Shown piece by piece: positions 1-64,000 of a DNA stretch of 64,000 nucleotides. A program made the translations under genes and the position numbers. Position 1 is the stretch's first letter. Each line of letters begins with the position of its first letter. The notes under the pieces are model-generated. The model worked only from the letters and a program-made list of their open reading frames with translations. It was not told where the DNA came from and searched no databases. Source of the stretch: Pararhizobium sp. IMCC21322 (GTDB lineage Bacteria > Pseudomonadota > Alphaproteobacteria > Rhizobiales > GCA-2746425); contig NZ_CP132335.1 in assembly GCF_030758295.1 (NCBI RefSeq), positions 4,502,412-4,566,411 on the forward strand. The letters run 5' to 3'.

Positions 1-272
1 AGCGGATTATCATCATCCCCGAACCGACGCCCGCTCAATTGGGCAATCGTTGCCAGTGCCGTTTCAACCTGCTCGGTCAGCAGGGCCGGGAAGGATTTAT
101 CATTGTCATAATAGTAGGTGCAGACTTCGGTGGTCACAGTAAATCCTGGTGGTACAGGCAGCCCCAGCGAAGACATTTCCGCCAGATTTGCACCTTTGCC
201 ACCCAGCAAATTGCGCATTTCAGCCGAACCTTCGGCCCGACCATCACCAAATTCATAGACCCACTTGTCCAC
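1..272 (-). CDS. ppdK: Pyruvate, phosphate dikinase, N-terminal fragment (runs off the window)
   Basis: PPDK interconverts pyruvate, ATP and phosphate with phosphoenolpyruvate, AMP and pyrophosphate in the cytoplasm. The 90 visible codons carry the family N-terminus: WVYEFGDG near the start, then the nucleotide-binding stretch NLLGGKGANLAEMSSLGLP and GFTVTTEVCTYYY. The start is taken as GTG at 272 because a strong ribosome site (GGAGGAG) lies six bases upstream. No ATG is available at this position. The rest of the gene lies to the left of the window. The 244 bp up to the glycosyltransferase hold nothing recognisable. The identification is firm because the glycine-rich segment is diagnostic. 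Confidence 0.93.
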   Translation of the reverse strand, partial: MDKWVYEFGDGRAEGSAEMRNLLGGKGANLAEMSSLGLPVPPGFTVTTEVCTYYYDNDKSFPALLTEQVETALATIAQLSGRRFGDDDNP

Positions 273-516
273 AACGCACTCCTCCGACTGCACAGGGATT
301 CCCACATTGGATATGTGGAATTCACTCCCGGCATTCCCAAACGGCACCTAGCCCTACCGCGCAGATTGCTGCAGCGCAACAAGGAAAATTCCAATATCCG
401 GAAAAAGTGAGACTCCTTGACAAATTTAGATTGAGAACGTTTGGCAATGATAATGAGGAAGAGGAAGATTCTGGCACGTGCAAAGCTCAGAACGTCGCTC
501 TGCTATGCCAGAGAGA

Positions 517-1560
517 TCAAAGCTCTTGCAGAAATCGTAAATACTGATCGACGATGGCGGATTTTGAAAAGCCGGTTTTCCATTTCTCAAACGCAGCATC
601 AGCGACCCTATTGCGCAGGGCATCATCCTTCACAAAGCGCGTAATCTCCCGACTTAGCGCCTCATGATCATCAATCGGAAAAAGCGTCCCGAAGGTACCT
701 GCATCGCCTATGAGCCAGCTTGGTCCTTCCGATGCAGAAGCCACAACAGGAACTTTCTTCGACCACGCTTCGATCACTACATTTGACAAAGGTTCGTGCC
801 GTGAAGGCACCACACAAACATCCGCTTGATCCAGCAATGAAGACTGATCATGCCGCCATCCCAAGAAGCGGATACGGCTTGCAAGGTTCAATTGGTCTGC
901 AAGACTGTGCAAAGCAGCTTCTTCTTCCCCGGCCCCCGCCAGCCACAACACTGCATGCGGCCACACATCCTGCATAGCACGGATTAAAGTATCAAACCCT
1001 TTTGATGGATGAAGACGGCCGCATGCCAAAATCACAAATGCATTTTCCGCAGTATCAAAATCAGCGCGCCTCACTGGTGGCATGTTCGGCAATTCACCAA
1101 AATTAGAAATCGTTCTGACCTTCTTGTTATCCCATCCTTTACTTACGCAAAACCGTTCCAAATCAGGAGTATTGCATATGATGTGATCAAAACCGGAATA
1201 GTATTTGAGTGGGTAGTAGCCGCCAAATCTTGCCACACGTTTATAATTACCGGCTGGAATTCGGCGTGCGGCACGGTTCATCCATGCCATGACAACATTT
1301 GCATCTTCCGCCATCAGAGCCCTCTGGAATGCTTTGGTAGCCAGCCAACCCTTAGGTCCCCTGTCAAAAGTGAATTGTTGAACCGGCAGGCCTGCATCGG
1401 ACAGTTCCTCAAAACGATCTTTGTCATGTCCGATAAACAAGGATTGCCGCAACCCTGCCGCAGACAGGGCAATTGCCAGCTTGACAAAGAAACGTTCAGC
1501 GCCACCTTGAGCCTCTCCCACCATTACCTGAGCAAATTTTATATTCTCGGCAAGCTTCAT
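517..1560 (-). CDS. GT4-family glycosyltransferase
   Basis: A retaining glycosyltransferase of the GT-B fold, family 4, of 347 residues. The N-terminal half has the acceptor-domain opening (MVGEAQGGAERFF), with the Gly-Gly-x-Glu pattern usual after the first strand. The C-terminal half has ILACGRLHPSKGFDTLIRA, typical of the GT4 donor domain, and the E-x7-E motif in EPLSNVVIEAWSKKVPVVAS. The donor sugar and acceptor cannot be read from sequence. ATG at 1560 is preferred to a TTG ten codons upstream because the conserved domain begins directly after it, although neither start has a strong ribosome site. It probably acts at the cytoplasmic face in polysaccharide or glycolipid assembly, but no other glycan genes flank it. 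Confidence 0.85.
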   Translation of the reverse strand: MKLAENIKFAQVMVGEAQGGAERFFVKLAIALSAAGLRQSLFIGHDKDRFEELSDAGLPVQQFTFDRGPKGWLATKAFQRALMAEDANVVMAWMNRAARRIPAGNYKRVARFGGYYPLKYYSGFDHIICNTPDLERFCVSKGWDNKKVRTISNFGELPNMPPVRRADFDTAENAFVILACGRLHPSKGFDTLIRAMQDVWPHAVLWLAGAGEEEAALHSLADQLNLASRIRFLGWRHDQSSLLDQADVCVVPSRHEPLSNVVIEAWSKKVPVVASASEGPSWLIGDAGTFGTLFPIDDHEALSREITRFVKDDALRNRVADAAFEKWKTGFSKSAIVDQYLRFLQEL

Positions 1561-1620
1561 CAGGCGGGACTCACAGGTTTGATTGTGCAAAGAAGATCAT
1601 CTGAAAGGGAATTGAGGCCT

Positions 1621-2154
1621 ATGATAATGCAGTCACTGAACGGCGTCGAGGCTCTATTGTTGATTGGCGGCCCGGCTGGATGTGGTAAAACAACAATTGC
1701 CGAAAGAATTGTAAAATCACCTGAATGCTTTGACTTGCCAATTCAATGCCCGACACCACTGCATCGGACCGACTGGAAATCTCTTACAACAAAACAATTT
1801 CACGAAGGCACGGTCATCATCGAATTTGCCACGAACAGGCTATCTGATCCGGCGCAACTGCAAACCTATAATGACTTTATCAACGCCCTTGAAAAAGCAG
1901 CACCAATCCGAGCAGGATATACAGGGCAGATAGACAGAAAAACCTTGCGTATGCGCTATTTACAACGCATGAAGCCGAGCCATTTTATGCATTTAGGTAA
2001 ATGGAAATCGCTGATCCGGTACTTATTTGCTATGAAATCTGATGATTTCGGTATTGCCATATGGAATGAACTTTTGGACAAAAAATCTATCAACCGGCTC
2101 ACATGGCCCGTTCCCCCACGCACCGCCGATGAGCTGCCAAACCAACACGCCTAG
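1621..2154 (+). CDS. Small P-loop NTP-binding protein of unknown function
   Basis: A 177-residue protein with a clear Walker A motif [10 protein letters not shown] close to the N-terminus, preceded by a hydrophobic strand (ALLLIGG) as in P-loop kinases and AAA-type ATPases. A hydrophobic strand ending in an acidic residue (GTVIIEFAT) could serve as Walker B. The rest is basic and lysine/arginine-rich and shows no family I recognise. It resembles small nucleoside or sugar kinases in layout, so a kinase acting on a small metabolite or glycan is possible, but this is inference. The open frame extends far upstream, but ATG 1621 places the P-loop at a normal distance. The gene is divergent from the glycosyltransferase and its stop overlaps the end of nadC by four bases. 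Confidence 0.6.
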
Positions 2155-3029
2155 CGAATCGCTACATCAAGCCCCAAATCCAACACTGGTGCAGAATGTG
2201 TGATCCAGCCTGTGGAGATGTAGTCCACACCGGCTTCCGCCTTCTCAGCTATCGTCTCAAGCTTTACCCCACCGGACGCCTCTGTTCTGGTCGCAGGGTT
2301 TAGCTCTTTTACCATTGCAACGGCCTTCTTCAAGGTAGCTGCATTCATATTGTCCAGCAAAACCACATCCGGGTTGGCCGACAGAGCTTCAGCCAATTGT
2401 TCGAGCGTATCGACTTCAACTTCAATTTTTACCAGATGGCCGATGTAAGCCCGCGCCGCCTCAATGGTGGCGGTTACACTACCGACCACGCCAATGTGGT
2501 TGTCTTTGATCAAGATTGCGTCATCGAGGCCAAAGCGATGGTTGGCACCGCCGCCGCAGCGTACGGCGTATTTTTCAAAGGCGCGCAGGCCGGGTGTAGT
2601 TTTGCGGGTGCAGACCACCCTGGCCTTCGTGTGGGCAATTTTTTTGGCAAACTGGGCGGTGGCTGTTGCAATGCCGCTTAAATGGCCGAGATAATTCAGG
2701 GCAACGCGCTCAGCTGACAGCACATCCCGTGCCCGGCCTTTGATCCTGGCGACAATATCGCCGGGTGCTAGCGCCTCGCCATCATCAATCAGCGTTTCAA
2801 ACTGGATGTCCGGATTTATGGCTCGAAAGGCTGCGCGGGCCAAAGGCATGCCAGCAAGCACTCCGTCTTCACGCGAGGCAATAACGACATCAGCCATTGC
2901 ACCGGGAGGAATCGTGGCAAGTGTGGTGATGTCACCTGCCCGGCCTAGATCTTCCCGCAGCGCGGCACGCACCGCATCGTCAACCATGACGCTTGGCAAT
3001 TCAGGTTTGTAGGAATGCGGTTCGGTCAT
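2151..3029 (-). CDS. nadC: Nicotinate-nucleotide pyrophosphorylase (carboxylating)
   Basis: NadC converts quinolinate and phosphoribosyl pyrophosphate to nicotinate mononucleotide, carbon dioxide and pyrophosphate, the third step of NAD de novo synthesis. The 292 residues match the normal length. Visible signatures are [10 protein letters not shown] near residue 26, the catalytic stretch [31 protein letters not shown] with the substrate-binding Arg and Lys, [11 protein letters not shown], and the barrel end LEASGGV-like segment [12 protein letters not shown]. It starts nine bases after the nadB stop, so nadA-nadB-nadC form one operon on the minus strand. It is likely co-regulated by NrtR through the palindrome upstream of nadA. 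Confidence 0.97.
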
Positions 3030-3038
3030 AACGCTCCG

Positions 3039-4631
3039 TCAAGCTGCCTGTGGCAGCGCCGATGCGACAATCTGGTCAACATCTTCAAGGGTTAGAAATG
3101 TGCGGTGATGCCAGGCGCCTTCCGTATCAGGAAAATCAAGGCGCATATGTCCGCCCCTGCTCTCTTCCCGCGCGTAAGCGGCAGCAGCGATACAGCGGGC
3201 CACAGACGCCATATTGGCGATACGTGGCATCAGTGGCTTTCTGTACAAATCATCGAAAACCCGAAGCGCCTTCTTGAGGCCTTCACCGTCACGGGCAACG
3301 CCCACATGATCCGACATGGTCTTGCGAATCAAAGCGACAAGCTCTTCATCCATCTCGGAACGATCTGTGACTTCCGGCATGCCTTCATCCGGCCAGCGAT
3401 GGCGCTGTGGCGAAGGCAATGTACCCTGAATATCCTGCGCAATACGTGTGGCAAACACCACAGCTTCCAGCAATGAATTCGATGCCAGCCTGTTGGCACC
3501 GTGTGCCCCGGTGGCAGCAGCCTCGCCGCAGGCCCAAAGCCCATCAACAGATGTCCGGCCCCGTACATCCACATGAACGCCGCCCATATGGTAATGCTCT
3601 GCCGGAACCACCGGAATAGGGTCTGTCACCGGGTCGATGCCAGCAGACATGCAGGACGCATAAACGGTTGGGAAGTTCTCCGGGAATTTTTCGCCGACGC
3701 TCTTCCGGCAATCCAGAAAGGCGCCTTTACCGCTTTGCACCTGTGTGTGAATGGCGCGGGCGACAATATCGCGTGGTGCCAATTCGGCATCTTCATGAAT
3801 ATCCAGCATGAAACGGTGGCCATCATTGTCAATCAGATGAGCGCCCTCGCCGCGCAAGGCTTCTGTGGCCAGCGGTGCCGGGTCACGTCCGATATTGATG
3901 GCCGTTGGATGAAACTGGACAAACTCCAGATCAGACAGGATGGCCCCAGCCTGCGCTGCCATGGCGATACCACCACCACGGGCCTGTTGCGGGTTTGTGG
4001 TAACAGCATAAAGGCCACCCACACCGCCCGAACACATGACTATTGCCCGCGCAGGCAGCAAAATACGATTGGTCAGGCCACCACGCAGGTCCTGCGCAAT
4101 GATGCCGCTGATCTGCTTGCCTTTCATACGCAATTGCTCGCCGACAAACCCTTCCAGCACGCGAATGGACGGTGTTTTGCGAACCTCGGCAACCAGTGCG
4201 CTCATAATAGCTGCACCGGCCATATCACCACGCACACGCACAATCCGGCGTTCCGAATGTGCAGCCTCACGCGACAATTTCAAATGGCCTTCCAGATCCT
4301 TGTCAAAAGGCACGCCATAGGCCAGCAGATCATGAATGCGGTCAGAGGCTTCCGAGGCCATGACGCGAGCAATTTTCTCATCCACCAGCCCGGCCCCGGC
4401 AGCAACCGTGTCGGCCACATGAGACTCGGCACTGTCACCGGGAGACATGGCCGCGGCAATGCCACCCTGCGCCCATGCCGAAGATGCCCCTTCGCCAATC
4501 GGCGCAGACGTCAGCACGGTAACGGGTCTTGGTGCAAGTTTCAGGGCGCAGAACAAGCCTGCAAGCCCACCACCAACGATGACCACATCATCTATGCCCT
4601 CATTTGACTGGGGCGTCAGAACCTCAACCAT
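3039..4631 (-). CDS. nadB: L-aspartate oxidase
   Basis: NadB is the FAD enzyme that oxidises L-aspartate to iminoaspartate, the substrate of NadA. The 530-residue protein has the Rossmann FAD motif GGGLAG at residues 20-25, the [12 protein letters not shown] segment characteristic of NadB and the succinate dehydrogenase flavoprotein family, QFHPTAI in the active-site region, EALRGEGA, and [25 protein letters not shown] near the C-terminus of the FAD domain. It lies seven bases downstream of nadA and nine upstream of nadC. A long open frame on the opposite strand across this gene is a coding shadow. Confidence 0.97.
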
Positions 4632-4638
4632 GATGCAA

Positions 4639-5751
4639 TCAATTCTTCCAGTTGATCATGCGCTCAACGGAATTGCGCGCCCGTTCTGCCACCGAAGGAT
4701 CAATCAGAACTTCCTCTTCCATGGTCAGCAGGCAATCAAGAATATTGGCAAGCGTGATGCGCTTCATATGCGGGCACAGATTACAGGGTTTGATGAAATT
4801 CACCTCTGGCACTTCAGCCGCAACATTACTGGCCATAGAGCACTCGGTCACCATCACAACCTTGTCCGGACGATGGTCTTTCACCCAGTTTATCATATGA
4901 GCGGTTGAGCCTGTAAAGTCAGCCTCGGCCACCACGTCAGGCTGGCATTCGGGATGTGCGATAATCTTGATGGAGGGATCATCTTCGCGGTAACGGCGCA
5001 ATTCCTCGCCTGTGAAACGCTCATGCACTTCGCAGGCGCCCTTCCAGGAAATGATTTCCACGTCCGTCTGGCTGGCCACGAAACTCGCCAGATACTGATC
5101 GGGCAGGAAAATGACTTTTGGCACACCCAGACTTTCAACAATCTGCACAGCGTTGGATGACGTGCAGCAAATATCAACTTCGGCTTTAACATCAGCCGTG
5201 GTGTTGACATAGGCTACAACTGGCACACCGGGATAGGCCTCGCGCAACAAGCGCACATCGGCACCATTGATTGAGGAAGCCAGGGAACACCCGGCCCGGC
5301 TGTCAGGGATCAAAACGGTTTTTTGCGGGCTCAGCATTTTGGACGTTTCCGCCATGAAATGCACACCGCACTGAACAATAATGTCCTCGTCAAGATTGCT
5401 GGCCTCAATGGCCAGTTGCAAACTGTCACCAACAAAATCCGCAACGCCATGAAAGATTTCCGGCGTCTGGTAATTATGCGCCAAAATCACAGCATTGCGT
5501 TGTTTCTTGATTTTATTGATGTGGTAAATCAATGGCGCAAAAACCGGCCATTCAATGGCAGGAATCTGCTCTTTGACCTTTTCATAGATGGGCGCAGTCG
5601 CAGCCGCGATCTCGTCTGTGTAAGTCAAATCTGGCATTGGCAGCGTGCCGAAACGCGATGCGGCACTTTCTTGCGCAATTGCAGAACCAGCCAGAGCGGC
5701 CGTTTGGCCAGCAGCACTGTTATCGATGGCAATTGTTGATGTTGTGGACAT
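4639..5751 (-). CDS. nadA: Quinolinate synthase
   Basis: NadA condenses iminoaspartate with dihydroxyacetone phosphate to quinolinate, using a 4Fe-4S cluster. The 370-residue product shows the three cluster-cysteine regions expected of the family: [24 protein letters not shown], and [12 protein letters not shown] near the C-terminus. [27 protein letters not shown] gives the substrate-binding HNYQ motif and Asp-Ser-Leu. ATG 5751 is chosen over a GTG four codons upstream because a GAGGG ribosome site sits at the right spacing before it. It is the first gene of the NAD operon and the nearest one to the candidate NrtR operator. Confidence 0.96.
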
Positions 5752-5826
5752 ATCGCCCTCCACTGTTCACTTGCGTCAAAACCGCAGCAGACTGCCTGCC
5801 TTGCGCGAATTAACTTCGATCCTACT

Positions 5827-5845
5827 TATACTCAATCTGAGTATA
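5827..5845. promoter_or_regulatory. Perfect 19-bp palindrome between nrtR and nadA, candidate NrtR operator
   Basis: The sequence TATACTCA-ATC-TGAGTATA has eight-base arms with no mismatch and a three-base centre. It lies 76 bases upstream of the nadA start and 67 bases beyond the nrtR stop. NrtR proteins are known to repress NAD genes through palindromic sites next to nad operons, so this is the obvious operator. The assignment to NrtR rests on position and symmetry, not on a motif search. Confidence 0.72.
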
Positions 5846-5911
5846 TATATGAAGATGACTGTATTTTGCAAGTCTCAAAACCGTAAAGCCACAGATTCCA
5901 CCTGCGGTGGT

Positions 5912-6880
5912 TTAGACACGCAATCCAGGCGCAGGACGTTCCAGCAGCACCTCCCGGCGAAACCGGAACAATTGTGCGGGTCGGCCACCGGTTTGCACAC
6001 TGCTTGTCCCTGTTGGTTCTACCAAAGCATTGGCTTCCACCAGGCGGCGAAAATTTTGCTTGTGAAGATGGCGTCCGGCCAGTGCTTCAACAGTTTTCTG
6101 CAAATCTGTCAGGGTGAATTCATCGCCCATCAACTCAAAGACCAGTGGGCGGTATTTCAGCTTGGCACGCAACCGGGAGATTGCAGTTGCCAGAATGCGG
6201 CGGTGATCATATCTCATCGGACGGCCTGTATGGGCAAACATCTCGCTGACAAGCCTCGTATCGCGCCCGTCAACCGCAACCTCCCGGACCAGCCCGGCCT
6301 CATAAAGCAATTCATAGCGGTCCAGCACGCGTTCATCATCCCAAACAAGACCATCGAGCGCAAAGGCCAGCTTCAATCGTTCGGCTTTGGTTGCATCACC
6401 ATGAGAGGCCCATCCCGAAAGCGCCGGCAGCAAATACTGATCCAGAATCTCCGGACGGCCCGCGCGCCAGTCTTCCCAGGGAAAATAGACATACCAGGGC
6501 TGAAACGAAGCTCCAGACAGTTTCAACGCCTCGGCGCTGACCGCATCCTCCGGTGCAGCACCTCGGCTCAGCGCCAGATAGCCAACTGAGACCACATGAT
6601 AGGCCTTGTCACCGGGCTGGGCATGGCGGCCTCTGTCTCCGAATGTATAAAGCTGCTCCACGTGGCCAATTTGAAGGCCGGCCTGCGCTTCCACAAACGC
6701 CCGCAGCCCCAGCTCAAAAGTCCGATGCCGCAAGGGATCAAACGGACCGAAGGGCAACATATCCTGCCCATCACCTTTGTCCTCGGCGCAAATTGTCAGA
6801 ATCAAAGGCGTCTGATCCTTCAGGCCAACAACTGCTGCGCTGAGACCAATAGCAATATTTTTTCCGTCAAAGCGTTCCAT
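5912..6880 (-). CDS. nrtR: NrtR-type Nudix-related transcriptional regulator of NAD metabolism
   Basis: NrtR proteins combine a catalytically inactive Nudix domain, which senses ADP-ribose or related NAD metabolites, with a C-terminal winged helix. Here residues 10-150 form the Nudix-like part, with a degenerate Nudix box (GPFDPLRHRTFELGLRAF) that lacks the REVxEExG core, and YTFGDRGR plus VVSVGYLAL typical of the family. The C-terminal region (about 195-320) has LRAKLKYRPLVFELMGDEFTLTDLQ, the NrtR winged-helix signature. ATG 6880 is used; a GTG three codons upstream is possible. The start overlaps the end of the phosphatase gene upstream, and the gene lies directly ahead of nadABC on the same strand. 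Confidence 0.9.
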   Translation of the reverse strand: MERFDGKNIAIGLSAAVVGLKDQTPLILTICAEDKGDGQDMLPFGPFDPLRHRTFELGLRAFVEAQAGLQIGHVEQLYTFGDRGRHAQPGDKAYHVVSVGYLALSRGAAPEDAVSAEALKLSGASFQPWYVYFPWEDWRAGRPEILDQYLLPALSGWASHGDATKAERLKLAFALDGLVWDDERVLDRYELLYEAGLVREVAVDGRDTRLVSEMFAHTGRPMRYDHRRILATAISRLRAKLKYRPLVFELMGDEFTLTDLQKTVEALAGRHLHKQNFRRLVEANALVEPTGTSSVQTGGRPAQLFRFRREVLLERPAPGLRV

Positions 6881-7400
6881 CGTCCACACCGGATATGCTC
6901 AGATGAAAAACACTGCCTTCAAAACAGTCTATACCCCGGCCAATATCTTCGACCGCCGCCAGCATGCGCCCTTCCCGCCCCAATACATAATCAGCCAAAG
7001 CCACAAGCCGCTTATTGGGAGTCGCTTCGGGTGAACGTGCGCGAATGGTTGCCGCAACCAGTTTTTCATCAAGGTCTGGCCGCAAAAGACAGGTGGCAAT
7101 CATTGCCCCGGCTGTGGATCGGCTGACTCCGGCCCAGCAATGCACAATCAGTGGTGCTGCCTGATCCCAGTTTTCAACAAAGCGGACAAATTCTCTCACA
7201 TGCTGTTCGCCGGGCAACAGCATGCCTTCTAGCGGCTCATTGATGTCATTAAAACCAAGAAACAAATGATTCTCAGGCTCGATGGTGGGTGGGCGCGCGA
7301 CAATTGTATCTGCATTGATCAGCGTTGCCATATGGCTGGCCTGGCTGTCACTGGCAGTCTTTTCAAGCCTGTCGAGGGAGCAAACGTAAATTGCGCTCAT
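6867..7400 (-). CDS. Tyrosine-phosphatase-like protein (CX5R family)
   Basis: A 177-residue cytoplasmic protein with the Cys-based phosphatase loop HCWAGVSRST, in which C88 would be the nucleophile and R94 the phosphate-binding arginine. The following helix STAGAMIATCLL fits the dual-specificity or tyrosine phosphatase fold. FNDINEPLEG upstream could supply the acid aspartate. The C-terminal residues are not conserved in any family I can name. It overlaps nrtR by 14 bases and starts ten bases after the HD-hydrolase stop, so it is part of the ygfZ-HD-phosphatase-nrtR transcription unit. The substrate is unknown; inositol phosphates or nucleotides are as plausible as protein. Confidence 0.82.
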   Translation of the reverse strand: MSAIYVCSLDRLEKTASDSQASHMATLINADTIVARPPTIEPENHLFLGFNDINEPLEGMLLPGEQHVREFVRFVENWDQAAPLIVHCWAGVSRSTAGAMIATCLLRPDLDEKLVAATIRARSPEATPNKRLVALADYVLGREGRMLAAVEDIGRGIDCFEGSVFHLSISGVDDGTL

Positions 7401-7409
7401 CCAAATTCC

Positions 7410-8033
7410 TTATGCCTTTGTGTTCAGACGAAGTGTCAGTTGCTGAAACGCTTCCAGAAAGACTTTTTGTGCCTGATGAGCAGGCAACGGGTCCAGCAAA
7501 TCTGACACATCATCACCGGTAACGCCACGCGGGCGGCTGAAAAAACGATCGGCTTCCTCACTTGCAAAGCCCGCAAGCCACGTTGCTTCAAAGTAGGCAG
7601 CCATCCGATCACAGGATTTTATCGCTCGCAACTCTGTCTTGGAAAGCTCTGGCGGCAGCGAAAAACGCAGATGAATAGCTGTCTGCAATCGATTTTCTAC
7701 GCTCTTGTAATCGCCACCCATGACAGCTTTGAATGGCGAGATCATATCCCCCACCACATATTCCGGCGCATCATGCAGCAACAATGCCAGATACCAATAG
7801 GGCTTGGCCTCAGAAAACAGTTTTTCACCAATTCGCGCCACCAACAGGGAATGCTGCGCCACAGAAAAAGCGTGTTCACCGACGGTCTGCCCATTCCAGC
7901 GGGCAACCCGTGCCAACCCGTGTGCAATGTCCTCAATTTCAATATCAAGCGGTGACGGATCAAGCAGGTCCAATCGGCGTCCGGAGAGCATTCGTTGCCA
8001 GGCGCGTGTCGGCCTGTCCGCCTTCTGTGCCAC
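7410..8033 (-). CDS. HD-domain metal-dependent phosphohydrolase (YfbR-like)
   Basis: HD-domain hydrolases of this group act on nucleotides and related phosphates. The 207-residue protein shows SGRRLDLLDPSPLDIEIEDIAHGLARVARWNGQT, a conserved N-terminal block, then a histidine ligand in EHAFSVAQHS, the HD doublet in LLLHDAPEYVVGD, and a final aspartate in KSCDRMAAYFEA. GTG 8033 is taken as the start: GGTGGG stands at ribosome-site distance and the codon begins two bases after the ygfZ stop. A TTG nine codons upstream would overlap ygfZ. Family assignment is firm, but the substrate is not known. Confidence 0.83.
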   Translation of the reverse strand: MAQKADRPTRAWQRMLSGRRLDLLDPSPLDIEIEDIAHGLARVARWNGQTVGEHAFSVAQHSLLVARIGEKLFSEAKPYWYLALLLHDAPEYVVGDMISPFKAVMGGDYKSVENRLQTAIHLRFSLPPELSKTELRAIKSCDRMAAYFEATWLAGFASEEADRFFSRPRGVTGDDVSDLLDPLPAHQAQKVFLEAFQQLTLRLNTKA

Positions 8034-8035
8034 GC

Positions 8036-8911
8036 CTAAACCCACCGGAACGATACCCAATCCGGTAAAGCCAATGTCAGTTGCGCCGGCCCGGCTTTGA
8101 TGAAATGCCCCGCTTCCATCGCATCATTGACCCGGTCAAGCCGCACGGCCGCCAACCCCAGATGCGTGCTGACGCTGCCAAGTGTTCCGATGGTTTTTTT
8201 CTCCACCGTAATCTCAGTGCCAGGTTCGGGCAGTTCGTCGGTCGAGGAGACCAGCACTATCCGCCGTCTTGCAGTGCCTCTGTGCTTCATGCGCGACACA
8301 ACTTCCTGACCGACAAAGCATCCTTTTTCAAACCCGATTGCATTCATCTGGTCCAGATTGATGTCATGGGGAAACACATCGCCATAAGCATAATCGAGCG
8401 GGGCTTCAGGAACACCCAGTTCAATACGCTTCGCCAGATAAGAATCCGTCTCGTCAATCACCAAAGCAGCATCCGCCAACGCAGCTCCTATGACGGCCTC
8501 GGATATATAGGCCCGATTGCCAAGCCCGATATGGCGCGGATCCGTCACCACAGTGCCCGGCAATGTCGGCTCGTCGCCCTCGTCAGAGGAAGGCAGCAAC
8601 GCTAGGACGCTGACATCATCAGAAATATCAGAAACGGAGACATTGGCCCGCAATTTATACATGGAGAGCCGTTTCATGAGATCGGCCCCGGCGTCCGCCA
8701 GCGTATCCAGCAGATAGCCATCATTCATGGGAACCACGAAAAAGTCGAAAAGAAGCTTGCCCTGCGGTGTCAGCAAGGCGCCAAACCCGCTTGCGCGGTC
8801 TTTCAAACGATCCATATCAAAGGTGATGAGGCCTTGCAGAAAAATCTCTGCATCAGAACCACCAATATACAAAAGAGCGCGGTTTGTAAGGCGTATCGCA
8901 GAAACAGACAT
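8036..8911 (-). CDS. ygfZ: YgfZ/GcvT-family folate-binding protein
   Basis: YgfZ is a tetrahydrofolate-dependent protein that assists repair or assembly of iron-sulfur enzymes. The 291 residues contain the diagnostic KGCFVGQEVVSRMKHRGTARRR motif, with the conserved cysteine needed for function. The N-terminal block FLQGLITFDMDRL followed by GALLTPQGKLLFDFFV is typical of the GcvT-like fold. ATG 8911 is chosen since conserved sequence starts at once (SAIRLTNRALLYIGG); the 38 in-frame codons upstream run toward the repeat element and look non-coding. It heads a minus-strand run that leads through the HD hydrolase, phosphatase and nrtR to the NAD genes. Confidence 0.92.
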   Translation of the reverse strand: MSVSAIRLTNRALLYIGGSDAEIFLQGLITFDMDRLKDRASGFGALLTPQGKLLFDFFVVPMNDGYLLDTLADAGADLMKRLSMYKLRANVSVSDISDDVSVLALLPSSDEGDEPTLPGTVVTDPRHIGLGNRAYISEAVIGAALADAALVIDETDSYLAKRIELGVPEAPLDYAYGDVFPHDINLDQMNAIGFEKGCFVGQEVVSRMKHRGTARRRIVLVSSTDELPEPGTEITVEKKTIGTLGSVSTHLGLAAVRLDRVNDAMEAGHFIKAGPAQLTLALPDWVSFRWV

Positions 8912-8972
8912 AATAACGAACCACTTTATAAGGAATACAGGCGCAACACTTGCCATGCCATGAGCTTGCGGA

Positions 8973-9242
8973 CTAGGGTCTGCACCCGATCGGGAGATTG
9001 AATTGGCGCTGTCTGGAAAGCCCAATTGTTATGAGCAGATTGCTGATAAGGCTGGTTGCCTTTTCAAAATCTGCGAAGCGGCAGTTGGGCTTTCCAGACA
9101 GCGTCCCTACGGGATGAATGGGCTTTAGAGCAGGATATCGACGCAAAGGCTTGAAAACCAGACGGTTTCCTGTGCCTTCGCTCCTAACCCTGACCAAAAG
9201 CCCATTCACCAATCCAACCTCCCAATTGAGTCCAGACCCTAG
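8973..9242. repeat. 270-bp structured repeat with terminal inverted repeats, copy A
   Basis: This copy fills most of the ygfZ-prfC intergenic space (8912-9310) and is homologous, in opposite orientation, to 36538-36807. Its ends are inverted repeats of about 34 bases (8973-9006 with 9209-9242) that begin with CTAGGGTCTG. Inside, 9007-9025 pairs perfectly with 9085-9103 (19 bp), and 9115-9126 pairs with 9197-9208 (12 bp), so the element can fold as a three-way junction. Inside the 19-bp arm a further GCAGATT/AATCTGC stem and an AAGGC/GCCTT stem are nested. The minus strand keeps about 73 codons open, ending in the terminal repeat at TAG. No transposase is present. A MITE-like or retro-mobilised element is the best guess. 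Confidence 0.85.
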
Positions 9243-9310
9243 GTAAGCACAACTTGCATATTGGGCAAGCGCACAAACTTGCACGGTCAAAAAATAAAGA
9301 ATAGAAGATT

Positions 9311-10906
9311 ATGAGCCTCGCTGAAACATCCGCCGCAACCGGCCCTGAATATCTGCGCCGCAGAACCTTTGCCATCATCTCGCACCCGGATGCGGGTAAA
9401 ACGACGCTGACGGAAAAACTGCTGCTGTGCGGCGGCGCTATCCGTATGGCCGGTCAGGTACGTGCGCGCGGCGAGCGGCGACGGACACGGTCTGACTGGA
9501 TGAAAATCGAGCAGGATCGCGGCATTTCAGTTTCCTCAACTGTCATGACCTTTGAACGCGGCGAGATGACATTCAATCTGCTCGATACGCCGGGCCATGA
9601 AGATTTCTCGGAAGATACCTATCGCACACTGACTGCGGTGGACGCCGCTGTCATGGTGATTGACACGGCCAAGGGTATCGAGCCGCAAACCCGCAAATTG
9701 TTCGAAGTCTGTCGCCTGCGCGACATTCCCATTCTGACCTTCATGAACAAGATCGACCGCGAAGCCCGCGATCCTTTTGAACTGATTGATGAGGTGCAGG
9801 AAGAACTTGCCCTCGACGCCTCGCCCGTCATGTGGCCCCTTGGCTCCGGCTCAACCTTTCAGGGCTGTATTCACCTGAAAACCGGCATGTTTCTGCACAA
9901 TGCCGGGCCCGGGAAACCAGCAGAACGCATTCAGACCACCGGTATCATGGATGAAAAGCTCGATGCCCTGGTGGACCCGAATGTGCTGGCCGAAGCGCGT
10001 GATAATGTGGAACTGGCCGCTGGCGGCTATACGGAATTTGACCATGAAAGCTTTCTGGAAGGGCATTTAAGCCCCGTGATATTTGGCAGCGCCCTACGCG
10101 GTTTTGGCGTGGAAGAATTGCTGGACGTCATTGCCGAATTTGCGCCACCGCCACAACCACTGACCATTGAAGGCGGTGAAATCGGCCCGGAAGACAAAGC
10201 GGTTTCCGGGTTTGTTTTCAAGGTCCAGGCCAATATGGACCCCAATCACCGTGACCGAATTGCCTTTCTGCGGCTCGTCTCCGGACACTTCAAACGCGGC
10301 ATGAAACTGAAACATGGCCGCTCCAACAAGGCGATCAACATTCACTCGCCGCTGATGTTCTTTGCCCAGGACCGTCAGGTGGCAGATGATGCGTTTCCGG
10401 GCGACGTAATCGGCATTCCCAATCATGGCACGTTGCGCGTGGGCGATACGCTCAGCGAAAAGGACGGCGTGCGCTTTACCGGCCTACCCGCCTTTGCCCC
10501 GGAAATTCTGCGCCGTGTCAGATTGTCCAATACCAGCAAGATCAAACAATTGCGTCAGGGCCTGCGGGATCTGGCCGAAGAAGGCCTGGCCCAGGTGTTC
10601 ATTCCTTTTTTGGGGTCCCAATGGATTGTCGGCGTCGTTGGCATTTTGCAGCTGGACGTCATGGTTGATCGTATCGGCGGTGAGTATGGTGCCGAGATCA
10701 GCTTTGAACCGGCCCCCTTTGTCACCGCGCGGTGGGTCACCAGCGACGATAAATCCACTTTGGAAGATTTCCGCAACATCAACCAGACCGCCTTCGCCGA
10801 AGACCGCGATGGCGCACCGGTCTATCTCGCCAGAAGCCAGTGGGAACTGGATCGTGTGGTGAAGGAATACCCCGAGATTTCGTTCAAGAAAACGCGGGAA
10901 TTATAG
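9311..10906 (+). CDS. prfC: Peptide chain release factor 3
   Basis: RF3 is the GTPase that recycles class-I release factors from the ribosome. The 531 residues match the family length. Visible elements are the P-loop HPDAGKTT, then switch I with the RF3-type GISVSSTVM, switch II DTPGHEDFSEDTYR (RF3 has HEDFSEDT), and the base-recognition motif NKID. The domain II-III part includes GDVIGIPNHGTLRVGDTL and the C-terminal EGLAQVFIPF and GVVGILQLDVM blocks. The ATG at 9311 has no strong ribosome site but conserved sequence begins near it. It is probably monocistronic; the structured repeat lies directly upstream. Confidence 0.96.
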   Translation: MSLAETSAATGPEYLRRRTFAIISHPDAGKTTLTEKLLLCGGAIRMAGQVRARGERRRTRSDWMKIEQDRGISVSSTVMTFERGEMTFNLLDTPGHEDFSEDTYRTLTAVDAAVMVIDTAKGIEPQTRKLFEVCRLRDIPILTFMNKIDREARDPFELIDEVQEELALDASPVMWPLGSGSTFQGCIHLKTGMFLHNAGPGKPAERIQTTGIMDEKLDALVDPNVLAEARDNVELAAGGYTEFDHESFLEGHLSPVIFGSALRGFGVEELLDVIAEFAPPPQPLTIEGGEIGPEDKAVSGFVFKVQANMDPNHRDRIAFLRLVSGHFKRGMKLKHGRSNKAINIHSPLMFFAQDRQVADDAFPGDVIGIPNHGTLRVGDTLSEKDGVRFTGLPAFAPEILRRVRLSNTSKIKQLRQGLRDLAEEGLAQVFIPFLGSQWIVGVVGILQLDVMVDRIGGEYGAEISFEPAPFVTARWVTSDDKSTLEDFRNINQTAFAEDRDGAPVYLARSQWELDRVVKEYPEISFKKTREL

Positions 10907-10959
10907 CCCACCGCAGCCGGTCCACGACCGTGATTTCCAGGCTATAATGGACCTGCACC

Positions 10960-12453
10960 TTAGCGAGCTGAAAGATCACCGCGCTTGATTGGCTTCCCAT
11001 CAACAATCACTATAGCGATGTCGTTATAGGCAGAAACATCCTGCAGTGGATTTCTATTGAGAAGCAGAAGATCTGCCTGTTTGCCCGGCTCGACACTTCC
11101 CAATTCGTTGTCGATCTGAAATCCCTTCGCATTGCCCAGCGTCACAGACCAGAAAATACGATCCAGTGGAATGCCGGCCTTTGCCCATCCAAGCATCTCC
11201 AGATAACCGTTCAGGCCAGGAAGGTTCCCAATGCCGTCCTGGGCCGGTGTATCACTGCCCATCAACAACACACCGCCTGAACGGTGAAACCGCTCCATAC
11301 TTTTCATGGCGCGCTCTATCGAAACGTCGATAAGCGTTTCTGGCGTGGTATCAGCAAAAGGATTGTGTTGTTCATAGAGCTCCAGAAGAACGCGCTGGCT
11401 CCAGCGCCCTTTGGCTGATTGCAAATAATCTGAGAGTTCACGAGGCAAGAGCGGCAGTGTCCGTGGATCTTGCAGCAAAGCCCCGGTCAGTGTTGCCTTT
11501 TCACCAACAACAACCTGCACTGTTGGCTGTACGGCCACGCCTGCAGCCACAGCATTCTGGATCGCCACCAACGCAGCGTCGGTCAGTTCCGCCCCGCGCC
11601 GATCACCATCCCAATGCCACATCCCGTGTGCAATGACATCTGCCCCGGCGTCGACAGACATTTGCCATGCCTGCGCGCTGTTGGCATGGACCACAAATAC
11701 AAGGCCGTTTTCCTGCGCTGCCTTGGCCAATGCAGACAGCGTTTCCGCGCTTGGCGATGCCCACTCAAACACCCCGCCAAACCCGGTTTCTACATAGGTC
11801 TTCAGGCAGACCGCGCCAGAGCGGACGACCCGTTCCACCGCAGCATCGACTGTATAAAGCTCAGGATCCATTCCATCGGGCCAAAAAGCCTTGTGCTGTG
11901 GCTCATAGACCAGATTGGGAAAAACACGTTCGACAAATTGCGGCGGCACAAATGCAGGACCATAGCCACCAGCAAACCGCACGCCACGCCCACAATGATG
12001 AACATCCGGGACAAGCTCACTTTCAGCCAGCCAGCCATTTCTCTCTGGCGCATAATCAAGATCAATAACAGTGGTAAAGCCGTGATACAGCAAGCTGCGC
12101 GGCAATTGCAGCCTGTAGGCATGGTTAAGCGCCTCGAAGACCGGCGCATCGTCCCGGTTGACTATCGGATTGTGACCAAGATGCACATGGCTGTCGATTA
12201 ATCCTGGCGTCAAAAATTTCCCGCTGCCATCAATGATAGTCTCAGAGGGCGGGTTCGTTCCTGTTTCCAGAATGCGCTCAATCCTTCCACCCTCAAGCAA
12301 CACATCCATATGATGTTGCGGCTGACCCTGATGAGCCGACAGAATGGTGACATCTTCAATCAGAACTGTGCCAGACAATTGCGGTTCAGCAGTCATCGCC
12401 ACCTTGACCGACAAAACAAGGCAGATGAGTATCGACAAAGAAAGCGTTTTCAT
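10960..12453 (-). CDS. Secreted metal-dependent amidohydrolase
   Basis: A 497-residue protein of the amidohydrolase superfamily (imidazolonepropionase-like branch), with an N-terminal hydrophobic signal segment (LSLSILICLVLSVKVAMTAEP) implying periplasmic export. Superfamily features are GKFLTPGLIDSHVHLG (the metal-ligand HxH pair), the carboxylated-lysine or metal-ligand segment VCLKTYVETGFGG, then VHANSAQAW and DVIAHGMWHWDGD histidines, and the final aspartate in LMGSDTPAQDG. The C-terminal LGSVEPGKQADLLLLNRNPL is the usual beta-sandwich closing motif. ATG 12453 is chosen because the signal peptide begins there; the longer frame upstream is not credible. It is divergent from the AraC regulator at 12585, which may control it. 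The substrate is unknown. Confidence 0.86.
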   Translation of the reverse strand: MKTLSLSILICLVLSVKVAMTAEPQLSGTVLIEDVTILSAHQGQPQHHMDVLLEGGRIERILETGTNPPSETIIDGSGKFLTPGLIDSHVHLGHNPIVNRDDAPVFEALNHAYRLQLPRSLLYHGFTTVIDLDYAPERNGWLAESELVPDVHHCGRGVRFAGGYGPAFVPPQFVERVFPNLVYEPQHKAFWPDGMDPELYTVDAAVERVVRSGAVCLKTYVETGFGGVFEWASPSAETLSALAKAAQENGLVFVVHANSAQAWQMSVDAGADVIAHGMWHWDGDRRGAELTDAALVAIQNAVAAGVAVQPTVQVVVGEKATLTGALLQDPRTLPLLPRELSDYLQSAKGRWSQRVLLELYEQHNPFADTTPETLIDVSIERAMKSMERFHRSGGVLLMGSDTPAQDGIGNLPGLNGYLEMLGWAKAGIPLDRIFWSVTLGNAKGFQIDNELGSVEPGKQADLLLLNRNPLQDVSAYNDIAIVIVDGKPIKRGDLSAR

Positions 12454-12584
12454 AACAGGGTCCCGGGTTGTTTCTGCCGAAATCCGTAAAGTGAGCTGTG
12501 GCCTTTTTCGTCCTGAAACGCGATTAAGGACGCGAAAAACTGTAAACCAAACCAAATGCTGAACTTTGAGAGAGGCTGCCTATT

Positions 12585-13649
12585 GTGACTGTTGTTCTGC
12601 TGATTGGCACGGCAACGCTGGGTGTGGTGATGTCAGCCTATCTGTTCGGGTTGATCCGCCAGCAACGCTTTGTTCTGGCCAGCAGCTTTCTGGCAGCGGC
12701 TTTTGCCCTGATATCGGTTTCAGCGGCGCTTCTGGCGCTGCATCTTGCCTATGATATTCCGGCTCTTACACAAATCCGCGCGACTTTGGCGCTTCTGGCC
12801 GTCCCATGCCTCTATCTCTATTTTTCTGCAATCGCGACAGATAGCAAAAAGCTGTCACACCGACACATCATCCATCTCGTTCCGCTCTTCGCTGGAGCAC
12901 TTGTTCTGACACGTAACACACCATGGTTGTTGGATTTTGTCCTGTTGGCGACATACCTGGCCTATGCCTTGGCGCTGACGGTCATGTTGCGAAAACGCGA
13001 CGATAGATTTGCCGCATTGGGAGAAGACGCTGCTCAGACAATCCTGTGGTTGAAGATCGTCATTCTGTTTCTGGCAGCGACCTTCATTCTGGATTTGATC
13101 ATCTTTGTTGATCTTACCGATGGCGGTTTGCTGAAACAGTCAGCGCCTCTGCTGGTCTCGATATTATCAATCGCAGCGCTTGTGTCCTTTGCGCTGATCG
13201 GTGCTCTTGGTCGCCCGTCCCTGTTCGAGCATGTCTATAATTATACTTCGGAAGTGAGCGCACACAGACAACGGCAAGCAGCAGACCCAACCCCGGACCA
13301 GCAGGCATTGGCCGGTCGGGTGACATCTTTATTGCAACAACCGACCATTTTGTCGGATGAAAACCTCACAATCACACGCGTGGCGCGCAGGATGGCGGTT
13401 CCAACCCGTAAAGTATCACAAGCCATCAACATGGTTGCGAAATGCAGCTTCTCTGATGTGTTGAACGACCACAGAATAGACTACAGCAAAACACTCATGC
13501 AGCAGGAGCCGGACAAGTCACTCCTGGAAATCATGCTGGACGCTGGATATGCAACAAAGTCCAATTTTTACAATCAGTTCTCAAAACGAACAGGCATCAC
13601 CCCTGCGGCCTATCGTGAACGATTGAAAGAAACCACCCAGACCAGTTAG
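12585..13649 (+). CDS. AraC-family regulator with an N-terminal membrane domain
   Basis: The first 205 or so residues are very hydrophobic and form about six to seven membrane helices; the last 100 carry an AraC-type double helix-turn-helix (LTITRVARRMAVPTRKVSQAINMV, then SLLEIMLDAGYATKSNFYNQFSKRTGITPAAYRER). The second half matches the conserved GYxxxSxFxxxFKxxxGxTPxxYR pattern. This layout, a multi-helix membrane sensor fused to a C-terminal AraC domain, is known in proteobacteria; its ligands are mostly unknown. The start is GTG 12585, preceded by GAGAGG. It is divergent from the secreted amidohydrolase, which suggests a sensor-target pair for an extracytoplasmic compound. Confidence 0.85.
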   Translation: MTVVLLIGTATLGVVMSAYLFGLIRQQRFVLASSFLAAAFALISVSAALLALHLAYDIPALTQIRATLALLAVPCLYLYFSAIATDSKKLSHRHIIHLVPLFAGALVLTRNTPWLLDFVLLATYLAYALALTVMLRKRDDRFAALGEDAAQTILWLKIVILFLAATFILDLIIFVDLTDGGLLKQSAPLLVSILSIAALVSFALIGALGRPSLFEHVYNYTSEVSAHRQRQAADPTPDQQALAGRVTSLLQQPTILSDENLTITRVARRMAVPTRKVSQAINMVAKCSFSDVLNDHRIDYSKTLMQQEPDKSLLEIMLDAGYATKSNFYNQFSKRTGITPAAYRERLKETTQTS

Positions 13650-13663
13650 CCCTTTTCGACCCG

Positions 13664-15010
13664 TCAGGCTGACCGGTTCAGCCGTCGAGAGACTGTCGAA
13701 AACACCAGTGCCGACAGCCACATAACAAGTTTTTCCAGGCCAAACAGGCCGGAGCGGATTTCAAATTCCTCATAGGCAAACCGCCGGGAGGCAAGACCGT
13801 GGGACACCAGATCACGTTTGAGGCTGTCACGCATCGATGCCGGCCCGCAAAATGAAACTCTTGCCTTGTTGAAATTGCCGCCAACCGCGCTCTTCATGTC
13901 TTGCGCATTCAACCGGAAGCCAAACCCACTTTCGACAAGGTGCAGGGTAAAGTCACCACGTGTTTTGCAATGCGTCTCCAACGCATCCAGATGAGCCGCT
14001 GTGGAGCGTGTTTTGACGCAGTAGAAAAGATGCACGGGTGCATCAAGATCCTCTGGTTTGTTGGCCAGTTCCTGACTGAGCGCCACAAATGGCGTAATTC
14101 CGATCCCTCCGGCAATCCAGATGCGCATGCCCTTGCGTCCAGCATTGCCAAAATGGCCATATGCCCCTTGCACCCTTGCACCCGCACCGGCTTTCAATTG
14201 ACGGGCAAGTCGGCTTGTATGAGCGCCCATAGGTTTGATGGTAAACCGCAAACTGCCAGATACATCGGGCGCTTTGCTGATTGTGTAAGGATGAGCTTCT
14301 TCAAGCCCTGGCATATCAAAACTGACAAATGCAAACTGACCAGGACGATAAGATACAGCTCGCTTGTCAGGCGTCATGGTGACGGCAAGCGCATCGCCCG
14401 TGCTTTCTATCAGACTGATTGTATAGGGTCTTTTGCTGCGCTGAAAGCGTTCCGGCAACAGCGTATAGATATAGGCTGCGATACCAAGCACACAGAACCC
14501 AAGCACATAAAGGCCAACCGGGTCAGTATTGGCAAATGGCTTCATGATAAAGAAAAAGTGGAATGCCGACAGAGCGAAAAACCCGCCCATCAGCTTATGA
14601 GTCCAGCGCCACAAATGGTATGGGATAAAGGTAATCAAGGTGATCGCAACGAGGATCAACAATCCATAATAACTGAATTCACCAAGCGATTCTGCAAGGT
14701 CAGCCAATGCGGTTTCTCGGCCAAGACCGCGCATTTCCGGATCAATCGTATCGTGGAGAAACACCGCTACCAGAGCACTGATGCCAAGCCATTTGTGCTG
14801 AACATAAATACGATCCAACCCACCAAACACCAGTTCCAGCCAACCAAATCGTGTGGCGAACAATTGGGTGATGCCCATGGCGATAAGTGCAAAACTTCCG
14901 ACGTACTGGCTGAAGACGGCCGATGGATCGCGCTCTGCTACCATTGGAATAAACCAGATGAGTGGCAAAAAAAGCGCAGCAGCGGTCAAGGCCAGGCCGA
15001 ATATTCTCAT
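13664..15010 (-). CDS. Ferric-reductase-like transmembrane flavoprotein
   Basis: A 448-residue membrane protein. The N-terminal half has about six hydrophobic helices with histidines suited to b-type haem (QHKWLGISALVAVFLHDT and IPYHLWRWTHKLMGGFFALSAFHFFF), as in ferric reductase and NADPH-oxidase domains. The C-terminal half is a ferredoxin-NADP reductase module: FAD-binding YRPGQFAFVSF and HPYTISKAP, then NAD(P)-binding AGGIGITPFVAL and VSFCGPASMRDSL. It would pass electrons from NAD(P)H across the membrane to iron or another acceptor. It is last in an operon-like run behind the response regulator and histidine kinase, so it may be their target. An extra hydrophobic segment (LVMWLSALVFSTV) stands at the C-terminus. 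Confidence 0.85.
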   Translation of the reverse strand: MRIFGLALTAAALFLPLIWFIPMVAERDPSAVFSQYVGSFALIAMGITQLFATRFGWLELVFGGLDRIYVQHKWLGISALVAVFLHDTIDPEMRGLGRETALADLAESLGEFSYYGLLILVAITLITFIPYHLWRWTHKLMGGFFALSAFHFFFIMKPFANTDPVGLYVLGFCVLGIAAYIYTLLPERFQRSKRPYTISLIESTGDALAVTMTPDKRAVSYRPGQFAFVSFDMPGLEEAHPYTISKAPDVSGSLRFTIKPMGAHTSRLARQLKAGAGARVQGAYGHFGNAGRKGMRIWIAGGIGITPFVALSQELANKPEDLDAPVHLFYCVKTRSTAAHLDALETHCKTRGDFTLHLVESGFGFRLNAQDMKSAVGGNFNKARVSFCGPASMRDSLKRDLVSHGLASRRFAYEEFEIRSGLFGLEKLVMWLSALVFSTVSRRLNRSA

Positions 15011-15035
15011 AACGGGTCCAGTTCAATTTTTGTAT

Positions 15036-16385
15036 TTAAGATAATTCTTCAAAACGGATTGTGGCTTCGAAAGTCGTACGTGCGCCGACCATTGTCGTGC
15101 GCAGCCTAAGCGAGCCGTCACACTGCTTCATAACCGAGCGCACAATGGACAGGCCCAGACCGGTCCCTTCTGCAGTCGTAGTGCCGCGCTGAAACGGCTC
15201 ACCAAGTTGTTCCAGCCTTTCCTCAGAAATAGGGCCAGCTTCATTCATGACAGTCAGGCTGAGTGGCGATGTCACATCAATTGTAACTGTTCCATCGGCA
15301 ACGCCATGTTTGAAGGCGTTTTGTATGAGATTGCGCAGCACAATCGCGAAAGCATCTTTCGTGATGTTCCCCGTCAGTTTCTGATCATCAGTGTTTGTCA
15401 CAACAAGGCGATCATGAATGACTGAGTCAGCCTGAAAATCCCGCACTATGATCGCAAGCGTTTCCGACAAATCCGTCATTTCACCAGAGCGGGCAAAGCC
15501 AGCGTCCAGACGGGAGAGCTGCAGCAATTGTTCAGACAAATTGGACAGATGCCGCAGGGAAAAATCAATTTCCTGCAAGCGTTCACTGCCTTTTTTTCCC
15601 TGCATTTCAATGGAGAGCCGTTGGACCTGCGCCAGCGCGCCAGCCAGCGGTGTCCGCAATTCGTGGGCGCTATTGGCAGCAAAGGTCCGTTCCGCTTCCA
15701 ATGCCAGACGCAGACGTTCCATCAAGGCGGCAATAGCGTCCTTGATTGCCGAAAGCTCTTCCGGGTATTCGCTGACACTCAGGGGCGATAGATCACGGCT
15801 GTCGCGCTGTTCAATTTCGGCCCGCAAATGATCAAGCGGTTTGAGCGAACGGCGAATGGCAATCCAGATGCCAATGGCGGCAAGGGGAACCAGTGCGCCC
15901 AGCGGCAGAAGAAGACTGAACACACTTTCCAACAGAGCTTCTCCGCGGTGGCCCGTGCTCTCAATCACCACAATTCGGAAACCCGTTTCAGCGTCGGCTA
16001 TTGAGAAAAGCCGTCTGTCATCAACCGTCGTAAAGCCAGAAACCAAATCGTCAAAATCAACACCTAGCGCGGTCTCACCCGATCGAATGACAGGAATGCT
16101 ACTGGAATTGAGAATGACGTAGGTGAATGCCGCATCCAGATCATCATCATCCTCGATGGAATATTCTTCAATCTGTTCGTCATTTTTTGTCAGGTCATGA
16201 ACGGCAAGCGGCAGCAGCCTGATAGCAGCCTGCTGTAATGCCTCATCGAACCCTTCATCCAATTCATGACGAAGCTGATAGCCGCCAATGGCGACAGCCA
16301 GAATACAGAAAAGAACCAAGCCTCCAGTCAGACCAAAGGCCAGATTGCGGGCAATAGAGGATCGTTTGGTGGGACGGTCTCTCAC
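15036..16385 (-). CDS. Membrane sensor histidine kinase
   Basis: A 449-residue two-component sensor. One membrane helix lies at about 15-35 and a second at about 170-195, bounding a periplasmic domain with a strikingly acidic run (IEDDDDLDAAF), which could bind cations. A HAMP-like linker leads to the H-box AANSAHELRTPLAGALAQ with the phospho-accepting histidine, then N-box RNLIQNAFKHG, and the G-box region GTGLGLSIVRSVMKQ. The architecture resembles QseC/PmrB sensors. The start is GTG 16385, overlapping the response-regulator stop by four bases, so the two are translationally coupled. Metal sensing is suggested by the acidic patch and the neighbouring reductase but is inference. Confidence 0.92.
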   Translation of the reverse strand: MRDRPTKRSSIARNLAFGLTGGLVLFCILAVAIGGYQLRHELDEGFDEALQQAAIRLLPLAVHDLTKNDEQIEEYSIEDDDDLDAAFTYVILNSSSIPVIRSGETALGVDFDDLVSGFTTVDDRRLFSIADAETGFRIVVIESTGHRGEALLESVFSLLLPLGALVPLAAIGIWIAIRRSLKPLDHLRAEIEQRDSRDLSPLSVSEYPEELSAIKDAIAALMERLRLALEAERTFAANSAHELRTPLAGALAQVQRLSIEMQGKKGSERLQEIDFSLRHLSNLSEQLLQLSRLDAGFARSGEMTDLSETLAIIVRDFQADSVIHDRLVVTNTDDQKLTGNITKDAFAIVLRNLIQNAFKHGVADGTVTIDVTSPLSLTVMNEAGPISEERLEQLGEPFQRGTTTAEGTGLGLSIVRSVMKQCDGSLRLRTTMVGARTTFEATIRFEELS

Positions 16386-17074
16386 GCTCGTGCACCAATT
16401 TGATAGCCGATGCCACGAACGGTGTGCACAAACTCGGCACCAAGCTTCTTGCGCAGACGGCTTACATACACCTCCACAGCATTGCTCTCAATTTCAGCCC
16501 CGAATTCATAAAGGGAATCCTCAATATCGCTTTTCGCAACAATGGCACCCTGATGACGCACAAGTTTTTCAAGCACCGCCCATTCCCGTGCGGTCAGTTG
16601 TAACGCCTTGTCACTGCGCAGAACTGTCTTGCGGCCAAGATCAATTGCAACTGCACCAATTTGAATGGATGGCAAGGGGATTGCGGCGGACCGGCGGGCG
16701 ACCGCTGCCAACCGTGCGGACAATTCAAACAGATCGAATGGCTTGACCAGATAGTCATCAGCGCCGGAGTTGAGGCCTTCAATGCGCATCTCAATCTGGT
16801 CCTGCGCAGTGGCGATGATAACAGGTACGGAATTCCCGGCTTTTCTCAATTCGCTCAGCAAATCCAGCCCGCGTCCGTCCGGCAGGCCCAGATCCAGCAG
16901 GATCAGCTCATAAGCAACCGTGTCCAGCGCAAGCCGCGCTTCGTCAATGCGCTTGATCCAGTCGACACTGTGACCTTCTGCCAGAATGTGATCACGCACA
17001 GCCTGGCCAAGCACTCTGTCATCTTCAACGAATAATATTCTCACCGCGTCGTCACTCTCATTGCACCTGTCCAT
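16382..17074 (-). CDS. OmpR-family response regulator
   Basis: A 230-residue DNA-binding regulator. The receiver domain opens with RILFVEDDRVLG (acidic pocket), has the phospho-acceptor Asp in ELILLDLGLPDGRGL and the conserved Lys in DDYLVKPFDLFEL. The winged helix includes LTAREWAVLEKLV and the recognition region VEVYVSRLRKKLG, then HTVRGIGYQI. ATG 17074 is used; a GTG ten codons later, just before the receiver domain, is also possible, whereas a far upstream start in the same frame would add residues absent from the family. It is first in the regulator-kinase-reductase operon and divergent from the transporter at 17330. Confidence 0.92.
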   Translation of the reverse strand: MDRCNESDDAVRILFVEDDRVLGQAVRDHILAEGHSVDWIKRIDEARLALDTVAYELILLDLGLPDGRGLDLLSELRKAGNSVPVIIATAQDQIEMRIEGLNSGADDYLVKPFDLFELSARLAAVARRSAAIPLPSIQIGAVAIDLGRKTVLRSDKALQLTAREWAVLEKLVRHQGAIVAKSDIEDSLYEFGAEIESNAVEVYVSRLRKKLGAEFVHTVRGIGYQIGARA

Positions 17075-17176
17075 CAGGTCTGCCAAGTCTGTCTCCAAAG
17101 ACACCACAAAGCTGACAGCAAGCTGAACAACAAACGACAATCCCGGCAATTCACTCTTATCAGCTAAAAACATGCC

Positions 17177-17224
17177 GCCAAAACCGTTCCCAAAATCATT
17201 GCCAAAAACTTTGCCAAAAACTTT
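17177..17224. repeat. Four tandem 12-bp repeats in a divergent promoter region
   Basis: Four consecutive 12-mers read GCCAAAACCGTT, CCCAAAATCATT, GCCAAAAACTTT and GCCAAAAACTTT. The last two are identical and the first two are degenerate. They stand upstream of both the response-regulator operon (minus strand) and the solute-binding protein gene (plus strand). Direct repeats near one helical turn are how OmpR-family regulators often bind, so autoregulation is a natural idea. The repeats also lie in a 53-codon open frame (ATG 17172) that ends at the start codon of the transporter gene; I regard that frame as a by-product of the period being a multiple of three. Confidence 0.6.
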
Positions 17225-17329
17225 GATTGACTCATCGGGTGGGACGGTTCTTAAAATCCAGCAACGTTTTGGCGACCACGAAGGAACTTTGGATGTGGGC
17301 CAAAATCCAAATATAATTCGGAGAAAACA

Positions 17330-18352
17330 ATGACAAACCTCGTATCCAGAAGAACAACACTGGGGCTAATCAGCCTGTTGGGCGCAGCAATTGTGTCCAT
17401 GCCCACCGCTTTGTCGAGCTATGCAGCCGACACAAAAATCAATGTTGGTGCGCTGCGGTTCACCAGCCATGCGGCAAGCTTTGTTGCCTTCGAACGGGGT
17501 TACTTCAAGGATGAAGGGTTGGACGTTGAGTTCAAATTCTTCCAGGCGGCTCAGCCCATGGCAGTCGCGGTCGCTTCCAAGGATGTTGATTATGCCGTTA
17601 CCGCAATTTCAGGCGGCCTGATTTCCCTTGCCGAAAAAGGGGCGGCCAAAGTGATTGGCGGCGCATTGATGGAAGATCCAGCCATCGATGGTCAGAAAAT
17701 TCTGGTCTCCGATGCAGCCTTCAAGGATGGCGTTACCGAGCCCTCCAAGCTGGATGGCCGAAGCTTTGCCATGACCCAGTCGGGCTCTTCTTTTCACTAT
17801 ATGGGCGCAAAAATTGCGGCCAAGGAAGGCATCACAGTCTCCTTCAAACCATTGCAGAAAGTCGGCGCGATTATCGGTGCCCTGAAATCCGGTCAGGTGG
17901 ATGCATGGTCCATTGTGCCGCACATTGCCAAACCTTTGGATGGCTCCGGAGCGGTACACATCATCGGCAATGTCGCAGATTATATTCCAGACTATCAGGT
18001 GACAGTCGTCTTCACCTCAGCTGACAAAGCCGCCAATGACCGTGACACCAGCATGTCCTTTTTACGGGCATTTTCCAAAGGCGCGGATGATTTCAACGCA
18101 GCACTGGTCGATAAAACGGCAGGTGATGAAGCCGCCGAAGAGATGGTGAAGCTGGTTCACAAATATGTCTACACAGACCGGCCTTATGAAAAAGCGGCTC
18201 CAAGCATCCGCAATGGTGCCATGCGGATCAGCCCGAATGCAGCCCTGAACACCGCATCCGTGCAGGATCAGCTGGACTGGTTCAAATCTGAAAAGCTGGT
18301 CAAGGATAGTGTGACCATGGATACATTGGTAGATTCATCCTACGTAAACTAG
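17330..18352 (+). CDS. ABC transporter substrate-binding protein (SsuA/TauA/NMT1 type)
   Basis: A 340-residue periplasmic binding protein. The N-terminus has a twin-arginine-like motif (SRRTTLGLISLLGAAIVS) followed by a cleavage region SSYAADTK. INVGALRFTSHAASFVAFERGYFKDEGLDVEFKFF is the standard opening of the SsuA/TauA/ThiY superfamily, and AISGGLISLAEKGAAKVIG and QSGSSFHYMGAKIAAKEGI fit its ligand-binding core. The ligand cannot be called; this superfamily takes sulfonates, nitrate, taurine, pyrimidine precursors and others. The ribosome site GGAGA precedes ATG 17330. It is first in a three-gene importer operon, with a hairpin separating it from the ATPase. Confidence 0.9.
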   Translation: MTNLVSRRTTLGLISLLGAAIVSMPTALSSYAADTKINVGALRFTSHAASFVAFERGYFKDEGLDVEFKFFQAAQPMAVAVASKDVDYAVTAISGGLISLAEKGAAKVIGGALMEDPAIDGQKILVSDAAFKDGVTEPSKLDGRSFAMTQSGSSFHYMGAKIAAKEGITVSFKPLQKVGAIIGALKSGQVDAWSIVPHIAKPLDGSGAVHIIGNVADYIPDYQVTVVFTSADKAANDRDTSMSFLRAFSKGADDFNAALVDKTAGDEAAEEMVKLVHKYVYTDRPYEKAAPSIRNGAMRISPNAALNTASVQDQLDWFKSEKLVKDSVTMDTLVDSSYVN

Positions 18353-18383
18353 GGTCTCGACCATTAAAGCGCGATCACCAGAA

Positions 18384-18418
18384 GGGCGAGCGGATTAAGC
18401 GCTCGTCCTTTTCTTTTT
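18384..18418 (+). terminator. Hairpin plus T-run between binding protein and ATPase genes
   Basis: GGGCGAGCG and CGCTCGTCC pair with one mismatch around a seven-base loop and are followed by TTTTCTTTTT. It has the form of a rho-independent terminator. Since the importer genes continue 20 bases later, it probably acts as a partial terminator that keeps binding-protein mRNA in excess over ATPase and permease mRNA, a common arrangement. Confidence 0.75.
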
Positions 18419-18438
18419 GCAATGACACGGAAAGCAAT

Positions 18439-19206
18439 ATGGACCTTCGATTAGAAGCTGTTGGCCATCAATATGGTGACCTGGAGGTCTTGAGTAAGCT
18501 TGATTTGGCTATTCCAGCTGGAAAAATTATCTGCATTGTCGGCCCGTCCGGCTGCGGCAAGTCTACGCTTTTACGCCTGATCGGCGGGTTGGAGCAGCCC
18601 ACCACCGGCCACATTGTCCAGATCGGCACGCCGCCCCCTGACAGCATCAATCCTCTGACCTATGTGTTCCAGGATTTTGCCCTGCTGCCGTGGCGCACCG
18701 TCGAGGGCAATATCAGCCTGGTGCTGGAAGATCACCGATTGTCATCTGCCCGCATGACAGAAATTATCGCCGATGTGTTGGCACGCACCAAGCTGACGGA
18801 ATTTGCAAAAGCCTATCCCAAACAATTATCAGGCGGCATGAAGCAGCGGGTTGCCATTGCACGGGCACTGGCCGTGAAACCCGCCATTCTGCTCATGGAT
18901 GAGCCATTATCAGCGCTGGACAGCCAGACACGGGAACTTCTGATGGATGATCTTGTCGGCCTGTGGACACGAGACCCCTTCACCTCAGTCTACGTCACCC
19001 ACAATCTCAATGAAGCTGTCCGATTGGGCCACTCGATTGTGGTGCTGTCACGCAGGCCCGGCCGCATACGGGAAATTGTGGATGTCACAATCCCCCTTGG
19101 CGAACGCGAATTGGGCGACCCGGAACTGGAACGGCAACAAAAGCACCTTTGGAACCTGATGCGCGATGAGGCCCTTGCCGCCGACAAGGAGTTGCTCAAT
19201 GTCTGA
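18439..19206 (+). CDS. ABC transporter ATP-binding protein (SsuB/TauB type)
   Basis: A 255-residue ATPase. Walker A is GPSGCGKST near residue 38, the Q-loop is in TYVFQDFALLPWRTVEGN, the signature is LSGGMKQRVAIARAL, Walker B is AILLMDEPLSALD, and the switch histidine is in VYVTHNLNEAVRLG. The FALLPWRTV and RPGRIREIVDV segments are typical of the nitrate/sulfonate/taurine ATPase group. It energises the importer formed with the binding protein at 17330 and the permease whose start overlaps it by eight bases. Confidence 0.93.
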   Translation: MDLRLEAVGHQYGDLEVLSKLDLAIPAGKIICIVGPSGCGKSTLLRLIGGLEQPTTGHIVQIGTPPPDSINPLTYVFQDFALLPWRTVEGNISLVLEDHRLSSARMTEIIADVLARTKLTEFAKAYPKQLSGGMKQRVAIARALAVKPAILLMDEPLSALDSQTRELLMDDLVGLWTRDPFTSVYVTHNLNEAVRLGHSIVVLSRRPGRIREIVDVTIPLGERELGDPELERQQKHLWNLMRDEALAADKELLNV

Positions 19207-20008
19207 ATTAAGGGAAACCACCACCCGCAAGACAGTCGATTTCCGTGGCGGTGGATTTGCCCCACAATCCAGAAAATGGGTGGGTATCGTTGTTTTTATT
19301 GTGTTGATCGGCTTTGTCGAATTCGGCACCAGAACCGGTTTCATAACAAACCTGACTTTACCAATACCGTCAGATGTCTTCGCCACCTTTGTTGATCTCT
19401 GGCAAAGCGGGCTTCTGTGGAAACATATGGTCCCCTCCATCATGCGCCTGATTGTTGGCGCGAGCATTGGTGTGTCCCTTGGCATAGGCATTGGAATTCT
19501 GATTGGCCTGTTTTCGCTGATCCGTGCTGGTCTGGTGCCATTGGTCGCCGCCATTTTCCCGATCCCGAAAATCGCGCTCCTGCCGCTGTTTGTCATCTGG
19601 TTTGGCATTGATGAAACATCTAAATACGCCCTGATCGCCTTTGGCACATTCACACCGACAGTCGTCGCCACCTATGGCGCTGTCGACAATGTCGACCGCT
19701 CCCTCATTCGTATGGGCCAAAGCTTTTCCCTGTCCTGGTTTTCCATAGTCAGGAAGATTGTACTTCCCGGCGCCATGCCGGGCATTTTGTCCGGACTGCG
19801 CATCAGCCTGGCGATTGCCATCATATTGCTCGTGGCGGCTGAAATGCTGGGCGCTGAATTCGGCATTGGTGCCTACATATTGGAGGCCGGATCGCTTTAT
19901 GATCTGGAACGCCTGTTCGTCGGCGTTGCAATCCTGTCGATCCTTGGTGTGTTTGTCAGCCTGGGAATCGGCGCGATTGAAAAACGGCTGCTGAACTGGC
20001 GGGTTTAG
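19199..20008 (+). CDS. ABC transporter permease (SsuC/TauC type)
   Basis: A 269-residue inner-membrane protein with about six hydrophobic segments. The permease-ATPase contact loop is visible as SLIRMGQSFSLSWFSIVRKIVLPGAMPGILSGLRISLAIAIILLVAAEML, the EAA-like motif with the conserved glycine of the BPD_transp_1 domain. ATG 19199 overlaps the ATPase stop, implying coupled translation; a start eleven codons upstream is possible but would lie well inside the ATPase gene. It completes a single-permease importer whose substrate is unknown. Confidence 0.92.
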   Translation: MSELRETTTRKTVDFRGGGFAPQSRKWVGIVVFIVLIGFVEFGTRTGFITNLTLPIPSDVFATFVDLWQSGLLWKHMVPSIMRLIVGASIGVSLGIGIGILIGLFSLIRAGLVPLVAAIFPIPKIALLPLFVIWFGIDETSKYALIAFGTFTPTVVATYGAVDNVDRSLIRMGQSFSLSWFSIVRKIVLPGAMPGILSGLRISLAIAIILLVAAEMLGAEFGIGAYILEAGSLYDLERLFVGVAILSILGVFVSLGIGAIEKRLLNWRV

Positions 20009-20071
20009 ATCAGTTGGTAGATCCGCGATAGGGTGGTCCGTGCTGGTGTGTCACTGATAGACTTCTGACAC

Positions 20072-20158
20072 TCAGCGGTAGAAATCCTTGGGCTTCAGGA
20101 GCTCTTGGAACGCTTTCCACGGCAACGGGTCGTCCTGACCCCGAAAGATTAAAGTCAT
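20072..20158 (-). pseudogene. Possible remnant of a protein C-terminus
   Basis: The minus strand of the 218-bp gap between the permease and the rRNA methyltransferase encodes a short frame ending DPLPWKAFQELLKPKDFYR and a stop. The composition looks like the tail of a real protein rather than noise, but there is no upstream coding region: the frame is only 28 codons from its ATG. I read it as a decayed gene end or a fortuitous frame. No family is recognised. Confidence 0.2.
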
Positions 20159-20226
20159 TCTGGAATTAGACAGCGCCCGTTCACACATTTTTTGCGCCAA
20201 AACCGGCTTGGTTCAATAGGGCGAAA

Positions 20227-21099
20227 TCAAACGATGGTTTGGACGTTCAACTCTGCACGTCGCGCCTCAAACAACACAACCCCGGTCGACACTGCCAGAT
20301 TGAGACTATCGGCCTGACCGGCCATCGGAATCAGTGCCAACTGATTGCAGGCGGCTGCCAGATTATCGGTCAGCCCCTGCTGCTCGTTGCCCATCAGAAC
20401 CACGTTCACACCAGAATAATCGACCGTCCGATAATCGACAGCACCCGCCAGATGGGTTCCGACAACGGAAGCCGAGCTGCGCTCTTTCCATTGCAGAAAC
20501 TCGCCTTCAGAAGCCTTCACCAATGGCATGTGAAAAATCGACCCCATAGAGGCACGAACTGCTTCTATCGAATAGGGGTCTGTGCAATCGCCCACAAGAA
20601 TGACACCCTTTGCGCCAACGCAATCTGCAGTGCGCAAAATTGTTCCCAGATTGCCGGGATCACGGACACGATCCAGCGCAACCCAAAGCTGGCCGTCTTT
20701 CGGGCGCACATACTGCAATGCTTCGAACTTTTGTTCAAAAACACCCAGCACCATTTGCGGATTATCTTTTCTGGAGATCTTCTCCAGCACCTGATTGGAA
20801 ACCTCCAGGACGGACCCGCCGGCAGCACGCACTTTGGCCGCAGCCTGTGCAATGGCATCCTGATCGGAAAATGATTTCCCGTAGATAATATCTTCAATAC
20901 GCCATTTTTTCTGCAACGCATCGGTGACCAGTTTCAGCCCCTCGCCCAGAAACAGGTTTGATTTATTGCGATTCTTGCGCAGAGCCAGTCCGCGAATGTC
21001 TTTGACAATCGGGTTGGACACGCTGCTAATTTGCTTCACCTGCCCTGAAATACGTTTTTCAGGGCTGCCGCGTTCGTCGGAATTTCTGTCGTGAACCAT
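20227..21099 (-). CDS. SpoU/TrmH-family RNA 2'-O-ribose methyltransferase
   Basis: A 290-residue SPOUT-class enzyme that methylates ribose 2'-O in rRNA or tRNA with S-adenosylmethionine. The N-terminal part (SNPIVKDIRGLALRKNRNKSNLFLGEGLKLVTDAL) is the RNA-binding substrate domain seen in 23S rRNA methyltransferases of the RlmB/TsnR type. The three SPOUT motifs follow: RVRDPGNLGTILRTADCVGA (motif 1), VLMGNEQQGL (motif 2), and IPMAGQADSLNLAVSTGVVLFEA (motif 3). ATG 21099 starts directly after the stop of the upstream methyltransferase, so the two RNA-modification genes form an operon. The exact target nucleotide is not known. Confidence 0.9.
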   Translation of the reverse strand: MVHDRNSDERGSPEKRISGQVKQISSVSNPIVKDIRGLALRKNRNKSNLFLGEGLKLVTDALQKKWRIEDIIYGKSFSDQDAIAQAAAKVRAAGGSVLEVSNQVLEKISRKDNPQMVLGVFEQKFEALQYVRPKDGQLWVALDRVRDPGNLGTILRTADCVGAKGVILVGDCTDPYSIEAVRASMGSIFHMPLVKASEGEFLQWKERSSASVVGTHLAGAVDYRTVDYSGVNVVLMGNEQQGLTDNLAAACNQLALIPMAGQADSLNLAVSTGVVLFEARRAELNVQTIV

Positions 21100-21101
21100 T
21101 T

Positions 21102-22013
21102 TCAGGCCTCCCAGCGGCTATACATGGATGTTGAAAGCCTGCGTGTGTCCTGCGCTTGCGCGCTTTCAGGTGTCTGTTCTGTCAGTACCAGTTCGCCACT
21201 GGTCAAAGTACCGCCCATATCGCCCACCCTGTCGCGCATCAATTCATGCGCCATGAAGAAACTGGCGCGGATTGCATATGCTGTCAGGATCATGAAATCG
21301 GCTTTGGGTGCAAGGATTGCCCGGCAATCATCCATTAAGCCAGGTAAATCTTCCATCACCTGCCAGACTTCGCCTTTTGGGCCGCGCCCATATTTGGGCG
21401 GATCAAGGATAATGCCATCATAGGTATTGCCCCGTCGCCCTTCGCGGGCAACGAATTTGGCCGCATCATCGCAAATCCATCGGATCGGTTTTTTGTCCAA
21501 TCCGGAAAGCGCCTGATTTTCGCGCGCCCAGGCAATCGCCTTCTTGGACGCATCCACATGGGTCACCTCGGCACCACTTGCAGCGGCAACCAGAGATGCG
21601 ACGCCGGTATAGCCAAACAGATTGAGGATTTTCAGCGTACGACCAGCCGCCTTTGCGCGTGATATGCGCTCTGCAAACCAGGCCCAATGGGCAGCCTGTT
21701 CCGGAAACACGCCCACATGGCGAAAAGCAGAAAAACGGCAAATGAAGCGCACATCCTGAAATGACATGCTCCATTCATCATCCAGACTCGGCGCCCGCTT
21801 CCAGCGCCCCGCGCCCTCTTCATCCTTATCGGCAGAGAAAACAGCCTGAGCCTCATCCCACAGTGCGGGGCTTGAGCGCTTCCAGATAGCTTGCGCGTCC
21901 GGGCGGTCGACAATCACTGAACCATAGCGTTCCAGCTTGCGTCCCTCGCCGCTGTCCAGCAGGACATAATCTTCCCAGCCGGCCGTTTCCAGCATTTTTA
22001 CGTCATTGATCAT
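21102..22013 (-). CDS. Class I SAM-dependent rRNA methyltransferase (RlmI/RlmK-like)
   Basis: A 303-residue methyltransferase of the COG1092 type, which makes m5C in 23S rRNA. SAM motif I is in KILNLFGYTGVASLVAAASGAEVTHVDASKKAIAWARENQ and the catalytic motif IV is IILDPPKYGRGPKGEVW. The PUA domain found in E. coli RlmI is absent, as in many alphaproteobacterial relatives. ATG 22013 has a GGAG ribosome site just upstream, so the 18 extra codons of the open frame were excluded. It is followed at once by the SPOUT methyltransferase gene. Confidence 0.88.
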   Translation of the reverse strand: MINDVKMLETAGWEDYVLLDSGEGRKLERYGSVIVDRPDAQAIWKRSSPALWDEAQAVFSADKDEEGAGRWKRAPSLDDEWSMSFQDVRFICRFSAFRHVGVFPEQAAHWAWFAERISRAKAAGRTLKILNLFGYTGVASLVAAASGAEVTHVDASKKAIAWARENQALSGLDKKPIRWICDDAAKFVAREGRRGNTYDGIILDPPKYGRGPKGEVWQVMEDLPGLMDDCRAILAPKADFMILTAYAIRASFFMAHELMRDRVGDMGGTLTSGELVLTEQTPESAQAQDTRRLSTSMYSRWEA

Positions 22014-22169
22014 CTTGGCTCCGCAGTATCTCTGCCGCGCTATAGCAAATCCCCATTGTCGACCCAAGCGATGATTGAAAAGAGTTTACACGCCAACCAC
22101 TTGCTGAATAGCAGCCCATAGTGCATTTTCAGGAAAAACCGGGTCTGAACCGAATTGGAAGTCTAAGTC

Positions 22170-22817
22170 ATGGATATGTCTGGCGAATACCGCATCCCCG
22201 CGCCGCGCGAAACTGTTTGGGAGGCCATCAACGATCCTGATGTTCTCAAAGAGTGCATTCCAGGGTGCGAAAGCCTGGAAAAAACATCTGATACGGAAAT
22301 GGCAGCCCAGGTAACGGCGAAAGTCGGTCCCATCAAGGCAAAGTTCAAGGGAACGGTGACCCTGTCTGATCTTGATCCCCCAAAGAGCTATAAGATAATC
22401 GGTGAAGGCAAGGGTGGTGCTGTGGGCTTTGCCAAGGGCGGTGCTGATATTTTTCTGGCTGAGGAGGGTAACGAAACCATCCTTACCTATACCGCTGAAG
22501 CACAGGTTGGTGGCAAACTGGCCCAGCTCGGCTCACGCCTGGTGGATGGCGCTGCCAAAAAAATGGCGGATGAATTCTTCGGTAATCTGGCGGCAAAACT
22601 TGGGAGCGTCCCGAGCAAGGAAGCAGATCAGCCGTCTGACCCGGATATCGGCCATGGCGATAACATCACAGATGTAGCACGGGAAATTGGTGAAGCGGTT
22701 CAGGACGCGGAAGAGGCTCTGGAAGTGGAAGCTGGCAAGGGGACACTGGGCGGACCCATGATGTGGGGGCTGATTACGCTTGCTGTTCTGATAGCCGTTG
22801 TGCTGGTCCTGTCCTGA
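22170..22817 (+). CDS. coxG: CoxG-like SRPBCC-domain membrane protein
   Basis: A 215-residue protein. Residues 1-150 are the CoxG/CDC-II domain of the START/SRPBCC superfamily (SGEYRIPAPRETVWEAINDPDVLKECIPGCESLEK; GKLAQLGSRLVDGAAKKMADEFF). A linker rich in acidic residues follows, and the C-terminus is one membrane helix (GLITLAVLIAVVLVLS) that would anchor it to the inner membrane. In carboxydotrophs CoxG helps recruit CO dehydrogenase to the membrane. It is first in a G-S-M set, with coxS starting 43 bases later. Confidence 0.88.
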   Translation: MDMSGEYRIPAPRETVWEAINDPDVLKECIPGCESLEKTSDTEMAAQVTAKVGPIKAKFKGTVTLSDLDPPKSYKIIGEGKGGAVGFAKGGADIFLAEEGNETILTYTAEAQVGGKLAQLGSRLVDGAAKKMADEFFGNLAAKLGSVPSKEADQPSDPDIGHGDNITDVAREIGEAVQDAEEALEVEAGKGTLGGPMMWGLITLAVLIAVVLVLS

Positions 22818-22860
22818 CTGCCAGGCACCGATTGATGCCAAATGAATTGTGAGGATTCAT

Positions 22861-23370
22861 ATGAACGAAGTATCCATGACGGTAAACGGCGAAACCGTCT
22901 CCCACACTGTTGAAGCCCGGACCCTGCTGGTCACCTATATCCGGGATCATCTCAAGCTGACCGGCACTCACATCGGCTGCGACACTTCCCAATGCGGAGC
23001 CTGTGTGGTCAGCTTCAATGGTAAAGCTGTCAAAAGCTGCACCATGCTTGCCATGCAGGCAGATGGTGCCGAGATCACAACGATTGAGGGTCTTGCCGAT
23101 GGCGATCAACTGCATCCGGTGCAAGCTGCCTTCAAAGAGCATCACGGTCTGCAATGCGGGTTTTGTACGCCCGGTATGATCATCGCGGCAATCGACATGA
23201 TTAACCGATATGGCAACTCGCTGGATGAGACCACAATTCGCGCGGAGCTGGAGGGCAATATTTGCCGCTGCACGGGTTACCAGAATATTGTGAAATCCAT
23301 AAAAGCAGCAGCCGATGAGATGACCGGATCCGGCACGCCTGACCAGTCATCAACTTCAAGCGCTGCATAG
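22861..23370 (+). CDS. coxS: Molybdenum hydroxylase / CO dehydrogenase small subunit (2Fe-2S)
   Basis: A 169-residue iron-sulfur subunit of the xanthine oxidase family. The plant-type 2Fe-2S cluster ligands are C40, C45, C48 and C60 ([12 protein letters not shown]...SC), and the second cluster uses C99, C102, C135 and C137 (QCGFCTPG and NICRCTGY). [14 protein letters not shown] with the Thr-Ser is typical of the CoxS branch. ATG 22861 is preferred over an upstream in-frame start because GAGGA lies just before it. It passes electrons between the molybdenum site of a large subunit and the FAD subunit encoded next. The large subunit gene is not in the window. Confidence 0.92.
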
Positions 23371-23383
23371 TCTGGAAGAACCC

Positions 23384-24184
23384 ATGTTTCACCTCACCTA
23401 CCATCGCCCAACCAGTGTGGAAGACGCGATCCACTTTTTCACAAACTCTGAAGATGCCCAGTTTCTGGCTGGCGGTCAGACCCTGTTGCCCACCATGAAA
23501 CAGAGGCTGGCGGCACCGTCAGATGTCATTGATTTGCGGCACATTGCAGCACTGACGGGCATCGGTTCGACCGAAGAACAGCTCACCATAGGTGCGGCAG
23601 TAACCCATGCGGAAATGGCAGCGTCACAACAGGTGAAAGAGACACTCCCCGCACTGGCGGAACTTGCCGCCCACATCGGAGACCCGCATGTACGCCATAT
23701 GGGCACATTGGGCGGATCGATTGCCAATAATGATCCGGCAGCGGACTATCCGGCAGCGACGCTGGCGCTGACTGCCACCATTCACACCAACAGCCGCACG
23801 ATTGCTGCAGAAGACTTTTTCACCGGCCTGTTTGAAACCGCCCTTCAGGAAGGTGAATTGATCACAAAAGTAGATTTTAAAATCCCAGCGAAAGCCGCCT
23901 ATGCCAAATTCGCAAACCCGGCTTCCCGCTACGCAATGGCCGGCGTGTTTATTGCGCGATATGCAGATGGCCAGGTCATTCTGGCTGTTACCGGTGCAGG
24001 TTCAGACGGGGTCTTTCGCCATCGGGACATGGAATCAGCTCTATCAGACAATTGGTCTGCAGATTCCCTGAACCATATGTCCGTCGATGAAAGCGATCTG
24101 CTATCAGACATTCACGGCTCTGCCGCTTACCGCGCCAATCTCGTCAAAGTCATGGCACAAAGAGCCTTGAAAACAATGCTTTGA
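23384..24184 (+). CDS. coxM: Molybdenum hydroxylase / CO dehydrogenase medium subunit (FAD)
   Basis: A 266-residue FAD-binding subunit. It has the paired FAD motifs of the family: FLAGGQTLLPTMKQRL (AGGxSLxP type) and HMGTLGGSIANNDPAADYPAA (TxGG type), plus RYAMAGVFIAR in the C-terminal domain. It starts 13 bases after coxS and ends the set; a gap of 178 bases follows to a weak small open frame, then ggt. With CoxS and an absent CoxL it would form a heterotrimeric molybdenum hydroxylase. The substrate may be CO or an organic compound; form assignment depends on the missing large subunit. Confidence 0.92.
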   Translation: MFHLTYHRPTSVEDAIHFFTNSEDAQFLAGGQTLLPTMKQRLAAPSDVIDLRHIAALTGIGSTEEQLTIGAAVTHAEMAASQQVKETLPALAELAAHIGDPHVRHMGTLGGSIANNDPAADYPAATLALTATIHTNSRTIAAEDFFTGLFETALQEGELITKVDFKIPAKAAYAKFANPASRYAMAGVFIARYADGQVILAVTGAGSDGVFRHRDMESALSDNWSADSLNHMSVDESDLLSDIHGSAAYRANLVKVMAQRALKTML

Positions 24185-24362
24185 CTAAAATGCGATTGAA
24201 TTGGTGTTGTATGAAAAGGCTGCACCGGGTTTCCACAGTCCTGGAAAAGAATGGGTAGCGAGAGTCGGATTGCTTTTTTTATTCACGATATTATTCAGTA
24301 TATACCATCAAAATTTGCACGCATCCTCCCACCATGCTTCATACAATAGGCGGAGCGCGGTG

Positions 24363-24527
24363 ATGAAGAACGTGCGAACGCGCTTGTTTGATCCAGGAAG
24401 TGTAGCCAGCGGTGCGGTTGAATGGGCTTTAATGCCGATTAAAGGCAGGCTACAAGCGACTCACGACCTGACAATGAGATTCGACATCGCCGACCAGATT
24501 TTATGTGATGTGATTGGACGGATTTAA
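24363..24527 (+). CDS. Possible small open reading frame ahead of ggt
   Basis: The 346-bp gap between coxM and ggt (24185-24530) has no established gene. Its only candidate is a 54-codon frame from ATG 24363, with a GGAG-like ribosome site in GGCGGAGCGCGGTG, that stops three bases before the ggt start codon. The peptide is mixed in character, with no signal or membrane segment, and resembles nothing known to me. The tight spacing suggests either a small protein co-transcribed with ggt or chance. The upstream part of the gap is A/T-rich (around 24270-24310) and may hold the ggt promoter. Confidence 0.3.
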   Translation: MKNVRTRLFDPGSVASGAVEWALMPIKGRLQATHDLTMRFDIADQILCDVIGRI

Positions 24528-24530
24528 GCT

Positions 24531-26330
24531 ATGAAGAATTCCAGTTTCCTGCGTGTTCTGCTTCTCTCGGCTGCGATGGCATTTTATGCTGACGCCCGTC
24601 CCGCCAGCGCACAACAGGCCACCGACGATGTAGCGCCTGAATCAGGCACCTCAGCACCAGCAGAACCTCCGGTTGAGATCGATCTTGTCGGAGAAAGTGT
24701 GCGGGGGATCAGATCCAAAAACTGGATGATCGCCACCGCAAACCCGCTTGCCAGCGAAGCTGGTGGAGCCGTATTGCGCAACGGTGGCAACGCCATTGAC
24801 GCCATGGTGGCAGTGCAATTGATGCTGGGTCTTGTGGAACCTCAATCATCTGGATTGGGTGGCGGCGCATTTCTGGTTTATTGGGATGCAACAAACGAAC
24901 GATTGACCACCTTTGACGGTCGCGAGACAGCACCAAACGCCGCAACGCCAACCCTCTTCCATGATGAAAATGGCGAGCCGCTGAAGTTCTTTGATGCCGT
25001 CGTGGGCGGTCGTTCGGTTGGTGTGCCTGGCACACCTTTACTGTTGGAAGCCGTCCACGGTCGCTATGGCTCCATGCCCTGGGCAACCTTGTTCGACAGC
25101 GCGATCAATTTGGCAGATGGCGGTTTTGAGGTGTCCCCGAGGCTCGCCAGTTCCATCGCCAACGATCAGGACCGGCTCTCACGTTTCAAGGACACCAAAG
25201 CCTATTTCTTCCGGGAAGATGGCACACCGCTTCAGGCGGGCGACAAACGCGTAAATGCAGACTACGCAAACACATTGCGGATGCTGTCTCAACAAGGCAC
25301 TGACGCATTTTACAAAGGTGATATTGCGCAGGAGATTGTCAAAACCGTACAATCCACTCCGGGAAATCCCGGTGTTTTGGCAATGGATGATCTGGCCGCT
25401 TATCGGATCAAGGAGCGCGCGCCAATCTGTGTGGACTATCGTGGATTCGATGTCTGCGGCATGGGCCCCCCGTCCTCGGGAGCGCTGACAGTCGGGCAGA
25501 TTCTGGGAACCTTGCGCGCTTATGATCTGAAAGGGCTGGGTCCTAACAGTGCTCAGGCCTGGCGTCTTATTGGCGATGCCTCACGTCTGGCGTTCGCTGA
25601 CCGTGGCCGCTACATGGCAGACAGCGACTTTGTACCCATGCCGACAAAAGGCCTGATTGCTGATGGATATCTCGCCAATCGCGGGGTTCTGATGCGCGAA
25701 AACCGGCTTGAAACAGTCACACCTGGCGAGCCGGAATTCGATCACGCGCTGTATCAGTCAGATGATGAATCCATAGAACTGCCCTCGACCAGCCATTTCG
25801 TCATACGTGACAAAGCTGGAAACGTCGTCTCCATGACAACGACCATTGAAAACGGCTTTGGATCACGTTTGATGACCGGCGGGTTCCTGCTGAATAACGA
25901 ACTCACTGATTTTTCGTTTCGCAGCCATTCCAATGGCTACCCGATTGCAAATCGGGTTGAACCCGGCAAGCGACCACGGTCATCCATGGCACCGACCATC
26001 GTGATGCGGGATGGCCTGCCCTATATGGCCGTTGGAAGCCCTGGCGGAAGCCGCATCATCGGCTATGTCGCCAAGACTCTGATCGCTCATATCGACTGGG
26101 GCCTCAGCCTGCAATCTGCCATTAATATGCCTCATTTGATCAACCGCTTCGGGCCGTACGATCTGGAAGCTGGCACCCCGGCAGAAAACCTTGGCCCGGC
26201 ATTGGAAGCGCTTGGCTACGAGGTCTCGGTGCGCGATTTGAATTCCGGACTACATGGCATTGTCATGGATGATGACAGGCTGACCGGCGGAGCAGACACG
26301 CGCCGCGAAGGCACAGTCATCGGGGAATAG
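24531..26330 (+). CDS. ggt: Gamma-glutamyltransferase
   Basis: GGT cleaves the gamma-glutamyl bond of glutathione and transfers or hydrolyses it in the periplasm. The 599-residue precursor has a signal peptide (FLRVLLLSAAMAFYADARPASA), then SEAGGAVLRNGGNAIDAMVAVQLMLGLVEPQSSGLGGGAFL in the large subunit. Self-cleavage should occur before T420 in PSTSHFVIRDKAGN; this threonine becomes the nucleophile of the small subunit. NGFGSRLMTGGFLLNNELTDF, then RPRSSMAPTIVMRDG and GSPGGSRIIGYV supply further active-site residues. Length is normal. It may begin its own transcript or follow the small frame at 24363. Confidence 0.95.
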   Translation: MKNSSFLRVLLLSAAMAFYADARPASAQQATDDVAPESGTSAPAEPPVEIDLVGESVRGIRSKNWMIATANPLASEAGGAVLRNGGNAIDAMVAVQLMLGLVEPQSSGLGGGAFLVYWDATNERLTTFDGRETAPNAATPTLFHDENGEPLKFFDAVVGGRSVGVPGTPLLLEAVHGRYGSMPWATLFDSAINLADGGFEVSPRLASSIANDQDRLSRFKDTKAYFFREDGTPLQAGDKRVNADYANTLRMLSQQGTDAFYKGDIAQEIVKTVQSTPGNPGVLAMDDLAAYRIKERAPICVDYRGFDVCGMGPPSSGALTVGQILGTLRAYDLKGLGPNSAQAWRLIGDASRLAFADRGRYMADSDFVPMPTKGLIADGYLANRGVLMRENRLETVTPGEPEFDHALYQSDDESIELPSTSHFVIRDKAGNVVSMTTTIENGFGSRLMTGGFLLNNELTDFSFRSHSNGYPIANRVEPGKRPRSSMAPTIVMRDGLPYMAVGSPGGSRIIGYVAKTLIAHIDWGLSLQSAINMPHLINRFGPYDLEAGTPAENLGPALEALGYEVSVRDLNSGLHGIVMDDDRLTGGADTRREGTVIGE

Positions 26331-26533
26331 GCTCATTTTTCAACGGTGGGCCTACCCGGTCGCACAGGTTTTCATTCGCGATATATGCAGGCACGACCAT
26401 TCCAGCCTATCGGCTGACATGTTTGTGTGCGCAATCAAAACACAGGCTTGGCGAAACTCCGGAAAGCCCAATTTGGACTGTGTCGCGTTTTCCGGCAGTA
26501 GCCATCACTGTTTTTCCGCCGCTTTGTAATATC

Positions 26534-26550
26534 CATAGCTTTTGAGTATA
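26534..26550. promoter_or_regulatory. Imperfect inverted repeat upstream of the LysR gene
   Basis: CATAGCT-TTT-GAGTATA lies 44 bases upstream of the LysR start. It shares the CATAGCT half-site and the same spacing with the perfect palindrome at 27643-27659 ahead of the transporter operon. A LysR protein that autoregulates would be expected to bind both places. The evidence is the shared half-site only. Confidence 0.35.
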
Positions 26551-26593
26551 CCGATGTAACGTCCTGTCAGTGTCAGTTTCGGGGGAATGTGCA

Positions 26594-27499
26594 TTGGATA
26601 TTCGTCAAATCAGCTACTTTTTGCGCGTGGTGGAGGAAGGCAGTGTCACCCGAGCCGCCGAGAGGCTGAACATTGCGCAACCGACCCTTTCGAAGAGTAT
26701 CAAATATCTTGAACATCAGCTGGGTGTGGAACTGTTTGAGCGGTTGCCTCGCGGCGTCAAACTGACCGTCTATGGCGAGAAGCTGCTGGATCATGCCCGG
26801 CATGTCGAAGTCCAGGTGGGAGCCGCCATAAAAGATCTCAGCGGGATCAAGTCCGGCAATGTCGGCAAAGTCCGCATCGGCGCAGGCCCGTCCTGGTTGC
26901 GACGGCTACTCCCGCAAGCCATTGCTGAGGTTCTCGACGAGCGACCGGACATAAATGTCAGCGTAACCGGTGGCTTCGATGAGGCGCTCCTGACCGATCT
27001 GTCAGCAGGAGATCTGGACTTCGTCATTGCAGAATTACCTCTTCGAGGACAAGAGCAGGACTTCTGCCTTGAGGCCCTCACAGAAGATCGCCTTTGCATT
27101 TGTGCACGCGCCGGCCATGCCTTGCAGCAGGAAAAAGATATTCCACTCGCTGCGCTTCAAAACCTGCAATGGGTTCTTCCTTCAGGCGCGACTTTAGCGC
27201 GGAAGAAACTGGATGCAATCATGCTATCGCACGGTTTGCAATTGCCCAAGCGTGTAACCGAATCGGATTCAATGAGCTTCATCCTGTCATTGGTGCGCGA
27301 GTCTGATGCCGTAACTTATACGATCACATCAGCGTTGGAATCCCAGGATGGGCAGGGCATCATCATTTTGGATGTGCCATCGGTGGAAGCCATTCGCAGA
27401 GCCGGGCTGATTTTCAGAAATCCGGTGCTTTTATCTCCAGCGGTCAGCTTCGTGGTGGAAACAGTCAGAAAAATTGCAGGCAACAACCCAAGAAACTGA
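26594..27499 (+). CDS. LysR-family transcriptional regulator
   Basis: A 301-residue LysR regulator. The N-terminal winged helix is LDIRQISYFLRVVEEGSVTRAAERLNIAQPTLSKSIKYLEHQLGVELFERLPRGVKLT by motif, followed by the linker helix and a periplasmic-binding-like effector domain (VRIGAGPSWLRRLLPQAIAEV, then DLDFVIAELPL). TTG 26594 is chosen: GGGGGAA stands six bases before it and the family consensus starts there. A GTG eight codons upstream would also be in frame. It precedes the sulfatase-transporter cluster on the same strand, separated by 289 bp, and is the likely regulator of it. Confidence 0.88.
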   Translation: MDIRQISYFLRVVEEGSVTRAAERLNIAQPTLSKSIKYLEHQLGVELFERLPRGVKLTVYGEKLLDHARHVEVQVGAAIKDLSGIKSGNVGKVRIGAGPSWLRRLLPQAIAEVLDERPDINVSVTGGFDEALLTDLSAGDLDFVIAELPLRGQEQDFCLEALTEDRLCICARAGHALQQEKDIPLAALQNLQWVLPSGATLARKKLDAIMLSHGLQLPKRVTESDSMSFILSLVRESDAVTYTITSALESQDGQGIIILDVPSVEAIRRAGLIFRNPVLLSPAVSFVVETVRKIAGNNPRN

Positions 27500-27642
27500 A
27501 GCGATCCAACCGATGCTTTCAACAGCCTGTTGAACGAACAACCCTGCCCGGCTGCTTATGTCGCCGCTTGAAAAACCTCACGCATTTGACGCCTGAAAAA
27601 CAGCGGACCGACCATCTGTGCCCGTAAGCCGCAAACAACTGA

Positions 27643-27659
27643 CATAGCTCAAAGCTATG
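27643..27659. promoter_or_regulatory. Perfect palindrome upstream of the sulfatase-cluster binding protein
   Basis: CATAGCT-CAA-AGCTATG has seven-base perfect arms and a three-base centre, 130 bases upstream of the start of the solute-binding protein. It fits the kind of interrupted dyad LysR regulators recognise and resembles 26534-26550. The rest of the 27500-27788 gap shows an A/T-rich stretch just downstream (AAAAAAATTATTT) that could be the promoter. Confidence 0.5.
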
Positions 27660-27788
27660 AATTCCTATAAAAAAATTATTTGTGGAATAGCAATTTGGGT
27701 GACCTTATGTCGTCACTCGACGCCTACAGTGCTGAGGAGGCACCCGTCGGGTTCAGAAAATCAGCACCCTAACGGGGAGGAGAACATA

Positions 27789-29144
27789 ATGAATTTCCGA
27801 CACAGGCCGGCCGGATTTACGCGTCGCGTGCTTATGGCAACAGCGATGTCAGCCCTTGCCATGGCGACCGTAGGTACAACCAGCGCTTCAGCACAAGAAG
27901 CACCGATCACCATCGTCATCAATCAGTCACCCTGGTTTCCCGGGTTCAAGGCGGTTGTTGATAAATATGTTGCAGAAACCGGAAACCCGGTCGAATTTGA
28001 TGTGAACCCATTCGCAGGCAGCTTGGAAAAGCAGCGGACAGCGGTTCGTACTGATGAAAGTCCGTTCGACATACTCATCATGAACGCAGGTTTTTTTGTT
28101 GAGTTCTACACGGGTGGATTTATCGAGCCACTGACGAACATTGACAGCTCGTTTGAATTGAGCCCGGACATCTACACGTTCGACGACTCGCCCTATTGGG
28201 ACTCTGAGACCAAACGTATTGACCGCGAAAACGGTGAGTTGCTCACAGTACCGATCAATCCATTCATTCCCATCCTTCACTACCGGTCAGATCTTTATGC
28301 AGAAAAAGGTCTGTCTGTTCCCACGACATGGGATGAACTATATGCCAATGCCGAAGCCCTCAACAATCCCCCGCAGATGTACGGCATCTCGCAACGCGGG
28401 CAACGTGGTGCTTTTGACGTAACTTTTGACGTCTTTCCATACATTCTAAGTCATGGTGGCGGCGTTTTCGCAAATCAGAAAGCTGGTGATTACACAATTA
28501 CCATAAACAGTCCTGGCACACTGGCAGGTATGGAAACCTATCTGAAATTTGCAAATAATGTGGGTCATCCATCGACCGCAGGTCAGACCCAGACCAACGT
28601 CATTCAGAATATGTCGACGGGCCGGGCTGGTCACATTATGGGCGTGCCAGCCCCCGCACTGTTTGATGATCCTACAAAATCTGCCGTTGTCGGTGATGTT
28701 GGCTACGCGGCTCCCCCCGGAACCGCAGACTACCCATCCTCACCTGGATTGGGGCATTGGCTTGGCGGTGTTCCAAAGAACATTCCAGCCGACCGCAAGG
28801 CTGCAGCCGTCGCGTTCTTCAAATGGTTCCAGACAGATGAAGCTCAGCGCGCATATGCAGAAGCGGGTTCACCACCTGTCTCGAAATCGGTGATGACCTC
28901 GGAAATGGCCGACATGCCGGAATTCCGTTACATGAAGGCGCTTGCTGATGCACTGCCAACAGCGCAGTTGACCTTCATCATCCCGGAAGCATCTCAAATT
29001 CTGGCGATTACGGAATTGCGCTTCAATCAGGCGATTTCCGGAGAGCTGGAATTGAAAGAAGCGCTCAATATGGCTGCGGAAGAAATCAAAAAAGTGATGG
29101 ACGCCGCTGGCTACGACGCTCCAGTCCTGGAAAACCTCAAGTAA
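27789..29144 (+). CDS. Sugar-type ABC transporter substrate-binding protein (family 1)
   Basis: A 451-residue extracellular solute-binding protein. The N-terminus is a signal peptide with arginines (FTRRVLMATAMSALAMATVGTTSASA) cut before QEAPITIVINQSPWFPGF. The family pattern is seen in YVAETGNPVEFDVNPF, FDILIMNAGFFVEFYTGGFIEPL, VPTTWDELYANAEALNN and FFKWFQTDEAQRAYAEAGSPPVSKSV. The start ATG 27789 has a near-ideal GGGAGGAG ribosome site, so the 44 extra upstream codons are not used. It is the first gene of the import and desulfation cluster. The ligand is unknown but is presumably the substrate of the sulfatase encoded downstream. Confidence 0.92.
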   Translation: MNFRHRPAGFTRRVLMATAMSALAMATVGTTSASAQEAPITIVINQSPWFPGFKAVVDKYVAETGNPVEFDVNPFAGSLEKQRTAVRTDESPFDILIMNAGFFVEFYTGGFIEPLTNIDSSFELSPDIYTFDDSPYWDSETKRIDRENGELLTVPINPFIPILHYRSDLYAEKGLSVPTTWDELYANAEALNNPPQMYGISQRGQRGAFDVTFDVFPYILSHGGGVFANQKAGDYTITINSPGTLAGMETYLKFANNVGHPSTAGQTQTNVIQNMSTGRAGHIMGVPAPALFDDPTKSAVVGDVGYAAPPGTADYPSSPGLGHWLGGVPKNIPADRKAAAVAFFKWFQTDEAQRAYAEAGSPPVSKSVMTSEMADMPEFRYMKALADALPTAQLTFIIPEASQILAITELRFNQAISGELELKEALNMAAEEIKKVMDAAGYDAPVLENLK

Positions 29145-29188
29145 ACGCGTTCTCCCAAAGGAAGGAGTAAAATCACTCCTCCCAGAAC

Positions 29189-29214
29189 CACTGCCCGGCT
29201 CAGGCCGGGCAGTG
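29189..29214 (+). promoter_or_regulatory. Strong intercistronic hairpin after the binding-protein gene
   Basis: CACTGCCCGGC and GCCGGGCAGTG form an 11-bp perfect stem with loop TCAG, in the 101-bp gap between the binding protein and the first permease. There is no T-run after it, so it is better read as an mRNA-stabilising stem that protects the binding-protein transcript than as a terminator. Confidence 0.7.
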
Positions 29215-29245
29215 CCTTCCCTGAAAAAGTGAAAGCAGAGGCGCG

Positions 29246-30121
29246 ATGTCATCCGATAAACTGTGGCGATATGTTACGCTAGCCCCCGCCGTCATACTTT
29301 TCCTGGCACTGACGATCATTCCCATGATCAATCTGCTGGCGCTGAGTTTCCATGAGGTTGAATGGGTTGATCGCACTGCAATTTGGGAATTTGTGGGTCT
29401 GCACAACTATCTCAAGCTTGCTGACGATACCCTTTTTCACGCTGGCATCCGGAACACGATTGTCTTCTCAGTCACGGCAGTCGCAATCCAGATGATACTG
29501 GGCCTCGGGCTGGCTCTTTTAACCACCCAGGTCACACGCGGTCGATTGCTTTACCGGACGATTTTCATTCTGCCAATTCTCGTTCCAGGCATCATTATCG
29601 GCGCAATCTGGAAGCTGTTATACAGCTTCGATTTTGGCGTCTTCAACCAAATTCTCATGGTGTTCGGGCTGACACCGCAGGACTGGCTCGGCAGTTCGGA
29701 TCTCGCGCTTGCCTCGGTTATTGTCGTTGATATCTGGCACTGGACACCTTTCTGCTTCCTGCTGCTTCTCGCTGGTCTGGAAAGCTTGCCGGAGGATATC
29801 TACGAGGCCGCCAAAATTGACGGAGCGACGGCCTGGCAGACTCTGCGCAGCATCACTTTGCCGCTGATGATTCCGACGCTTGTTGTGACTTTTATCTTCC
29901 GCATGATCTTGGCCTTCAAGGTGTTTGACGAAATCTACCTTCTGACCGGCGGTGGGCCGGGCACATCGACAGAAGTGATAAGTTTTACGATCTACCGACG
30001 CTTCTTCACAGAGGATCAGGCTGGCTATGGATCGGCTGTATCCGTGGCCACTTTCACCGTCATTGCATTGCTCATTGCGATTGCGGCGCGCTTTGCCCGC
30101 AAAAGGGGGGAAGCAGCATGA
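29246..30121 (+). CDS. Sugar ABC transporter permease (MalF/UgpA type)
   Basis: A 291-residue inner-membrane permease with six hydrophobic segments. The contact loop EDIYEAAKIDGATAWQTLRSITLPLMIPTLVVTFIFR is the canonical EAA motif of carbohydrate uptake permeases of the CUT1 class, and FDEIYLLTGGGPGTSTEVISFTIYRRFF is the conserved C-terminal region of MalF/UgpA types. It pairs with the MalG-type permease that starts before its stop (overlap of four bases) and with the ATPase at 33524. Confidence 0.95.
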   Translation: MSSDKLWRYVTLAPAVILFLALTIIPMINLLALSFHEVEWVDRTAIWEFVGLHNYLKLADDTLFHAGIRNTIVFSVTAVAIQMILGLGLALLTTQVTRGRLLYRTIFILPILVPGIIIGAIWKLLYSFDFGVFNQILMVFGLTPQDWLGSSDLALASVIVVDIWHWTPFCFLLLLAGLESLPEDIYEAAKIDGATAWQTLRSITLPLMIPTLVVTFIFRMILAFKVFDEIYLLTGGGPGTSTEVISFTIYRRFFTEDQAGYGSAVSVATFTVIALLIAIAARFARKRGEAA

Positions 30122-30948
30122 AACTCCGGATTAATCAAAGCACGATTGTCAGCCATACCTTGCTGATCCTGTTCTCGATAATCGTATTGTTCCCCTTTCT
30201 TTGGATTATCTCGGCAAGCATAAAAACCCAGATTGATCTGCTGCTGGGAAAGTTCTTTTTTATTCCCAACCTTCAGGGATATGTCGACGTATTGTTCTCC
30301 GGAACGTCCGACTTCATTCGTAATTTCTCAAACTCATTGATTGTTGGATCGATCAGTACAGTGCTTGTGATGGTTGTTGCCACACTCGCTGCCTACTCAC
30401 TGTACCGAATGCGATGGCCCACATGGGTCCTGCACTCTCTGCTTGGCTGGTCGGTCATATTCCACATGGTCCCACCCATCACGCTGGCAGGTGCCTGGTT
30501 CACAATGTTCAGAACAGTTGGCCTTGATAACACCCATCTTGGCATCATCCTGGCGCATACAACACTCAATCTCCCGATGGCTTTGTGGATGATGGGCGTG
30601 TTTGTCCGTGATGTTCCAAAAGAGATGATTGAGGCTGCGGAAATAGACGGTGCCAGGACACCTGAAATTCTATGGCATGTGATTATTCCAATTGTGCGGC
30701 CCGGATTGGCCGCAACCGGTATCCTCAGCTTTATTTTCAGTTGGAACGAGTTTGCTGTTGCCCTGACACTTACCCAGCGCAAGACAGCGACCGTTCCCCT
30801 CGGCATCGGGAAATATGCTCAGGAAAACACCATCGCATTTACAGAAATGGCGGCGGCCTCAACACTTTCAATCATTCCAGCAATCCTGCTTCTCTTGTTC
30901 GCGCAGCGCTTCATCGTCCGTGGACTGACCTCCGGCGCAGTAAAATAG
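30118..30948 (+). CDS. Sugar ABC transporter permease (MalG/UgpE type)
   Basis: A 276-residue inner-membrane permease with six hydrophobic segments. The EAA loop is PKEMIEAAEIDGARTPEILWHVIIPIVRPGLAATGILSFIFSWNEF, matching the MalG group including the SWNEF motif that follows. The N-terminal helix with FPFLWIISASIKTQ is also typical. It starts within ATGA of the previous gene and is followed after nine bases by the sulfatase gene, so importer and enzyme genes are one operon. Confidence 0.95.
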   Translation: MKLRINQSTIVSHTLLILFSIIVLFPFLWIISASIKTQIDLLLGKFFFIPNLQGYVDVLFSGTSDFIRNFSNSLIVGSISTVLVMVVATLAAYSLYRMRWPTWVLHSLLGWSVIFHMVPPITLAGAWFTMFRTVGLDNTHLGIILAHTTLNLPMALWMMGVFVRDVPKEMIEAAEIDGARTPEILWHVIIPIVRPGLAATGILSFIFSWNEFAVALTLTQRKTATVPLGIGKYAQENTIAFTEMAAASTLSIIPAILLLLFAQRFIVRGLTSGAVK

Positions 30949-30957
30949 GAACGGATC

Positions 30958-32508
30958 ATGAAAACAGTTTTCGTCCTCTTCGACAGTCTCAACCGTCACC
31001 TCTTGTCGCCTTACGGCGGTACGCGGTTTCCCACACCCAACTTTGATCGGCTGGCCAAAAAATCCGTGACCTTCGACAAACACTATGTCGGCTCGTTGCC
31101 CTGCATGCCGGCGCGGCGTGATATGCTGACAGGGCGGCTGAATTTCTTGCATCGCAGCTGGGGTCCCATGGAACCGTTTGATAATGCGTTCCCCGAGATC
31201 ATTTCCCGTGAGAGCGACACATACACGCATCTGATCACAGACCATTTTCACTATTGGGAAGATGGCGGCGCCACCTACCACAATCGCTACAACAGTTACG
31301 ATTTTATCCGGGGTCAGGAAGGAGACCCATGGAAGGCTTTGGTGCAGCCACATTGGGAAAGGCTGCGCGAGAAATATCATGAGCACAATTTTTCGACCGA
31401 CCGAGGCAGCTATAAAGCTCAGAACGTCATCAATCGTGAATTCATTCGTGAGGAAGCTGATTTCCCGTCTGTTCAGGTTTTTGACGCAGGTCTTGAGTTC
31501 ATCGATCAGAATTGGCGCGATGATAATTGGTTTCTGCAGATTGAAACATTTGATCCTCACGAGCCGTTTCATGCACCCAGCAGATTCAAGGATCAGTTCA
31601 AGACCGACTATCAGGGCCCGGTTCTGGATTGGCCACGCTATGGCCGTGTCGATGAACTGCCTGAAGAATGCGAGGAATTACGTGCAAATTACTACGCAAC
31701 TGTTGCGTTATGCGATGATTTGCTTGGGCGCCTGCTGGACGAATTTGATGCCAAAAACATGTGGGAGGACACCGCTCTCGTGGTGACAACCGATCATGGC
31801 TTTTTGCTCGGAGAACATGATTTCTGGGCAAAGAACAGAATGAATATCTATGAGGAAATCGCTCATATTCCTTTGTTTGTTCATGACCCAAGACGCTCGG
31901 CCAAAGATGGGTCCCGTTGCGGGAAAATCACGCAAACCGCTGATCTTGCGGCAACTTTCATCGACTTGAATGGCGCGTCAAAACCCAAGGAAATGCAAGC
32001 GAATTCGCTGCTGCCATTGATAGATGGCGAGGCATCGCAGCGCCATGCTGCGCTATACGGGTATTTTGGCGGTGCGGTGAACGTTACTGATGGCCGTTAC
32101 ACATATCATCGATATCCACCTGACTTAAGCAAGCAGACCCTCAATCAATACACATTGATGCCAACACACATTTTCGATTTTTTCTCCCCTGCAGAATTGG
32201 CAGACGCAAAACTGGAGCCGGCCCTGTCCTTCACCAAAGGCGCGCCATTATTGAAGGTGCCTGTTACAAACCGTTCGCCAATGTATGACGTTTACGGCCC
32301 TGGCGCTCTTCTTGAAAACACAACACGCCTTTATGATTTGGAGACAGATCCCGGCCAGCAAAACCCTCTGGACGATGACCAGCTTGAAGTACAGCTTGCA
32401 AATTTGATGTCACAACTCATGCACCAGGCAGACGCGCCTTCTGAGGCATTCGAGCGCCTCAGTCTGGACATGGTTCCAGATGCAGTTGGTGAGACGGTCG
32501 CGGAATGA
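30958..32508 (+). CDS. Cytoplasmic type I sulfatase (formylglycine class)
   Basis: A 516-residue sulfatase. The formylglycine-forming signature is C49-M-P51-A-R53-R-D-M-L-T-G, where C49 would be converted to formylglycine by a maturing enzyme encoded elsewhere. An N-terminal Asp (VLFDSLN) and the later DHGFLLGEHDFWAKNRMNIYEE block supply metal ligands and substrate contacts; FDPHEPFHAP is a further conserved stretch. No signal peptide is present, so it acts in the cytoplasm on an imported substrate. The family also contains phosphonate and phosphodiester hydrolases, so a phosphoester substrate is possible. It sits between the permeases and the DUF4432 gene, overlapping the latter by four bases. 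Confidence 0.9.
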   Translation: MKTVFVLFDSLNRHLLSPYGGTRFPTPNFDRLAKKSVTFDKHYVGSLPCMPARRDMLTGRLNFLHRSWGPMEPFDNAFPEIISRESDTYTHLITDHFHYWEDGGATYHNRYNSYDFIRGQEGDPWKALVQPHWERLREKYHEHNFSTDRGSYKAQNVINREFIREEADFPSVQVFDAGLEFIDQNWRDDNWFLQIETFDPHEPFHAPSRFKDQFKTDYQGPVLDWPRYGRVDELPEECEELRANYYATVALCDDLLGRLLDEFDAKNMWEDTALVVTTDHGFLLGEHDFWAKNRMNIYEEIAHIPLFVHDPRRSAKDGSRCGKITQTADLAATFIDLNGASKPKEMQANSLLPLIDGEASQRHAALYGYFGGAVNVTDGRYTYHRYPPDLSKQTLNQYTLMPTHIFDFFSPAELADAKLEPALSFTKGAPLLKVPVTNRSPMYDVYGPGALLENTTRLYDLETDPGQQNPLDDDQLEVQLANLMSQLMHQADAPSEAFERLSLDMVPDAVGETVAE

Positions 32509-33488
32509 ACATGTCGACACCCAACCGGGCGATGTTTCCGCGCTCCCTGACCGGAGATCCTCGACAAGTTGCCTCGGTGCGCAGGGTTACACTTGATGAC
32601 GGTGTTGAACGCGGCAACCGCGCATTGGTCTTTTCAACAGGTGGCGGCCTGGATTTTTGGATTCTGAGTGATCGCTCTTTGGATATTGGGCCGCTTTGGT
32701 TTCGCGGCATGCCGGTGGCCTGGCAACATCCAAGTGGTTATATGGCACCTGCGCTGCACCAGCGTCATGGCGATGAACAAACGGGGCTCGAACGCGCATT
32801 ATCCGGGTTTTTGGTGACCTGCGGCGCAGAACACACCCGTCAGCCGGCTGACGGAAACGTTCTGCACGGAAATCTGCCACTCACCCCGGCAAGGGTCACC
32901 CAGTATGGAGAGAACTGGCAGCATGACAGCCCCATACTGTTTTGTGAGGGCGAAGTAACGATCGCCCATTTGGCAAAATCTTCATATCGCCTGATTCGAA
33001 GGATCGAGGCGCCCATCGGCGGCACCAGCTTGAAAATAAAGGATACATTCGAAAATATCGGTCTGGAAGCCTTCGAATTGTCCCTGCTCTACCATTTCAA
33101 TTTTGGCTTCCCGGCGCTCGGCGATGCCACAACCATCGACGTAAATGGCGAAAACTGGTTGAGGAGGTCTCTACCAACGACATCCGGACCGGCTCTCGAA
33201 CCGACTTTCGACTGCCGCCGTGTAGAAGAACACGGTGACATAAATGTCATTGTCAGACGTCCGCAGTCCGAACACTGGCCGGGGTTTCAAGCCAGGTTTG
33301 AGACAAGCGCACAACAGCTGCCATTCATGCAGATTTGGTCTGATCCAAGACCAAATCGAAACATCATTGCAGTTGAGCCCGCAAACAGCGAGCGCCGTGC
33401 CGATGGCACAAGCGGAACCGGTGCCACGCTTGAAACCGGCGGAACCTGGACAAACCAAATCGAGATCGAGTTTTCCGACCCTGCCTGA
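32505..33488 (+). CDS. DUF4432 family protein (aldose 1-epimerase-like)
   Basis: A 327-residue protein of the galactose-mutarotase-like fold group, DUF4432. Visible landmarks are GLDFWILSDRSLDIGPLWFRGMPVAW, GLERALSGFLVTCGAEHTR, VLHGNLPLTPA, KIKDTFENIG and LLYHFNFGFPAL. Members are presumed sugar mutarotases or lyase-like isomerases, with no settled reaction. Its translational coupling to the sulfatase suggests that it acts on the desulfated sugar. The start ATG 32505 overlaps the sulfatase stop. Confidence 0.85.
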   Translation: MNMSTPNRAMFPRSLTGDPRQVASVRRVTLDDGVERGNRALVFSTGGGLDFWILSDRSLDIGPLWFRGMPVAWQHPSGYMAPALHQRHGDEQTGLERALSGFLVTCGAEHTRQPADGNVLHGNLPLTPARVTQYGENWQHDSPILFCEGEVTIAHLAKSSYRLIRRIEAPIGGTSLKIKDTFENIGLEAFELSLLYHFNFGFPALGDATTIDVNGENWLRRSLPTTSGPALEPTFDCRRVEEHGDINVIVRRPQSEHWPGFQARFETSAQQLPFMQIWSDPRPNRNIIAVEPANSERRADGTSGTGATLETGGTWTNQIEIEFSDPA

Positions 33489-33523
33489 TTCACCAAGGCA
33501 TTCGGACCAAGTGGAGAACGAAG

Positions 33524-34597
33524 ATGGCAAATGTGAGCCTGAAAAACGTTAGAAAATTGTTTGGATCGGTAACTGTAATCCCCGACATCTCTCTTGATAT
33601 TAACGACGGAGAATTTGTCGTTCTGGTGGGACCGTCCGGATGTGGCAAGTCAACTCTGCTGCGCATGATTGCCGGGTTGGAGCCAATCTCGTCAGGGGAA
33701 GTTTCCATTGGAGGAAAGGTCGTGAATGACGCGCCTGCGCGGGACCGGGGTATTTCCATGGTCTTCCAATCCTATGCGCTTTACCCGCACATGACTTCCG
33801 AGGAGAACATGAATTTCTCACTGCGTCTGAAAGGCGAGCACAGTGACGGGCAGAAACAAAAGGTCGGGCGGGCATCAGATGTGCTGGGCCTGTCTAAACT
33901 ACTTGATCGCTTTCCACGCCAATTGTCCGGCGGTCAGCGCCAACGGGTCGCAATGGGCAGAGCGATTGTGCGTGAGCCGGAGGTTTTCCTGTTTGATGAG
34001 CCATTGTCCAACCTCGATGCAACCCTGAGGGTGAAGATGCGAGCCGAAATCAAGGAACTGCATCAGCGGCTGGCAACCACCACCATTTACGTCACCCACG
34101 ATCAGATTGAAGCCATGACATTGGCTGACAGGATTGTCGTCCTCAGGGACGGCCATATTGAACAAATCGGATCACCCTTGGAACTCTATGATAATCCGGT
34201 GAACCAGTTTGTCGGCTCCTTTCTTGGGTCCCCTGCGATGAACTTTCTTGACGCAAACAGGCAAGCCTCAGCAACCGACCCATTGCACTTTTCAGACGGC
34301 GACACCCTGATGGTCGACGATTTGAGCCATGTGGCACCAGGGCCCTTGCAGTTGGGCATCCGTCCAGAGAGCTTCTCGATCGTGTCCGAGCCCAGCGATC
34401 ACAGCATTCATGCCGAGATTGTGGTTGTGGAGCCGACCGGCGCTCAAACGCAACTGGTCATGCGAAAGGGCGGAAATGAGCTCACCGCAACCTTTGGAGA
34501 TCGGTTGAACGTCAAGCCGGGCGAGTCAATTCATCTGCAAGTCAATCAGAATCGTCTGCATATGTTTGATCACGCGACAGGCAGCAGGCTCTCCTGA
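33524..34597 (+). CDS. Sugar ABC transporter ATP-binding protein (MalK/UgpC/MsmK type)
   Basis: A 357-residue ATPase of the CUT1 class. Walker A is VGPSGCGKSTLLRMIAG, the Q-loop is MVFQSYALYPHMT, the signature is LSGGQRQRVAMGRAI, Walker B is EVFLFDEPLSNLDA, and the switch is IYVTHDQIEAMT. The C-terminal third is an OB-fold regulatory domain of the TOBE type (LGIRPESFSI and VVVEPTGAQTQLVMR). It powers the importer encoded by 27789, 29246 and 30118, and closes the cluster. Confidence 0.95.
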   Translation: MANVSLKNVRKLFGSVTVIPDISLDINDGEFVVLVGPSGCGKSTLLRMIAGLEPISSGEVSIGGKVVNDAPARDRGISMVFQSYALYPHMTSEENMNFSLRLKGEHSDGQKQKVGRASDVLGLSKLLDRFPRQLSGGQRQRVAMGRAIVREPEVFLFDEPLSNLDATLRVKMRAEIKELHQRLATTTIYVTHDQIEAMTLADRIVVLRDGHIEQIGSPLELYDNPVNQFVGSFLGSPAMNFLDANRQASATDPLHFSDGDTLMVDDLSHVAPGPLQLGIRPESFSIVSEPSDHSIHAEIVVVEPTGAQTQLVMRKGGNELTATFGDRLNVKPGESIHLQVNQNRLHMFDHATGSRLS

Positions 34598-34639
34598 AAT
34601 AGTCTGGTATCTATTCACCTGCATTCAGCCTCTGCCGGT

Positions 34640-35383
34640 TCAGCTCTCTCCTGTCACACAGGAAAACAGACCGGCAGCCTTGCGCGCTCTGGCATCCACA
34701 GTTCTGGCAAGCCGTTGGTGCCCATCGCTGGGGCTGCGCGGATTGCGCGCCAGCGGATTTGGCAAGGCCGTCGCCAGAAGACTGGCTTCACGCATCGTCA
34801 AGCGCCCTGCGGTTTTGCCGAAATAACGCCGCGAAGCTGCTTCGGCGCCATATAGCCCCGGGCCCCATTCCACCATATTCAGATAGATCTCGGCGACCCG
34901 CTCCTTGGACCAGAAGAAATCTGCATAGATTGCCAGCGGCACTTCCAGCGTTTTGCGCACATAGGAACGGCTGGGCCACAAAAACAGGTTTTTGACCGTC
35001 TGCATGGTAACCGTGCTTGCACCGCGCGGTGTGCCACCATCGATCAGATCATCAATCACAATTTCAACCGCCTGCCAGTCCACGCCGTGATGCAGGCAAA
35101 ACCGGCCATCTTCGCTGGAAAGCACAGCATTTATGAGATTTGGCGACAATTGCTCAACCGGTGTCCAGCTTCGAGTCACTCCATGACCTTGTGCCAGACG
35201 CCAAAGCATGAGGTTGGAAACCGGCGGTGTCACCCACACATAGGCAGGTATCAGCAGAAGTGGCGAGACGACGATAAGCAACACGGCAAGAAGGGACCAG
35301 CGGACCCATTTTCGCAATGAGGTTCGAGCGCGCCGGACCGGGCCACCGGATTTCTTTTTTGCTGATTTGTTGCCCCGTGCCAA
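34640..35383 (-). CDS. mtgA: Monofunctional biosynthetic peptidoglycan transglycosylase
   Basis: MtgA polymerises lipid II glycan strands at the inner membrane. The 247-residue protein has a basic N-terminus, one membrane helix (WSLLAVLLIVVSPLLLIPAYVWV), and a GT51 domain: AVLSSEDGRFCLHHGVDW with the catalytic Glu and Asp, RGASTVTMQTVKNLFL, and YLNMVEWGPGLYGAEAASRRYFGK. The start is TTG 35383 because no ATG lies before the membrane helix. It is convergent with the ABC ATPase. The 235-bp gap on its upstream side (35384-35618) holds no feature I can support. Confidence 0.95.
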   Translation of the reverse strand: MARGNKSAKKKSGGPVRRARTSLRKWVRWSLLAVLLIVVSPLLLIPAYVWVTPPVSNLMLWRLAQGHGVTRSWTPVEQLSPNLINAVLSSEDGRFCLHHGVDWQAVEIVIDDLIDGGTPRGASTVTMQTVKNLFLWPSRSYVRKTLEVPLAIYADFFWSKERVAEIYLNMVEWGPGLYGAEAASRRYFGKTAGRLTMREASLLATALPNPLARNPRSPSDGHQRLARTVDARARKAAGLFSCVTGES

Positions 35384-35618
35384 TGTCCTACCCGCTGCTG
35401 TCCCTGAAAAGCTGTCTCAATCCGGTTACCCTTACAACATGGTAGCGTTGCAGGAATCATTTTTTCCATCAGCCGTCAATCACAGTGTTTATGGTATCCG
35501 GCATGTGACTGTTTGTTCAAGATGCGGACTCTTGGCTTGCTCTCAATCGCGCCGCTGTGGTTCAAGGGCGTGTTAGTCACAGATCGGACCGGCATCCTTG
35601 CCTGATTTTACCCTATAA

Positions 35619-36533
35619 ATGTCAAACACTTTGAACGAAAAATTATTGCACCATGGGCAGATCATCAGCGATGTGTTGAAATCTGCAATTGAGGCCGAAG
35701 CTGGCACCGGCGCACCGCAACGGCTGCTGGATGCCATGTGCTACGCCACATTGAATGGCGGCAAACGCCTGCGCCCGTTTTTGCTGGTGGAGACCGCCGC
35801 GCTGTTTGGCCGCAATGATAGAGGCGTCCTGCGCGCAGCCGCAGCCCTTGAATGCATTCACAGCTACAGTCTGGTACATGATGATTTACCGGCACTGGAT
35901 AATGATGATCTGCGGCGTGGCAAGAAAACCACCCACATCGCGTTTGATGAAGAGACAGCAATTCTGGTCGGCGACGCGTTGCAGACCCTGGCGTTTGATC
36001 TTTTGACAGATGAACATGTGCACACTGATCCGGCAATCCGTCTGAAACTGGTCGCCGGTCTGGCCAAAGCCGCTGGTGCGTCCGGTATGGTCGGCGGACA
36101 GGTGTTGGACATCGCAGCTGAAGGTCGACGCGGAGAAGCATCACCGCCGCAAAGCGAGACCAGCATTAAATCCATGCAGGCCATGAAGACAGGTGCCCTG
36201 CTGCGCTTTGCCTGCACAGCGGGTGTGATCCTGGCTGGCGGCTCACCAGATGATGAGATGCGATTTGAAAAATTTGGCAGCACCATCGGTCTGGCTTTTC
36301 AACTGGCAGACGATATTCTTGACCGGACAAGTGATGCCGCCGCGCTCGGCAAAGAAGCAGGCAAGGATGCCGCAGCGGGTAAAGCAACGCTTGTGGACTT
36401 TATGGGGCTGAAAACAGCGAAAGCCCACCTCACCGCCCAAATCAATGAAGCCCATGATTTGCTCAAGCCATATGGTCCGGCCGCAGACACGCTGAGGCAA
36501 ACAGCCAGCTTCATCGCCAACCGAACGTCATGA
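35619..36533 (+). CDS. ispA: Short-chain polyprenyl (farnesyl/geranyl) diphosphate synthase
   Basis: A 304-residue trans-prenyltransferase that builds farnesyl or geranylgeranyl diphosphate from isopentenyl diphosphate. The first aspartate-rich motif is DDLPALDNDDLRRG (the bacterial DDxxxxD form), the second is FQLADDILD, and LNGGKRLRP, MKTGALLRFA and the lysine-rich GKATLVDFMG complete the family pattern. Length and sequence suit the farnesyl diphosphate synthase group, though chain length cannot be read with certainty. The structured repeat copy B begins within five bases of its stop. Confidence 0.9.
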   Translation: MSNTLNEKLLHHGQIISDVLKSAIEAEAGTGAPQRLLDAMCYATLNGGKRLRPFLLVETAALFGRNDRGVLRAAAALECIHSYSLVHDDLPALDNDDLRRGKKTTHIAFDEETAILVGDALQTLAFDLLTDEHVHTDPAIRLKLVAGLAKAAGASGMVGGQVLDIAAEGRRGEASPPQSETSIKSMQAMKTGALLRFACTAGVILAGGSPDDEMRFEKFGSTIGLAFQLADDILDRTSDAAALGKEAGKDAAAGKATLVDFMGLKTAKAHLTAQINEAHDLLKPYGPAADTLRQTASFIANRTS

Positions 36534-36537
36534 GCGC

Positions 36538-36807
36538 CCAAGGGCTGGACTCAATTGGAAGGTTGAATTGGTGAGTGTGATTTTGGTCAGGTTTAGAAGT
36601 AAAGACGCCGGAAACCGTCTGGTTTTCCAGCCTTTGCGCCGACATCCTACCAAAAACCACGCTCATCCCGAAGGGAAATTGTGTAGAAAGCCCAACTGCC
36701 GCTTCACAGATTTTGAAAAGGCAACCAGCCTTACCTGCAATCTGTTCATAGCATTTGGGCTTTCTATACAACGCCAATTTAATCTCCCAATGGAGTCCAG
36801 ACCCTAG
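36538..36807. repeat. 270-bp structured repeat with terminal inverted repeats, copy B
   Basis: This copy is about 80 percent identical by eye to 8973-9242 and lies in the opposite orientation. The outer repeats (about 36538-36571 with 36774-36807) pair; the second arm pairs 36572-36587 with 36649-36665 with wobbles and a bulge; the third pairs 36679-36695 with 36755-36771 with one G-U. It has the same three-way form as copy A. The plus strand keeps about 73 codons open, in the same frame as copy A's minus strand and with the same stop in the terminal repeat. Its right end directly abuts the ATG of the metallophosphoesterase gene, for which it supplies the only ribosome-site-like sequence (GGAG, 12 bases upstream). 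Confidence 0.85.
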
Positions 36808-37368
36808 ATGCCAGAGACATTTTTTACGTCTGACACCCATTTTGGCCATGAGTCGATCATTCACCTGTCCAAGCGCCCCTTCGAAACCGTCAGCGAGATG
36901 AATGAAACGCTGATCGCCAATTGGAATGCCGTCGTTCGTCCCGAGGACACGGTCTGGCATCTGGGCGATTTTTCAATGGGGTTTGATCAACCAGCCAGCG
37001 TCTTCGCCAGTCGACTGAACGGAAGCATTCATCTCATCGAAGGCAATCATGACCATAAAACGGTGCGTGACTGCGCTGGCAGCTTCGCTTCCATTGATTT
37101 GATGAAAACCATTTCGCTCGACAGCCAGCGTCTCATTCTGTGTCACTATCCGATGCGTGAATGGAACAAGGCCTGGCGCGGCTCCTGGCATTTATTCGGC
37201 CACGTTCACGGCAGACTGGATAGCGAGCCCTTCTCAAAGAGCATGGATGTGGGCGTTGATAGCAATCATTTTCGCCCACTGGCCTTTGAGGAAATCCGCA
37301 CATTTATGCAAGATGAGGAAGACTATCCGCACTTTGCTGGCGGAGAAGTGCGGGTTTGGAAAAAATAA
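36808..37368 (+). CDS. Calcineurin-like metallophosphoesterase
   Basis: A 186-residue cytoplasmic phosphoesterase of the small bacterial type. The metal and catalytic motifs are D-x-H in FTSDTHFGH, GD in WHLGDFSMG, GNHDHK, the histidine in LCHYPM, and GHVHG. The family includes phosphodiesterases of unknown physiological substrate. Family proteins begin with this same FTSDTHFGH stretch, so ATG 36808 is very likely right even though it falls immediately after the repeat element. Confidence 0.9.
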   Translation: MPETFFTSDTHFGHESIIHLSKRPFETVSEMNETLIANWNAVVRPEDTVWHLGDFSMGFDQPASVFASRLNGSIHLIEGNHDHKTVRDCAGSFASIDLMKTISLDSQRLILCHYPMREWNKAWRGSWHLFGHVHGRLDSEPFSKSMDVGVDSNHFRPLAFEEIRTFMQDEEDYPHFAGGEVRVWKK

Positions 37369-37387
37369 CCGCTCGTCCGTTTCAGCG

Positions 37388-38623
37388 TCAGCCGCCGGCC
37401 CCGAAACGCTTCTCGATATAGTCACCGACCATGATTTGAAAATCATCCGCAATCGTGGCGCCACGCAAGGTCGCGGACTTTTTGCCATCAATAAAAACGG
37501 GGGCGGCAGGGGTTTCACCTGTGCCTGGCAGGGAAATGCCGATATCGGCATGTTTGCTCTCGCCAGGTCCATTCACGATGCAGCCCATGACAGCCACTTT
37601 CAAGGCTTCCACGCCGGGGTATTTTTCCCGCCAGACCGGCATACTGTCGCGCAGATCGCTTTGGATCCGTTCCGCCAATTCCTGAAACACGGTCGATGTG
37701 GTGCGTCCGCACCCCGGACAGGCAGCGACAATTGGTACAAAGGACCGGAAACCCATGGTCTGCAGCAATTCCTGTGCGACCTGTACTTCCCGTGTGCGGT
37801 CGCCACCCGGTGCCGGAGTCAGTGAAATTCGGATCGTATCGCCAATGCCCTGCTGCAACAGAATTCCCAGCGCCGCAGAGGAGGCAACAATGCCCTTGGA
37901 GCCCATGCCAGCTTCCGTCAGCCCAAGATGCAGCGCATAGTCGCAACGCTGTGCAAGGCTGGTGTAGACCGCAATCAGATCCTGCACCTGGCTGACCTTG
38001 GCCGACAGAATAATCTTGTCTTTCGGCAGCCCGATATCCTCTGCCAACCGGCCTGAAATCAGTCCAGACTGAATAATCGCCTCATGCATCACCTCGGTCG
38101 CGGAAAGCGGTTTTTCTGATTTGGCATTTTCGTCCATCAGCCGGGTCAATAATTCCTGATCAAGCGATCCCCAATTGACACCGATACGCACTGGCTTGTC
38201 GCGCTCAATCGCGGTTTCGATAATCTGCGCGAACTGCCGGTCCTTTTTGTTGCCAAACCCGACATTCCCCGGATTGATGCGGTACTTTGCCAAAGCGTCT
38301 GCGCAGGCGGGGTGGTCTGCCAGTAACGTATGTCCGATATAGTGAAAATCACCAATCAACGGCACATCAATGCCAAGAATATCCAGCCGTTCGCGAATGA
38401 CTGGAACAGCTGCTGCGGCCTCATCCCGGTCAACGGTAATGCGCACCAACTCCGATCCGGCACGAGACAGGGCCGCAACCTGTTTGACCGTCGCATCAAT
38501 ATCAGCAGTGTCGGTATTGGTCATCGATTGCACAACAACAGGCGTGCTGCCACCAACACGCACACCGCCAACATCAACGCCAACACTGTCGCGCCGCGAC
38601 ATGACTTTGGAAAGATACTCCAT
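37388..38623 (-). CDS. ispG: 4-hydroxy-3-methylbut-2-en-1-yl diphosphate synthase
   Basis: IspG (GcpE) reduces methylerythritol cyclodiphosphate to HMBPP in the MEP isoprenoid pathway using a 4Fe-4S cluster. The 412-residue product has the N-terminal [32 protein letters not shown], the substrate pocket RINPGNVGF, and the cluster ligands in [15 protein letters not shown] and [26 protein letters not shown] 38623 fits the family; the open frame upstream is longer. It makes precursors for the prenyl synthase at 35619 but is on the opposite strand, so they are not in one operon. Confidence 0.96.
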
Positions 38624-38798
38624 CCGGCAATTCCATCTCTGGCAACGCAATCTCCATCTGCTCACTTCGGGCCATACCGACGCCATACTCAGATTGTGCG
38701 TTGCAAAATAATTTATGCGGACCCTATATAAGGATTAATCGTACGAAACACACCAAATTCCTGTACCAGCCCCAAAATTCGAAACAGAGGATCAATTC

Positions 38799-39581
38799 AT
38801 GTTGCAAGGCAAGAACGCTATCATCACCGGTTCAACCTCCGGAATTGGTCTCGGCATCGCTCGTCAGCTTGCAAAGACTGGCATCAATGTCGCCATCAAT
38901 TCCTACACAGACAGCCAGGAAGACCACAAGCTGGCAGAAGACATAACCCAAGAATTCGGCGTGAAGGCCGCGTTCTTTTCCGCTGACATGTCGAAGGCCG
39001 ATGCCTGCGTCTCTTTGGTGGAACAGGCGACCGAATCGCTGGGTCCGATCTCCATTCTTGTCAACAATGCCGGCATTCAGTTTGTAGCCCCAGTGGAGGA
39101 GTTTCCGCCGCAAAAATGGGATGCCATCCTGGCCATTAATCTGTCTTCGGTGTTTCACACAACCAGAGCCGCAGTTCCAGGCATGAAGGCCTTCGGTTGG
39201 GGCCGTATAATCAACATCTCATCGGCCCATGGTCTTACCGCTTCACCTTTCAAATCCGCCTATGTCGCGGCCAAACACGGTGTTGTCGGCTTCACAAAAT
39301 CTGTTGCTCTGGAACTGGCCGAAAAGAACATCACCTGCAACGCAGTATGCCCCGGCTATGTGATGACACCTCTTGTCGAATCGCAAATTCCGGAGCAGAT
39401 GAAGGCGCATAACATGGACCGCGAGACAGTTATTCGCGAGGTTATGCTGGCGCGCCAGCCAACCAAGGATTTTGCCACCACAGAACAGATTGGCGATATC
39501 GTTGCGTTTCTGTGCAGTGACGCGGCGGCCCAGATCACCGGAACGCCTCTATCAGTCGACGGTGGCTGGACGGCTCTGTAG
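38799..39581 (+). CDS. bdhA: 3-hydroxybutyrate dehydrogenase
   Basis: A 260-residue short-chain dehydrogenase that oxidises D-3-hydroxybutyrate to acetoacetate with NAD, in polyhydroxybutyrate and ketone use. The cofactor motif is TGSTSGIG (residues 10-17), NNAG lies at 89-92, and the catalytic set is S142, Y155 and K159 (YVAAKHG). The C-terminal FLCSDAAAQITGTPLSVDGGWTAL matches BdhA. The patatin gene follows two bases after the stop, indicating one operon. The 175-bp gap upstream, divergent with ispG, is A/T-rich and likely holds promoters. Confidence 0.92.
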   Translation: MLQGKNAIITGSTSGIGLGIARQLAKTGINVAINSYTDSQEDHKLAEDITQEFGVKAAFFSADMSKADACVSLVEQATESLGPISILVNNAGIQFVAPVEEFPPQKWDAILAINLSSVFHTTRAAVPGMKAFGWGRIINISSAHGLTASPFKSAYVAAKHGVVGFTKSVALELAEKNITCNAVCPGYVMTPLVESQIPEQMKAHNMDRETVIREVMLARQPTKDFATTEQIGDIVAFLCSDAAAQITGTPLSVDGGWTAL

Positions 39582-39583
39582 TC

Positions 39584-40636
39584 ATGCCAAACCCACAAGG
39601 AATGCTTATTAATCTGGCCCTTCAGGGCGGCGGTTCCCATGGCGCGTTCACCTGGGGCGTGCTTGATGCGCTGCTGGAGCGCGGCACACTGGATATTGAG
39701 GGCATTTCCGGCACCAGCGCTGGCGCAATGAATGCGGTCGTGCTGGCAGATGGCTTTGAAGAAAACGGTGCAGAAGGCGCGCGCGAACACCTGCATCGTT
39801 TCTGGAAGGCTGTCAGCGACGCTTCCAACTTTTCGCCGGTTCAGCGCACCCTTTTGGACATGATGTTCGGAAACTGGTCAATGGATATGTCTCCGGGCTA
39901 TCTGATAGGCGATGTCATGACCCGCTTCTATTCGCCCTATGATTACAACCCGCTCAACCTCAATCCTCTACGCGACATTCTGGAAGAACTCGTGGATTTC
40001 GAACGGGTACGCCGTTGCAAGGGTGTGAAGCTGTTTCTGGGCGCCACCAATGTGTACAATGGCAAAGTTCGGGTGTTTGAAACAAGCGAGATTACCGCTG
40101 ATTCCGTACTGGCTTCTGCCTGCCTGCCCTCCATGTTTCAGGCCGTGGAAATTGACGGAATTCCCTATTGGGATGGCGGTTTTATGGGCAATCCGGTGCT
40201 GTTTCCCTTTTTCCACGGCACCAAAACGGATGACATTCTGCTGGTCCAGATCAATCCGATTTCTCGAAAGGAAATACCCAGATCGGCCCGCGATATCCAC
40301 AATCGTGTCAATGAAATTACGTTCAACGCATCTTTGCTGCGGGAATTGCGCGCCATTGAATTTGTCTCGCGCAAGCTGAAAGAGGGCGTTCTGTCACCCG
40401 ATGAGTATTCAGATGTCCGTATGCATCGGATTGCGCTGGTCGACACGGACGCGCCCCTGTCGGCATCATCCAAGGTTAATGCCGAGTGGAAATTTCTGAC
40501 CTATCTGCGCGATCTCGGTCGTGAAGCAGCATTAGAATGGTGCCGTGAGAACGAGCAACATGTCGGCAAGAAGCCGACAATCCGCCTCGAAGAGGAAATT
40601 GCCTACACAATGCAGGGCGAACTCACCGGATATTAG
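39584..40636 (+). CDS. Patatin-like phospholipase family protein
   Basis: A 350-residue serine lipase of the patatin family. The oxyanion loop is LQGGGSHGAF (13-22), the nucleophile is S45 in GTSAG, and the catalytic aspartate is in YWDGGFMGNP. There is no signal peptide or membrane helix, so it is cytoplasmic or peripheral. Patatin-type enzymes also occur among intracellular polyhydroxybutyrate depolymerases, and its tight coupling to bdhA makes a role in mobilising 3-hydroxybutyrate stores plausible; phospholipid hydrolysis is the alternative. Confidence 0.9.
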   Translation: MPNPQGMLINLALQGGGSHGAFTWGVLDALLERGTLDIEGISGTSAGAMNAVVLADGFEENGAEGAREHLHRFWKAVSDASNFSPVQRTLLDMMFGNWSMDMSPGYLIGDVMTRFYSPYDYNPLNLNPLRDILEELVDFERVRRCKGVKLFLGATNVYNGKVRVFETSEITADSVLASACLPSMFQAVEIDGIPYWDGGFMGNPVLFPFFHGTKTDDILLVQINPISRKEIPRSARDIHNRVNEITFNASLLRELRAIEFVSRKLKEGVLSPDEYSDVRMHRIALVDTDAPLSASSKVNAEWKFLTYLRDLGREAALEWCRENEQHVGKKPTIRLEEEIAYTMQGELTGY

Positions 40637-40647
40637 ACCGCGGCGTT

Positions 40648-40674
40648 AAGCCTCCGAATTTTATTCGGAAGCTT
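40648..40674. terminator. Inverted repeat between the convergent patatin and pyc genes
   Basis: TCCGAAT-TTT-ATTCGGA is a perfect seven-base stem, extended by four outer pairs (AAGC/GCTT) after one mismatch, and it overlaps the pyc stop codon. It could terminate both converging transcripts, but there is no clear T-run. Confidence 0.4.
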
Positions 40675-43600
40675 CGACCACGACCAGAAGATCCTTGGCA
40701 TCGATCTGATCACCGGCTTTCACCAGGACTTCGGTCACCTTGCCATCGCTTTCGGCATGAATCGCCGTTTCCATTTTCATGGCCTCAATGGACAGCAACA
40801 CATCGCCTGCAGTGACGTCCTGACCTGACTTGACGTTGATTTGCGAAATAACGCCCGGCATCGGTGCAGCGACGTGTGCATCATTACCGGCATCCGCCTT
40901 TTGCCGCGCAACAACCGCATCGGCCCGGTTACGGTCCGGCACCTTGATGATGCGTGGCTGGCCGTTCAGCTCAAAGAACACCCGCACCATGCCATCTTCA
41001 TCCGGCTCGCCAATAGCCTGACAGCGCACAACAAGGGTTTTGCCTTTTTCCAGCGTCACCAAAATCTCCTCGCCGGATTCCAGACCATAGAAATAGACCG
41101 GCGTCGGCAGTACACTAACCGGGCCATACACAGCCTGCGCGCGCGCAAAATCCGTGAAGACCTTCGGATACATCAGATAGGACGCCAGCTCGTAATCGCT
41201 GACCGGGCGTTCAATCGCCTCTTCAATGGTCGCACGCTCCTGATCCAGATCTGCCGGCGGTAACAGAGATCCTGGAACAACAAGAATCGGCTCCTCGCCT
41301 TTCAGGACCTTTTTCTGCAGATCAACTGGCCAGCCATTGGGCGGTTGTCCCAGATCACCATGCATTAGTTGAACAACTGACTCAGGAAATGCGATGTCTT
41401 TGTTCGGATCTTCAACATCAGCGACCGACAGGCCTGACGAGACCATCATCAAGGCCATATCGCCGACGACTTTGGAAGATGGTGTCACCTTCACGATATC
41501 ACCGAACATCTGATTCACATCAGCATAGGTCTGAGCCACTTCGTGCCAGCGGCTCTCCAGGCCCAGTGACCGGGCCTGCTCTTTCAGATTGGTGAACTGA
41601 CCGCCCGGCATCTCGTGAAGATAAACTTCAGAGGCACCGGCTTTCAGATCAGGCTCGAAGGCCGCATATTTGTTGCGCACGGCTTCCCAGTAAAACGAGA
41701 TTCGGCGAATGGCTTTGGGATCAAGTCCGGTATCCCGCTCAGACCCTTTCAAGGCTTCGACAATCGAGCCAAGGCATGGCTGGGACGTGAGGCCGGAGAA
41801 TGCATCCATGGCCGCGTCCACCGCATCAACGCCGGAATCCACCGCAGCCAGAACGGTCGCAGCGGAAATACCTGATGTGTCATGGGTGTGGAAGTGGATT
41901 GGCAATTCGGTCTCTTCGCGTAGAGCCTTGATCAAAACCCTGGCCGCATTTGGCTTCAAGAGGCCCGCCATATCCTTCAGGCCGATAATATGAGCGCCTG
42001 CTGCTTCCAGTTCCTTGGCCAGTTTGACGTAGTAGTTCAGGCTGTATTTGGCCCTGTCCGGGTCCATGATATCGCCGGTGTAACAGATCACGCCTTCACA
42101 CAGTTTCTCGGCTTCACACACAGCGTCCATCGAGACGCGCATATTTTCCACCCAGTTGAGGCAGTCAAAGACGCGGAACAGATCAATGCCGCCCGATGCT
42201 GCCTTGGCAACAAAATCCTTCACCACATTGTCAGGGTAATTGGTATAGCCAACGCCGTTGGAGCCACGCAAAAGCATTTGCAAAAGCAGATTAGGCACGC
42301 CTTCGCGAATTTTCTCGAGGCGCTCCCACGGATCTTCCTGCAGGAAGCGCATGGCCACATCAAACGTCGCACCGCCCCAGCATTCCAGTGACAGCAGATT
42401 TGGCAGCGCTGTGGCATAGGCATCGGCCACATTGACCATGTCGTAAGTCCGCATCCGTGTTGCCAGAAGGCTCTGATGCCCATCACGCATGGTGGTATCT
42501 GTAATCAGCGCCCGTTTTTCGGCGCGCATCCATTTGGCAAATTCTGCCGGTCCATCCATGTCGAGGCGTTGTTTTGTACCTGGAGACGGAGTTCCCTCAA
42601 AAATCGGCACCACCGGCTTCGCAGCTTCCGGATCCGGTCGACGACGGTCCTTGGCTTCCGGGTGGCCGTTCACGGTCACATCGGCAATATAGGTCAAAAG
42701 CTTGGTCGCCCGATCCTTGCGGGTCGATGTGGCAAACAGCTCTGGTGTCGTGTCAATGAAGCGGGTTGTGTAGCGGTTTTCCTGAAAATCCGGATGGGAA
42801 ATGATGTTTTCAAGAAACAGGAGATTGGTCGCGACACCGCGAATACGGAATTCCCGTAACGCACGATGAATCCGCAGAATGGCTTCCATCGGCGTGGGCG
42901 CCCAGGCTGTAACTTTTTCCAGCAATGGATCGTAAAAACGCGTAATCACAGCGCCCGAATAGGCCGTGCCGCCATCAAGGCGAATACCAAAACCGGTTGC
43001 CCCGCGATAGGCAGTGATACGGCCATAATCGGGAATGAAATTCTGTTCCGGATCTTCAGTGGTAATACGGCACTGGATCGCATGGCCGTTGAGGCGCATG
43101 TCTTCCTGTTTGGGCACACCGGAGGCTTCTTCGCCAATCACGGCACCCTCGGCAATGTGAATCTGCGCCTTTACAATATCAACGCCAGTGACCTCTTCAG
43201 TCACCGTATGCTCCACCTGAACCCTGGGGTTCACTTCAATGAAATAAAACTTGCCGGTATCGACATCCATCAGGAATTCAACGGTTCCGGCACCCCGATA
43301 AGAGGCAGTCTTGCCAATTTTCAGCGCGTAGTCGGACAGTTCATCGCGCTGTTCCTGCGACAGATAAGGCGCCGGGGCCCGCTCCACCACTTTCTGATTG
43401 CGCCGCTGCACCGAACAGTCACGTTCAAACAAATGCACCAGATTGCCGTGGGAATCTCCCAGCAGCTGCACTTCAACATGGCGTGCGCGCTCGACAAGCT
43501 TTTCCAGATAGACCTCATCCTTGCCAAACGCAGCGCGCGCCTCGCGTTTGCCTTCCAGCACTTCACGGGACAGATCATCGGCTGAGCGAATGGACCGCAT

Positions 43601-44125
43601 ACCACGGCCGCCGCCGCCCCAGGACGCTTTCAGCATCACCGGATAGCCAACCTCCTCGGCCAGACGATGCACTTCATCCATATCGTCGGGAAGCGGTTCA
43701 GTGGCCGGCACAACCGGCACACCGGCTTCAACGGCAAGGTTACGCGCTGACACTTTGTTGCCAAGCGAACGCATTGTATCAGCAGTTGGCCCGATAAAGG
43801 TGACGCCGGCTTTTGTGCAGGCATCTACAAATTCGGGGCTTTCAGACAGAAAGCCATATCCGGGATGAATGGCATCGGCGCCAGATTCCTTGGCGACCCG
43901 CAGAATTTCCTCAATCGAGAGATAGGCTTCAATTGGCCCCATCTGCTCTTTCAGATGCGGCCCCTTGCCAATCTGATAAGCTTCATCAGATTTGAAACGA
44001 TGTAGCGCAAGCTTGTCTTCTTCGGCAAAAACCGCAACAGTTTTCAAGCCCAGCTCATTGGCAGCGCGAAACACGCGAATAGCAATTTCAGAACGGTTTG
44101 CGACAAGAATTTTGGAAATGGCCAT
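40661..44125 (-). CDS. pyc: Pyruvate carboxylase
   Basis: A 1154-residue biotin enzyme that carboxylates pyruvate to oxaloacetate, replenishing the citric acid cycle. In order: biotin carboxylase domain (ILVANRSEIAIRVFRAANELGLKTVAVF; ATP-grasp loop MLKASWGGGGRGMR; FIEVNPRVQVEHTVTE), carboxyltransferase domain (ITDTTMRDGHQSLLATRMRTYDM; METAL motif HFHTHDTSG), the tetramerisation region, and the C-terminal biotin carrier with the biotinyl lysine in EAMKMET (near residue 1117). ATG 44125 is the family start; the 33 codons upstream are in frame but not conserved. A palindrome stands 71-90 bases upstream of the start. Confidence 0.97.
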   Translation of the reverse strand: MAISKILVANRSEIAIRVFRAANELGLKTVAVFAEEDKLALHRFKSDEAYQIGKGPHLKEQMGPIEAYLSIEEILRVAKESGADAIHPGYGFLSESPEFVDACTKAGVTFIGPTADTMRSLGNKVSARNLAVEAGVPVVPATEPLPDDMDEVHRLAEEVGYPVMLKASWGGGGRGMRSIRSADDLSREVLEGKREARAAFGKDEVYLEKLVERARHVEVQLLGDSHGNLVHLFERDCSVQRRNQKVVERAPAPYLSQEQRDELSDYALKIGKTASYRGAGTVEFLMDVDTGKFYFIEVNPRVQVEHTVTEEVTGVDIVKAQIHIAEGAVIGEEASGVPKQEDMRLNGHAIQCRITTEDPEQNFIPDYGRITAYRGATGFGIRLDGGTAYSGAVITRFYDPLLEKVTAWAPTPMEAILRIHRALREFRIRGVATNLLFLENIISHPDFQENRYTTRFIDTTPELFATSTRKDRATKLLTYIADVTVNGHPEAKDRRRPDPEAAKPVVPIFEGTPSPGTKQRLDMDGPAEFAKWMRAEKRALITDTTMRDGHQSLLATRMRTYDMVNVADAYATALPNLLSLECWGGATFDVAMRFLQEDPWERLEKIREGVPNLLLQMLLRGSNGVGYTNYPDNVVKDFVAKAASGGIDLFRVFDCLNWVENMRVSMDAVCEAEKLCEGVICYTGDIMDPDRAKYSLNYYVKLAKELEAAGAHIIGLKDMAGLLKPNAARVLIKALREETELPIHFHTHDTSGISAATVLAAVDSGVDAVDAAMDAFSGLTSQPCLGSIVEALKGSERDTGLDPKAIRRISFYWEAVRNKYAAFEPDLKAGASEVYLHEMPGGQFTNLKEQARSLGLESRWHEVAQTYADVNQMFGDIVKVTPSSKVVGDMALMMVSSGLSVADVEDPNKDIAFPESVVQLMHGDLGQPPNGWPVDLQKKVLKGEEPILVVPGSLLPPADLDQERATIEEAIERPVSDYELASYLMYPKVFTDFARAQAVYGPVSVLPTPVYFYGLESGEEILVTLEKGKTLVVRCQAIGEPDEDGMVRVFFELNGQPRIIKVPDRNRADAVVARQKADAGNDAHVAAPMPGVISQINVKSGQDVTAGDVLLSIEAMKMETAIHAESDGKVTEVLVKAGDQIDAKDLLVVVEASE

Positions 44126-44195
44126 AGATTGGAAAACCCTGATAGTGAACGTATTCGAATGCAGTGAATTGTCTTTTACCTTGCAGCGCACAATT

Positions 44196-44215
44196 TCGCA
44201 AAGCTTCGTTTGCGA
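44196..44215. promoter_or_regulatory. Palindrome upstream of pyc
   Basis: TCGCAAA-GCTTCG-TTTGCGA has perfect seven-base arms around six bases. It lies 71-90 bases upstream of the pyc start codon in a 176-bp gap, so it is a candidate operator or a positive-regulator site. TTTGCRAA-type sites are known for short-chain acyl-CoA-responsive ScfR/RamB-type regulators in actinobacteria and alphaproteobacteria, but the match here is loose. Confidence 0.4.
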
Positions 44216-44301
44216 GAAGTCCATCGAGAGCTTGTTTTATGAGAGTAAGACATTGCCAGGCCGCTTGCGGAATCTGTCATCAACGCCGCACAACGTCGTG
44301 T

Positions 44302-45045
44302 TCAAAGACTGAACAAACGCCGTAGCCATACGGCTGCATCGCCAACGATAGAAACCCGCACAGCTTCAGGTTTTGGTGGTTGGACCACCATGATGACCGG
44401 AAGGCCCATCCAACTGGCCGCCTCGATTTTGGCATAGCCGGGACCACCGGAATTCTTCGCAACAACACAATTGATGCGGTTGTCCGACATCAGCGCGCAT
44501 TCTTCATCCGCATTGTCCCGCGGCCGTTCCACCAGAACCTTTCCCGGTGGGACCAGCGTATCAGGTGGCTCCATCATTCGGGTCAGGAACCAGCAATCCA
44601 TGCGTTTTGAAAAGGCTGGTGCTTCTTGTCGGCCCACGGCCAGCAGCACCCTTGCACGCCTGGGGATGCTGTCGACCGCCGTCGCAATATCCGGCACATC
44701 GATCCATTGATCCTGGTCCGTTTTCTCCCAGGGAGAACGGCTCAGAAGCAACAGCGGAATACCGGTGCGCTGTGCTGCATAAATGGCATGATCCGTCATG
44801 GTTGCAGCAAATGGATGGGTCGCGTCGATCACAGCCTGAATGCGCTCACTGACGATAAATTCAGCCAGACCATCGCCGCCACCAAACCCGCCAACCCGCA
44901 GACGGCCCGCTGGTTGCCGTGGAGAACTGGTTCGGCCTGCAAGCGACGTGATGATGTCAGTCCCCGGATCATTGGCGAACATCTGGGCCAGGCGAAAAGC
45001 CTCAGTCGTGCCGCCAAGCAACAGAACCGACCGCGCGCCTTCCAT
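44302..45045 (-). CDS. cobK: Precorrin-6A reductase (CobK/CbiJ)
   Basis: CobK reduces the precorrin-6A macrocycle with NADPH. The 247-residue product starts with SVLLLGGTTEAFRLAQMF, the nucleotide-binding loop of the family, and has AVIDATHPFAATMTDHAIYAAQRTGIPLLLLSRSPWEK, which carries the DATHPFA signature. KNSGGPGYAKIEAASWMGLPVIMVV is the conserved C-terminal block. ATG 45045 has GAGGGC at good spacing; in-frame ATG 45066 and GTG 45087 are alternatives. The gene follows cbiD on the minus strand. Confidence 0.93.
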   Translation of the reverse strand: MEGARSVLLLGGTTEAFRLAQMFANDPGTDIITSLAGRTSSPRQPAGRLRVGGFGGGDGLAEFIVSERIQAVIDATHPFAATMTDHAIYAAQRTGIPLLLLSRSPWEKTDQDQWIDVPDIATAVDSIPRRARVLLAVGRQEAPAFSKRMDCWFLTRMMEPPDTLVPPGKVLVERPRDNADEECALMSDNRINCVVAKNSGGPGYAKIEAASWMGLPVIMVVQPPKPEAVRVSIVGDAAVWLRRLFSL

Positions 45046-45102
45046 TGGCGCAACGCCCTCAATCATTGGTGTCGGCACTGTTTCCACGCCTGCCAGTTCC
45101 TA

Positions 45103-46245
45103 TCACGCTTCAGGGTTCAAACCCAATCCTGAGGCCGTATTGGCCAATACTTCGCCTTCTCGTCCAACAACCAGTATATCCACAGAAACGGCGCTGCTAA
45201 CGCCCCCTCTATCCAGGGCAGTCTGTGCCGTCCGTTCTGCGGCGCGCGCCACATCCAGTGTCAGGGCTTCTGCCAACTCACGCGTATCTTCTTGAGCTAA
45301 TGAAAGCACTTCCGCAGCGGTGTTGGCAATGCGGGAATTTTCAACCAGTTCCTGCGAACCACCCAAAGCCTCAATTCGCCCTGCAAGCCAGTTGAAATCA
45401 ACTTGTGATCGGCCCGAATGCAGATCAAGCGCGCCCTGTGCCAGTTTGACCAGCTTTGCAAAACCACCAGCGATTGTCAGTCGTGAAACCGGATGGGTGC
45501 GAACATATTTCAAAAGCCCTCCGGCAAAATCCCCCATATCCATAAGCGCAATATCGGGAAGATCGTAGAGAGCCTGAACAGCGGTTTCAGACGTCGAGCC
45601 AGTGGACCCGGCAATGTGTTTCAATCCCGCCGCCCTTGAAACATCAACTCCCCGATGAATGGAGTGAATCCAGGCCGCACAGGAAAAGGGATGAACAATT
45701 CCTGTCGTGCCAAGGATGGACAACCCGCCTACAATGCCCAAACGTGGATTCCAGGTTTTCAAAGCCAGCTCGGCGCCGTCAGCGACAGAAATTTCGATGG
45801 TAATATCTGTCGGCTGATCAAATTCAACACAAAGAGCCTCGACCACTTCGCGCATCAGCTTTCGCGGAACAGGATTGATGGCGGGTTCACCGGGCGCAAT
45901 CGGCAAACCTGCCTTTGTCACCATGCCAACACCTGGTCCGGCTTTGAAACTGATACCCGAGCCGGGCAAACCCCTGTAGACAGTAACAATCACTTCAGCG
46001 CCGTGGGTCACATCAGGATCATCACCGGCATCCTTGATGATACTGGCCATAGACCTGTCGCCATCCAGATGCTCGCGACACAAGGGAAACAAAGGCATTT
46101 CGCCCTTTGGTAGTGTAATTTGAACAGGGTCTGGAAACGAGCCTGTAAACAGTGCGGACAGCGCCGCTTTCGTAGCAGCGGTCGCGCAGGCACCTGTTGT
46201 CCAGCCTCTGCGCAACGCCCGATCTGTTGGTTTTCGCGTATTCAT
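45103..46245 (-). CDS. cbiD: Cobalt-precorrin-5B C1-methyltransferase (CbiD)
   Basis: CbiD methylates carbon 1 of the corrin ring in the cobalt-dependent route. The 380 residues have the family N-terminus LRRGWTTGACATAATKAAL and later KAGPGVGMVTKAGLPIAPGEPAINPVPRKLM, a run diagnostic of CbiD, and GTTGIVHPFSCAAWIHSI and ALMDMGDFAGGLLKYV. It lacks the SAM fold of CobF, the aerobic enzyme for this position, so it takes CobF's place. It is divergent from cobA across a 90-bp promoter region and precedes cobK on the same strand. Confidence 0.95.
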   Translation of the reverse strand: MNTRKPTDRALRRGWTTGACATAATKAALSALFTGSFPDPVQITLPKGEMPLFPLCREHLDGDRSMASIIKDAGDDPDVTHGAEVIVTVYRGLPGSGISFKAGPGVGMVTKAGLPIAPGEPAINPVPRKLMREVVEALCVEFDQPTDITIEISVADGAELALKTWNPRLGIVGGLSILGTTGIVHPFSCAAWIHSIHRGVDVSRAAGLKHIAGSTGSTSETAVQALYDLPDIALMDMGDFAGGLLKYVRTHPVSRLTIAGGFAKLVKLAQGALDLHSGRSQVDFNWLAGRIEALGGSQELVENSRIANTAAEVLSLAQEDTRELAEALTLDVARAAERTAQTALDRGGVSSAVSVDILVVGREGEVLANTASGLGLNPEA

Positions 46246-46335
46246 ATCATAGCTCTAAGGGTCCGCCGCGCGATTGCAAAGATGAATGTCGCAGTTCCGC
46301 TTTCAAAGCGGCGCACTTCGCGCTAATTTGCGCCC

Positions 46336-47190
46336 ATGAACAAGAAGAAGTCTCCAGAACCATTTTTCAACCTGCCGCGGTTTGAGCCCGGCTGGGTTTG
46401 GCTTGTTGGCGCAGGGCCGGGCGACCCCGGCTTGCTGACACTGCACGCCGTTAACGCGCTGCAACAGGCAGATGTCATTATCTATGATGCCTTGGTCGGT
46501 GAAGAGGTTCTGGCGCACGCGAACCCGTCTGCGATTCGCGAATATGCCGGCAAGCGCGGCGGCAAACCGTCCCCCAAGCAACGCGATATCTCGCTGCGGC
46601 TGATTGAACTGGCAAATGAGGGCAAGCGGGTCTGTCGGCTGAAGGGAGGAGACCCCTTTGTCTTCGGGCGCGGTGGTGAAGAAGCTTTGTCACTTGTGGA
46701 TGCTGGAATACATTTCCGCATTATTCCAGGTATTTCAGCGGGCATTGGCGGACTGGCCTATGCCGGTATACCGGTCACGCACAGGGACATTAACCAGGCA
46801 GTAACCTTCCTGACAGGTCATGACCAGACAGGGCTGACACCAACCGCCATAGACTGGCATGGCGTTGCTAAAGGTGCCCCGGTGATCGTCATGTATATGG
46901 CCATGAAACACCTAGGATCGATCACCAGGAATCTAATCGACGCCGGACGTTCACCCAGCGAGCCGATGGCTATCATCTGCAACGCATCCCTACCCAATCA
47001 AAGCATTCTGGAAACCACATTGGGTGAAGCGGTCAGCGCTGCCGAGGCGCAGAAAATGGAACCACCTGCCATGGTGGTTCTGGGAGAAGTTGTTCGACTT
47101 CGCTCCGCACTGGATTGGCTGGGCGCGCTGGAGGGGCGCGTACTGGAAAAAGATCCGCTCAACAATCGCACCCAAAGCAAAGCTGGATGA
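46336..47190 (+). CDS. cobA: Uroporphyrinogen-III C-methyltransferase
   Basis: CobA adds two methyl groups to uroporphyrinogen III to give precorrin-2, the entry to cobalamin and siroheme. The 284 residues show VWLVGAGPGDPGLLTLHAVNAL (SAM loop 1), VIIYDALVGEEVL, RLKGGDPFVFGRGGEE, and IPGISAGIGGLAYAGIPVTHRDINQAVTFLTGHD. It is a stand-alone enzyme, without the CysG-type dehydrogenase domain. It overlaps cobB by four bases, making a two-gene unit. Confidence 0.95.
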   Translation: MNKKKSPEPFFNLPRFEPGWVWLVGAGPGDPGLLTLHAVNALQQADVIIYDALVGEEVLAHANPSAIREYAGKRGGKPSPKQRDISLRLIELANEGKRVCRLKGGDPFVFGRGGEEALSLVDAGIHFRIIPGISAGIGGLAYAGIPVTHRDINQAVTFLTGHDQTGLTPTAIDWHGVAKGAPVIVMYMAMKHLGSITRNLIDAGRSPSEPMAIICNASLPNQSILETTLGEAVSAAEAQKMEPPAMVVLGEVVRLRSALDWLGALEGRVLEKDPLNNRTQSKAG

Positions 47191-48500
47191 CACCACAAAA
47201 AAGGACACGGCCCAAGGCCCCACATGGTCTGGTCCTGTCAGCGCCCGGGTCAAATTCCGGCAAGACACTTATTACACTCGCCCTGCTGCGCGCCCTGAAA
47301 AATCAAGGTATCTCGGTTGCCGGCGCCAAAAGCGGCCCCGATTACATCGATCCGCGCTTTCATGAAGCTGCCTGTGGGCAAAATTCGTTTAATCTTGATG
47401 GTTTCGCCATGTCACAACAATGCCTGCAGCACTGGGCGGCAACAGCCACAAGCGCGGCCGATCTGCTGCTGGTTGAAGGTGCCATGGGCCTGTTTGATGG
47501 TGCTGCCAATGGCCATGGGTCAACCGCCGACATCGCAGACAGTCTGGGCCTTCCCATCGTGTTGATCATTGATTGCAAGGGCATCGGCCAATCAGCGGCA
47601 GCCATTGCAAAGGGCTTTGCCGAATTTCGCAAATCAACACGCATCGCCGGCGTTATTCTTAACCGCGTCAACTCACAGCGCCATTTCGACATTCTGCAAA
47701 GTGGTTTCCAGGACACAGATATTTCTGTTCTGGGCCATGTCAGAACAAGTCCGAATCTCTCGCTGCCCGCACGCCATCTTGGTCTGGTTCAGGCAGAAGA
47801 ACACGCTGAACTCGGCAAATTCCTCAATATGGCAGCCAACTTCGTCACAAGCCATATTGACCTGTCAGCACTTATCGATGCCGCTGCCCCTTTGCAAACA
47901 CAGCTGGCACAGCGCCCGACAAGCAAACCGCTCGCCCAGACCATTGCCATTGCCCGCGATGAAGCCTTTGCTTTTTGCTATCCGCATCAACTGGCGAACT
48001 GGCAATCCGCAGGTGCCAGTCTGAGTTTCTTTTCCCCATTGAATGACGAAGCCCCGGCCTTGGACTCAGACGCCGTTTTTCTGCCTGGCGGCTACCCTGA
48101 ACTACATGCCGGTCGGCTCGCCCACGCAGAAAATTTCCGCGACGGCATGAATGCAGCGAAAGCCAGAAACGCCCTGATCTACGGCGAATGTGGAGGCTAT
48201 ATGATTTTAGGCGAATGGCTGGTCTGCAACGAAAAACACAGCCACAAAATGTTGGGATTATTGCCTCTTGAGACCAGTTTTGCTGAACGCAAATTGCATC
48301 TGGGCTATCGCAAGCTGAAACCGCTCCAGACCGCGCCATTCACATCAACTCTATTCGGTCATGAATTTCACTACGCAAGCACAATGCGCACTGGCACCGC
48401 AGATGCACTGTTCGATGCAGAGGATGCGTCCGGCGTCGCAATCGGACCCATTGGCTTGCGCCGCGACAAAATTATGGGGTCATTTGCCCACGTGATTTAG
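47187..48500 (+). CDS. cobB: Cobyrinate/hydrogenobyrinate a,c-diamide synthase
   Basis: CobB amidates the a and c side chains of (hydrogeno)byrinate with glutamine and ATP. The 437-residue product has an N-terminal P-loop domain starting LVLSAPGSNSGKTLITLALLRAL, GAKSGPDYIDPRFHEAA, and LLVEGAMGLFDGA, followed by a class-I glutamine amidotransferase domain with FLPGGYPELHAGRLA and the nucleophile cysteine in YGECGGYMILGEWL. ATG 47187 overlaps the cobA stop, so 24 additional in-frame codons upstream are not used. The gene ends 22 bases before the convergent Anbu gene. Confidence 0.95.
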   Translation: MTPQKRTRPKAPHGLVLSAPGSNSGKTLITLALLRALKNQGISVAGAKSGPDYIDPRFHEAACGQNSFNLDGFAMSQQCLQHWAATATSAADLLLVEGAMGLFDGAANGHGSTADIADSLGLPIVLIIDCKGIGQSAAAIAKGFAEFRKSTRIAGVILNRVNSQRHFDILQSGFQDTDISVLGHVRTSPNLSLPARHLGLVQAEEHAELGKFLNMAANFVTSHIDLSALIDAAAPLQTQLAQRPTSKPLAQTIAIARDEAFAFCYPHQLANWQSAGASLSFFSPLNDEAPALDSDAVFLPGGYPELHAGRLAHAENFRDGMNAAKARNALIYGECGGYMILGEWLVCNEKHSHKMLGLLPLETSFAERKLHLGYRKLKPLQTAPFTSTLFGHEFHYASTMRTGTADALFDAEDASGVAIGPIGLRRDKIMGSFAHVI

Positions 48501-48522
48501 GACCATGCGCTGCAAGACTGCA

Positions 48523-49260
48523 TCAATCGCCGAATCTGAAGTCCGGCAGGCTGACAAAAGCTTCCCGCAAAGCATCACTCCAATTGTCAGAAATGGCTTT
48601 ATAGTGCGGATTGGTATCGGTAATCCGAACCTGCCGACCGACCTGCAAAGTATCTGTCTGATAAGTCTGCACATCAAACGGAAGAGCCACCGACAGGTTT
48701 GATTTGACCGTGCTGTCGAACGAGACCAGCAAAAGTTTCACCGCTTCTTCAAACCCCATTTCCGGATCATAGGCCCGCACCAAAATTGGCTTGCCGTATT
48801 TGGCCTCACCAATTTGAAAAAAGGGTGTATCTTCAGTGGCTTCGACAAAGTTTCCTTCCGGGTAGACCAGAAAAAGCCGCGGGTCCATGCCCTTGATTTG
48901 TCCGCCTATGATCACCGTTGCGCTGAAGGAACTATCACCCTTCTGGCCAACATTTGCATTGGCCTGGATAATGTCTTTCAACGCCTCGCCAACAATGGCA
49001 GCAATCCGGAACATGGACGGCGCTTCAAGCACCGACGGGTTGCGATCTTCCAGCGCCTTGCTGCGTTCGTCCAGCGTGCTGATCACAGCCTGTGTGGTGG
49101 CCAGATTTCCTGCAGTCAAAAGTGTGATGACGCGATCACCTGGAACTTCCCAAGTGTGCATTTTTTTAAATGTTGAAACATTGTCGACGCCCGCATTGGT
49201 GCGGGTGTCCGACATAAAAACAAGGCCTTTTTTAAGCTTAAGACCAACGCAATAGGTCAT
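48523..49260 (-). CDS. Anbu proteasome-type peptidase
   Basis: Anbu is a bacterial homologue of proteasome and HslV beta subunits, forming open helical rings. The 245-residue protein begins MTYCVGLKLKKGLVFMSDTRTN, so removal of the methionine leaves an N-terminal threonine; the Asp and Lys of the beta-subunit core are in GLVFMSDTRTN. VPGDRVITLLTAGNLATTQAVISTL is the central beta-hairpin block, and SFSATVIIGGQIKG follows. Peptidase activity and substrate have been hard to show for the family. It is last in a four-gene minus-strand operon with transglutaminase, alpha-E and ATP-grasp genes. Confidence 0.9.
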   Translation of the reverse strand: MTYCVGLKLKKGLVFMSDTRTNAGVDNVSTFKKMHTWEVPGDRVITLLTAGNLATTQAVISTLDERSKALEDRNPSVLEAPSMFRIAAIVGEALKDIIQANANVGQKGDSSFSATVIIGGQIKGMDPRLFLVYPEGNFVEATEDTPFFQIGEAKYGKPILVRAYDPEMGFEEAVKLLLVSFDSTVKSNLSVALPFDVQTYQTDTLQVGRQVRITDTNPHYKAISDNWSDALREAFVSLPDFRFGD

Positions 49261-49319
49261 TTGCGCGACACTCTTTCCATGGGGGTACGAATCACATGTC
49301 CGTACCTATCGCCAGACAC

Positions 49320-50126
49320 TTACTTCTCTACACGAATCGAGACAACCAGAGTTTCATCCAGAGTTCCGCCCTGAGAGCCAAACCGGACACCTCGAATTGG
49401 CGCCACGTCACGATAGTCAAGACCTGTGGCCACCCGAACATAGCGTTCATCGGGAGAAATGCCGTTAGAGACGTCAAAACCAACCCAGCCCAGCGAAGGC
49501 AGATGAGCTTCAGCCCATGCGTGGCTGGCCACTTGATCAGTCTGCCCGTCCATCAGCAGATAACCGCTGACATAGCGCGCCGGAATTCCCGCAAGTCGAC
49601 ACACCGATATAAAAATATGCGTGTGATCCTGGCAGACACCGGTCCCAATTTCCATGGCTTGTTCAGCCGTAGTCGCAGAATGCGTGGTGTCTGTTACGTA
49701 ATCGACATTGCCCAGAATGACAGCCGACAGAGCGTGCATGCCCTCCACAGTTTCATCCGGTTTGAAGTCCCGCGCCAATTTGCGGATATGTGGCCCCGGC
49801 GCGGTCAAATCAGTGCTGCGTTCAAACATCCACAAAGGCGCAAAACCGCCATGCGAGCCGATAATACCGGATGTGTCGCTGGTTTCCACCTGTCCGTTGG
49901 AACGGATTTCAACCCGGCTGACATCCGGTTCGATCTCGACAAGGTCGACACGATTATTATTGTGATCCTCATAGGACAGATTCACAGTCCCACCGGAAAT
50001 TTGCGTATTCCAGTCTTTAACGGTCTGTCCTGCACGCGATTTGGGCGTCAACCGCAATTGCTGAAGCGCGTACGAAACCGGGTTGCTGTACAGATATTCA
50101 GTCACATGAGAAATGGTAAGCAGCAT
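49320..50126 (-). CDS. Transglutaminase-like cysteine peptidase family protein
   Basis: A 268-residue protein with an N-terminal beta domain (ISHVTEYLYSNPVSYALQQLRLTPKS) and a transglutaminase-like core. The catalytic triad is readable: Cys in IGTGVCQDHTHIFISVCRLAGIPARYVSGYL, His in SHAWAEAHLPSLG, Asp in WVGFDVSNG. Such domains in this operon are predicted to cleave or form isopeptide links. It is encoded 43 bases after the alpha-E gene and 59 before Anbu. Confidence 0.92.
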   Translation of the reverse strand: MLLTISHVTEYLYSNPVSYALQQLRLTPKSRAGQTVKDWNTQISGGTVNLSYEDHNNNRVDLVEIEPDVSRVEIRSNGQVETSDTSGIIGSHGGFAPLWMFERSTDLTAPGPHIRKLARDFKPDETVEGMHALSAVILGNVDYVTDTTHSATTAEQAMEIGTGVCQDHTHIFISVCRLAGIPARYVSGYLLMDGQTDQVASHAWAEAHLPSLGWVGFDVSNGISPDERYVRVATGLDYRDVAPIRGVRFGSQGGTLDETLVVSIRVEK

Positions 50127-50169
50127 GATCTTCTAACTGTTGGTTGCCATCAGTGCCCAAAATTGGGCA

Positions 50170-51111
50170 TCAACTATTGAAACGATATGCTTCATCTATA
50201 AGCAGACCGAGGCGATTATTGTCGCGAACAAAATCCCGAATGAACTGATGAAGGCCCTGGTCGAATATATCCTCAACCACCTTGCCTTTCAGACGCGCCC
50301 GAATGGCATCTGCATGATCATGGCAGGCATGACGAGCACCATAGTCAGCTTCAAGATAGCCAAGATTTGACACGATTTTATTGTAGCAGAACGCCAAGGA
50401 TCGAGGCATGCGCGAATTCAGGATCATGAAATCCGCAATGGTCGCAGCCTGATAGTCATCATCATAGGCCCAACGATAGGAACGATGCGCGGACACTGAC
50501 CGCAAAATCGATTCCCATTGCACATTATCGAGTGAAGAACCCACATAGGACACTGATGGCAGCAGCACGTAATATTTCACATCGAGAATACGGGCTGTTG
50601 CATCCGCGCGTTCAACGAATGTGCCCAACCGACAGAAATTATACATGTCATTGCGCAGCATTGTCCCATGCAGGGCACCGCGCATACGCGCGCTCTGCTG
50701 GCGAATGGCTTCCAGAAGTGCAGGCAATTCGCGTGGCTTTATCGCTGGTTTCAAGGCTGCGTCGAGTTCCATCCACGCTTCGTTGACAGTTTCCCAAACC
50801 TCTCGGGTCAAGGCGGTGCGTACCGTGCGGGCGTTGTTACGCGCGCGCTCCAGCACTGAAATCACACTGGCAGGGTTGGTTTTATCACGCAGCAGAAAGT
50901 CAACCACGCCGTCAGCAGACACCGCATCATGCGTCCGCTTATAGCTGCTCAGCGCTCCGGCAGTTGCCAGAACCGACACCCACTCTTCCTCGTCACCAGA
51001 CGAGCGTGTCAAGGCAATGCGTAGGCCGGTATCCACCAGTCTTGCCGTGTTCTCAGTGCGCTCAATATTACGGAAAAGCCAGAACAGGCCATTTGCGGTT
51101 TTGCCCAGCAT
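50170..51111 (-). CDS. Alpha-E domain protein (DUF403)
   Basis: A 313-residue all-helical protein of the alpha-E family, beginning MLGKTANGLFWLFRNIERTENTARLVDTGLRIAL, its recognised signature, and containing FCRLGTFVERADATARILDVKYYVLLPS. The family has no established biochemistry and always travels with circularly permuted ATP-grasp proteins. It starts four bases after the ATP-grasp stop, which makes joint function likely. Confidence 0.9.
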   Translation of the reverse strand: MLGKTANGLFWLFRNIERTENTARLVDTGLRIALTRSSGDEEEWVSVLATAGALSSYKRTHDAVSADGVVDFLLRDKTNPASVISVLERARNNARTVRTALTREVWETVNEAWMELDAALKPAIKPRELPALLEAIRQQSARMRGALHGTMLRNDMYNFCRLGTFVERADATARILDVKYYVLLPSVSYVGSSLDNVQWESILRSVSAHRSYRWAYDDDYQAATIADFMILNSRMPRSLAFCYNKIVSNLGYLEADYGARHACHDHADAIRARLKGKVVEDIFDQGLHQFIRDFVRDNNRLGLLIDEAYRFNS

Positions 51112-51115
51112 AGTC

Positions 51116-52585
51116 CTATTCCTCCAGCACCCAAGTGTCCTTGGTGCCGCCTCCCTGACTTGAATTCACAACCAGAGAACCTTTTTTCAGCGCAACGCGC
51201 GTAAGGCCACCTGGAATAATGTCGATCTTGTTCTTCGAAACCAGCACATAAGGACGCAAGTCCACATGACGCGGCGCGAGCCCTTTTTTGGTCAGGATCG
51301 GAACCGTCGACAGTGACAGGGTTGGTTGCGCAATGTAATTGGACGGCCTTGCCCGCAACTTGGTTCTGAATTCGGCCAGTTCTCTCTTGCTGGCAGCAGG
51401 GCCAACCAGCATGCCATACCCGCCGGAGCCGTGAACTTCTTTCACCACAAGCTCTGAAAGATGCTCCAGCACGTATTGCAGGGAGTCATCCTCGGAGCAA
51501 CGCCAGGTTGGCACATTCTTCAAAATGGCACTCTCTCCGGTGTAGAACTCAACAATTTCAGGCATATAGGAATAGATTGCTTTGTCATCACAAACGCCAG
51601 TGCCGGGCGCATTGGCGATGGTAATATTGCCAGCACGGTAAACATCCATAATGCCCGGAACACCCAGCATGGAATCGGGTCGGAAGGACAAAGGATCAAG
51701 GTAATCATCATCAATCCGCCGGTAGATCACATCAAGCGTCTTGTAGCCGCTCGTCGTGCGCATTTTTACCTTGCCATCAATGACGCGCAGATCATGGCCT
51801 TCCACCAGTTCCGCTCCCATATGGTCAGCCAGAAAGGAGTGTTCGAAATAGGCAGAATTAAAAATACCGGGAGTCAGCACCCCAACGGTCGGTTTACCAT
51901 CGCAACCCGGTGGCGCAACACTGGAAAGACTGCGGCGCAAAAGCCTTGGATAGTCGCCAACTGTCCGCACCTTGTTGAGTGAAAACAGTTCCGGAAACAT
52001 CTGCATCATCGTTTCGCGATTTTCCAGCATGTACGACACACCCGACGGCGTGCGTGCATTGTCTTCCAGTACAAAAAATTCATTGGGACCGGTGCGCACA
52101 ATGTCTGTTCCCACGATATGGGTATAGACATTGCCCGGAGGAGACATGCCGATCATGCTCGGTTCAAACGCGACATTCTGCGCTATCAGATGTTCGGGCA
52201 CACGGCCAGCTTTCAGAATTTCCTGGCGGTGATAAATGTCATGCAGAAACGCATTGATGGCACGAACGCGCTGTTCAATGCCGCGCGCCAATCGGTTCCA
52301 CTCGGGGGCCGCAATGATTCGCGGGATAATATCAAACGGGATAAGGCGCTCAGCAGCTGCCTTTTCGCCATATACATTAAAGGTAATACCTGTCCTGCGG
52401 AATATGGATTCCGCTTCGGTTGCCTTGGCATTGAGGCGTTTCATATCCTCGTCGCCAAACCAGGCATTGAAGGTTTCATAAGGCGCACGACAGGACGTGT
52501 CAGTTGGATCTGTAATTGTAGCGGGACCGTTTTCCATAGGGCGGTCGCCGTACATCTCATCAAAGGCGGTTTTACTATTGCTCAT
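51116..52585 (-). CDS. Circularly permuted ATP-grasp protein
   Basis: A 489-residue enzyme of the permuted ATP-grasp type (formerly DUF404/DUF407), predicted to ligate amino groups to carboxylates using ATP. Landmarks are FNAWFGDEDMKRLNAKATEAESIFRRTGITFNVY, PFDIIPRIIAAPEWNRLARGIEQRVRAINAFLHDIYH, FFVLEDNARTPSGVSYMLENR, and KEVHGSGGYGMLVGPAAS with the ATP-binding glycines. ATG 52585 is favoured because conserved sequence begins nearby; an in-frame ATG 52615 is an alternative. It heads the operon and is divergent from the TerB gene. Confidence 0.92.
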   Translation of the reverse strand: MSNSKTAFDEMYGDRPMENGPATITDPTDTSCRAPYETFNAWFGDEDMKRLNAKATEAESIFRRTGITFNVYGEKAAAERLIPFDIIPRIIAAPEWNRLARGIEQRVRAINAFLHDIYHRQEILKAGRVPEHLIAQNVAFEPSMIGMSPPGNVYTHIVGTDIVRTGPNEFFVLEDNARTPSGVSYMLENRETMMQMFPELFSLNKVRTVGDYPRLLRRSLSSVAPPGCDGKPTVGVLTPGIFNSAYFEHSFLADHMGAELVEGHDLRVIDGKVKMRTTSGYKTLDVIYRRIDDDYLDPLSFRPDSMLGVPGIMDVYRAGNITIANAPGTGVCDDKAIYSYMPEIVEFYTGESAILKNVPTWRCSEDDSLQYVLEHLSELVVKEVHGSGGYGMLVGPAASKRELAEFRTKLRARPSNYIAQPTLSLSTVPILTKKGLAPRHVDLRPYVLVSKNKIDIIPGGLTRVALKKGSLVVNSSQGGGTKDTWVLEE

Positions 52586-52750
52586 TCCAATTAGCTTAGA
52601 GAAGCTAACCAGCATTGCAAGGCTCTTTGCTGCGCTGCATCAGCACGGACATTCTGCAAAGACCATTTTCTCAGACCTTTTTGTCAGCAACCTCACGTTT
52701 CTGCGTTTCAAGTCCTTGATGCTGCTGCCATTGCGCCGTATGTATTTTCC

Positions 52751-53203
52751 ATGTTTGCTAAAATCAAAACCTTTATTGACACCCTCACCGGCGAGGATGA
52801 GCCGCACTTTGCGGAGACAGACCCACGTCTGGCTGCTGCTGCACTCCTGGTCCATACCATCTCCATCGATGGCGTTATTACCGAGGAAGAAAAAAGCCAG
52901 TTGCATGCCGTTCTTCAGACTAAATATGAGCTCACTCTGGAACAGGCAGATGAGTTGATTGAAGATGCCAGCGCGGCAGACAAGGAAGCGGTTGATCTTT
53001 ACGGCTTCACCAGCGTCCTGAAACGCAATCTCAGTGAAGAAGAGCGTCTCGATATTCTCGCGATGATCTGGGATATGGTCTACGCAGACGGCGTTGTGCA
53101 CGAATTTGAAGACAATCTCGTTTGGCGAATTGCGGAATTGCTGGGCGTGTCGTCACGGGATCGAATGATCCTGAAGAAACGTGCCGGGAAACTCGCCGAA
53201 TGA
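52751..53203 (+). CDS. TerB-family tellurite-resistance-like protein
   Basis: A 150-residue helical protein of the TerB/DUF533-like superfamily. Two DGxxxxEE-type acidic motifs are visible: IDGVITEEEKSQL and ADGVVHEFEDNL, typical of the metal-binding helix pairs in TerB. Function is unknown; the family is linked to tellurite resistance and membrane-associated stress responses. The stop overlaps the amidotransferase start by four bases. Confidence 0.85.
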   Translation: MFAKIKTFIDTLTGEDEPHFAETDPRLAAAALLVHTISIDGVITEEEKSQLHAVLQTKYELTLEQADELIEDASAADKEAVDLYGFTSVLKRNLSEEERLDILAMIWDMVYADGVVHEFEDNLVWRIAELLGVSSRDRMILKKRAGKLAE

Positions 53204-54012
53204 ATCTGAAGCCGCTTCAGGCATCCGGCCAAATATCTGATCAGACATCGGATCAGGCCTCAGGCCTCCCGGCCCAACACGCAAGCAAAACAATTGCGGT
53301 TGTCCTCCATCAGGCAGGCTCCAGCCCGGGCCGCGTGGGCCAGTGGCTTGAAAGCCAAGGCTACCAGTTGGATATCCGCAAACCACCCTTGGGCGATCCG
53401 CTTCCGATTGACCTGACCCATTATGCAGGTGCTGTGGTGTTCGGTGGCCCGATGAGCGCCAATGATGACGATGTCTATGTGCATGACGAGATCAACTGGT
53501 GCGGGCACTGCCTGAAACAGGAGATACCATTTCTCGGCATCTGCCTTGGCGCGCAAATGCTGGTTCGCGCACTGGGTGGCAGCGTAACAGCACACCCGGA
53601 AGAACATGCCGAAATCGGCTATTATCCGCTTCATCCCACCGAAGCTGGAAACAGCTTGCTGCCTGACTGGCCAGGCATGATTTATCAGTGGCACAGAGAA
53701 GGCTTTGAATTGCCCACTGGTGGCACATTGCTGGCAACTGCGGATCTGTTCCGGGAGCAGGCTTTTCAGGTCGGTCCTTCTGCTTTTGGGGTGCAGTTTC
53801 ACACGGAACTCACGGAAGCCATGATGCGGCGTTGGTTGGTCCGCGGGCGGGACAGGCTCGAACTGCCAAGCGCTCAGCAAAGACATGCCCATATCGAAGG
53901 CCGGATGATGTATGACGGGCTAACCCGGGATTGGCTGGGCCGGTTTCTGACCGTTTGGCTGGCCAGCGATACACGCGGGAATGCCGAAATCCAACAACAC
54001 AGAACGGCCTGA
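53200..54012 (+). CDS. Class I glutamine amidotransferase (GMP synthase-like)
   Basis: A 270-residue protein with a class-I amidotransferase domain after about 35 variable residues. GAVVFGGPMSANDDD, the nucleophile elbow FLGICLGAQMLVRALGGSV (Cys in GICLGAQ), and the His and Glu in FGVQFHTELTEAMM make up the triad. This stand-alone type may act on gamma-glutamyl compounds rather than supply ammonia. ATG 53200 overlaps the TerB stop, so an earlier in-frame start inside TerB is rejected. Coupling to TerB is of interest, as the pairing has no obvious rationale. Confidence 0.88.
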   Translation: MNLKPLQASGQISDQTSDQASGLPAQHASKTIAVVLHQAGSSPGRVGQWLESQGYQLDIRKPPLGDPLPIDLTHYAGAVVFGGPMSANDDDVYVHDEINWCGHCLKQEIPFLGICLGAQMLVRALGGSVTAHPEEHAEIGYYPLHPTEAGNSLLPDWPGMIYQWHREGFELPTGGTLLATADLFREQAFQVGPSAFGVQFHTELTEAMMRRWLVRGRDRLELPSAQQRHAHIEGRMMYDGLTRDWLGRFLTVWLASDTRGNAEIQQHRTA

Positions 54013-54023
54013 CCGGCGGCTCT

Positions 54024-54064
54024 TGCAATTTGCAGTTTACTCGCCGAATGCAATGCAATTTGCA
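54024..54064. repeat. Two direct copies of an 11-bp palindrome
   Basis: TGCAATTTGCA occurs at 54024-54034 and again at 54054-54064, exactly 30 bp apart, or close to three helical turns. Each copy is a TGCAA-T-TTGCA dyad. They lie in the 316-bp gap between the amidotransferase and YggT genes, about 40 bases before a segment that ends in a terminator, and may be operator sites for a regulator of whatever is transcribed from here. Confidence 0.45.
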
Positions 54065-54079
54065 CGGATTAGGACTTAA

Positions 54080-54257
54080 TTAATCGTAAATATATCAACA
54101 TCTTGAGCAATGAGGCGCGCCCGCGTCTACATCTCGCATTTCCGCAAACTGGCAAGCCCCTTGCAAGGGTACTGGCAGGTTGGCATCAAGTATTGCGTTC
54201 CAACCAAATCATGATCACGCCCGCGCGGTGTTTGCGTTGCGGGCGTGTTTCTTTTTT
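54080..54257 (+). ncRNA. Possible small RNA ending in a rho-independent terminator
   Basis: In the gap 54013-54328 no protein gene is convincing, but a strong terminator sits at 54216-54257: CACGCCCGC pairs with GCGGGCGTG (54239-54247), then TTTCTTTTTT. Upstream lie CCCTTGCAAGGG, another self-complementary stretch, and an A/T-rich segment near 54075-54100 that could be a promoter. A terminator without an upstream gene on the strand other than the amidotransferase 200 bases away suggests either a long 3' untranslated region or an independent small RNA. The 5' end given is approximate. Confidence 0.35.
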
Positions 54258-54328
54258 GCTTTTACGCTTGCGAGCCAGCGGTTCCGACGCTACATCCCAT
54301 CTAACGATAACAGGCAATGGGCAGAGCA

Positions 54329-54619
54329 ATGCGGGCTATTCTTGATGTAATCCTTGTGGTGCTGCAACTCTATGTGTGGGTGCTGATCATATCGGCGGTG
54401 TTTTCCTGGCTCTACGCGTTCAACGTGATCAATAGCAGCAATCAGGTTGTAGCCACGATTGGCAACATGCTCCATCAATTTACTGAACCGGTTTTGTCAC
54501 GTGTAAGGCGCTTCGTACCCGCTTTTGGCACAATTGACATTTCTCCGATCATTGTGATTCTTGGCATTTTCCTGCTGCAGAACATCATCCGATATTATAT
54601 TTATCCGAACGTTTTTTAG
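54329..54619 (+). CDS. YggT-family integral membrane protein
   Basis: A 96-residue protein with two hydrophobic regions: RAILDVILVVLQLYVWVLIISAVFSWLYAF at the N-terminus and SPIIVILGIFLLQNIIRYYIY at the C-terminus, separated by the conserved FTEPVLSRVRRFVPAFGTIDISP. YggT proteins have been linked to osmotic shock tolerance and cation balance, and often neighbour cell-division genes. ATG 54329 matches family N-termini beginning MRA; ATG 54317, four codons earlier, is possible. Confidence 0.88.
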   Translation: MRAILDVILVVLQLYVWVLIISAVFSWLYAFNVINSSNQVVATIGNMLHQFTEPVLSRVRRFVPAFGTIDISPIIVILGIFLLQNIIRYYIYPNVF

Positions 54620-54622
54620 CGC

Positions 54623-55231
54623 GTGAACAAACGCGCCGGCACAGCAAGACGAAACAAAAGGCCGTTTCATAACGGCCTTTTGCTTATGGTTCTGGCGATC
54701 GTCGGCGTTTGCCCGAACCTTCTATCCGCCAATGATGCAATCATATCCAGCTACGCGCCCAATGAAGACTGCACCATTGTTGAAGAGACAGACGCCATTA
54801 TCGATTATCGCTGTCCGGGCGTGTTTGATGTAGATGTCTGGTTCTCCATCGGCGATGCACGTTGGACAGTCTCATTCCACAAGAAACGCCCCACCGGACT
54901 TGTGCTCAATCAGGGGTTTAGCCGGGCCCATCATCCCGATTTACAAGTCGAGTGGCGCTTTGATGGCAATCGCCCTATGGCTGCACTGCAGCTATGGCGC
55001 TTCTATGATGACGCCGGAGATTTGGATGATGGGGCGTGGGTCATCACCAAAATTGACGGCGACGAGGTCTGCCATATGGGCTTTGTCGACAGCCTGGAAA
55101 ATGAAGACCCTTTGGCCCTGGCGCGTCAATTTGCCGATGCCAACGCCCGGACCTATTCCTGCGCAGATAATCCGGTTTGGATCGGCAATGCGCCCCAAAC
55201 ATCAGGCCACACACACCACACAGCGCGCTGA
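54623..55231 (+). CDS. Secreted protein of unknown function
   Basis: A 202-residue protein starting at GTG 54623, three bases after the YggT stop. A basic N-terminus followed by FHNGLLLMVLAIVGVCPNLLSA looks like a signal peptide with cleavage near SANDA. The mature part has a WF/WR-rich, beta-type composition (DVDVWFSIGDARWTVSF; DLQVEWRFDGN) and four cysteines. I do not recognise the family. The first 20 codons overlap a perfect hairpin and T-run (54656-54684), so either the true start is lower, such as ATG 54686, or the message must read through it. Confidence 0.6.
   Translation: MNKRAGTARRNKRPFHNGLLLMVLAIVGVCPNLLSANDAIISSYAPNEDCTIVEETDAIIDYRCPGVFDVDVWFSIGDARWTVSFHKKRPTGLVLNQGFSRAHHPDLQVEWRFDGNRPMAALQLWRFYDDAGDLDDGAWVITKIDGDEVCHMGFVDSLENEDPLALARQFADANARTYSCADNPVWIGNAPQTSGHTHHTAR
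54656..54684 (+). terminator. Rho-independent terminator-like hairpin inside the 5' end of the secreted-protein gene
   Basis: AAAAGGCCGTT and AACGGCCTTTT form an 11-bp perfect stem with loop TCAT, followed by TTTTGCTT. This should stop transcription after YggT, and is symmetrical enough to act in both directions. Its position within the open frame at 54623 is unusual. Confidence 0.75.
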
Positions 55232-55446
55232 CAGGTCGCGGCCGCACCTTTGATACGTCGCACATGTCAATTGACGTGGATGCCCACTGCAGGTACTCAA
55301 CCCCTTCATGAAATGCGTCCTGGCAGGGGCTGAAAGTGATCGTCGGCGCGGTTGACCCAAATGCGGAACCAAAACCGGACATTTCAATCAGATGACGACC
55401 ATATTGCATGGTTGCGCAAACCTGCCATGACACCACAGAAGGCAGG

Positions 55447-56544
55447 ATGATGAGCGAAACAAATCCCGGTAGCCCAGAGAAATTCGGCGTGATGGTCTGC
55501 GGACATGGCAGCCGTAATCGCAACGCGGTCGGCCAGTTTTCCGTTTTGGCGGAACGCCTGCGCCCCCATTTCCCCGATTGGCCGGTTGAATATGGCTATC
55601 TGGAGTTTGCAAACCCGATCATCGGCGATGGCCTGGACAAGTTACGTGATCAGGGCTGCACTCGCATATTGGCTGTTCCCGGTATGCTGTTTGCTGCAGG
55701 GCACGCCAAAAATGACATCCCATCGGTCCTGAACACCTATCAGGCGAAAAACCCGGACGTCAAAATTGAGTATGGCCGGGAATTGGGCATCGATCCCAAA
55801 ATGTTGAAGGCTGCGAGTGACCGCATTCAGGAGTGTATTGATAGCGCACCAAACACTGCTGAAATCCATGAAACCCTGCTGATGGTCGTCGGGCGCGGCG
55901 CATCTGATCCGGATGCCAATTCCAACATCGCAAAAGTCATGCGCCTGCTTTGGGAAGGCTTTGGCTTTGGTTGGGGCGAAGTCGCCTATTCCGGTGTCAC
56001 CTTTCCCCTTGTGGAGCCTGCTCTGCAGAACATCTCCAAAATGGGCTTCAAGCGCGTCATCGTGTTTCCATACTTCCTGTTCACTGGCGTTCTTGTGCGC
56101 CGGATTTATGATGGTGTGGATACTGTGGCAGCAGATCAGCCTGAAACAGAGTTTCTGAAAGCCGGTTTTCTGAATGACCACCCACTGGTCATCGAAACCT
56201 TTGCCGAGCGTGTTCGCGAAATCATAGCCGGCGAAAACCTGATGAATTGCCAGATGTGCAAATACCGCACACAGGTGCTTGGCTTTGAAGATCAGGTCGG
56301 CCTTGCTCAGGAAAGCCATCATCATCATGTGGAAGGCAAGAACGAGCCGTGCAGCCTGTGCAAGCCAAATGGTGACTGCACGGGTGCCTGCGAAACCGAG
56401 ATTCGCGCGAATATGCATCAGCACCACCATCACGACCATGATCATACGCACGATGACGGGCACAGCCATGATGATGGACACAGCCATCACCCTTATCCTC
56501 ATGCGGACCATCCCATGGGGCCGAAAACATTGTTGGATGAATGA
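55447..56544 (+). CDS. cbiX: CbiX-type sirohydrochlorin cobaltochelatase with iron-sulfur and histidine-rich tail
   Basis: CbiX inserts cobalt into sirohydrochlorin, the early insertion step of the anaerobic cobalamin route. The 365-residue protein has two chelatase modules: GVMVCGHGSRNRNAVGQF with the catalytic His and GMLFAAGHAKNDIP in the first, then LLMVVGRGASDPDANSNI and VIVFPYFLFTGVLV in the second. After them come M266-x-C268-x-x-C271, the known Fe-S motif of long CbiX, a cysteine group (CSLCKPNGDCTGAC), and a histidine-rich tail at about 323-356 (MHQHHHHDHDHTHDDGHSHD), likely for cobalt handling. ATG 55447 has GAAGGCAGG upstream. It starts the main corrin operon. Confidence 0.92.
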   Translation: MMSETNPGSPEKFGVMVCGHGSRNRNAVGQFSVLAERLRPHFPDWPVEYGYLEFANPIIGDGLDKLRDQGCTRILAVPGMLFAAGHAKNDIPSVLNTYQAKNPDVKIEYGRELGIDPKMLKAASDRIQECIDSAPNTAEIHETLLMVVGRGASDPDANSNIAKVMRLLWEGFGFGWGEVAYSGVTFPLVEPALQNISKMGFKRVIVFPYFLFTGVLVRRIYDGVDTVAADQPETEFLKAGFLNDHPLVIETFAERVREIIAGENLMNCQMCKYRTQVLGFEDQVGLAQESHHHHVEGKNEPCSLCKPNGDCTGACETEIRANMHQHHHHDHDHTHDDGHSHDDGHSHHPYPHADHPMGPKTLLDE

Positions 56545-56550
56545 GCTGCA

Positions 56551-57192
56551 ATGAGCCAGTTTGACTACATCAAGGACCCGGCAGAAATCTATCGGCGGTC
56601 TTTCGAGATCATTGCCGAAGAAGTGGATTTCTCGGCACTGCCTGCAGCGATGCACGCCGTGGCGCGGCGTCTGGTGCATACGGGCGGTATGATTGATGTG
56701 TTGGACAATCTTGAATTTTCCGATGGTGCCGCCGAAACCGGTGCAAAAGCGCTTGCCAACAAAGCGCCAATCATCTGCGATGTGACCATGGTGGAAGCCG
56801 GGATTACAAAACGGCTTCTGCCTGCCGCCAATAGAACACTCTGCGCGCTGGATGACACCCAAACCAACATCATTGCCGCCAAAGAACTGACAACACGCTC
56901 TGCCGCTGCAATGGATGTCCTTGCCGACCGCTTTGAGGGTGCCATCATTGCCATCGGCAATGCGCCAACCGCATTGTTTCGGGTTCTGGAACTGGTCGCA
57001 GCAGGCGCTCCGATGCCTGCCCTGGTGCTAGGTTTTCCCGTCGGTTTTGTTGGCGCTGCGGAATCCAAACAGGCCCTTGTTGAAAACACACTGAACCTGC
57101 CCTTCATCGCACTGACCGGCAGACGCGGCGGCTCAGCCTATGCAGCTGCAACAGTCAATGCATTGGCGCTGGGAGAAGCAACCCATGGCTGA
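56551..57192 (+). CDS. cobH: Precorrin-8X methylmutase
   Basis: CobH moves a methyl group from C11 to C12, producing hydrogenobyrinate. The 213-residue product has YIKDPAEIYRRSFEIIAEEVDF and the catalytic histidine in ARRLVHTGGMIDVLDNLEFSDGA, then DVTMVEAGITKRLLP and GNAPTALFRVLELVAAGAPMPALVLGFPVGFVGAAESKQALVEN, all conserved. It begins seven bases after cbiX and overlaps cobL by eight. Confidence 0.96.
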   Translation: MSQFDYIKDPAEIYRRSFEIIAEEVDFSALPAAMHAVARRLVHTGGMIDVLDNLEFSDGAAETGAKALANKAPIICDVTMVEAGITKRLLPAANRTLCALDDTQTNIIAAKELTTRSAAAMDVLADRFEGAIIAIGNAPTALFRVLELVAAGAPMPALVLGFPVGFVGAAESKQALVENTLNLPFIALTGRRGGSAYAAATVNALALGEATHG

Positions 57193-58447
57193 ACAGACAC
57201 CAAATGGACGCTGGCTGTCGGTCATCGGCATGGGAGCGGACGGGCTGGACAGTCTTTCCGCCAAATCCCGAACAGCATTGGACGCCGCCGAAATTCTTGT
57301 GTCTTCACCACGCCTTTTCGCTCTGATCCCGCAAGATGACCGCCCACACATTGAATGGAGCAACCCGTTCTCAGCCACATTGCCAGACATCGAAGCCTGT
57401 CGGTCTCAAAAAGTCGCCATCATCGCAACCGGTGATCCGCTGTGCTATGGTGTCGGCAACTGGCTACTGACGAAATTTTCCATCGAGGAAATGACCATTT
57501 ATCCGGGCATTTCCGCGTTTGCACTGACCTGTTCCCGCATGGGCTGGCCACAACACAAAACAATCTTGCACACACTGCATGGCCGCGATGACAGCACCAT
57601 TCGGGATGCCATCGCGCCCGGTGCAAAACTGGTTGTTCTGTCAGCAGATGCAAAGACACCGAAATCCATCTGCACACATCTGGTGAAGCTTGGATATGAA
57701 AACGCAACAATCAGCGTTCTGTCCCACATTGATGGCAGCAAGGAAAACAGAATTGACGGCGTTGCGAAAGACGGCGAAACCCTTTTCGATGCGGCCTTTG
57801 AAGCCAATCCGGATAATGATCTGAACACGGTCGCAATTCATTGCATTGCCGGGGCAAACGCCCGCATTCTGTCGCGCGCACCCGGCCTGTCAGAACACCA
57901 TTTTTCCGAATTCAGAAAAATGACCAAGAGCGAATTGCGCAGTCTTGCACTTTCGAAGCTCGCTCCACAGCCCGGCGATATCATGTGGGATGTGGGTGCT
58001 GGATCAGCATCCGTAGCCGTTGAGTTTTTGCGTCTTGCGCCGGGCGGTGCTGCCTACACATTCGACATTGATGAGGACGCAAAAGTCCATCAGCGCGAAA
58101 ATGCCCAGCGGTTCGGCCTGCCCAATCTGCACATTGCCCCGCACACAGAATTACCGCTGCAGAATGATGATCTGAACTGCCCGAAGCCCGATGCGATATT
58201 CATGGGCGGGGGCATTTCCAAAGATCGAATTGAAGCGGCCCTGCACTTTCTAAAACCCGGCGGTCGATTTGTCTGCAATTCAGTCACACTCGAATCCGAG
58301 GCTGACCTGTTGTCAGCCTATGGCAAACATGGCGGTGAATTATCCCGCCTCAGCATAGCCCGAGCGGAGCCCATGGGTGCCGTCCATGGGTTCAAACCAG
58401 CAATGCCAATCACACAATGGTTTTGGCAGAAGGAATATGAAGCATGA
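57185..58447 (+). CDS. cobL: Precorrin-6Y C5,15-methyltransferase (decarboxylating)
   Basis: CobL methylates C5 and C15 and decarboxylates the acetate side chain. The 420-residue protein is the usual CbiE-CbiT fusion: the N-terminal part has LSVIGMGADGLDSLSAKSRTALDAAE, ATGDPLCYGVGNWLL and YPGISAFALTCSRMGWP, and the C-terminal methyltransferase has LAPQPGDIMWDVGAGSASVAVEFLRLAPGG and DAIFMGGGISKDRIEAAL. ATG 57185 overlaps the cobH stop; the earlier in-frame ATG is not used. Confidence 0.95.
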   Translation: MAEQTPNGRWLSVIGMGADGLDSLSAKSRTALDAAEILVSSPRLFALIPQDDRPHIEWSNPFSATLPDIEACRSQKVAIIATGDPLCYGVGNWLLTKFSIEEMTIYPGISAFALTCSRMGWPQHKTILHTLHGRDDSTIRDAIAPGAKLVVLSADAKTPKSICTHLVKLGYENATISVLSHIDGSKENRIDGVAKDGETLFDAAFEANPDNDLNTVAIHCIAGANARILSRAPGLSEHHFSEFRKMTKSELRSLALSKLAPQPGDIMWDVGAGSASVAVEFLRLAPGGAAYTFDIDEDAKVHQRENAQRFGLPNLHIAPHTELPLQNDDLNCPKPDAIFMGGGISKDRIEAALHFLKPGGRFVCNSVTLESEADLLSAYGKHGGELSRLSIARAEPMGAVHGFKPAMPITQWFWQKEYEA

Positions 58448-59157
58448 GCGGAACTCTTTATGGCGTGGGCGTCGGTCCGGGAGATCCGGAATTGATGACC
58501 TTGAAAGCTGCCCGGCTGATTTCAAATGCTGATGTCATCGCCTATCCCGCACCGGAAAGCGGAGAGAGTTTCGCCCGAAGCATCGCTGTCGCTCACTTCA
58601 CACAAGGCGTAGAAGAGCTCCCCATCGAGGTGCCCATGCTGCCAGATCGGTTTCCTCATGAGATCTATGAAGGCGCGGCAAACAACATCGCACGGCATTT
58701 GAGTGCCGGACGCGATGTGGTTGTGCTGTGTGAAGGCGATCCGTTTTTCTACGGATCCTTCATGTATCTGTACGATCTGTTGGAGAAAGAGCATTCCTGC
58801 ATTGTCGTACCGGGCGTCTCATCGCTGACAGCATGCGCCGCCGCAGCCGGTCATCCGCTGGCAGGCCGGAATAGCATTTTAACGGTCCTTCCAGGGCCCC
58901 TCGAAGATGCAGAAATCGCAACCCAATTGCGCAACTGTGAAGCTGCTGCCATCATAAAAGTCGGCCGCCACATGGGTCGCCTGAGCAAACTTATCGAAGC
59001 TGAAGGACTAACTTCGGCAGCGACTTATGTCGAGCGTGCCACATTGGAACAGGAACGCGTTGCACCCCTGGCGGATATTCCAGAGAACCGTGCGCCCTAT
59101 TTCTCCATGATCCTGATCGATAAGGGCAGCCGCCCGGGACAGGCATCCTCCTCATGA
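58444..59157 (+). CDS. cobI: Precorrin-2 C20-methyltransferase
   Basis: CobI methylates C20 of precorrin-2, the first committed step of corrin formation. The 237-residue enzyme opens with LYGVGVGPGDPELMTLKAARLI, has CEGDPFFYGSFMYLYDLL, and VPGVSSLTACAAAAGHPLAGRN, and ends with a typical C-terminal VERATLEQERVAPLADIP segment. It overlaps cobL and the next gene by four bases each, so it lies in a tightly coupled operon. Confidence 0.95.
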   Translation: MSGTLYGVGVGPGDPELMTLKAARLISNADVIAYPAPESGESFARSIAVAHFTQGVEELPIEVPMLPDRFPHEIYEGAANNIARHLSAGRDVVVLCEGDPFFYGSFMYLYDLLEKEHSCIVVPGVSSLTACAAAAGHPLAGRNSILTVLPGPLEDAEIATQLRNCEAAAIIKVGRHMGRLSKLIEAEGLTSAATYVERATLEQERVAPLADIPENRAPYFSMILIDKGSRPGQASSS

Positions 59158-60977
59158 ACGCGCAACCCGTCATCATTGTCCTGACCCAGGCGGCGCTGCC
59201 GCTGGCACAAAAGCTGGCGAAAACTCTGCAGGCGGATATTCACGGTTCCCAAAAACGCCTTGATGGTGACCCGTCGATCAATGTCCTGTTCAATGATGCA
59301 ATCTCACATATCGGTGCGCTTTTTACAGCTGGCCGACCCATCATCGGCTTGTGCGCCTCCGGCATTCTGATCCGCGCTGTTGCGCCGCACCTCGGTGACA
59401 AACACAGCGAGCCACCGGTGCTTGCAATCAATGAGAGTGGTCAATCCATTGTGCCACTTTTGGGCGGGCATAACGGGGCCAATACTCTGGCTCGAAAAAT
59501 TGCAGATGATCTTGCTGGCCACGCAGCCATCACCACCGCCGGAGATGCACACTTTGGCGTCGCGCTGGACGAACCACCAAAAGGTTGGACACTCGCCAAC
59601 AAGGCAGACGCAAAACGCTTCATGGCAGCGTTGCTGAACGGCGGAAAGGTCAAAATCCGGGGCACTTTGCCATTTAATACTGAGAATTTGCCTCAGTCGG
59701 AAAACGCAGATCTAGTGCTGGAAAGCACTGTGAATCACAAAACAGGCTCAGCCACCCATCTGGTCTATCATTCCAAAAACCTTGTCATGGGGTTGGGTGC
59801 CATTCGCAACGCCGATCCGGCGCGGATGATCGCATTGGCAGAACAGGTTTTGGCAGATGCCAATCTCAGCCCATCGGCGCTAAGTTGTATCTGTTCTCAC
59901 ACGGTCAAGGCAGATGAAGCTGCAATCCATGCAGTAGCCAAACATTTTGGGATCCCTGCCCGTTTTCTGAGCGCCGAGACACTTGAGGCAGAAACACCGC
60001 GTCTCAAAAACCCGTCGGATATCGTCTTTGCGGAAGTTGGTTGCCACGGAGTGGCTGAAGCAGGAGCACTGGCTGGCGTTGGCGCAACCGGACATCTGAT
60101 TGTTGAAAAGCAGAAGATTGATCAAGGCACCTGCGCAATCGCAGAAGCAACCAATATCATTGATCCGCAGACCATTGGCCGCGCCCGCGGTCGGCTTGCT
60201 GTTGTGGGTCTTGGACCGGGCCAGCCCGACTGGCAAACGCCAGAAGTGAGCCGGCTGGTCGCGGATGCAGATCATCTGGTTGGCTATTCGCTGTATCTTG
60301 ATTTGCTGGGCGCGCAGGCAAATGGCAAGACGCGCCACGATTTTCCATTGGGCGCAGAAGAAGACCGCGTGCGCCATGCCTTGGTGATGGCAGGCGAAGG
60401 AAAGTCGGTTGCGCTTGTGTGCTCAGGCGACCCTGGAATCTACGCAATGGCAACATTGGTCTGGGAATGTCTTGATCAGACCAAATTGCCCGATGGCGCA
60501 AAACGGGTGGAGATCATTACCACACCCGGCATTTCAGCGCTTCAGGCGGCCTCGGCACGCGCTGGCGCGATCCTTGGTCATGATTTTTGCACGATCTCCC
60601 TGTCCGATCTTTTGACACCGTGGGACGCCATTCAGACCAGAATAGAGGCCGCAGCCAAAGGCGACTTTGTCATCGCGTTTTATAACCCGGTTTCCAAACG
60701 CCGCCGCACGCAACTGGCCTACGCCAAGGAAATCCTGCTGCAACACAGACCGGCAGATACGCCCGTCATTCTGGGCACAAATCTTGGCCGCACAGAAGAG
60801 CAATTGCGCATTGTTGATCTGGGCGATTTGAATGTCGACGATGTGGATATGCTGACGGTGGTGCTGGTCGGTTCCAGTGCGTCGCGCAGGCTTGCCTTTG
60901 ATGGCGGAACAAAGGTCTACACACCACGCGGCTACGCCAGGAAACGCGAAACAATCACCAAGGAGGCTGCCGAATGA
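59154..60977 (+). CDS. cobJ: Fused CbiG (cobalt-precorrin-5A hydrolase) and CobJ (precorrin-3B C17-methyltransferase)
   Basis: A 607-residue two-part enzyme. Residues 1-335 are CbiG-like: an N-terminal domain with GRPIIGLCASGILIRAVAPHLGDK and PPVLAINESGQSIVPLLGGHNGANTLARKIA, a variable middle, then a CobE/CbiG-C domain with VMGLGAIRNADPARM and SAETLEAETPRLKNPSDIVFAEVGCHGVAEAGAL. Residues 345-607 are CobJ: VVGLGPGQPDWQTPEV, VGYSLYLDLLG, CSGDPGIYAMATLVWE, and TPGISALQAASARAGAILGHDFCTISLSDLLTPW. The first part removes the C20 fragment in the anaerobic route, and the second carries out ring contraction with C17 methylation. Fusion places consecutive corrin steps in one polypeptide. Confidence 0.92.
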   Translation: MNAQPVIIVLTQAALPLAQKLAKTLQADIHGSQKRLDGDPSINVLFNDAISHIGALFTAGRPIIGLCASGILIRAVAPHLGDKHSEPPVLAINESGQSIVPLLGGHNGANTLARKIADDLAGHAAITTAGDAHFGVALDEPPKGWTLANKADAKRFMAALLNGGKVKIRGTLPFNTENLPQSENADLVLESTVNHKTGSATHLVYHSKNLVMGLGAIRNADPARMIALAEQVLADANLSPSALSCICSHTVKADEAAIHAVAKHFGIPARFLSAETLEAETPRLKNPSDIVFAEVGCHGVAEAGALAGVGATGHLIVEKQKIDQGTCAIAEATNIIDPQTIGRARGRLAVVGLGPGQPDWQTPEVSRLVADADHLVGYSLYLDLLGAQANGKTRHDFPLGAEEDRVRHALVMAGEGKSVALVCSGDPGIYAMATLVWECLDQTKLPDGAKRVEIITTPGISALQAASARAGAILGHDFCTISLSDLLTPWDAIQTRIEAAAKGDFVIAFYNPVSKRRRTQLAYAKEILLQHRPADTPVILGTNLGRTEEQLRIVDLGDLNVDDVDMLTVVLVGSSASRRLAFDGGTKVYTPRGYARKRETITKEAAE

Positions 60978-61735
60978 CCGTGCATTTTATCGGGGCTGGA
61001 CCCGGTGACCCTGAACTTATCACTGTGCGCGGCCTCCGCATCATCAAATCCTGTCAATTGTGCCTTTATGCCGGATCACTGGTTCCCGAGGCCGTTGTGG
61101 CCGAGGCGCCGGGAACTGTAACAGATACGGCATCCATGACGCTGGACCAGATCATGGTAGAAATCGAGGCCGCGCATGCGCGCGGCGAAGATGTGGCCCG
61201 CGTTCACTCAGGCGACCCGTCACTCTATGGCGCCATTGCCGAGCAGATCCGTCGCTTGCAGGCAGCTGGCATCCCGTATGAAATCACCCCCGGTGTGCCA
61301 GCCTATGCAGCAGCCGCAGCTAAATTGGGTCGTGAGTTGACCGTTCCTGAAATCAACCAGACAGTCATCCTCACCCGCACAGCCATGAAATCCTCCTCCA
61401 TGCCGCCGGGAGAAGATCTGGAAATTCTGGGCCAGTCCGGTGCCACACTGGCCATTCATCTGTCAGTGCGCAATCTGCGCGACATTGAGCGCAAACTGAT
61501 CCCACTTTATGGCGCGGATTGTCCGGCCATCATCGCCTACCGTGTCGGCTGGCCAGATGAAGCATTTCTCCACGGCACGCTAAGTACAATCCGCGAAAAA
61601 GCCCGGCTCGCAAAAATCACCCGCACGGCACTTATCTTTGTTGGTAAGGCTCTGGCAGAGCAGGACGAATTCCGTGACAGCGCGCTGTATGACGGCGCTC
61701 ATGCGCATATTCTAAGGCCAAAACGCAGTGCCTGA
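60974..61735 (+). CDS. cobM: Precorrin-4 C11-methyltransferase
   Basis: CobM methylates C11 of precorrin-4. The 253-residue protein begins VHFIGAGPGDPELITVRGLRII, and has LCLYAGSLVPEAVV, ARVHSGDPSLYGAIAEQIRRL, TPGVPAYAAAAAKLGRELTVPEINQTVILTRTAMKSSSMPPGEDLEIL, which are family signatures. It overlaps cobJ by four bases and ends the operon. Its last 27 codons, with the 3' flank, are duplicated just downstream. Confidence 0.96.
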   Translation: MTVHFIGAGPGDPELITVRGLRIIKSCQLCLYAGSLVPEAVVAEAPGTVTDTASMTLDQIMVEIEAAHARGEDVARVHSGDPSLYGAIAEQIRRLQAAGIPYEITPGVPAYAAAAAKLGRELTVPEINQTVILTRTAMKSSSMPPGEDLEILGQSGATLAIHLSVRNLRDIERKLIPLYGADCPAIIAYRVGWPDEAFLHGTLSTIREKARLAKITRTALIFVGKALAEQDEFRDSALYDGAHAHILRPKRSA

Positions 61736-62070
61736 TAACGGGTGGTTGCCTGGACCCTCGGAACAAGTCCGAGGGTGACGGAGAAGGAATGGGTATTCAG
61801 CCTACCGGTTTTGCTTGACCTCTAAACCTGTCATCCTCGGACTTGTTCCGAGGATCCAGGCATTGACAGAGCAGGATGAATTTCGTGACCGCGCGCTTTG
61901 TGACAGCACACATGTGCATATTTTAAGAGCGGAACGCAGCGCCTGATAACGGGCGGTTGCCCGGACCCTCGGAACAAGTCCGAGGGTGACGGATTTGGAT
62001 GTCAACCAAATCCGCAGGCGGAATATCCACCTCCCCTTCGTCATCCTCGGACTTGTTCCGAGGATCCACA
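61646..62070. repeat. Tandem duplication (about 211 bp) of the cobM 3' end plus palindromic element
   Basis: Two diverged copies are visible, about 61646-61858 and 61857-62070, offset by 211 bases. Each starts with the last coding stretch of cobM: the real one ends LAEQDEFRDSALYDGAHAHILRPKRSA, and the second copy encodes LTEQDEFRDRALCDSTHVHIL and a stop but has no start, so it is a gene fragment. After the fragment each carries a composite palindromic element (61751-61858 and 61962-62068) with a roughly 30-base inverted repeat at both ends, each end itself palindromic around CCTCGGAACAAGTCCGAGG. The 50-base middles are not alike. The region lies between convergent cobM and pbpC and probably also acts as a terminator. 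The 339-bp gap 61736-62074 contains nothing else. Confidence 0.85.
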
Positions 62071-62074
62071 GCGC

Positions 62075-64000
62075 TCACTCCGTCAAACGCACACTCACCT
62101 GATCCGTCCGCCCCTTGGCGTCAATCACGGTCAGGGTGGAAAACCCGGGACCCGATGGCCGAAACGAGCTTTCCCTGCGCAAGGCACGGCTGGCAACAGG
62201 CCGCCCGTCAGCCAGCCACGTAAAGGGTGCCGAGCCACCGCGAACCTTCAGCGCAACCTCGCCATCCGCACGCACTTGTAAACTCGCATCTGCTGGCGGG
62301 AAGGCAATGACGGGCCTGGCAGGCGCAACCGCATTCCCCGTGCCATTGTCCTGCCCAAACCGTTTCAAATGCGCTGGCAAATCCACATTGGCCAAAAGCG
62401 CATCACCGTTCAGTGCCGGATGCGGGTGGCTTTCAAGACGTGCAAACACATCCATGAAGATCGGCAACGCTGCGGTGGCACCGGTAATATGTCCTGCAGG
62501 TGCATTGTCAGGCCGCCCGACCCAAACGCCCACCACGTGACGGCCATCAAAACCAATTGTCCATGCATCGCGGTAACCGTAAGACGTACCAGTTTTGTAA
62601 ACCGGGCCGGCAAGACCACTTTGTTTGTGTTGTGAGGTTTGCAGCATCGATTTGACGAGCAGATCAGTCGCCGAGGCACTCAGTACACGAGCCGTAGAAG
62701 AAGGTATCTCCGCATCAGGGCGAATTTTTAGCTCCAGCGCAGACCCCTGCCGCGCAAGCGCGCCATACAGGCGTACAAGCTCTTCCAGTGTCAATCCAAC
62801 GCCGCCCAGCCCCATCGCTAATCCCGGCCTGGCACTATCCGGAAAGCGCGGGGCCGCTCCGGCACGGCGCAGGCGGCTGGCCAGCCGATGCGGATCAACC
62901 TTGTCCAAGACAGCGATAGCCGGAATGTTGAGAGAAAGCTGAAGCGCCTCCGAAATGGTCATCGTGCCATGAAACCCAGTGTTGAAATTTTCAGGCACGT
63001 AATCTGCAAAAGCGGCAGGCCGATCATCAATCAATGTATTGGGATGAGCCATTCCAACCTCAAATCCAAGGCCGTAAATCAGAGGTTTCAATGTTGACCC
63101 CGGTGACCGCACAGCGCGGATCATGTTCAAATGCGCGGCTGCATTGCCTGACAGCAGGCCCGGACCACCCACGGATGCGCGTATTGCCCCGGTTTGATGG
63201 TCCACCACCAAAGCGGCAATTGAAAAGCCTTTGCCCAGTCCGGCACTGCGCTGCGTGATGTGTTTTTCAAGCGAGGCCTGCAACGCATAATCAATGGTGG
63301 TTTCGATGACCTGATCAGGCGCATGCGCCGCCTGCAATTCTTGCGCGATATGAGGCGCAAGCATGGGGAAACGTTTACGCTGATGGGGAACCGGCGCTGC
63401 CGCCGCACGTTTCGCATCTTCATTGGAAATCAGCCCTGCCGTTTCCAGCCGTTGAAGAACACGTTTCCGGGCCAGCATTGCGGTGTCAGTAAACCGATCC
63501 GGGCGCCGGGATTCAGGCGCCTGTGGCAGGGCAATCAACAGGGCAATTTCGGCAAGGTTAAGCCACGCAGGCTCCTTGCCGAAATAAGCCCAACTGGCTG
63601 CCCGCACACCTTCCAGATTGCCACCATAGGGCGCGTGATTGAGATAAAGCGTCAGAATTTCCTGCTTGCTGAGCCGCTCTTCCAGCCGTTTTGCCTGAAC
63701 GATCTGCTGTATCTTTCCAGCCAGTGTTCTGGTTGTTTCATCACTCAACAGGCGGGCCACCTGCATCGACAGGGTGGATGCACCTGATATCACCCGGGCA
63801 TTCGTGACCAATTGAAAAGCCGCACGCAACATGGCACGCCGGTCAATCCCGTCATGATCGAAGAAACGGCGATCCTCATAGGCCAGAAGAAATGTGATCA
63901 GCCTCGGGTCAACCGCTTCCAGTTCAACTGGAATACGCCAATAGCCACCTTCAGTGGTAAACGGGCGCAGCAGATCGCCATTGGATGCAACCACTGTCAC
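62075..64000 (-). CDS. pbpC: Penicillin-binding protein 1C, C-terminal portion (start lies beyond the window)
   Basis: PbpC is a bifunctional class A peptidoglycan glycosyltransferase/transpeptidase of the inner membrane. The 641 visible residues include the transglycosylase domain with LAYEDRRFFDHDGIDRRAM (catalytic Glu), GASTLSMQVARLL and YLNHAPYGGNLEGVRAASWAYFGK, then the transpeptidase with the nucleophile serine in RSPGSTLKPLIYG (SxxK), SLN in LQLSLNIPAIAVLD, and KTGTSYGYRDAW. The C-terminal beta domain, about 90 residues from WLADGRPVAS on, is typical of PBP1C. The 5' end lies past base 64000. Confidence 0.95.
   Translation of the reverse strand: MTVVASNGDLLRPFTTEGGYWRIPVELEAVDPRLITFLLAYEDRRFFDHDGIDRRAMLRAAFQLVTNARVISGASTLSMQVARLLSDETTRTLAGKIQQIVQAKRLEERLSKQEILTLYLNHAPYGGNLEGVRAASWAYFGKEPAWLNLAEIALLIALPQAPESRRPDRFTDTAMLARKRVLQRLETAGLISNEDAKRAAAAPVPHQRKRFPMLAPHIAQELQAAHAPDQVIETTIDYALQASLEKHITQRSAGLGKGFSIAALVVDHQTGAIRASVGGPGLLSGNAAAHLNMIRAVRSPGSTLKPLIYGLGFEVGMAHPNTLIDDRPAAFADYVPENFNTGFHGTMTISEALQLSLNIPAIAVLDKVDPHRLASRLRRAGAAPRFPDSARPGLAMGLGGVGLTLEELVRLYGALARQGSALELKIRPDAEIPSSTARVLSASATDLLVKSMLQTSQHKQSGLAGPVYKTGTSYGYRDAWTIGFDGRHVVGVWVGRPDNAPAGHITGATAALPIFMDVFARLESHPHPALNGDALLANVDLPAHLKRFGQDNGTGNAVAPARPVIAFPPADASLQVRADGEVALKVRGGSAPFTWLADGRPVASRALRRESSFRPSGPGFSTLTVIDAKGRTDQVSVRLTE

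Follow-up and report, generated by a model that had tools for sequence, protein, structure and literature searches.

A recurrent four-armed DNA fold in a probable IS5-type MITE of Alphaproteobacteria

The window analyzed here, that is, the whole stretch of 64,000 nucleotides from Pararhizobium sp. IMCC21322, contains two copies of an intergenic element that belongs to a widespread family. Members of this family keep one fold, nearly one length and the same arm tip, whereas most bases of the stems are replaced. Judging by its ends, the element very probably belongs to a known kind, the IS5-type MITE; its unusual feature is the conserved four-armed fold. We regard it as likely that the element is mobilized by IS5-type insertion sequences (ISs) and that its DNA cloverleaf is kept by template switching combined with preferential spread of intact copies. 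It would be a non-autonomous MITE moved in trans by IS427-type transposases of the IS5 family, which would recognize the ends of stem P1 and insert the element at TA, often CTAG. The element, roughly 268 bp long, has no conserved gene, and its body would form a DNA four-way cloverleaf consisting of P1, arm Pa, a mini-hairpin and arm Pb. During replication the single-stranded arms may template each other, with a change being copied from arm to arm (quasipalindrome correction). Copies with intact arms and tips would spread better if folding is needed in transposition; the folded strand might, for example, bring both ends together for the transposase.

Location and structure of the two copies

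Copy A occupies positions 8973-9242 on the plus strand (270 bp including the CTA/TAG ends) and is flanked by divergent genes, a CAF17 C-terminal domain gene on the minus strand and a release factor 3 gene on the plus strand. Copy B, at positions 36538-36807 on the minus strand, has the same anatomy. The first-pass annotation had reported two homologous copies in opposite orientation, and they aligned end to end with 83% identity over query positions 1-266. The neighbors of copy B are a polyprenyl synthetase gene, past whose stop codon the copy starts by 4 nt, and a calcineurin-like phosphoesterase gene, immediately before whose ATG it ends. Because copy B fills the gap between stop codon and ATG, any ribosome-binding site of the phosphoesterase must be in the element end. 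The sequence GGAG is found within this end (window positions 36780-36810), ahead of the phosphoesterase ATG. Chance ORFs cross both copies on the minus strand.

The outer stem of copy A, P1, is formed by the terminal inverted repeats. Its 5′ arm is the left repeat (8973-9006, plus strand), an IS5/IS427-like end beginning TAGGGTCTG..., and its 3′ arm is the right repeat (9209-9242, plus strand), the outer 20 bases of which agree in 19 positions with one end of an IS from the same genome (L071). The two arms are 34 nt long, as annotated before, and 82% complementary, so P1 is not perfect. Arm Pa (9007-9103, plus strand; formerly P3) is a long hairpin with internal loops; its base pairs 9007-9028 with 9082-9103 (22 nt, 95% complementary) and includes the 19 perfect pairs claimed earlier. 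Arm Pb (9115-9208, plus strand; formerly P2) is a hairpin with a conserved tip, and its base pairs 9115-9134 with 9189-9208 (20 nt, 85% complementary), the outer 12 pairs being perfect as described. The Pb tip (9134-9192, plus strand; core CTTGAAAACCnnnnGGTTTCCTG) is the part whose sequence is most conserved between families and is the part represented in our covariance model R1.

The junction had been described as three-way and is actually four-way, because a small hairpin of 4 bp, TCCC-TAC-GGGA (9104-9114, plus strand), separates the two large arms and forms a fourth. This mini-hairpin was seen in all four folds computed (copy A as plus-strand DNA, minus-strand DNA and RNA, and copy B as DNA, with the corresponding hairpin). 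The DNA folds were much more stable than those of shuffled sequences, with z = -11.4 for the plus strand and z = -12.7 for the minus strand of copy A and z = -9.0 for copy B (in each case none of 200 shuffles folded as well).

Distribution of the family and conservation of the fold

The 270-bp query matched 14 places in its own genome at E ≤ 1e-3, mostly partial matches, ends only, or self-matches of the palindromic arms. Within the genus, four of the five genomes had matches at E ≤ 1e-10 and the fifth had partial matches with weaker E-values. When 297 genomes from the order were searched at the DNA level, four outside the genus gave matches, three of them spanning only approximately 43 bases at the Pb tip. 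Model R1, built for the Pb tip from 14 sequences with a 13-pair structure set by hand, matched 63 of the 397 genomes searched in the order and 36 of 141 genera at E ≤ 1e-3, the own genus included (five genomes). No more than 13 candidates were scored in any genome, so that the copy numbers are minima, and because R1 covers the Pb tip alone, members without the tip were missed. In a sample of 385 genomes of the class, R1 matched the own genome and seven genomes of other orders at E ≤ 1e-4.

Many R1 matches folded according to the same plan, with P1, a long arm Pa, usually the mini-hairpin, and arm Pb. Those departing from it were mainly truncated loci, loci at contig ends, and the small genome G613. 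Among the genomes of other orders, the plan was full or nearly full in G760, G589, G455, G530 and G646; exceptions were G511, in which Pa was very short, and G613, which departed most. In three loci of G613 (1.5 Mb; L109, L117 and L123) the Pb tip was present, the ends were different (TAGAGC... in L117) and the remaining fold was reduced, which suggests that the tip-bearing arm is combinable with other kinds of ends.

Members were also present in a Thalassovita genome and on plasmids of Phyllobacterium and Nitratireductor. BLAST searches with copy A gave no match in plasmids or phages; with members from other genera as queries, 3, 1 and 0 plasmid records and no phages were matched. A pattern search for the Pb tip in viral contigs gave no match, and the exact Pa tip was found at three loci in genome contigs.

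The own genome carries a second, younger-looking subfamily outside the window, with ends TAGGGTGCGGACCC. It comprises seven delimited copies (L124, L127, L130, L131, L134, L136 and L215), which are closely alike, and approximately 10 R1 places altogether; the young copies of this genome include the TAGGGTGCGG type. The same genome contains palindromes consisting of only two facing element-like ends, 40, 32 and 45 bp long (L015/L016, G000:C1:53922-53961; G000:C1:4893710-4893741; and G000:C1:3827969-3828013, respectively). The first of these is flanked by T and A runs and might act as a two-way terminator.

For the comparison of members, 169 loci were entered for end-finding, some fetched loci being left out (e.g., L093, L121, L132, L133 and L135). 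A clear terminal-repeat score was obtained for 135 of the 169 loci, corresponding to 129 distinct sequences from 50 genomes. The other 34 scored below 18 and consisted of contig ends, truncations and failures of the end finder, including the true genus copies L046, L049 and L052. The length was 264-274 bp in 107 of the 129 distinct members with clear ends. Seven members outside the range of 240-300 bp (208-238, 305 and 318 bp) were dropped, leaving 128 members (122 distinct), of which 71 were non-redundant; 62 of these, from 39 genomes, entered the alignment.

In this alignment, Watson-Crick pairs accounted for 93.5% in P1, 82.2% in Pa and 86.6% in Pb at 46 column pairs, compared with 17-36% when the partners of the same pairs were slid by one to three columns; the 46 pairs were picked from folds of the same sequences, which favors these figures. 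Column information was mostly low in Pa, inner P1 and outer Pb, and arm sequences differed strongly between genera. Sequence conservation was strongest in the Pb tip and extended to the end TAGG, part of outer P1, and parts of the mini-hairpin and of the Pa loops. Exceptional members had a longer fourth arm (L153 and L103) or an arm that was shortened or missing (L054, L055 and L145).

Within the genus, the 11 full-length copies showed two-sided change at 23 of 104 pairs, and 93.1% of cells were paired. Neither figure was reached by any of 500 shuffles, and slid controls gave one to four pairs and 32-47%. The number of further pair types, one of five measures, was not above that of shuffles in these copies (139 of 500 reached the same number). 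RNAalifold predicted eight pairs from the 14 tip sequences with no two-sided change, so the tip alone gave no covariation support. The first-pass annotation had held that its reading would fail if there were no significant structure or if the element matched a known IS-derived MITE whose fold followed only from ordinary terminal repeats; the pair counts indicated strong structure, and two internal arms recur across families, so that the fold is more than its terminal repeats.

Evolution of the pairing and level of maintenance

MITEs are usually regarded as ISs minus the transposase, with an incidental fold. The present fold could likewise be a by-product: the element would then be a plain IS5-type MITE, replicative template switching would homogenize its long inverted repeats, and the cloverleaf would serve neither transposition nor the host. 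We consider this account possible and lean away from it. Some of the evidence suits it well. In pairwise comparisons, which are not mutually independent, two-sided changes were approximately 10-fold to 40-fold more frequent than a rough independence estimate at all divergences, from 70% to more than 95% identity, and isolated single-pair changes represented 265 of 277 runs. The excess was already present at ≥95% identity (0.4 two-sided changes per comparison, approximately 0.01 expected). Transversions represented 22 of 48 unique two-sided changes and 74 of 229 single changes; they were not in deficit, so a route through a wobble-like intermediate is apparently not favored. Copying between the two arms accounts for the two-sided pattern no less well than slow compensation would, and the near-equal numbers of G-U and A-C mismatches reported below also fit such copying. 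PMC8604942 and PMC7202029 describe template switching that homogenizes the arms of inverted repeats. However, the Pb tip and, partly, the Pa loops are conserved between families instead of being erased, the length is mostly near 268 bp, and arm-shortened forms occurred here and there, as in the cases named above. The survival of the Pb tip and some loops despite arm copying suggests that copies of the right shape were the ones that spread.

The fold could also be kept by selection on a transcript, the mobile element carrying a structured non-coding RNA or a UTR element. Under selection on a one-strand transcript, G-U would be tolerated on that strand, whereas A-C, the same change seen on the opposite strand, would not. 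We therefore folded the members without allowing G-U pairs and read the single mismatches inside helices. G-U and A-C were nearly equal in the 128 members from 48 genomes (149 vs. 150), in the 122 distinct members (143 vs. 138) and in the 71 non-redundant members (85 vs. 87), and similar among unique single changes in 13 close groups (82 vs. 73). In contrast, 30 tRNAs used as a control gave 21 G-U and 3 A-C, a ratio biased toward G-U because the tRNA finder itself permits G-U. Near-equal numbers argue against a structured RNA of one strand and for maintenance in DNA.

The two strands also folded alike in the 71 non-redundant members (mean MFE, -142.9 vs. -142.0; top strand lower in 32 of 71). 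Copies showed no preferred orientation with respect to their neighboring ORFs (15, 12, 11 and 8), a weak test in which 46 of 119 copies were scored; of the 119, 69 lacked an ORF call on one side and four were spanned by an ORF. No Rfam match was found in the window at the gathering threshold, and at E ≤ 5 five loci gave only two sub-threshold matches, both outside the elements. Conversely, the plus-strand RNA fold of copy A was very strong (z = -14.3; 0 of 200 shuffles as good), the tip is conserved, 23 pairs covary within the genus, and a slight G-U excess was observed at fixed aligned core pairs (86 vs. 65). G-G mismatches in stems were approximately four times as frequent as C-C mismatches (96 vs. 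23 in the 128 members), so that some unpaired positions are kept strand-specifically; we take this excess to reflect conserved loop positions.

On the mismatch counts, the tRNA control and the even orientation, the structured RNA, one of two alternatives suggested in the first-pass annotation, was rejected as the main reading, and selection on a transcript is improbable. An RNA role that uses both strands may be compatible with the strand symmetry. Maintenance of the fold in DNA, the reading that we prefer, is held with good confidence. That the fold is also required for spreading is a separate claim, which we regard as possible but less likely than not. Similarly, we offer only as a possibility, and one rather less probable than its opposite, that the extruded four-armed DNA, conserved strand-symmetrically across several alphaproteobacterial orders, is the substrate (of a transposase or of the replication fork) through which the element spreads.

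The comparison of G-U with A-C mismatches is a simple way to separate structures kept in DNA from those kept in RNA in any repeat family, and RNA gene finders might be misled by a covariation signal of this sort. Should spreading depend on the fold, the family would offer a natural experiment on how DNA folding acts in transposition; otherwise it would preserve a natural record of repair by template switching.

Ends, mobility and comparison with known systems

The genome of the window contains two ISs of 838 and 845 bp with DUF4096 and DDE_Tnp_1 domains, and a third IS of 852 bp that is similar to this pair. When the ends of these three ISs and of a plasmid IS of Paracoccus aminovorans (838 bp) were compared with 214 member ends, the best match of each agreed in 17-20 of 20 positions. 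Agreement of the own-genome IS ends with own-genome members only was 15-19 of 20. The ends of L071 agreed with own-genome members in 15 and 19 positions, the latter being the right end of copy A; those of L072 agreed in 17 and 16, with the second, younger subfamily. The ends of the third IS agreed in 15 and 15 positions with own-genome members and in 18 and 20 with members elsewhere, and those of the Paracoccus IS in 18 and 19, the 19 occurring in genome G146. When one IS end was shuffled 2000 times with its TAGG retained, no shuffle agreed in as many as 17 positions. In five IS5-type plasmid loci, comparable ends were recognized in two (L265 and L266) and none in L263, L264 and L267.

Of 128 members, 91 had TAGG at each end, and of the 85 scored for CTAG, 38 had it at each end; the end finder favors TAG. 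No single open reading frame ran through the members, none being open in more than 35 of the 122 distinct ones. Sites resembling those of IHF, searched with the pattern from PMC3281130, were found in none of the 128 members.

Genome G146 has 24 copies with both ends found, and no IS-sized pair of ends was detected there within one mismatch of the 14-base end. Loci of 4 kb surrounding 14 of the 20 unpaired ends in this genome showed no IS5-type transposase; the exception was a weak transposase match (34% identity) beside one element (L164), without recognizable ends. Our confidence in the assignment to IS5-type MITEs was lowered slightly because the own-genome matches were 15-19 and because G146 lacked a partner IS.

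At the site of copy B, the element was absent from the related genomes G001, G002 and G004, whole in G000, and present in G003 as a remnant without most of Pa; the flanks of the empty site were too diverged to show a single TA. Several copies per genome, presence or absence at one site between related species, and IS5-type ends agree with the mobility that had been supposed for the element. The earlier view that it is unlike a MITE held in part: its ends are MITE-like, and it is unusual in being four-armed.

Two arrangements of ends were observed in addition. The third IS of the own genome, the IS5-type one of 852 bp (L131:602-1453), lies directly against an element end of the second subfamily, with a TA shared between them, so element ends can themselves be targets. 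In G146, a complete element is followed by one shared TA and then by a lone element end (L284:270-560).

It is very improbable that the element is the known rhizobial repeat RIME1, which occurs in the same order, is intergenic and consists of two large palindromes: R1 had no match in S. meliloti 1021 pSymB (1.68 Mb), on which RIMEs presumably occur, or in R. johnstonii 3841 pRL12 (0.87 Mb). The annotation of the S. meliloti 1021 chromosome includes RIMEs (PMC2573895). RIME1, RIME2 and Bru-RS of rhizobia and Brucella are likewise palindromic intergenic repeats of the same order and may differ from the element, R1 having no match in these two plasmids.

REPIN/RAYT systems also consist of palindromic repeats that spread through intergenic DNA; unlike the element, they are not known to have IS5-like ends. 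Their repeat units are much shorter and their transposase is of another kind.

No description of the element was found among the matches listed in our literature search, which lay outside most subscription journals and outside ISfinder, and the available sections of PMC10969869, PMC3733652, PMC2267715, PMC2873474 and PMC2573895 do not mention it; an earlier description elsewhere is possible.

Among IS5-family elements, the likeness is to the IS427 group, with ends such as TAGGGTC.GGACYCATTAAT and TA at both ends. The element differs from these ISs in having no transposase and in an interior made of three further hairpin arms. IS427-group ISs of Paracoccus are 832-865 bp long and mostly produce 2-bp duplications (PMC3281130).

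Bacterial MITEs such as QMITE2, NEMIS, ERIC, Nezha and RUP are likewise short, non-coding, bounded by terminal inverted repeats, strongly folding and usually intergenic, and passages of PMC10969869 and PMC3733652 describe stem-loops. The element differs in its conserved arm tip and in a four-way fold of approximately 268 bp that covariation has maintained across families and orders.

With the attC sites of integrons the element probably shares a structure kept at the DNA level while the sequence drifts. However, in attC one strand is the active one and cleavage is by a tyrosine integrase, whereas the ends of the element are IS5-like. If the folded DNA is the substrate, the family would be a rare example of a DNA secondary structure that evolution has conserved, comparable in this to attC sites and borne on IS5-type ends.
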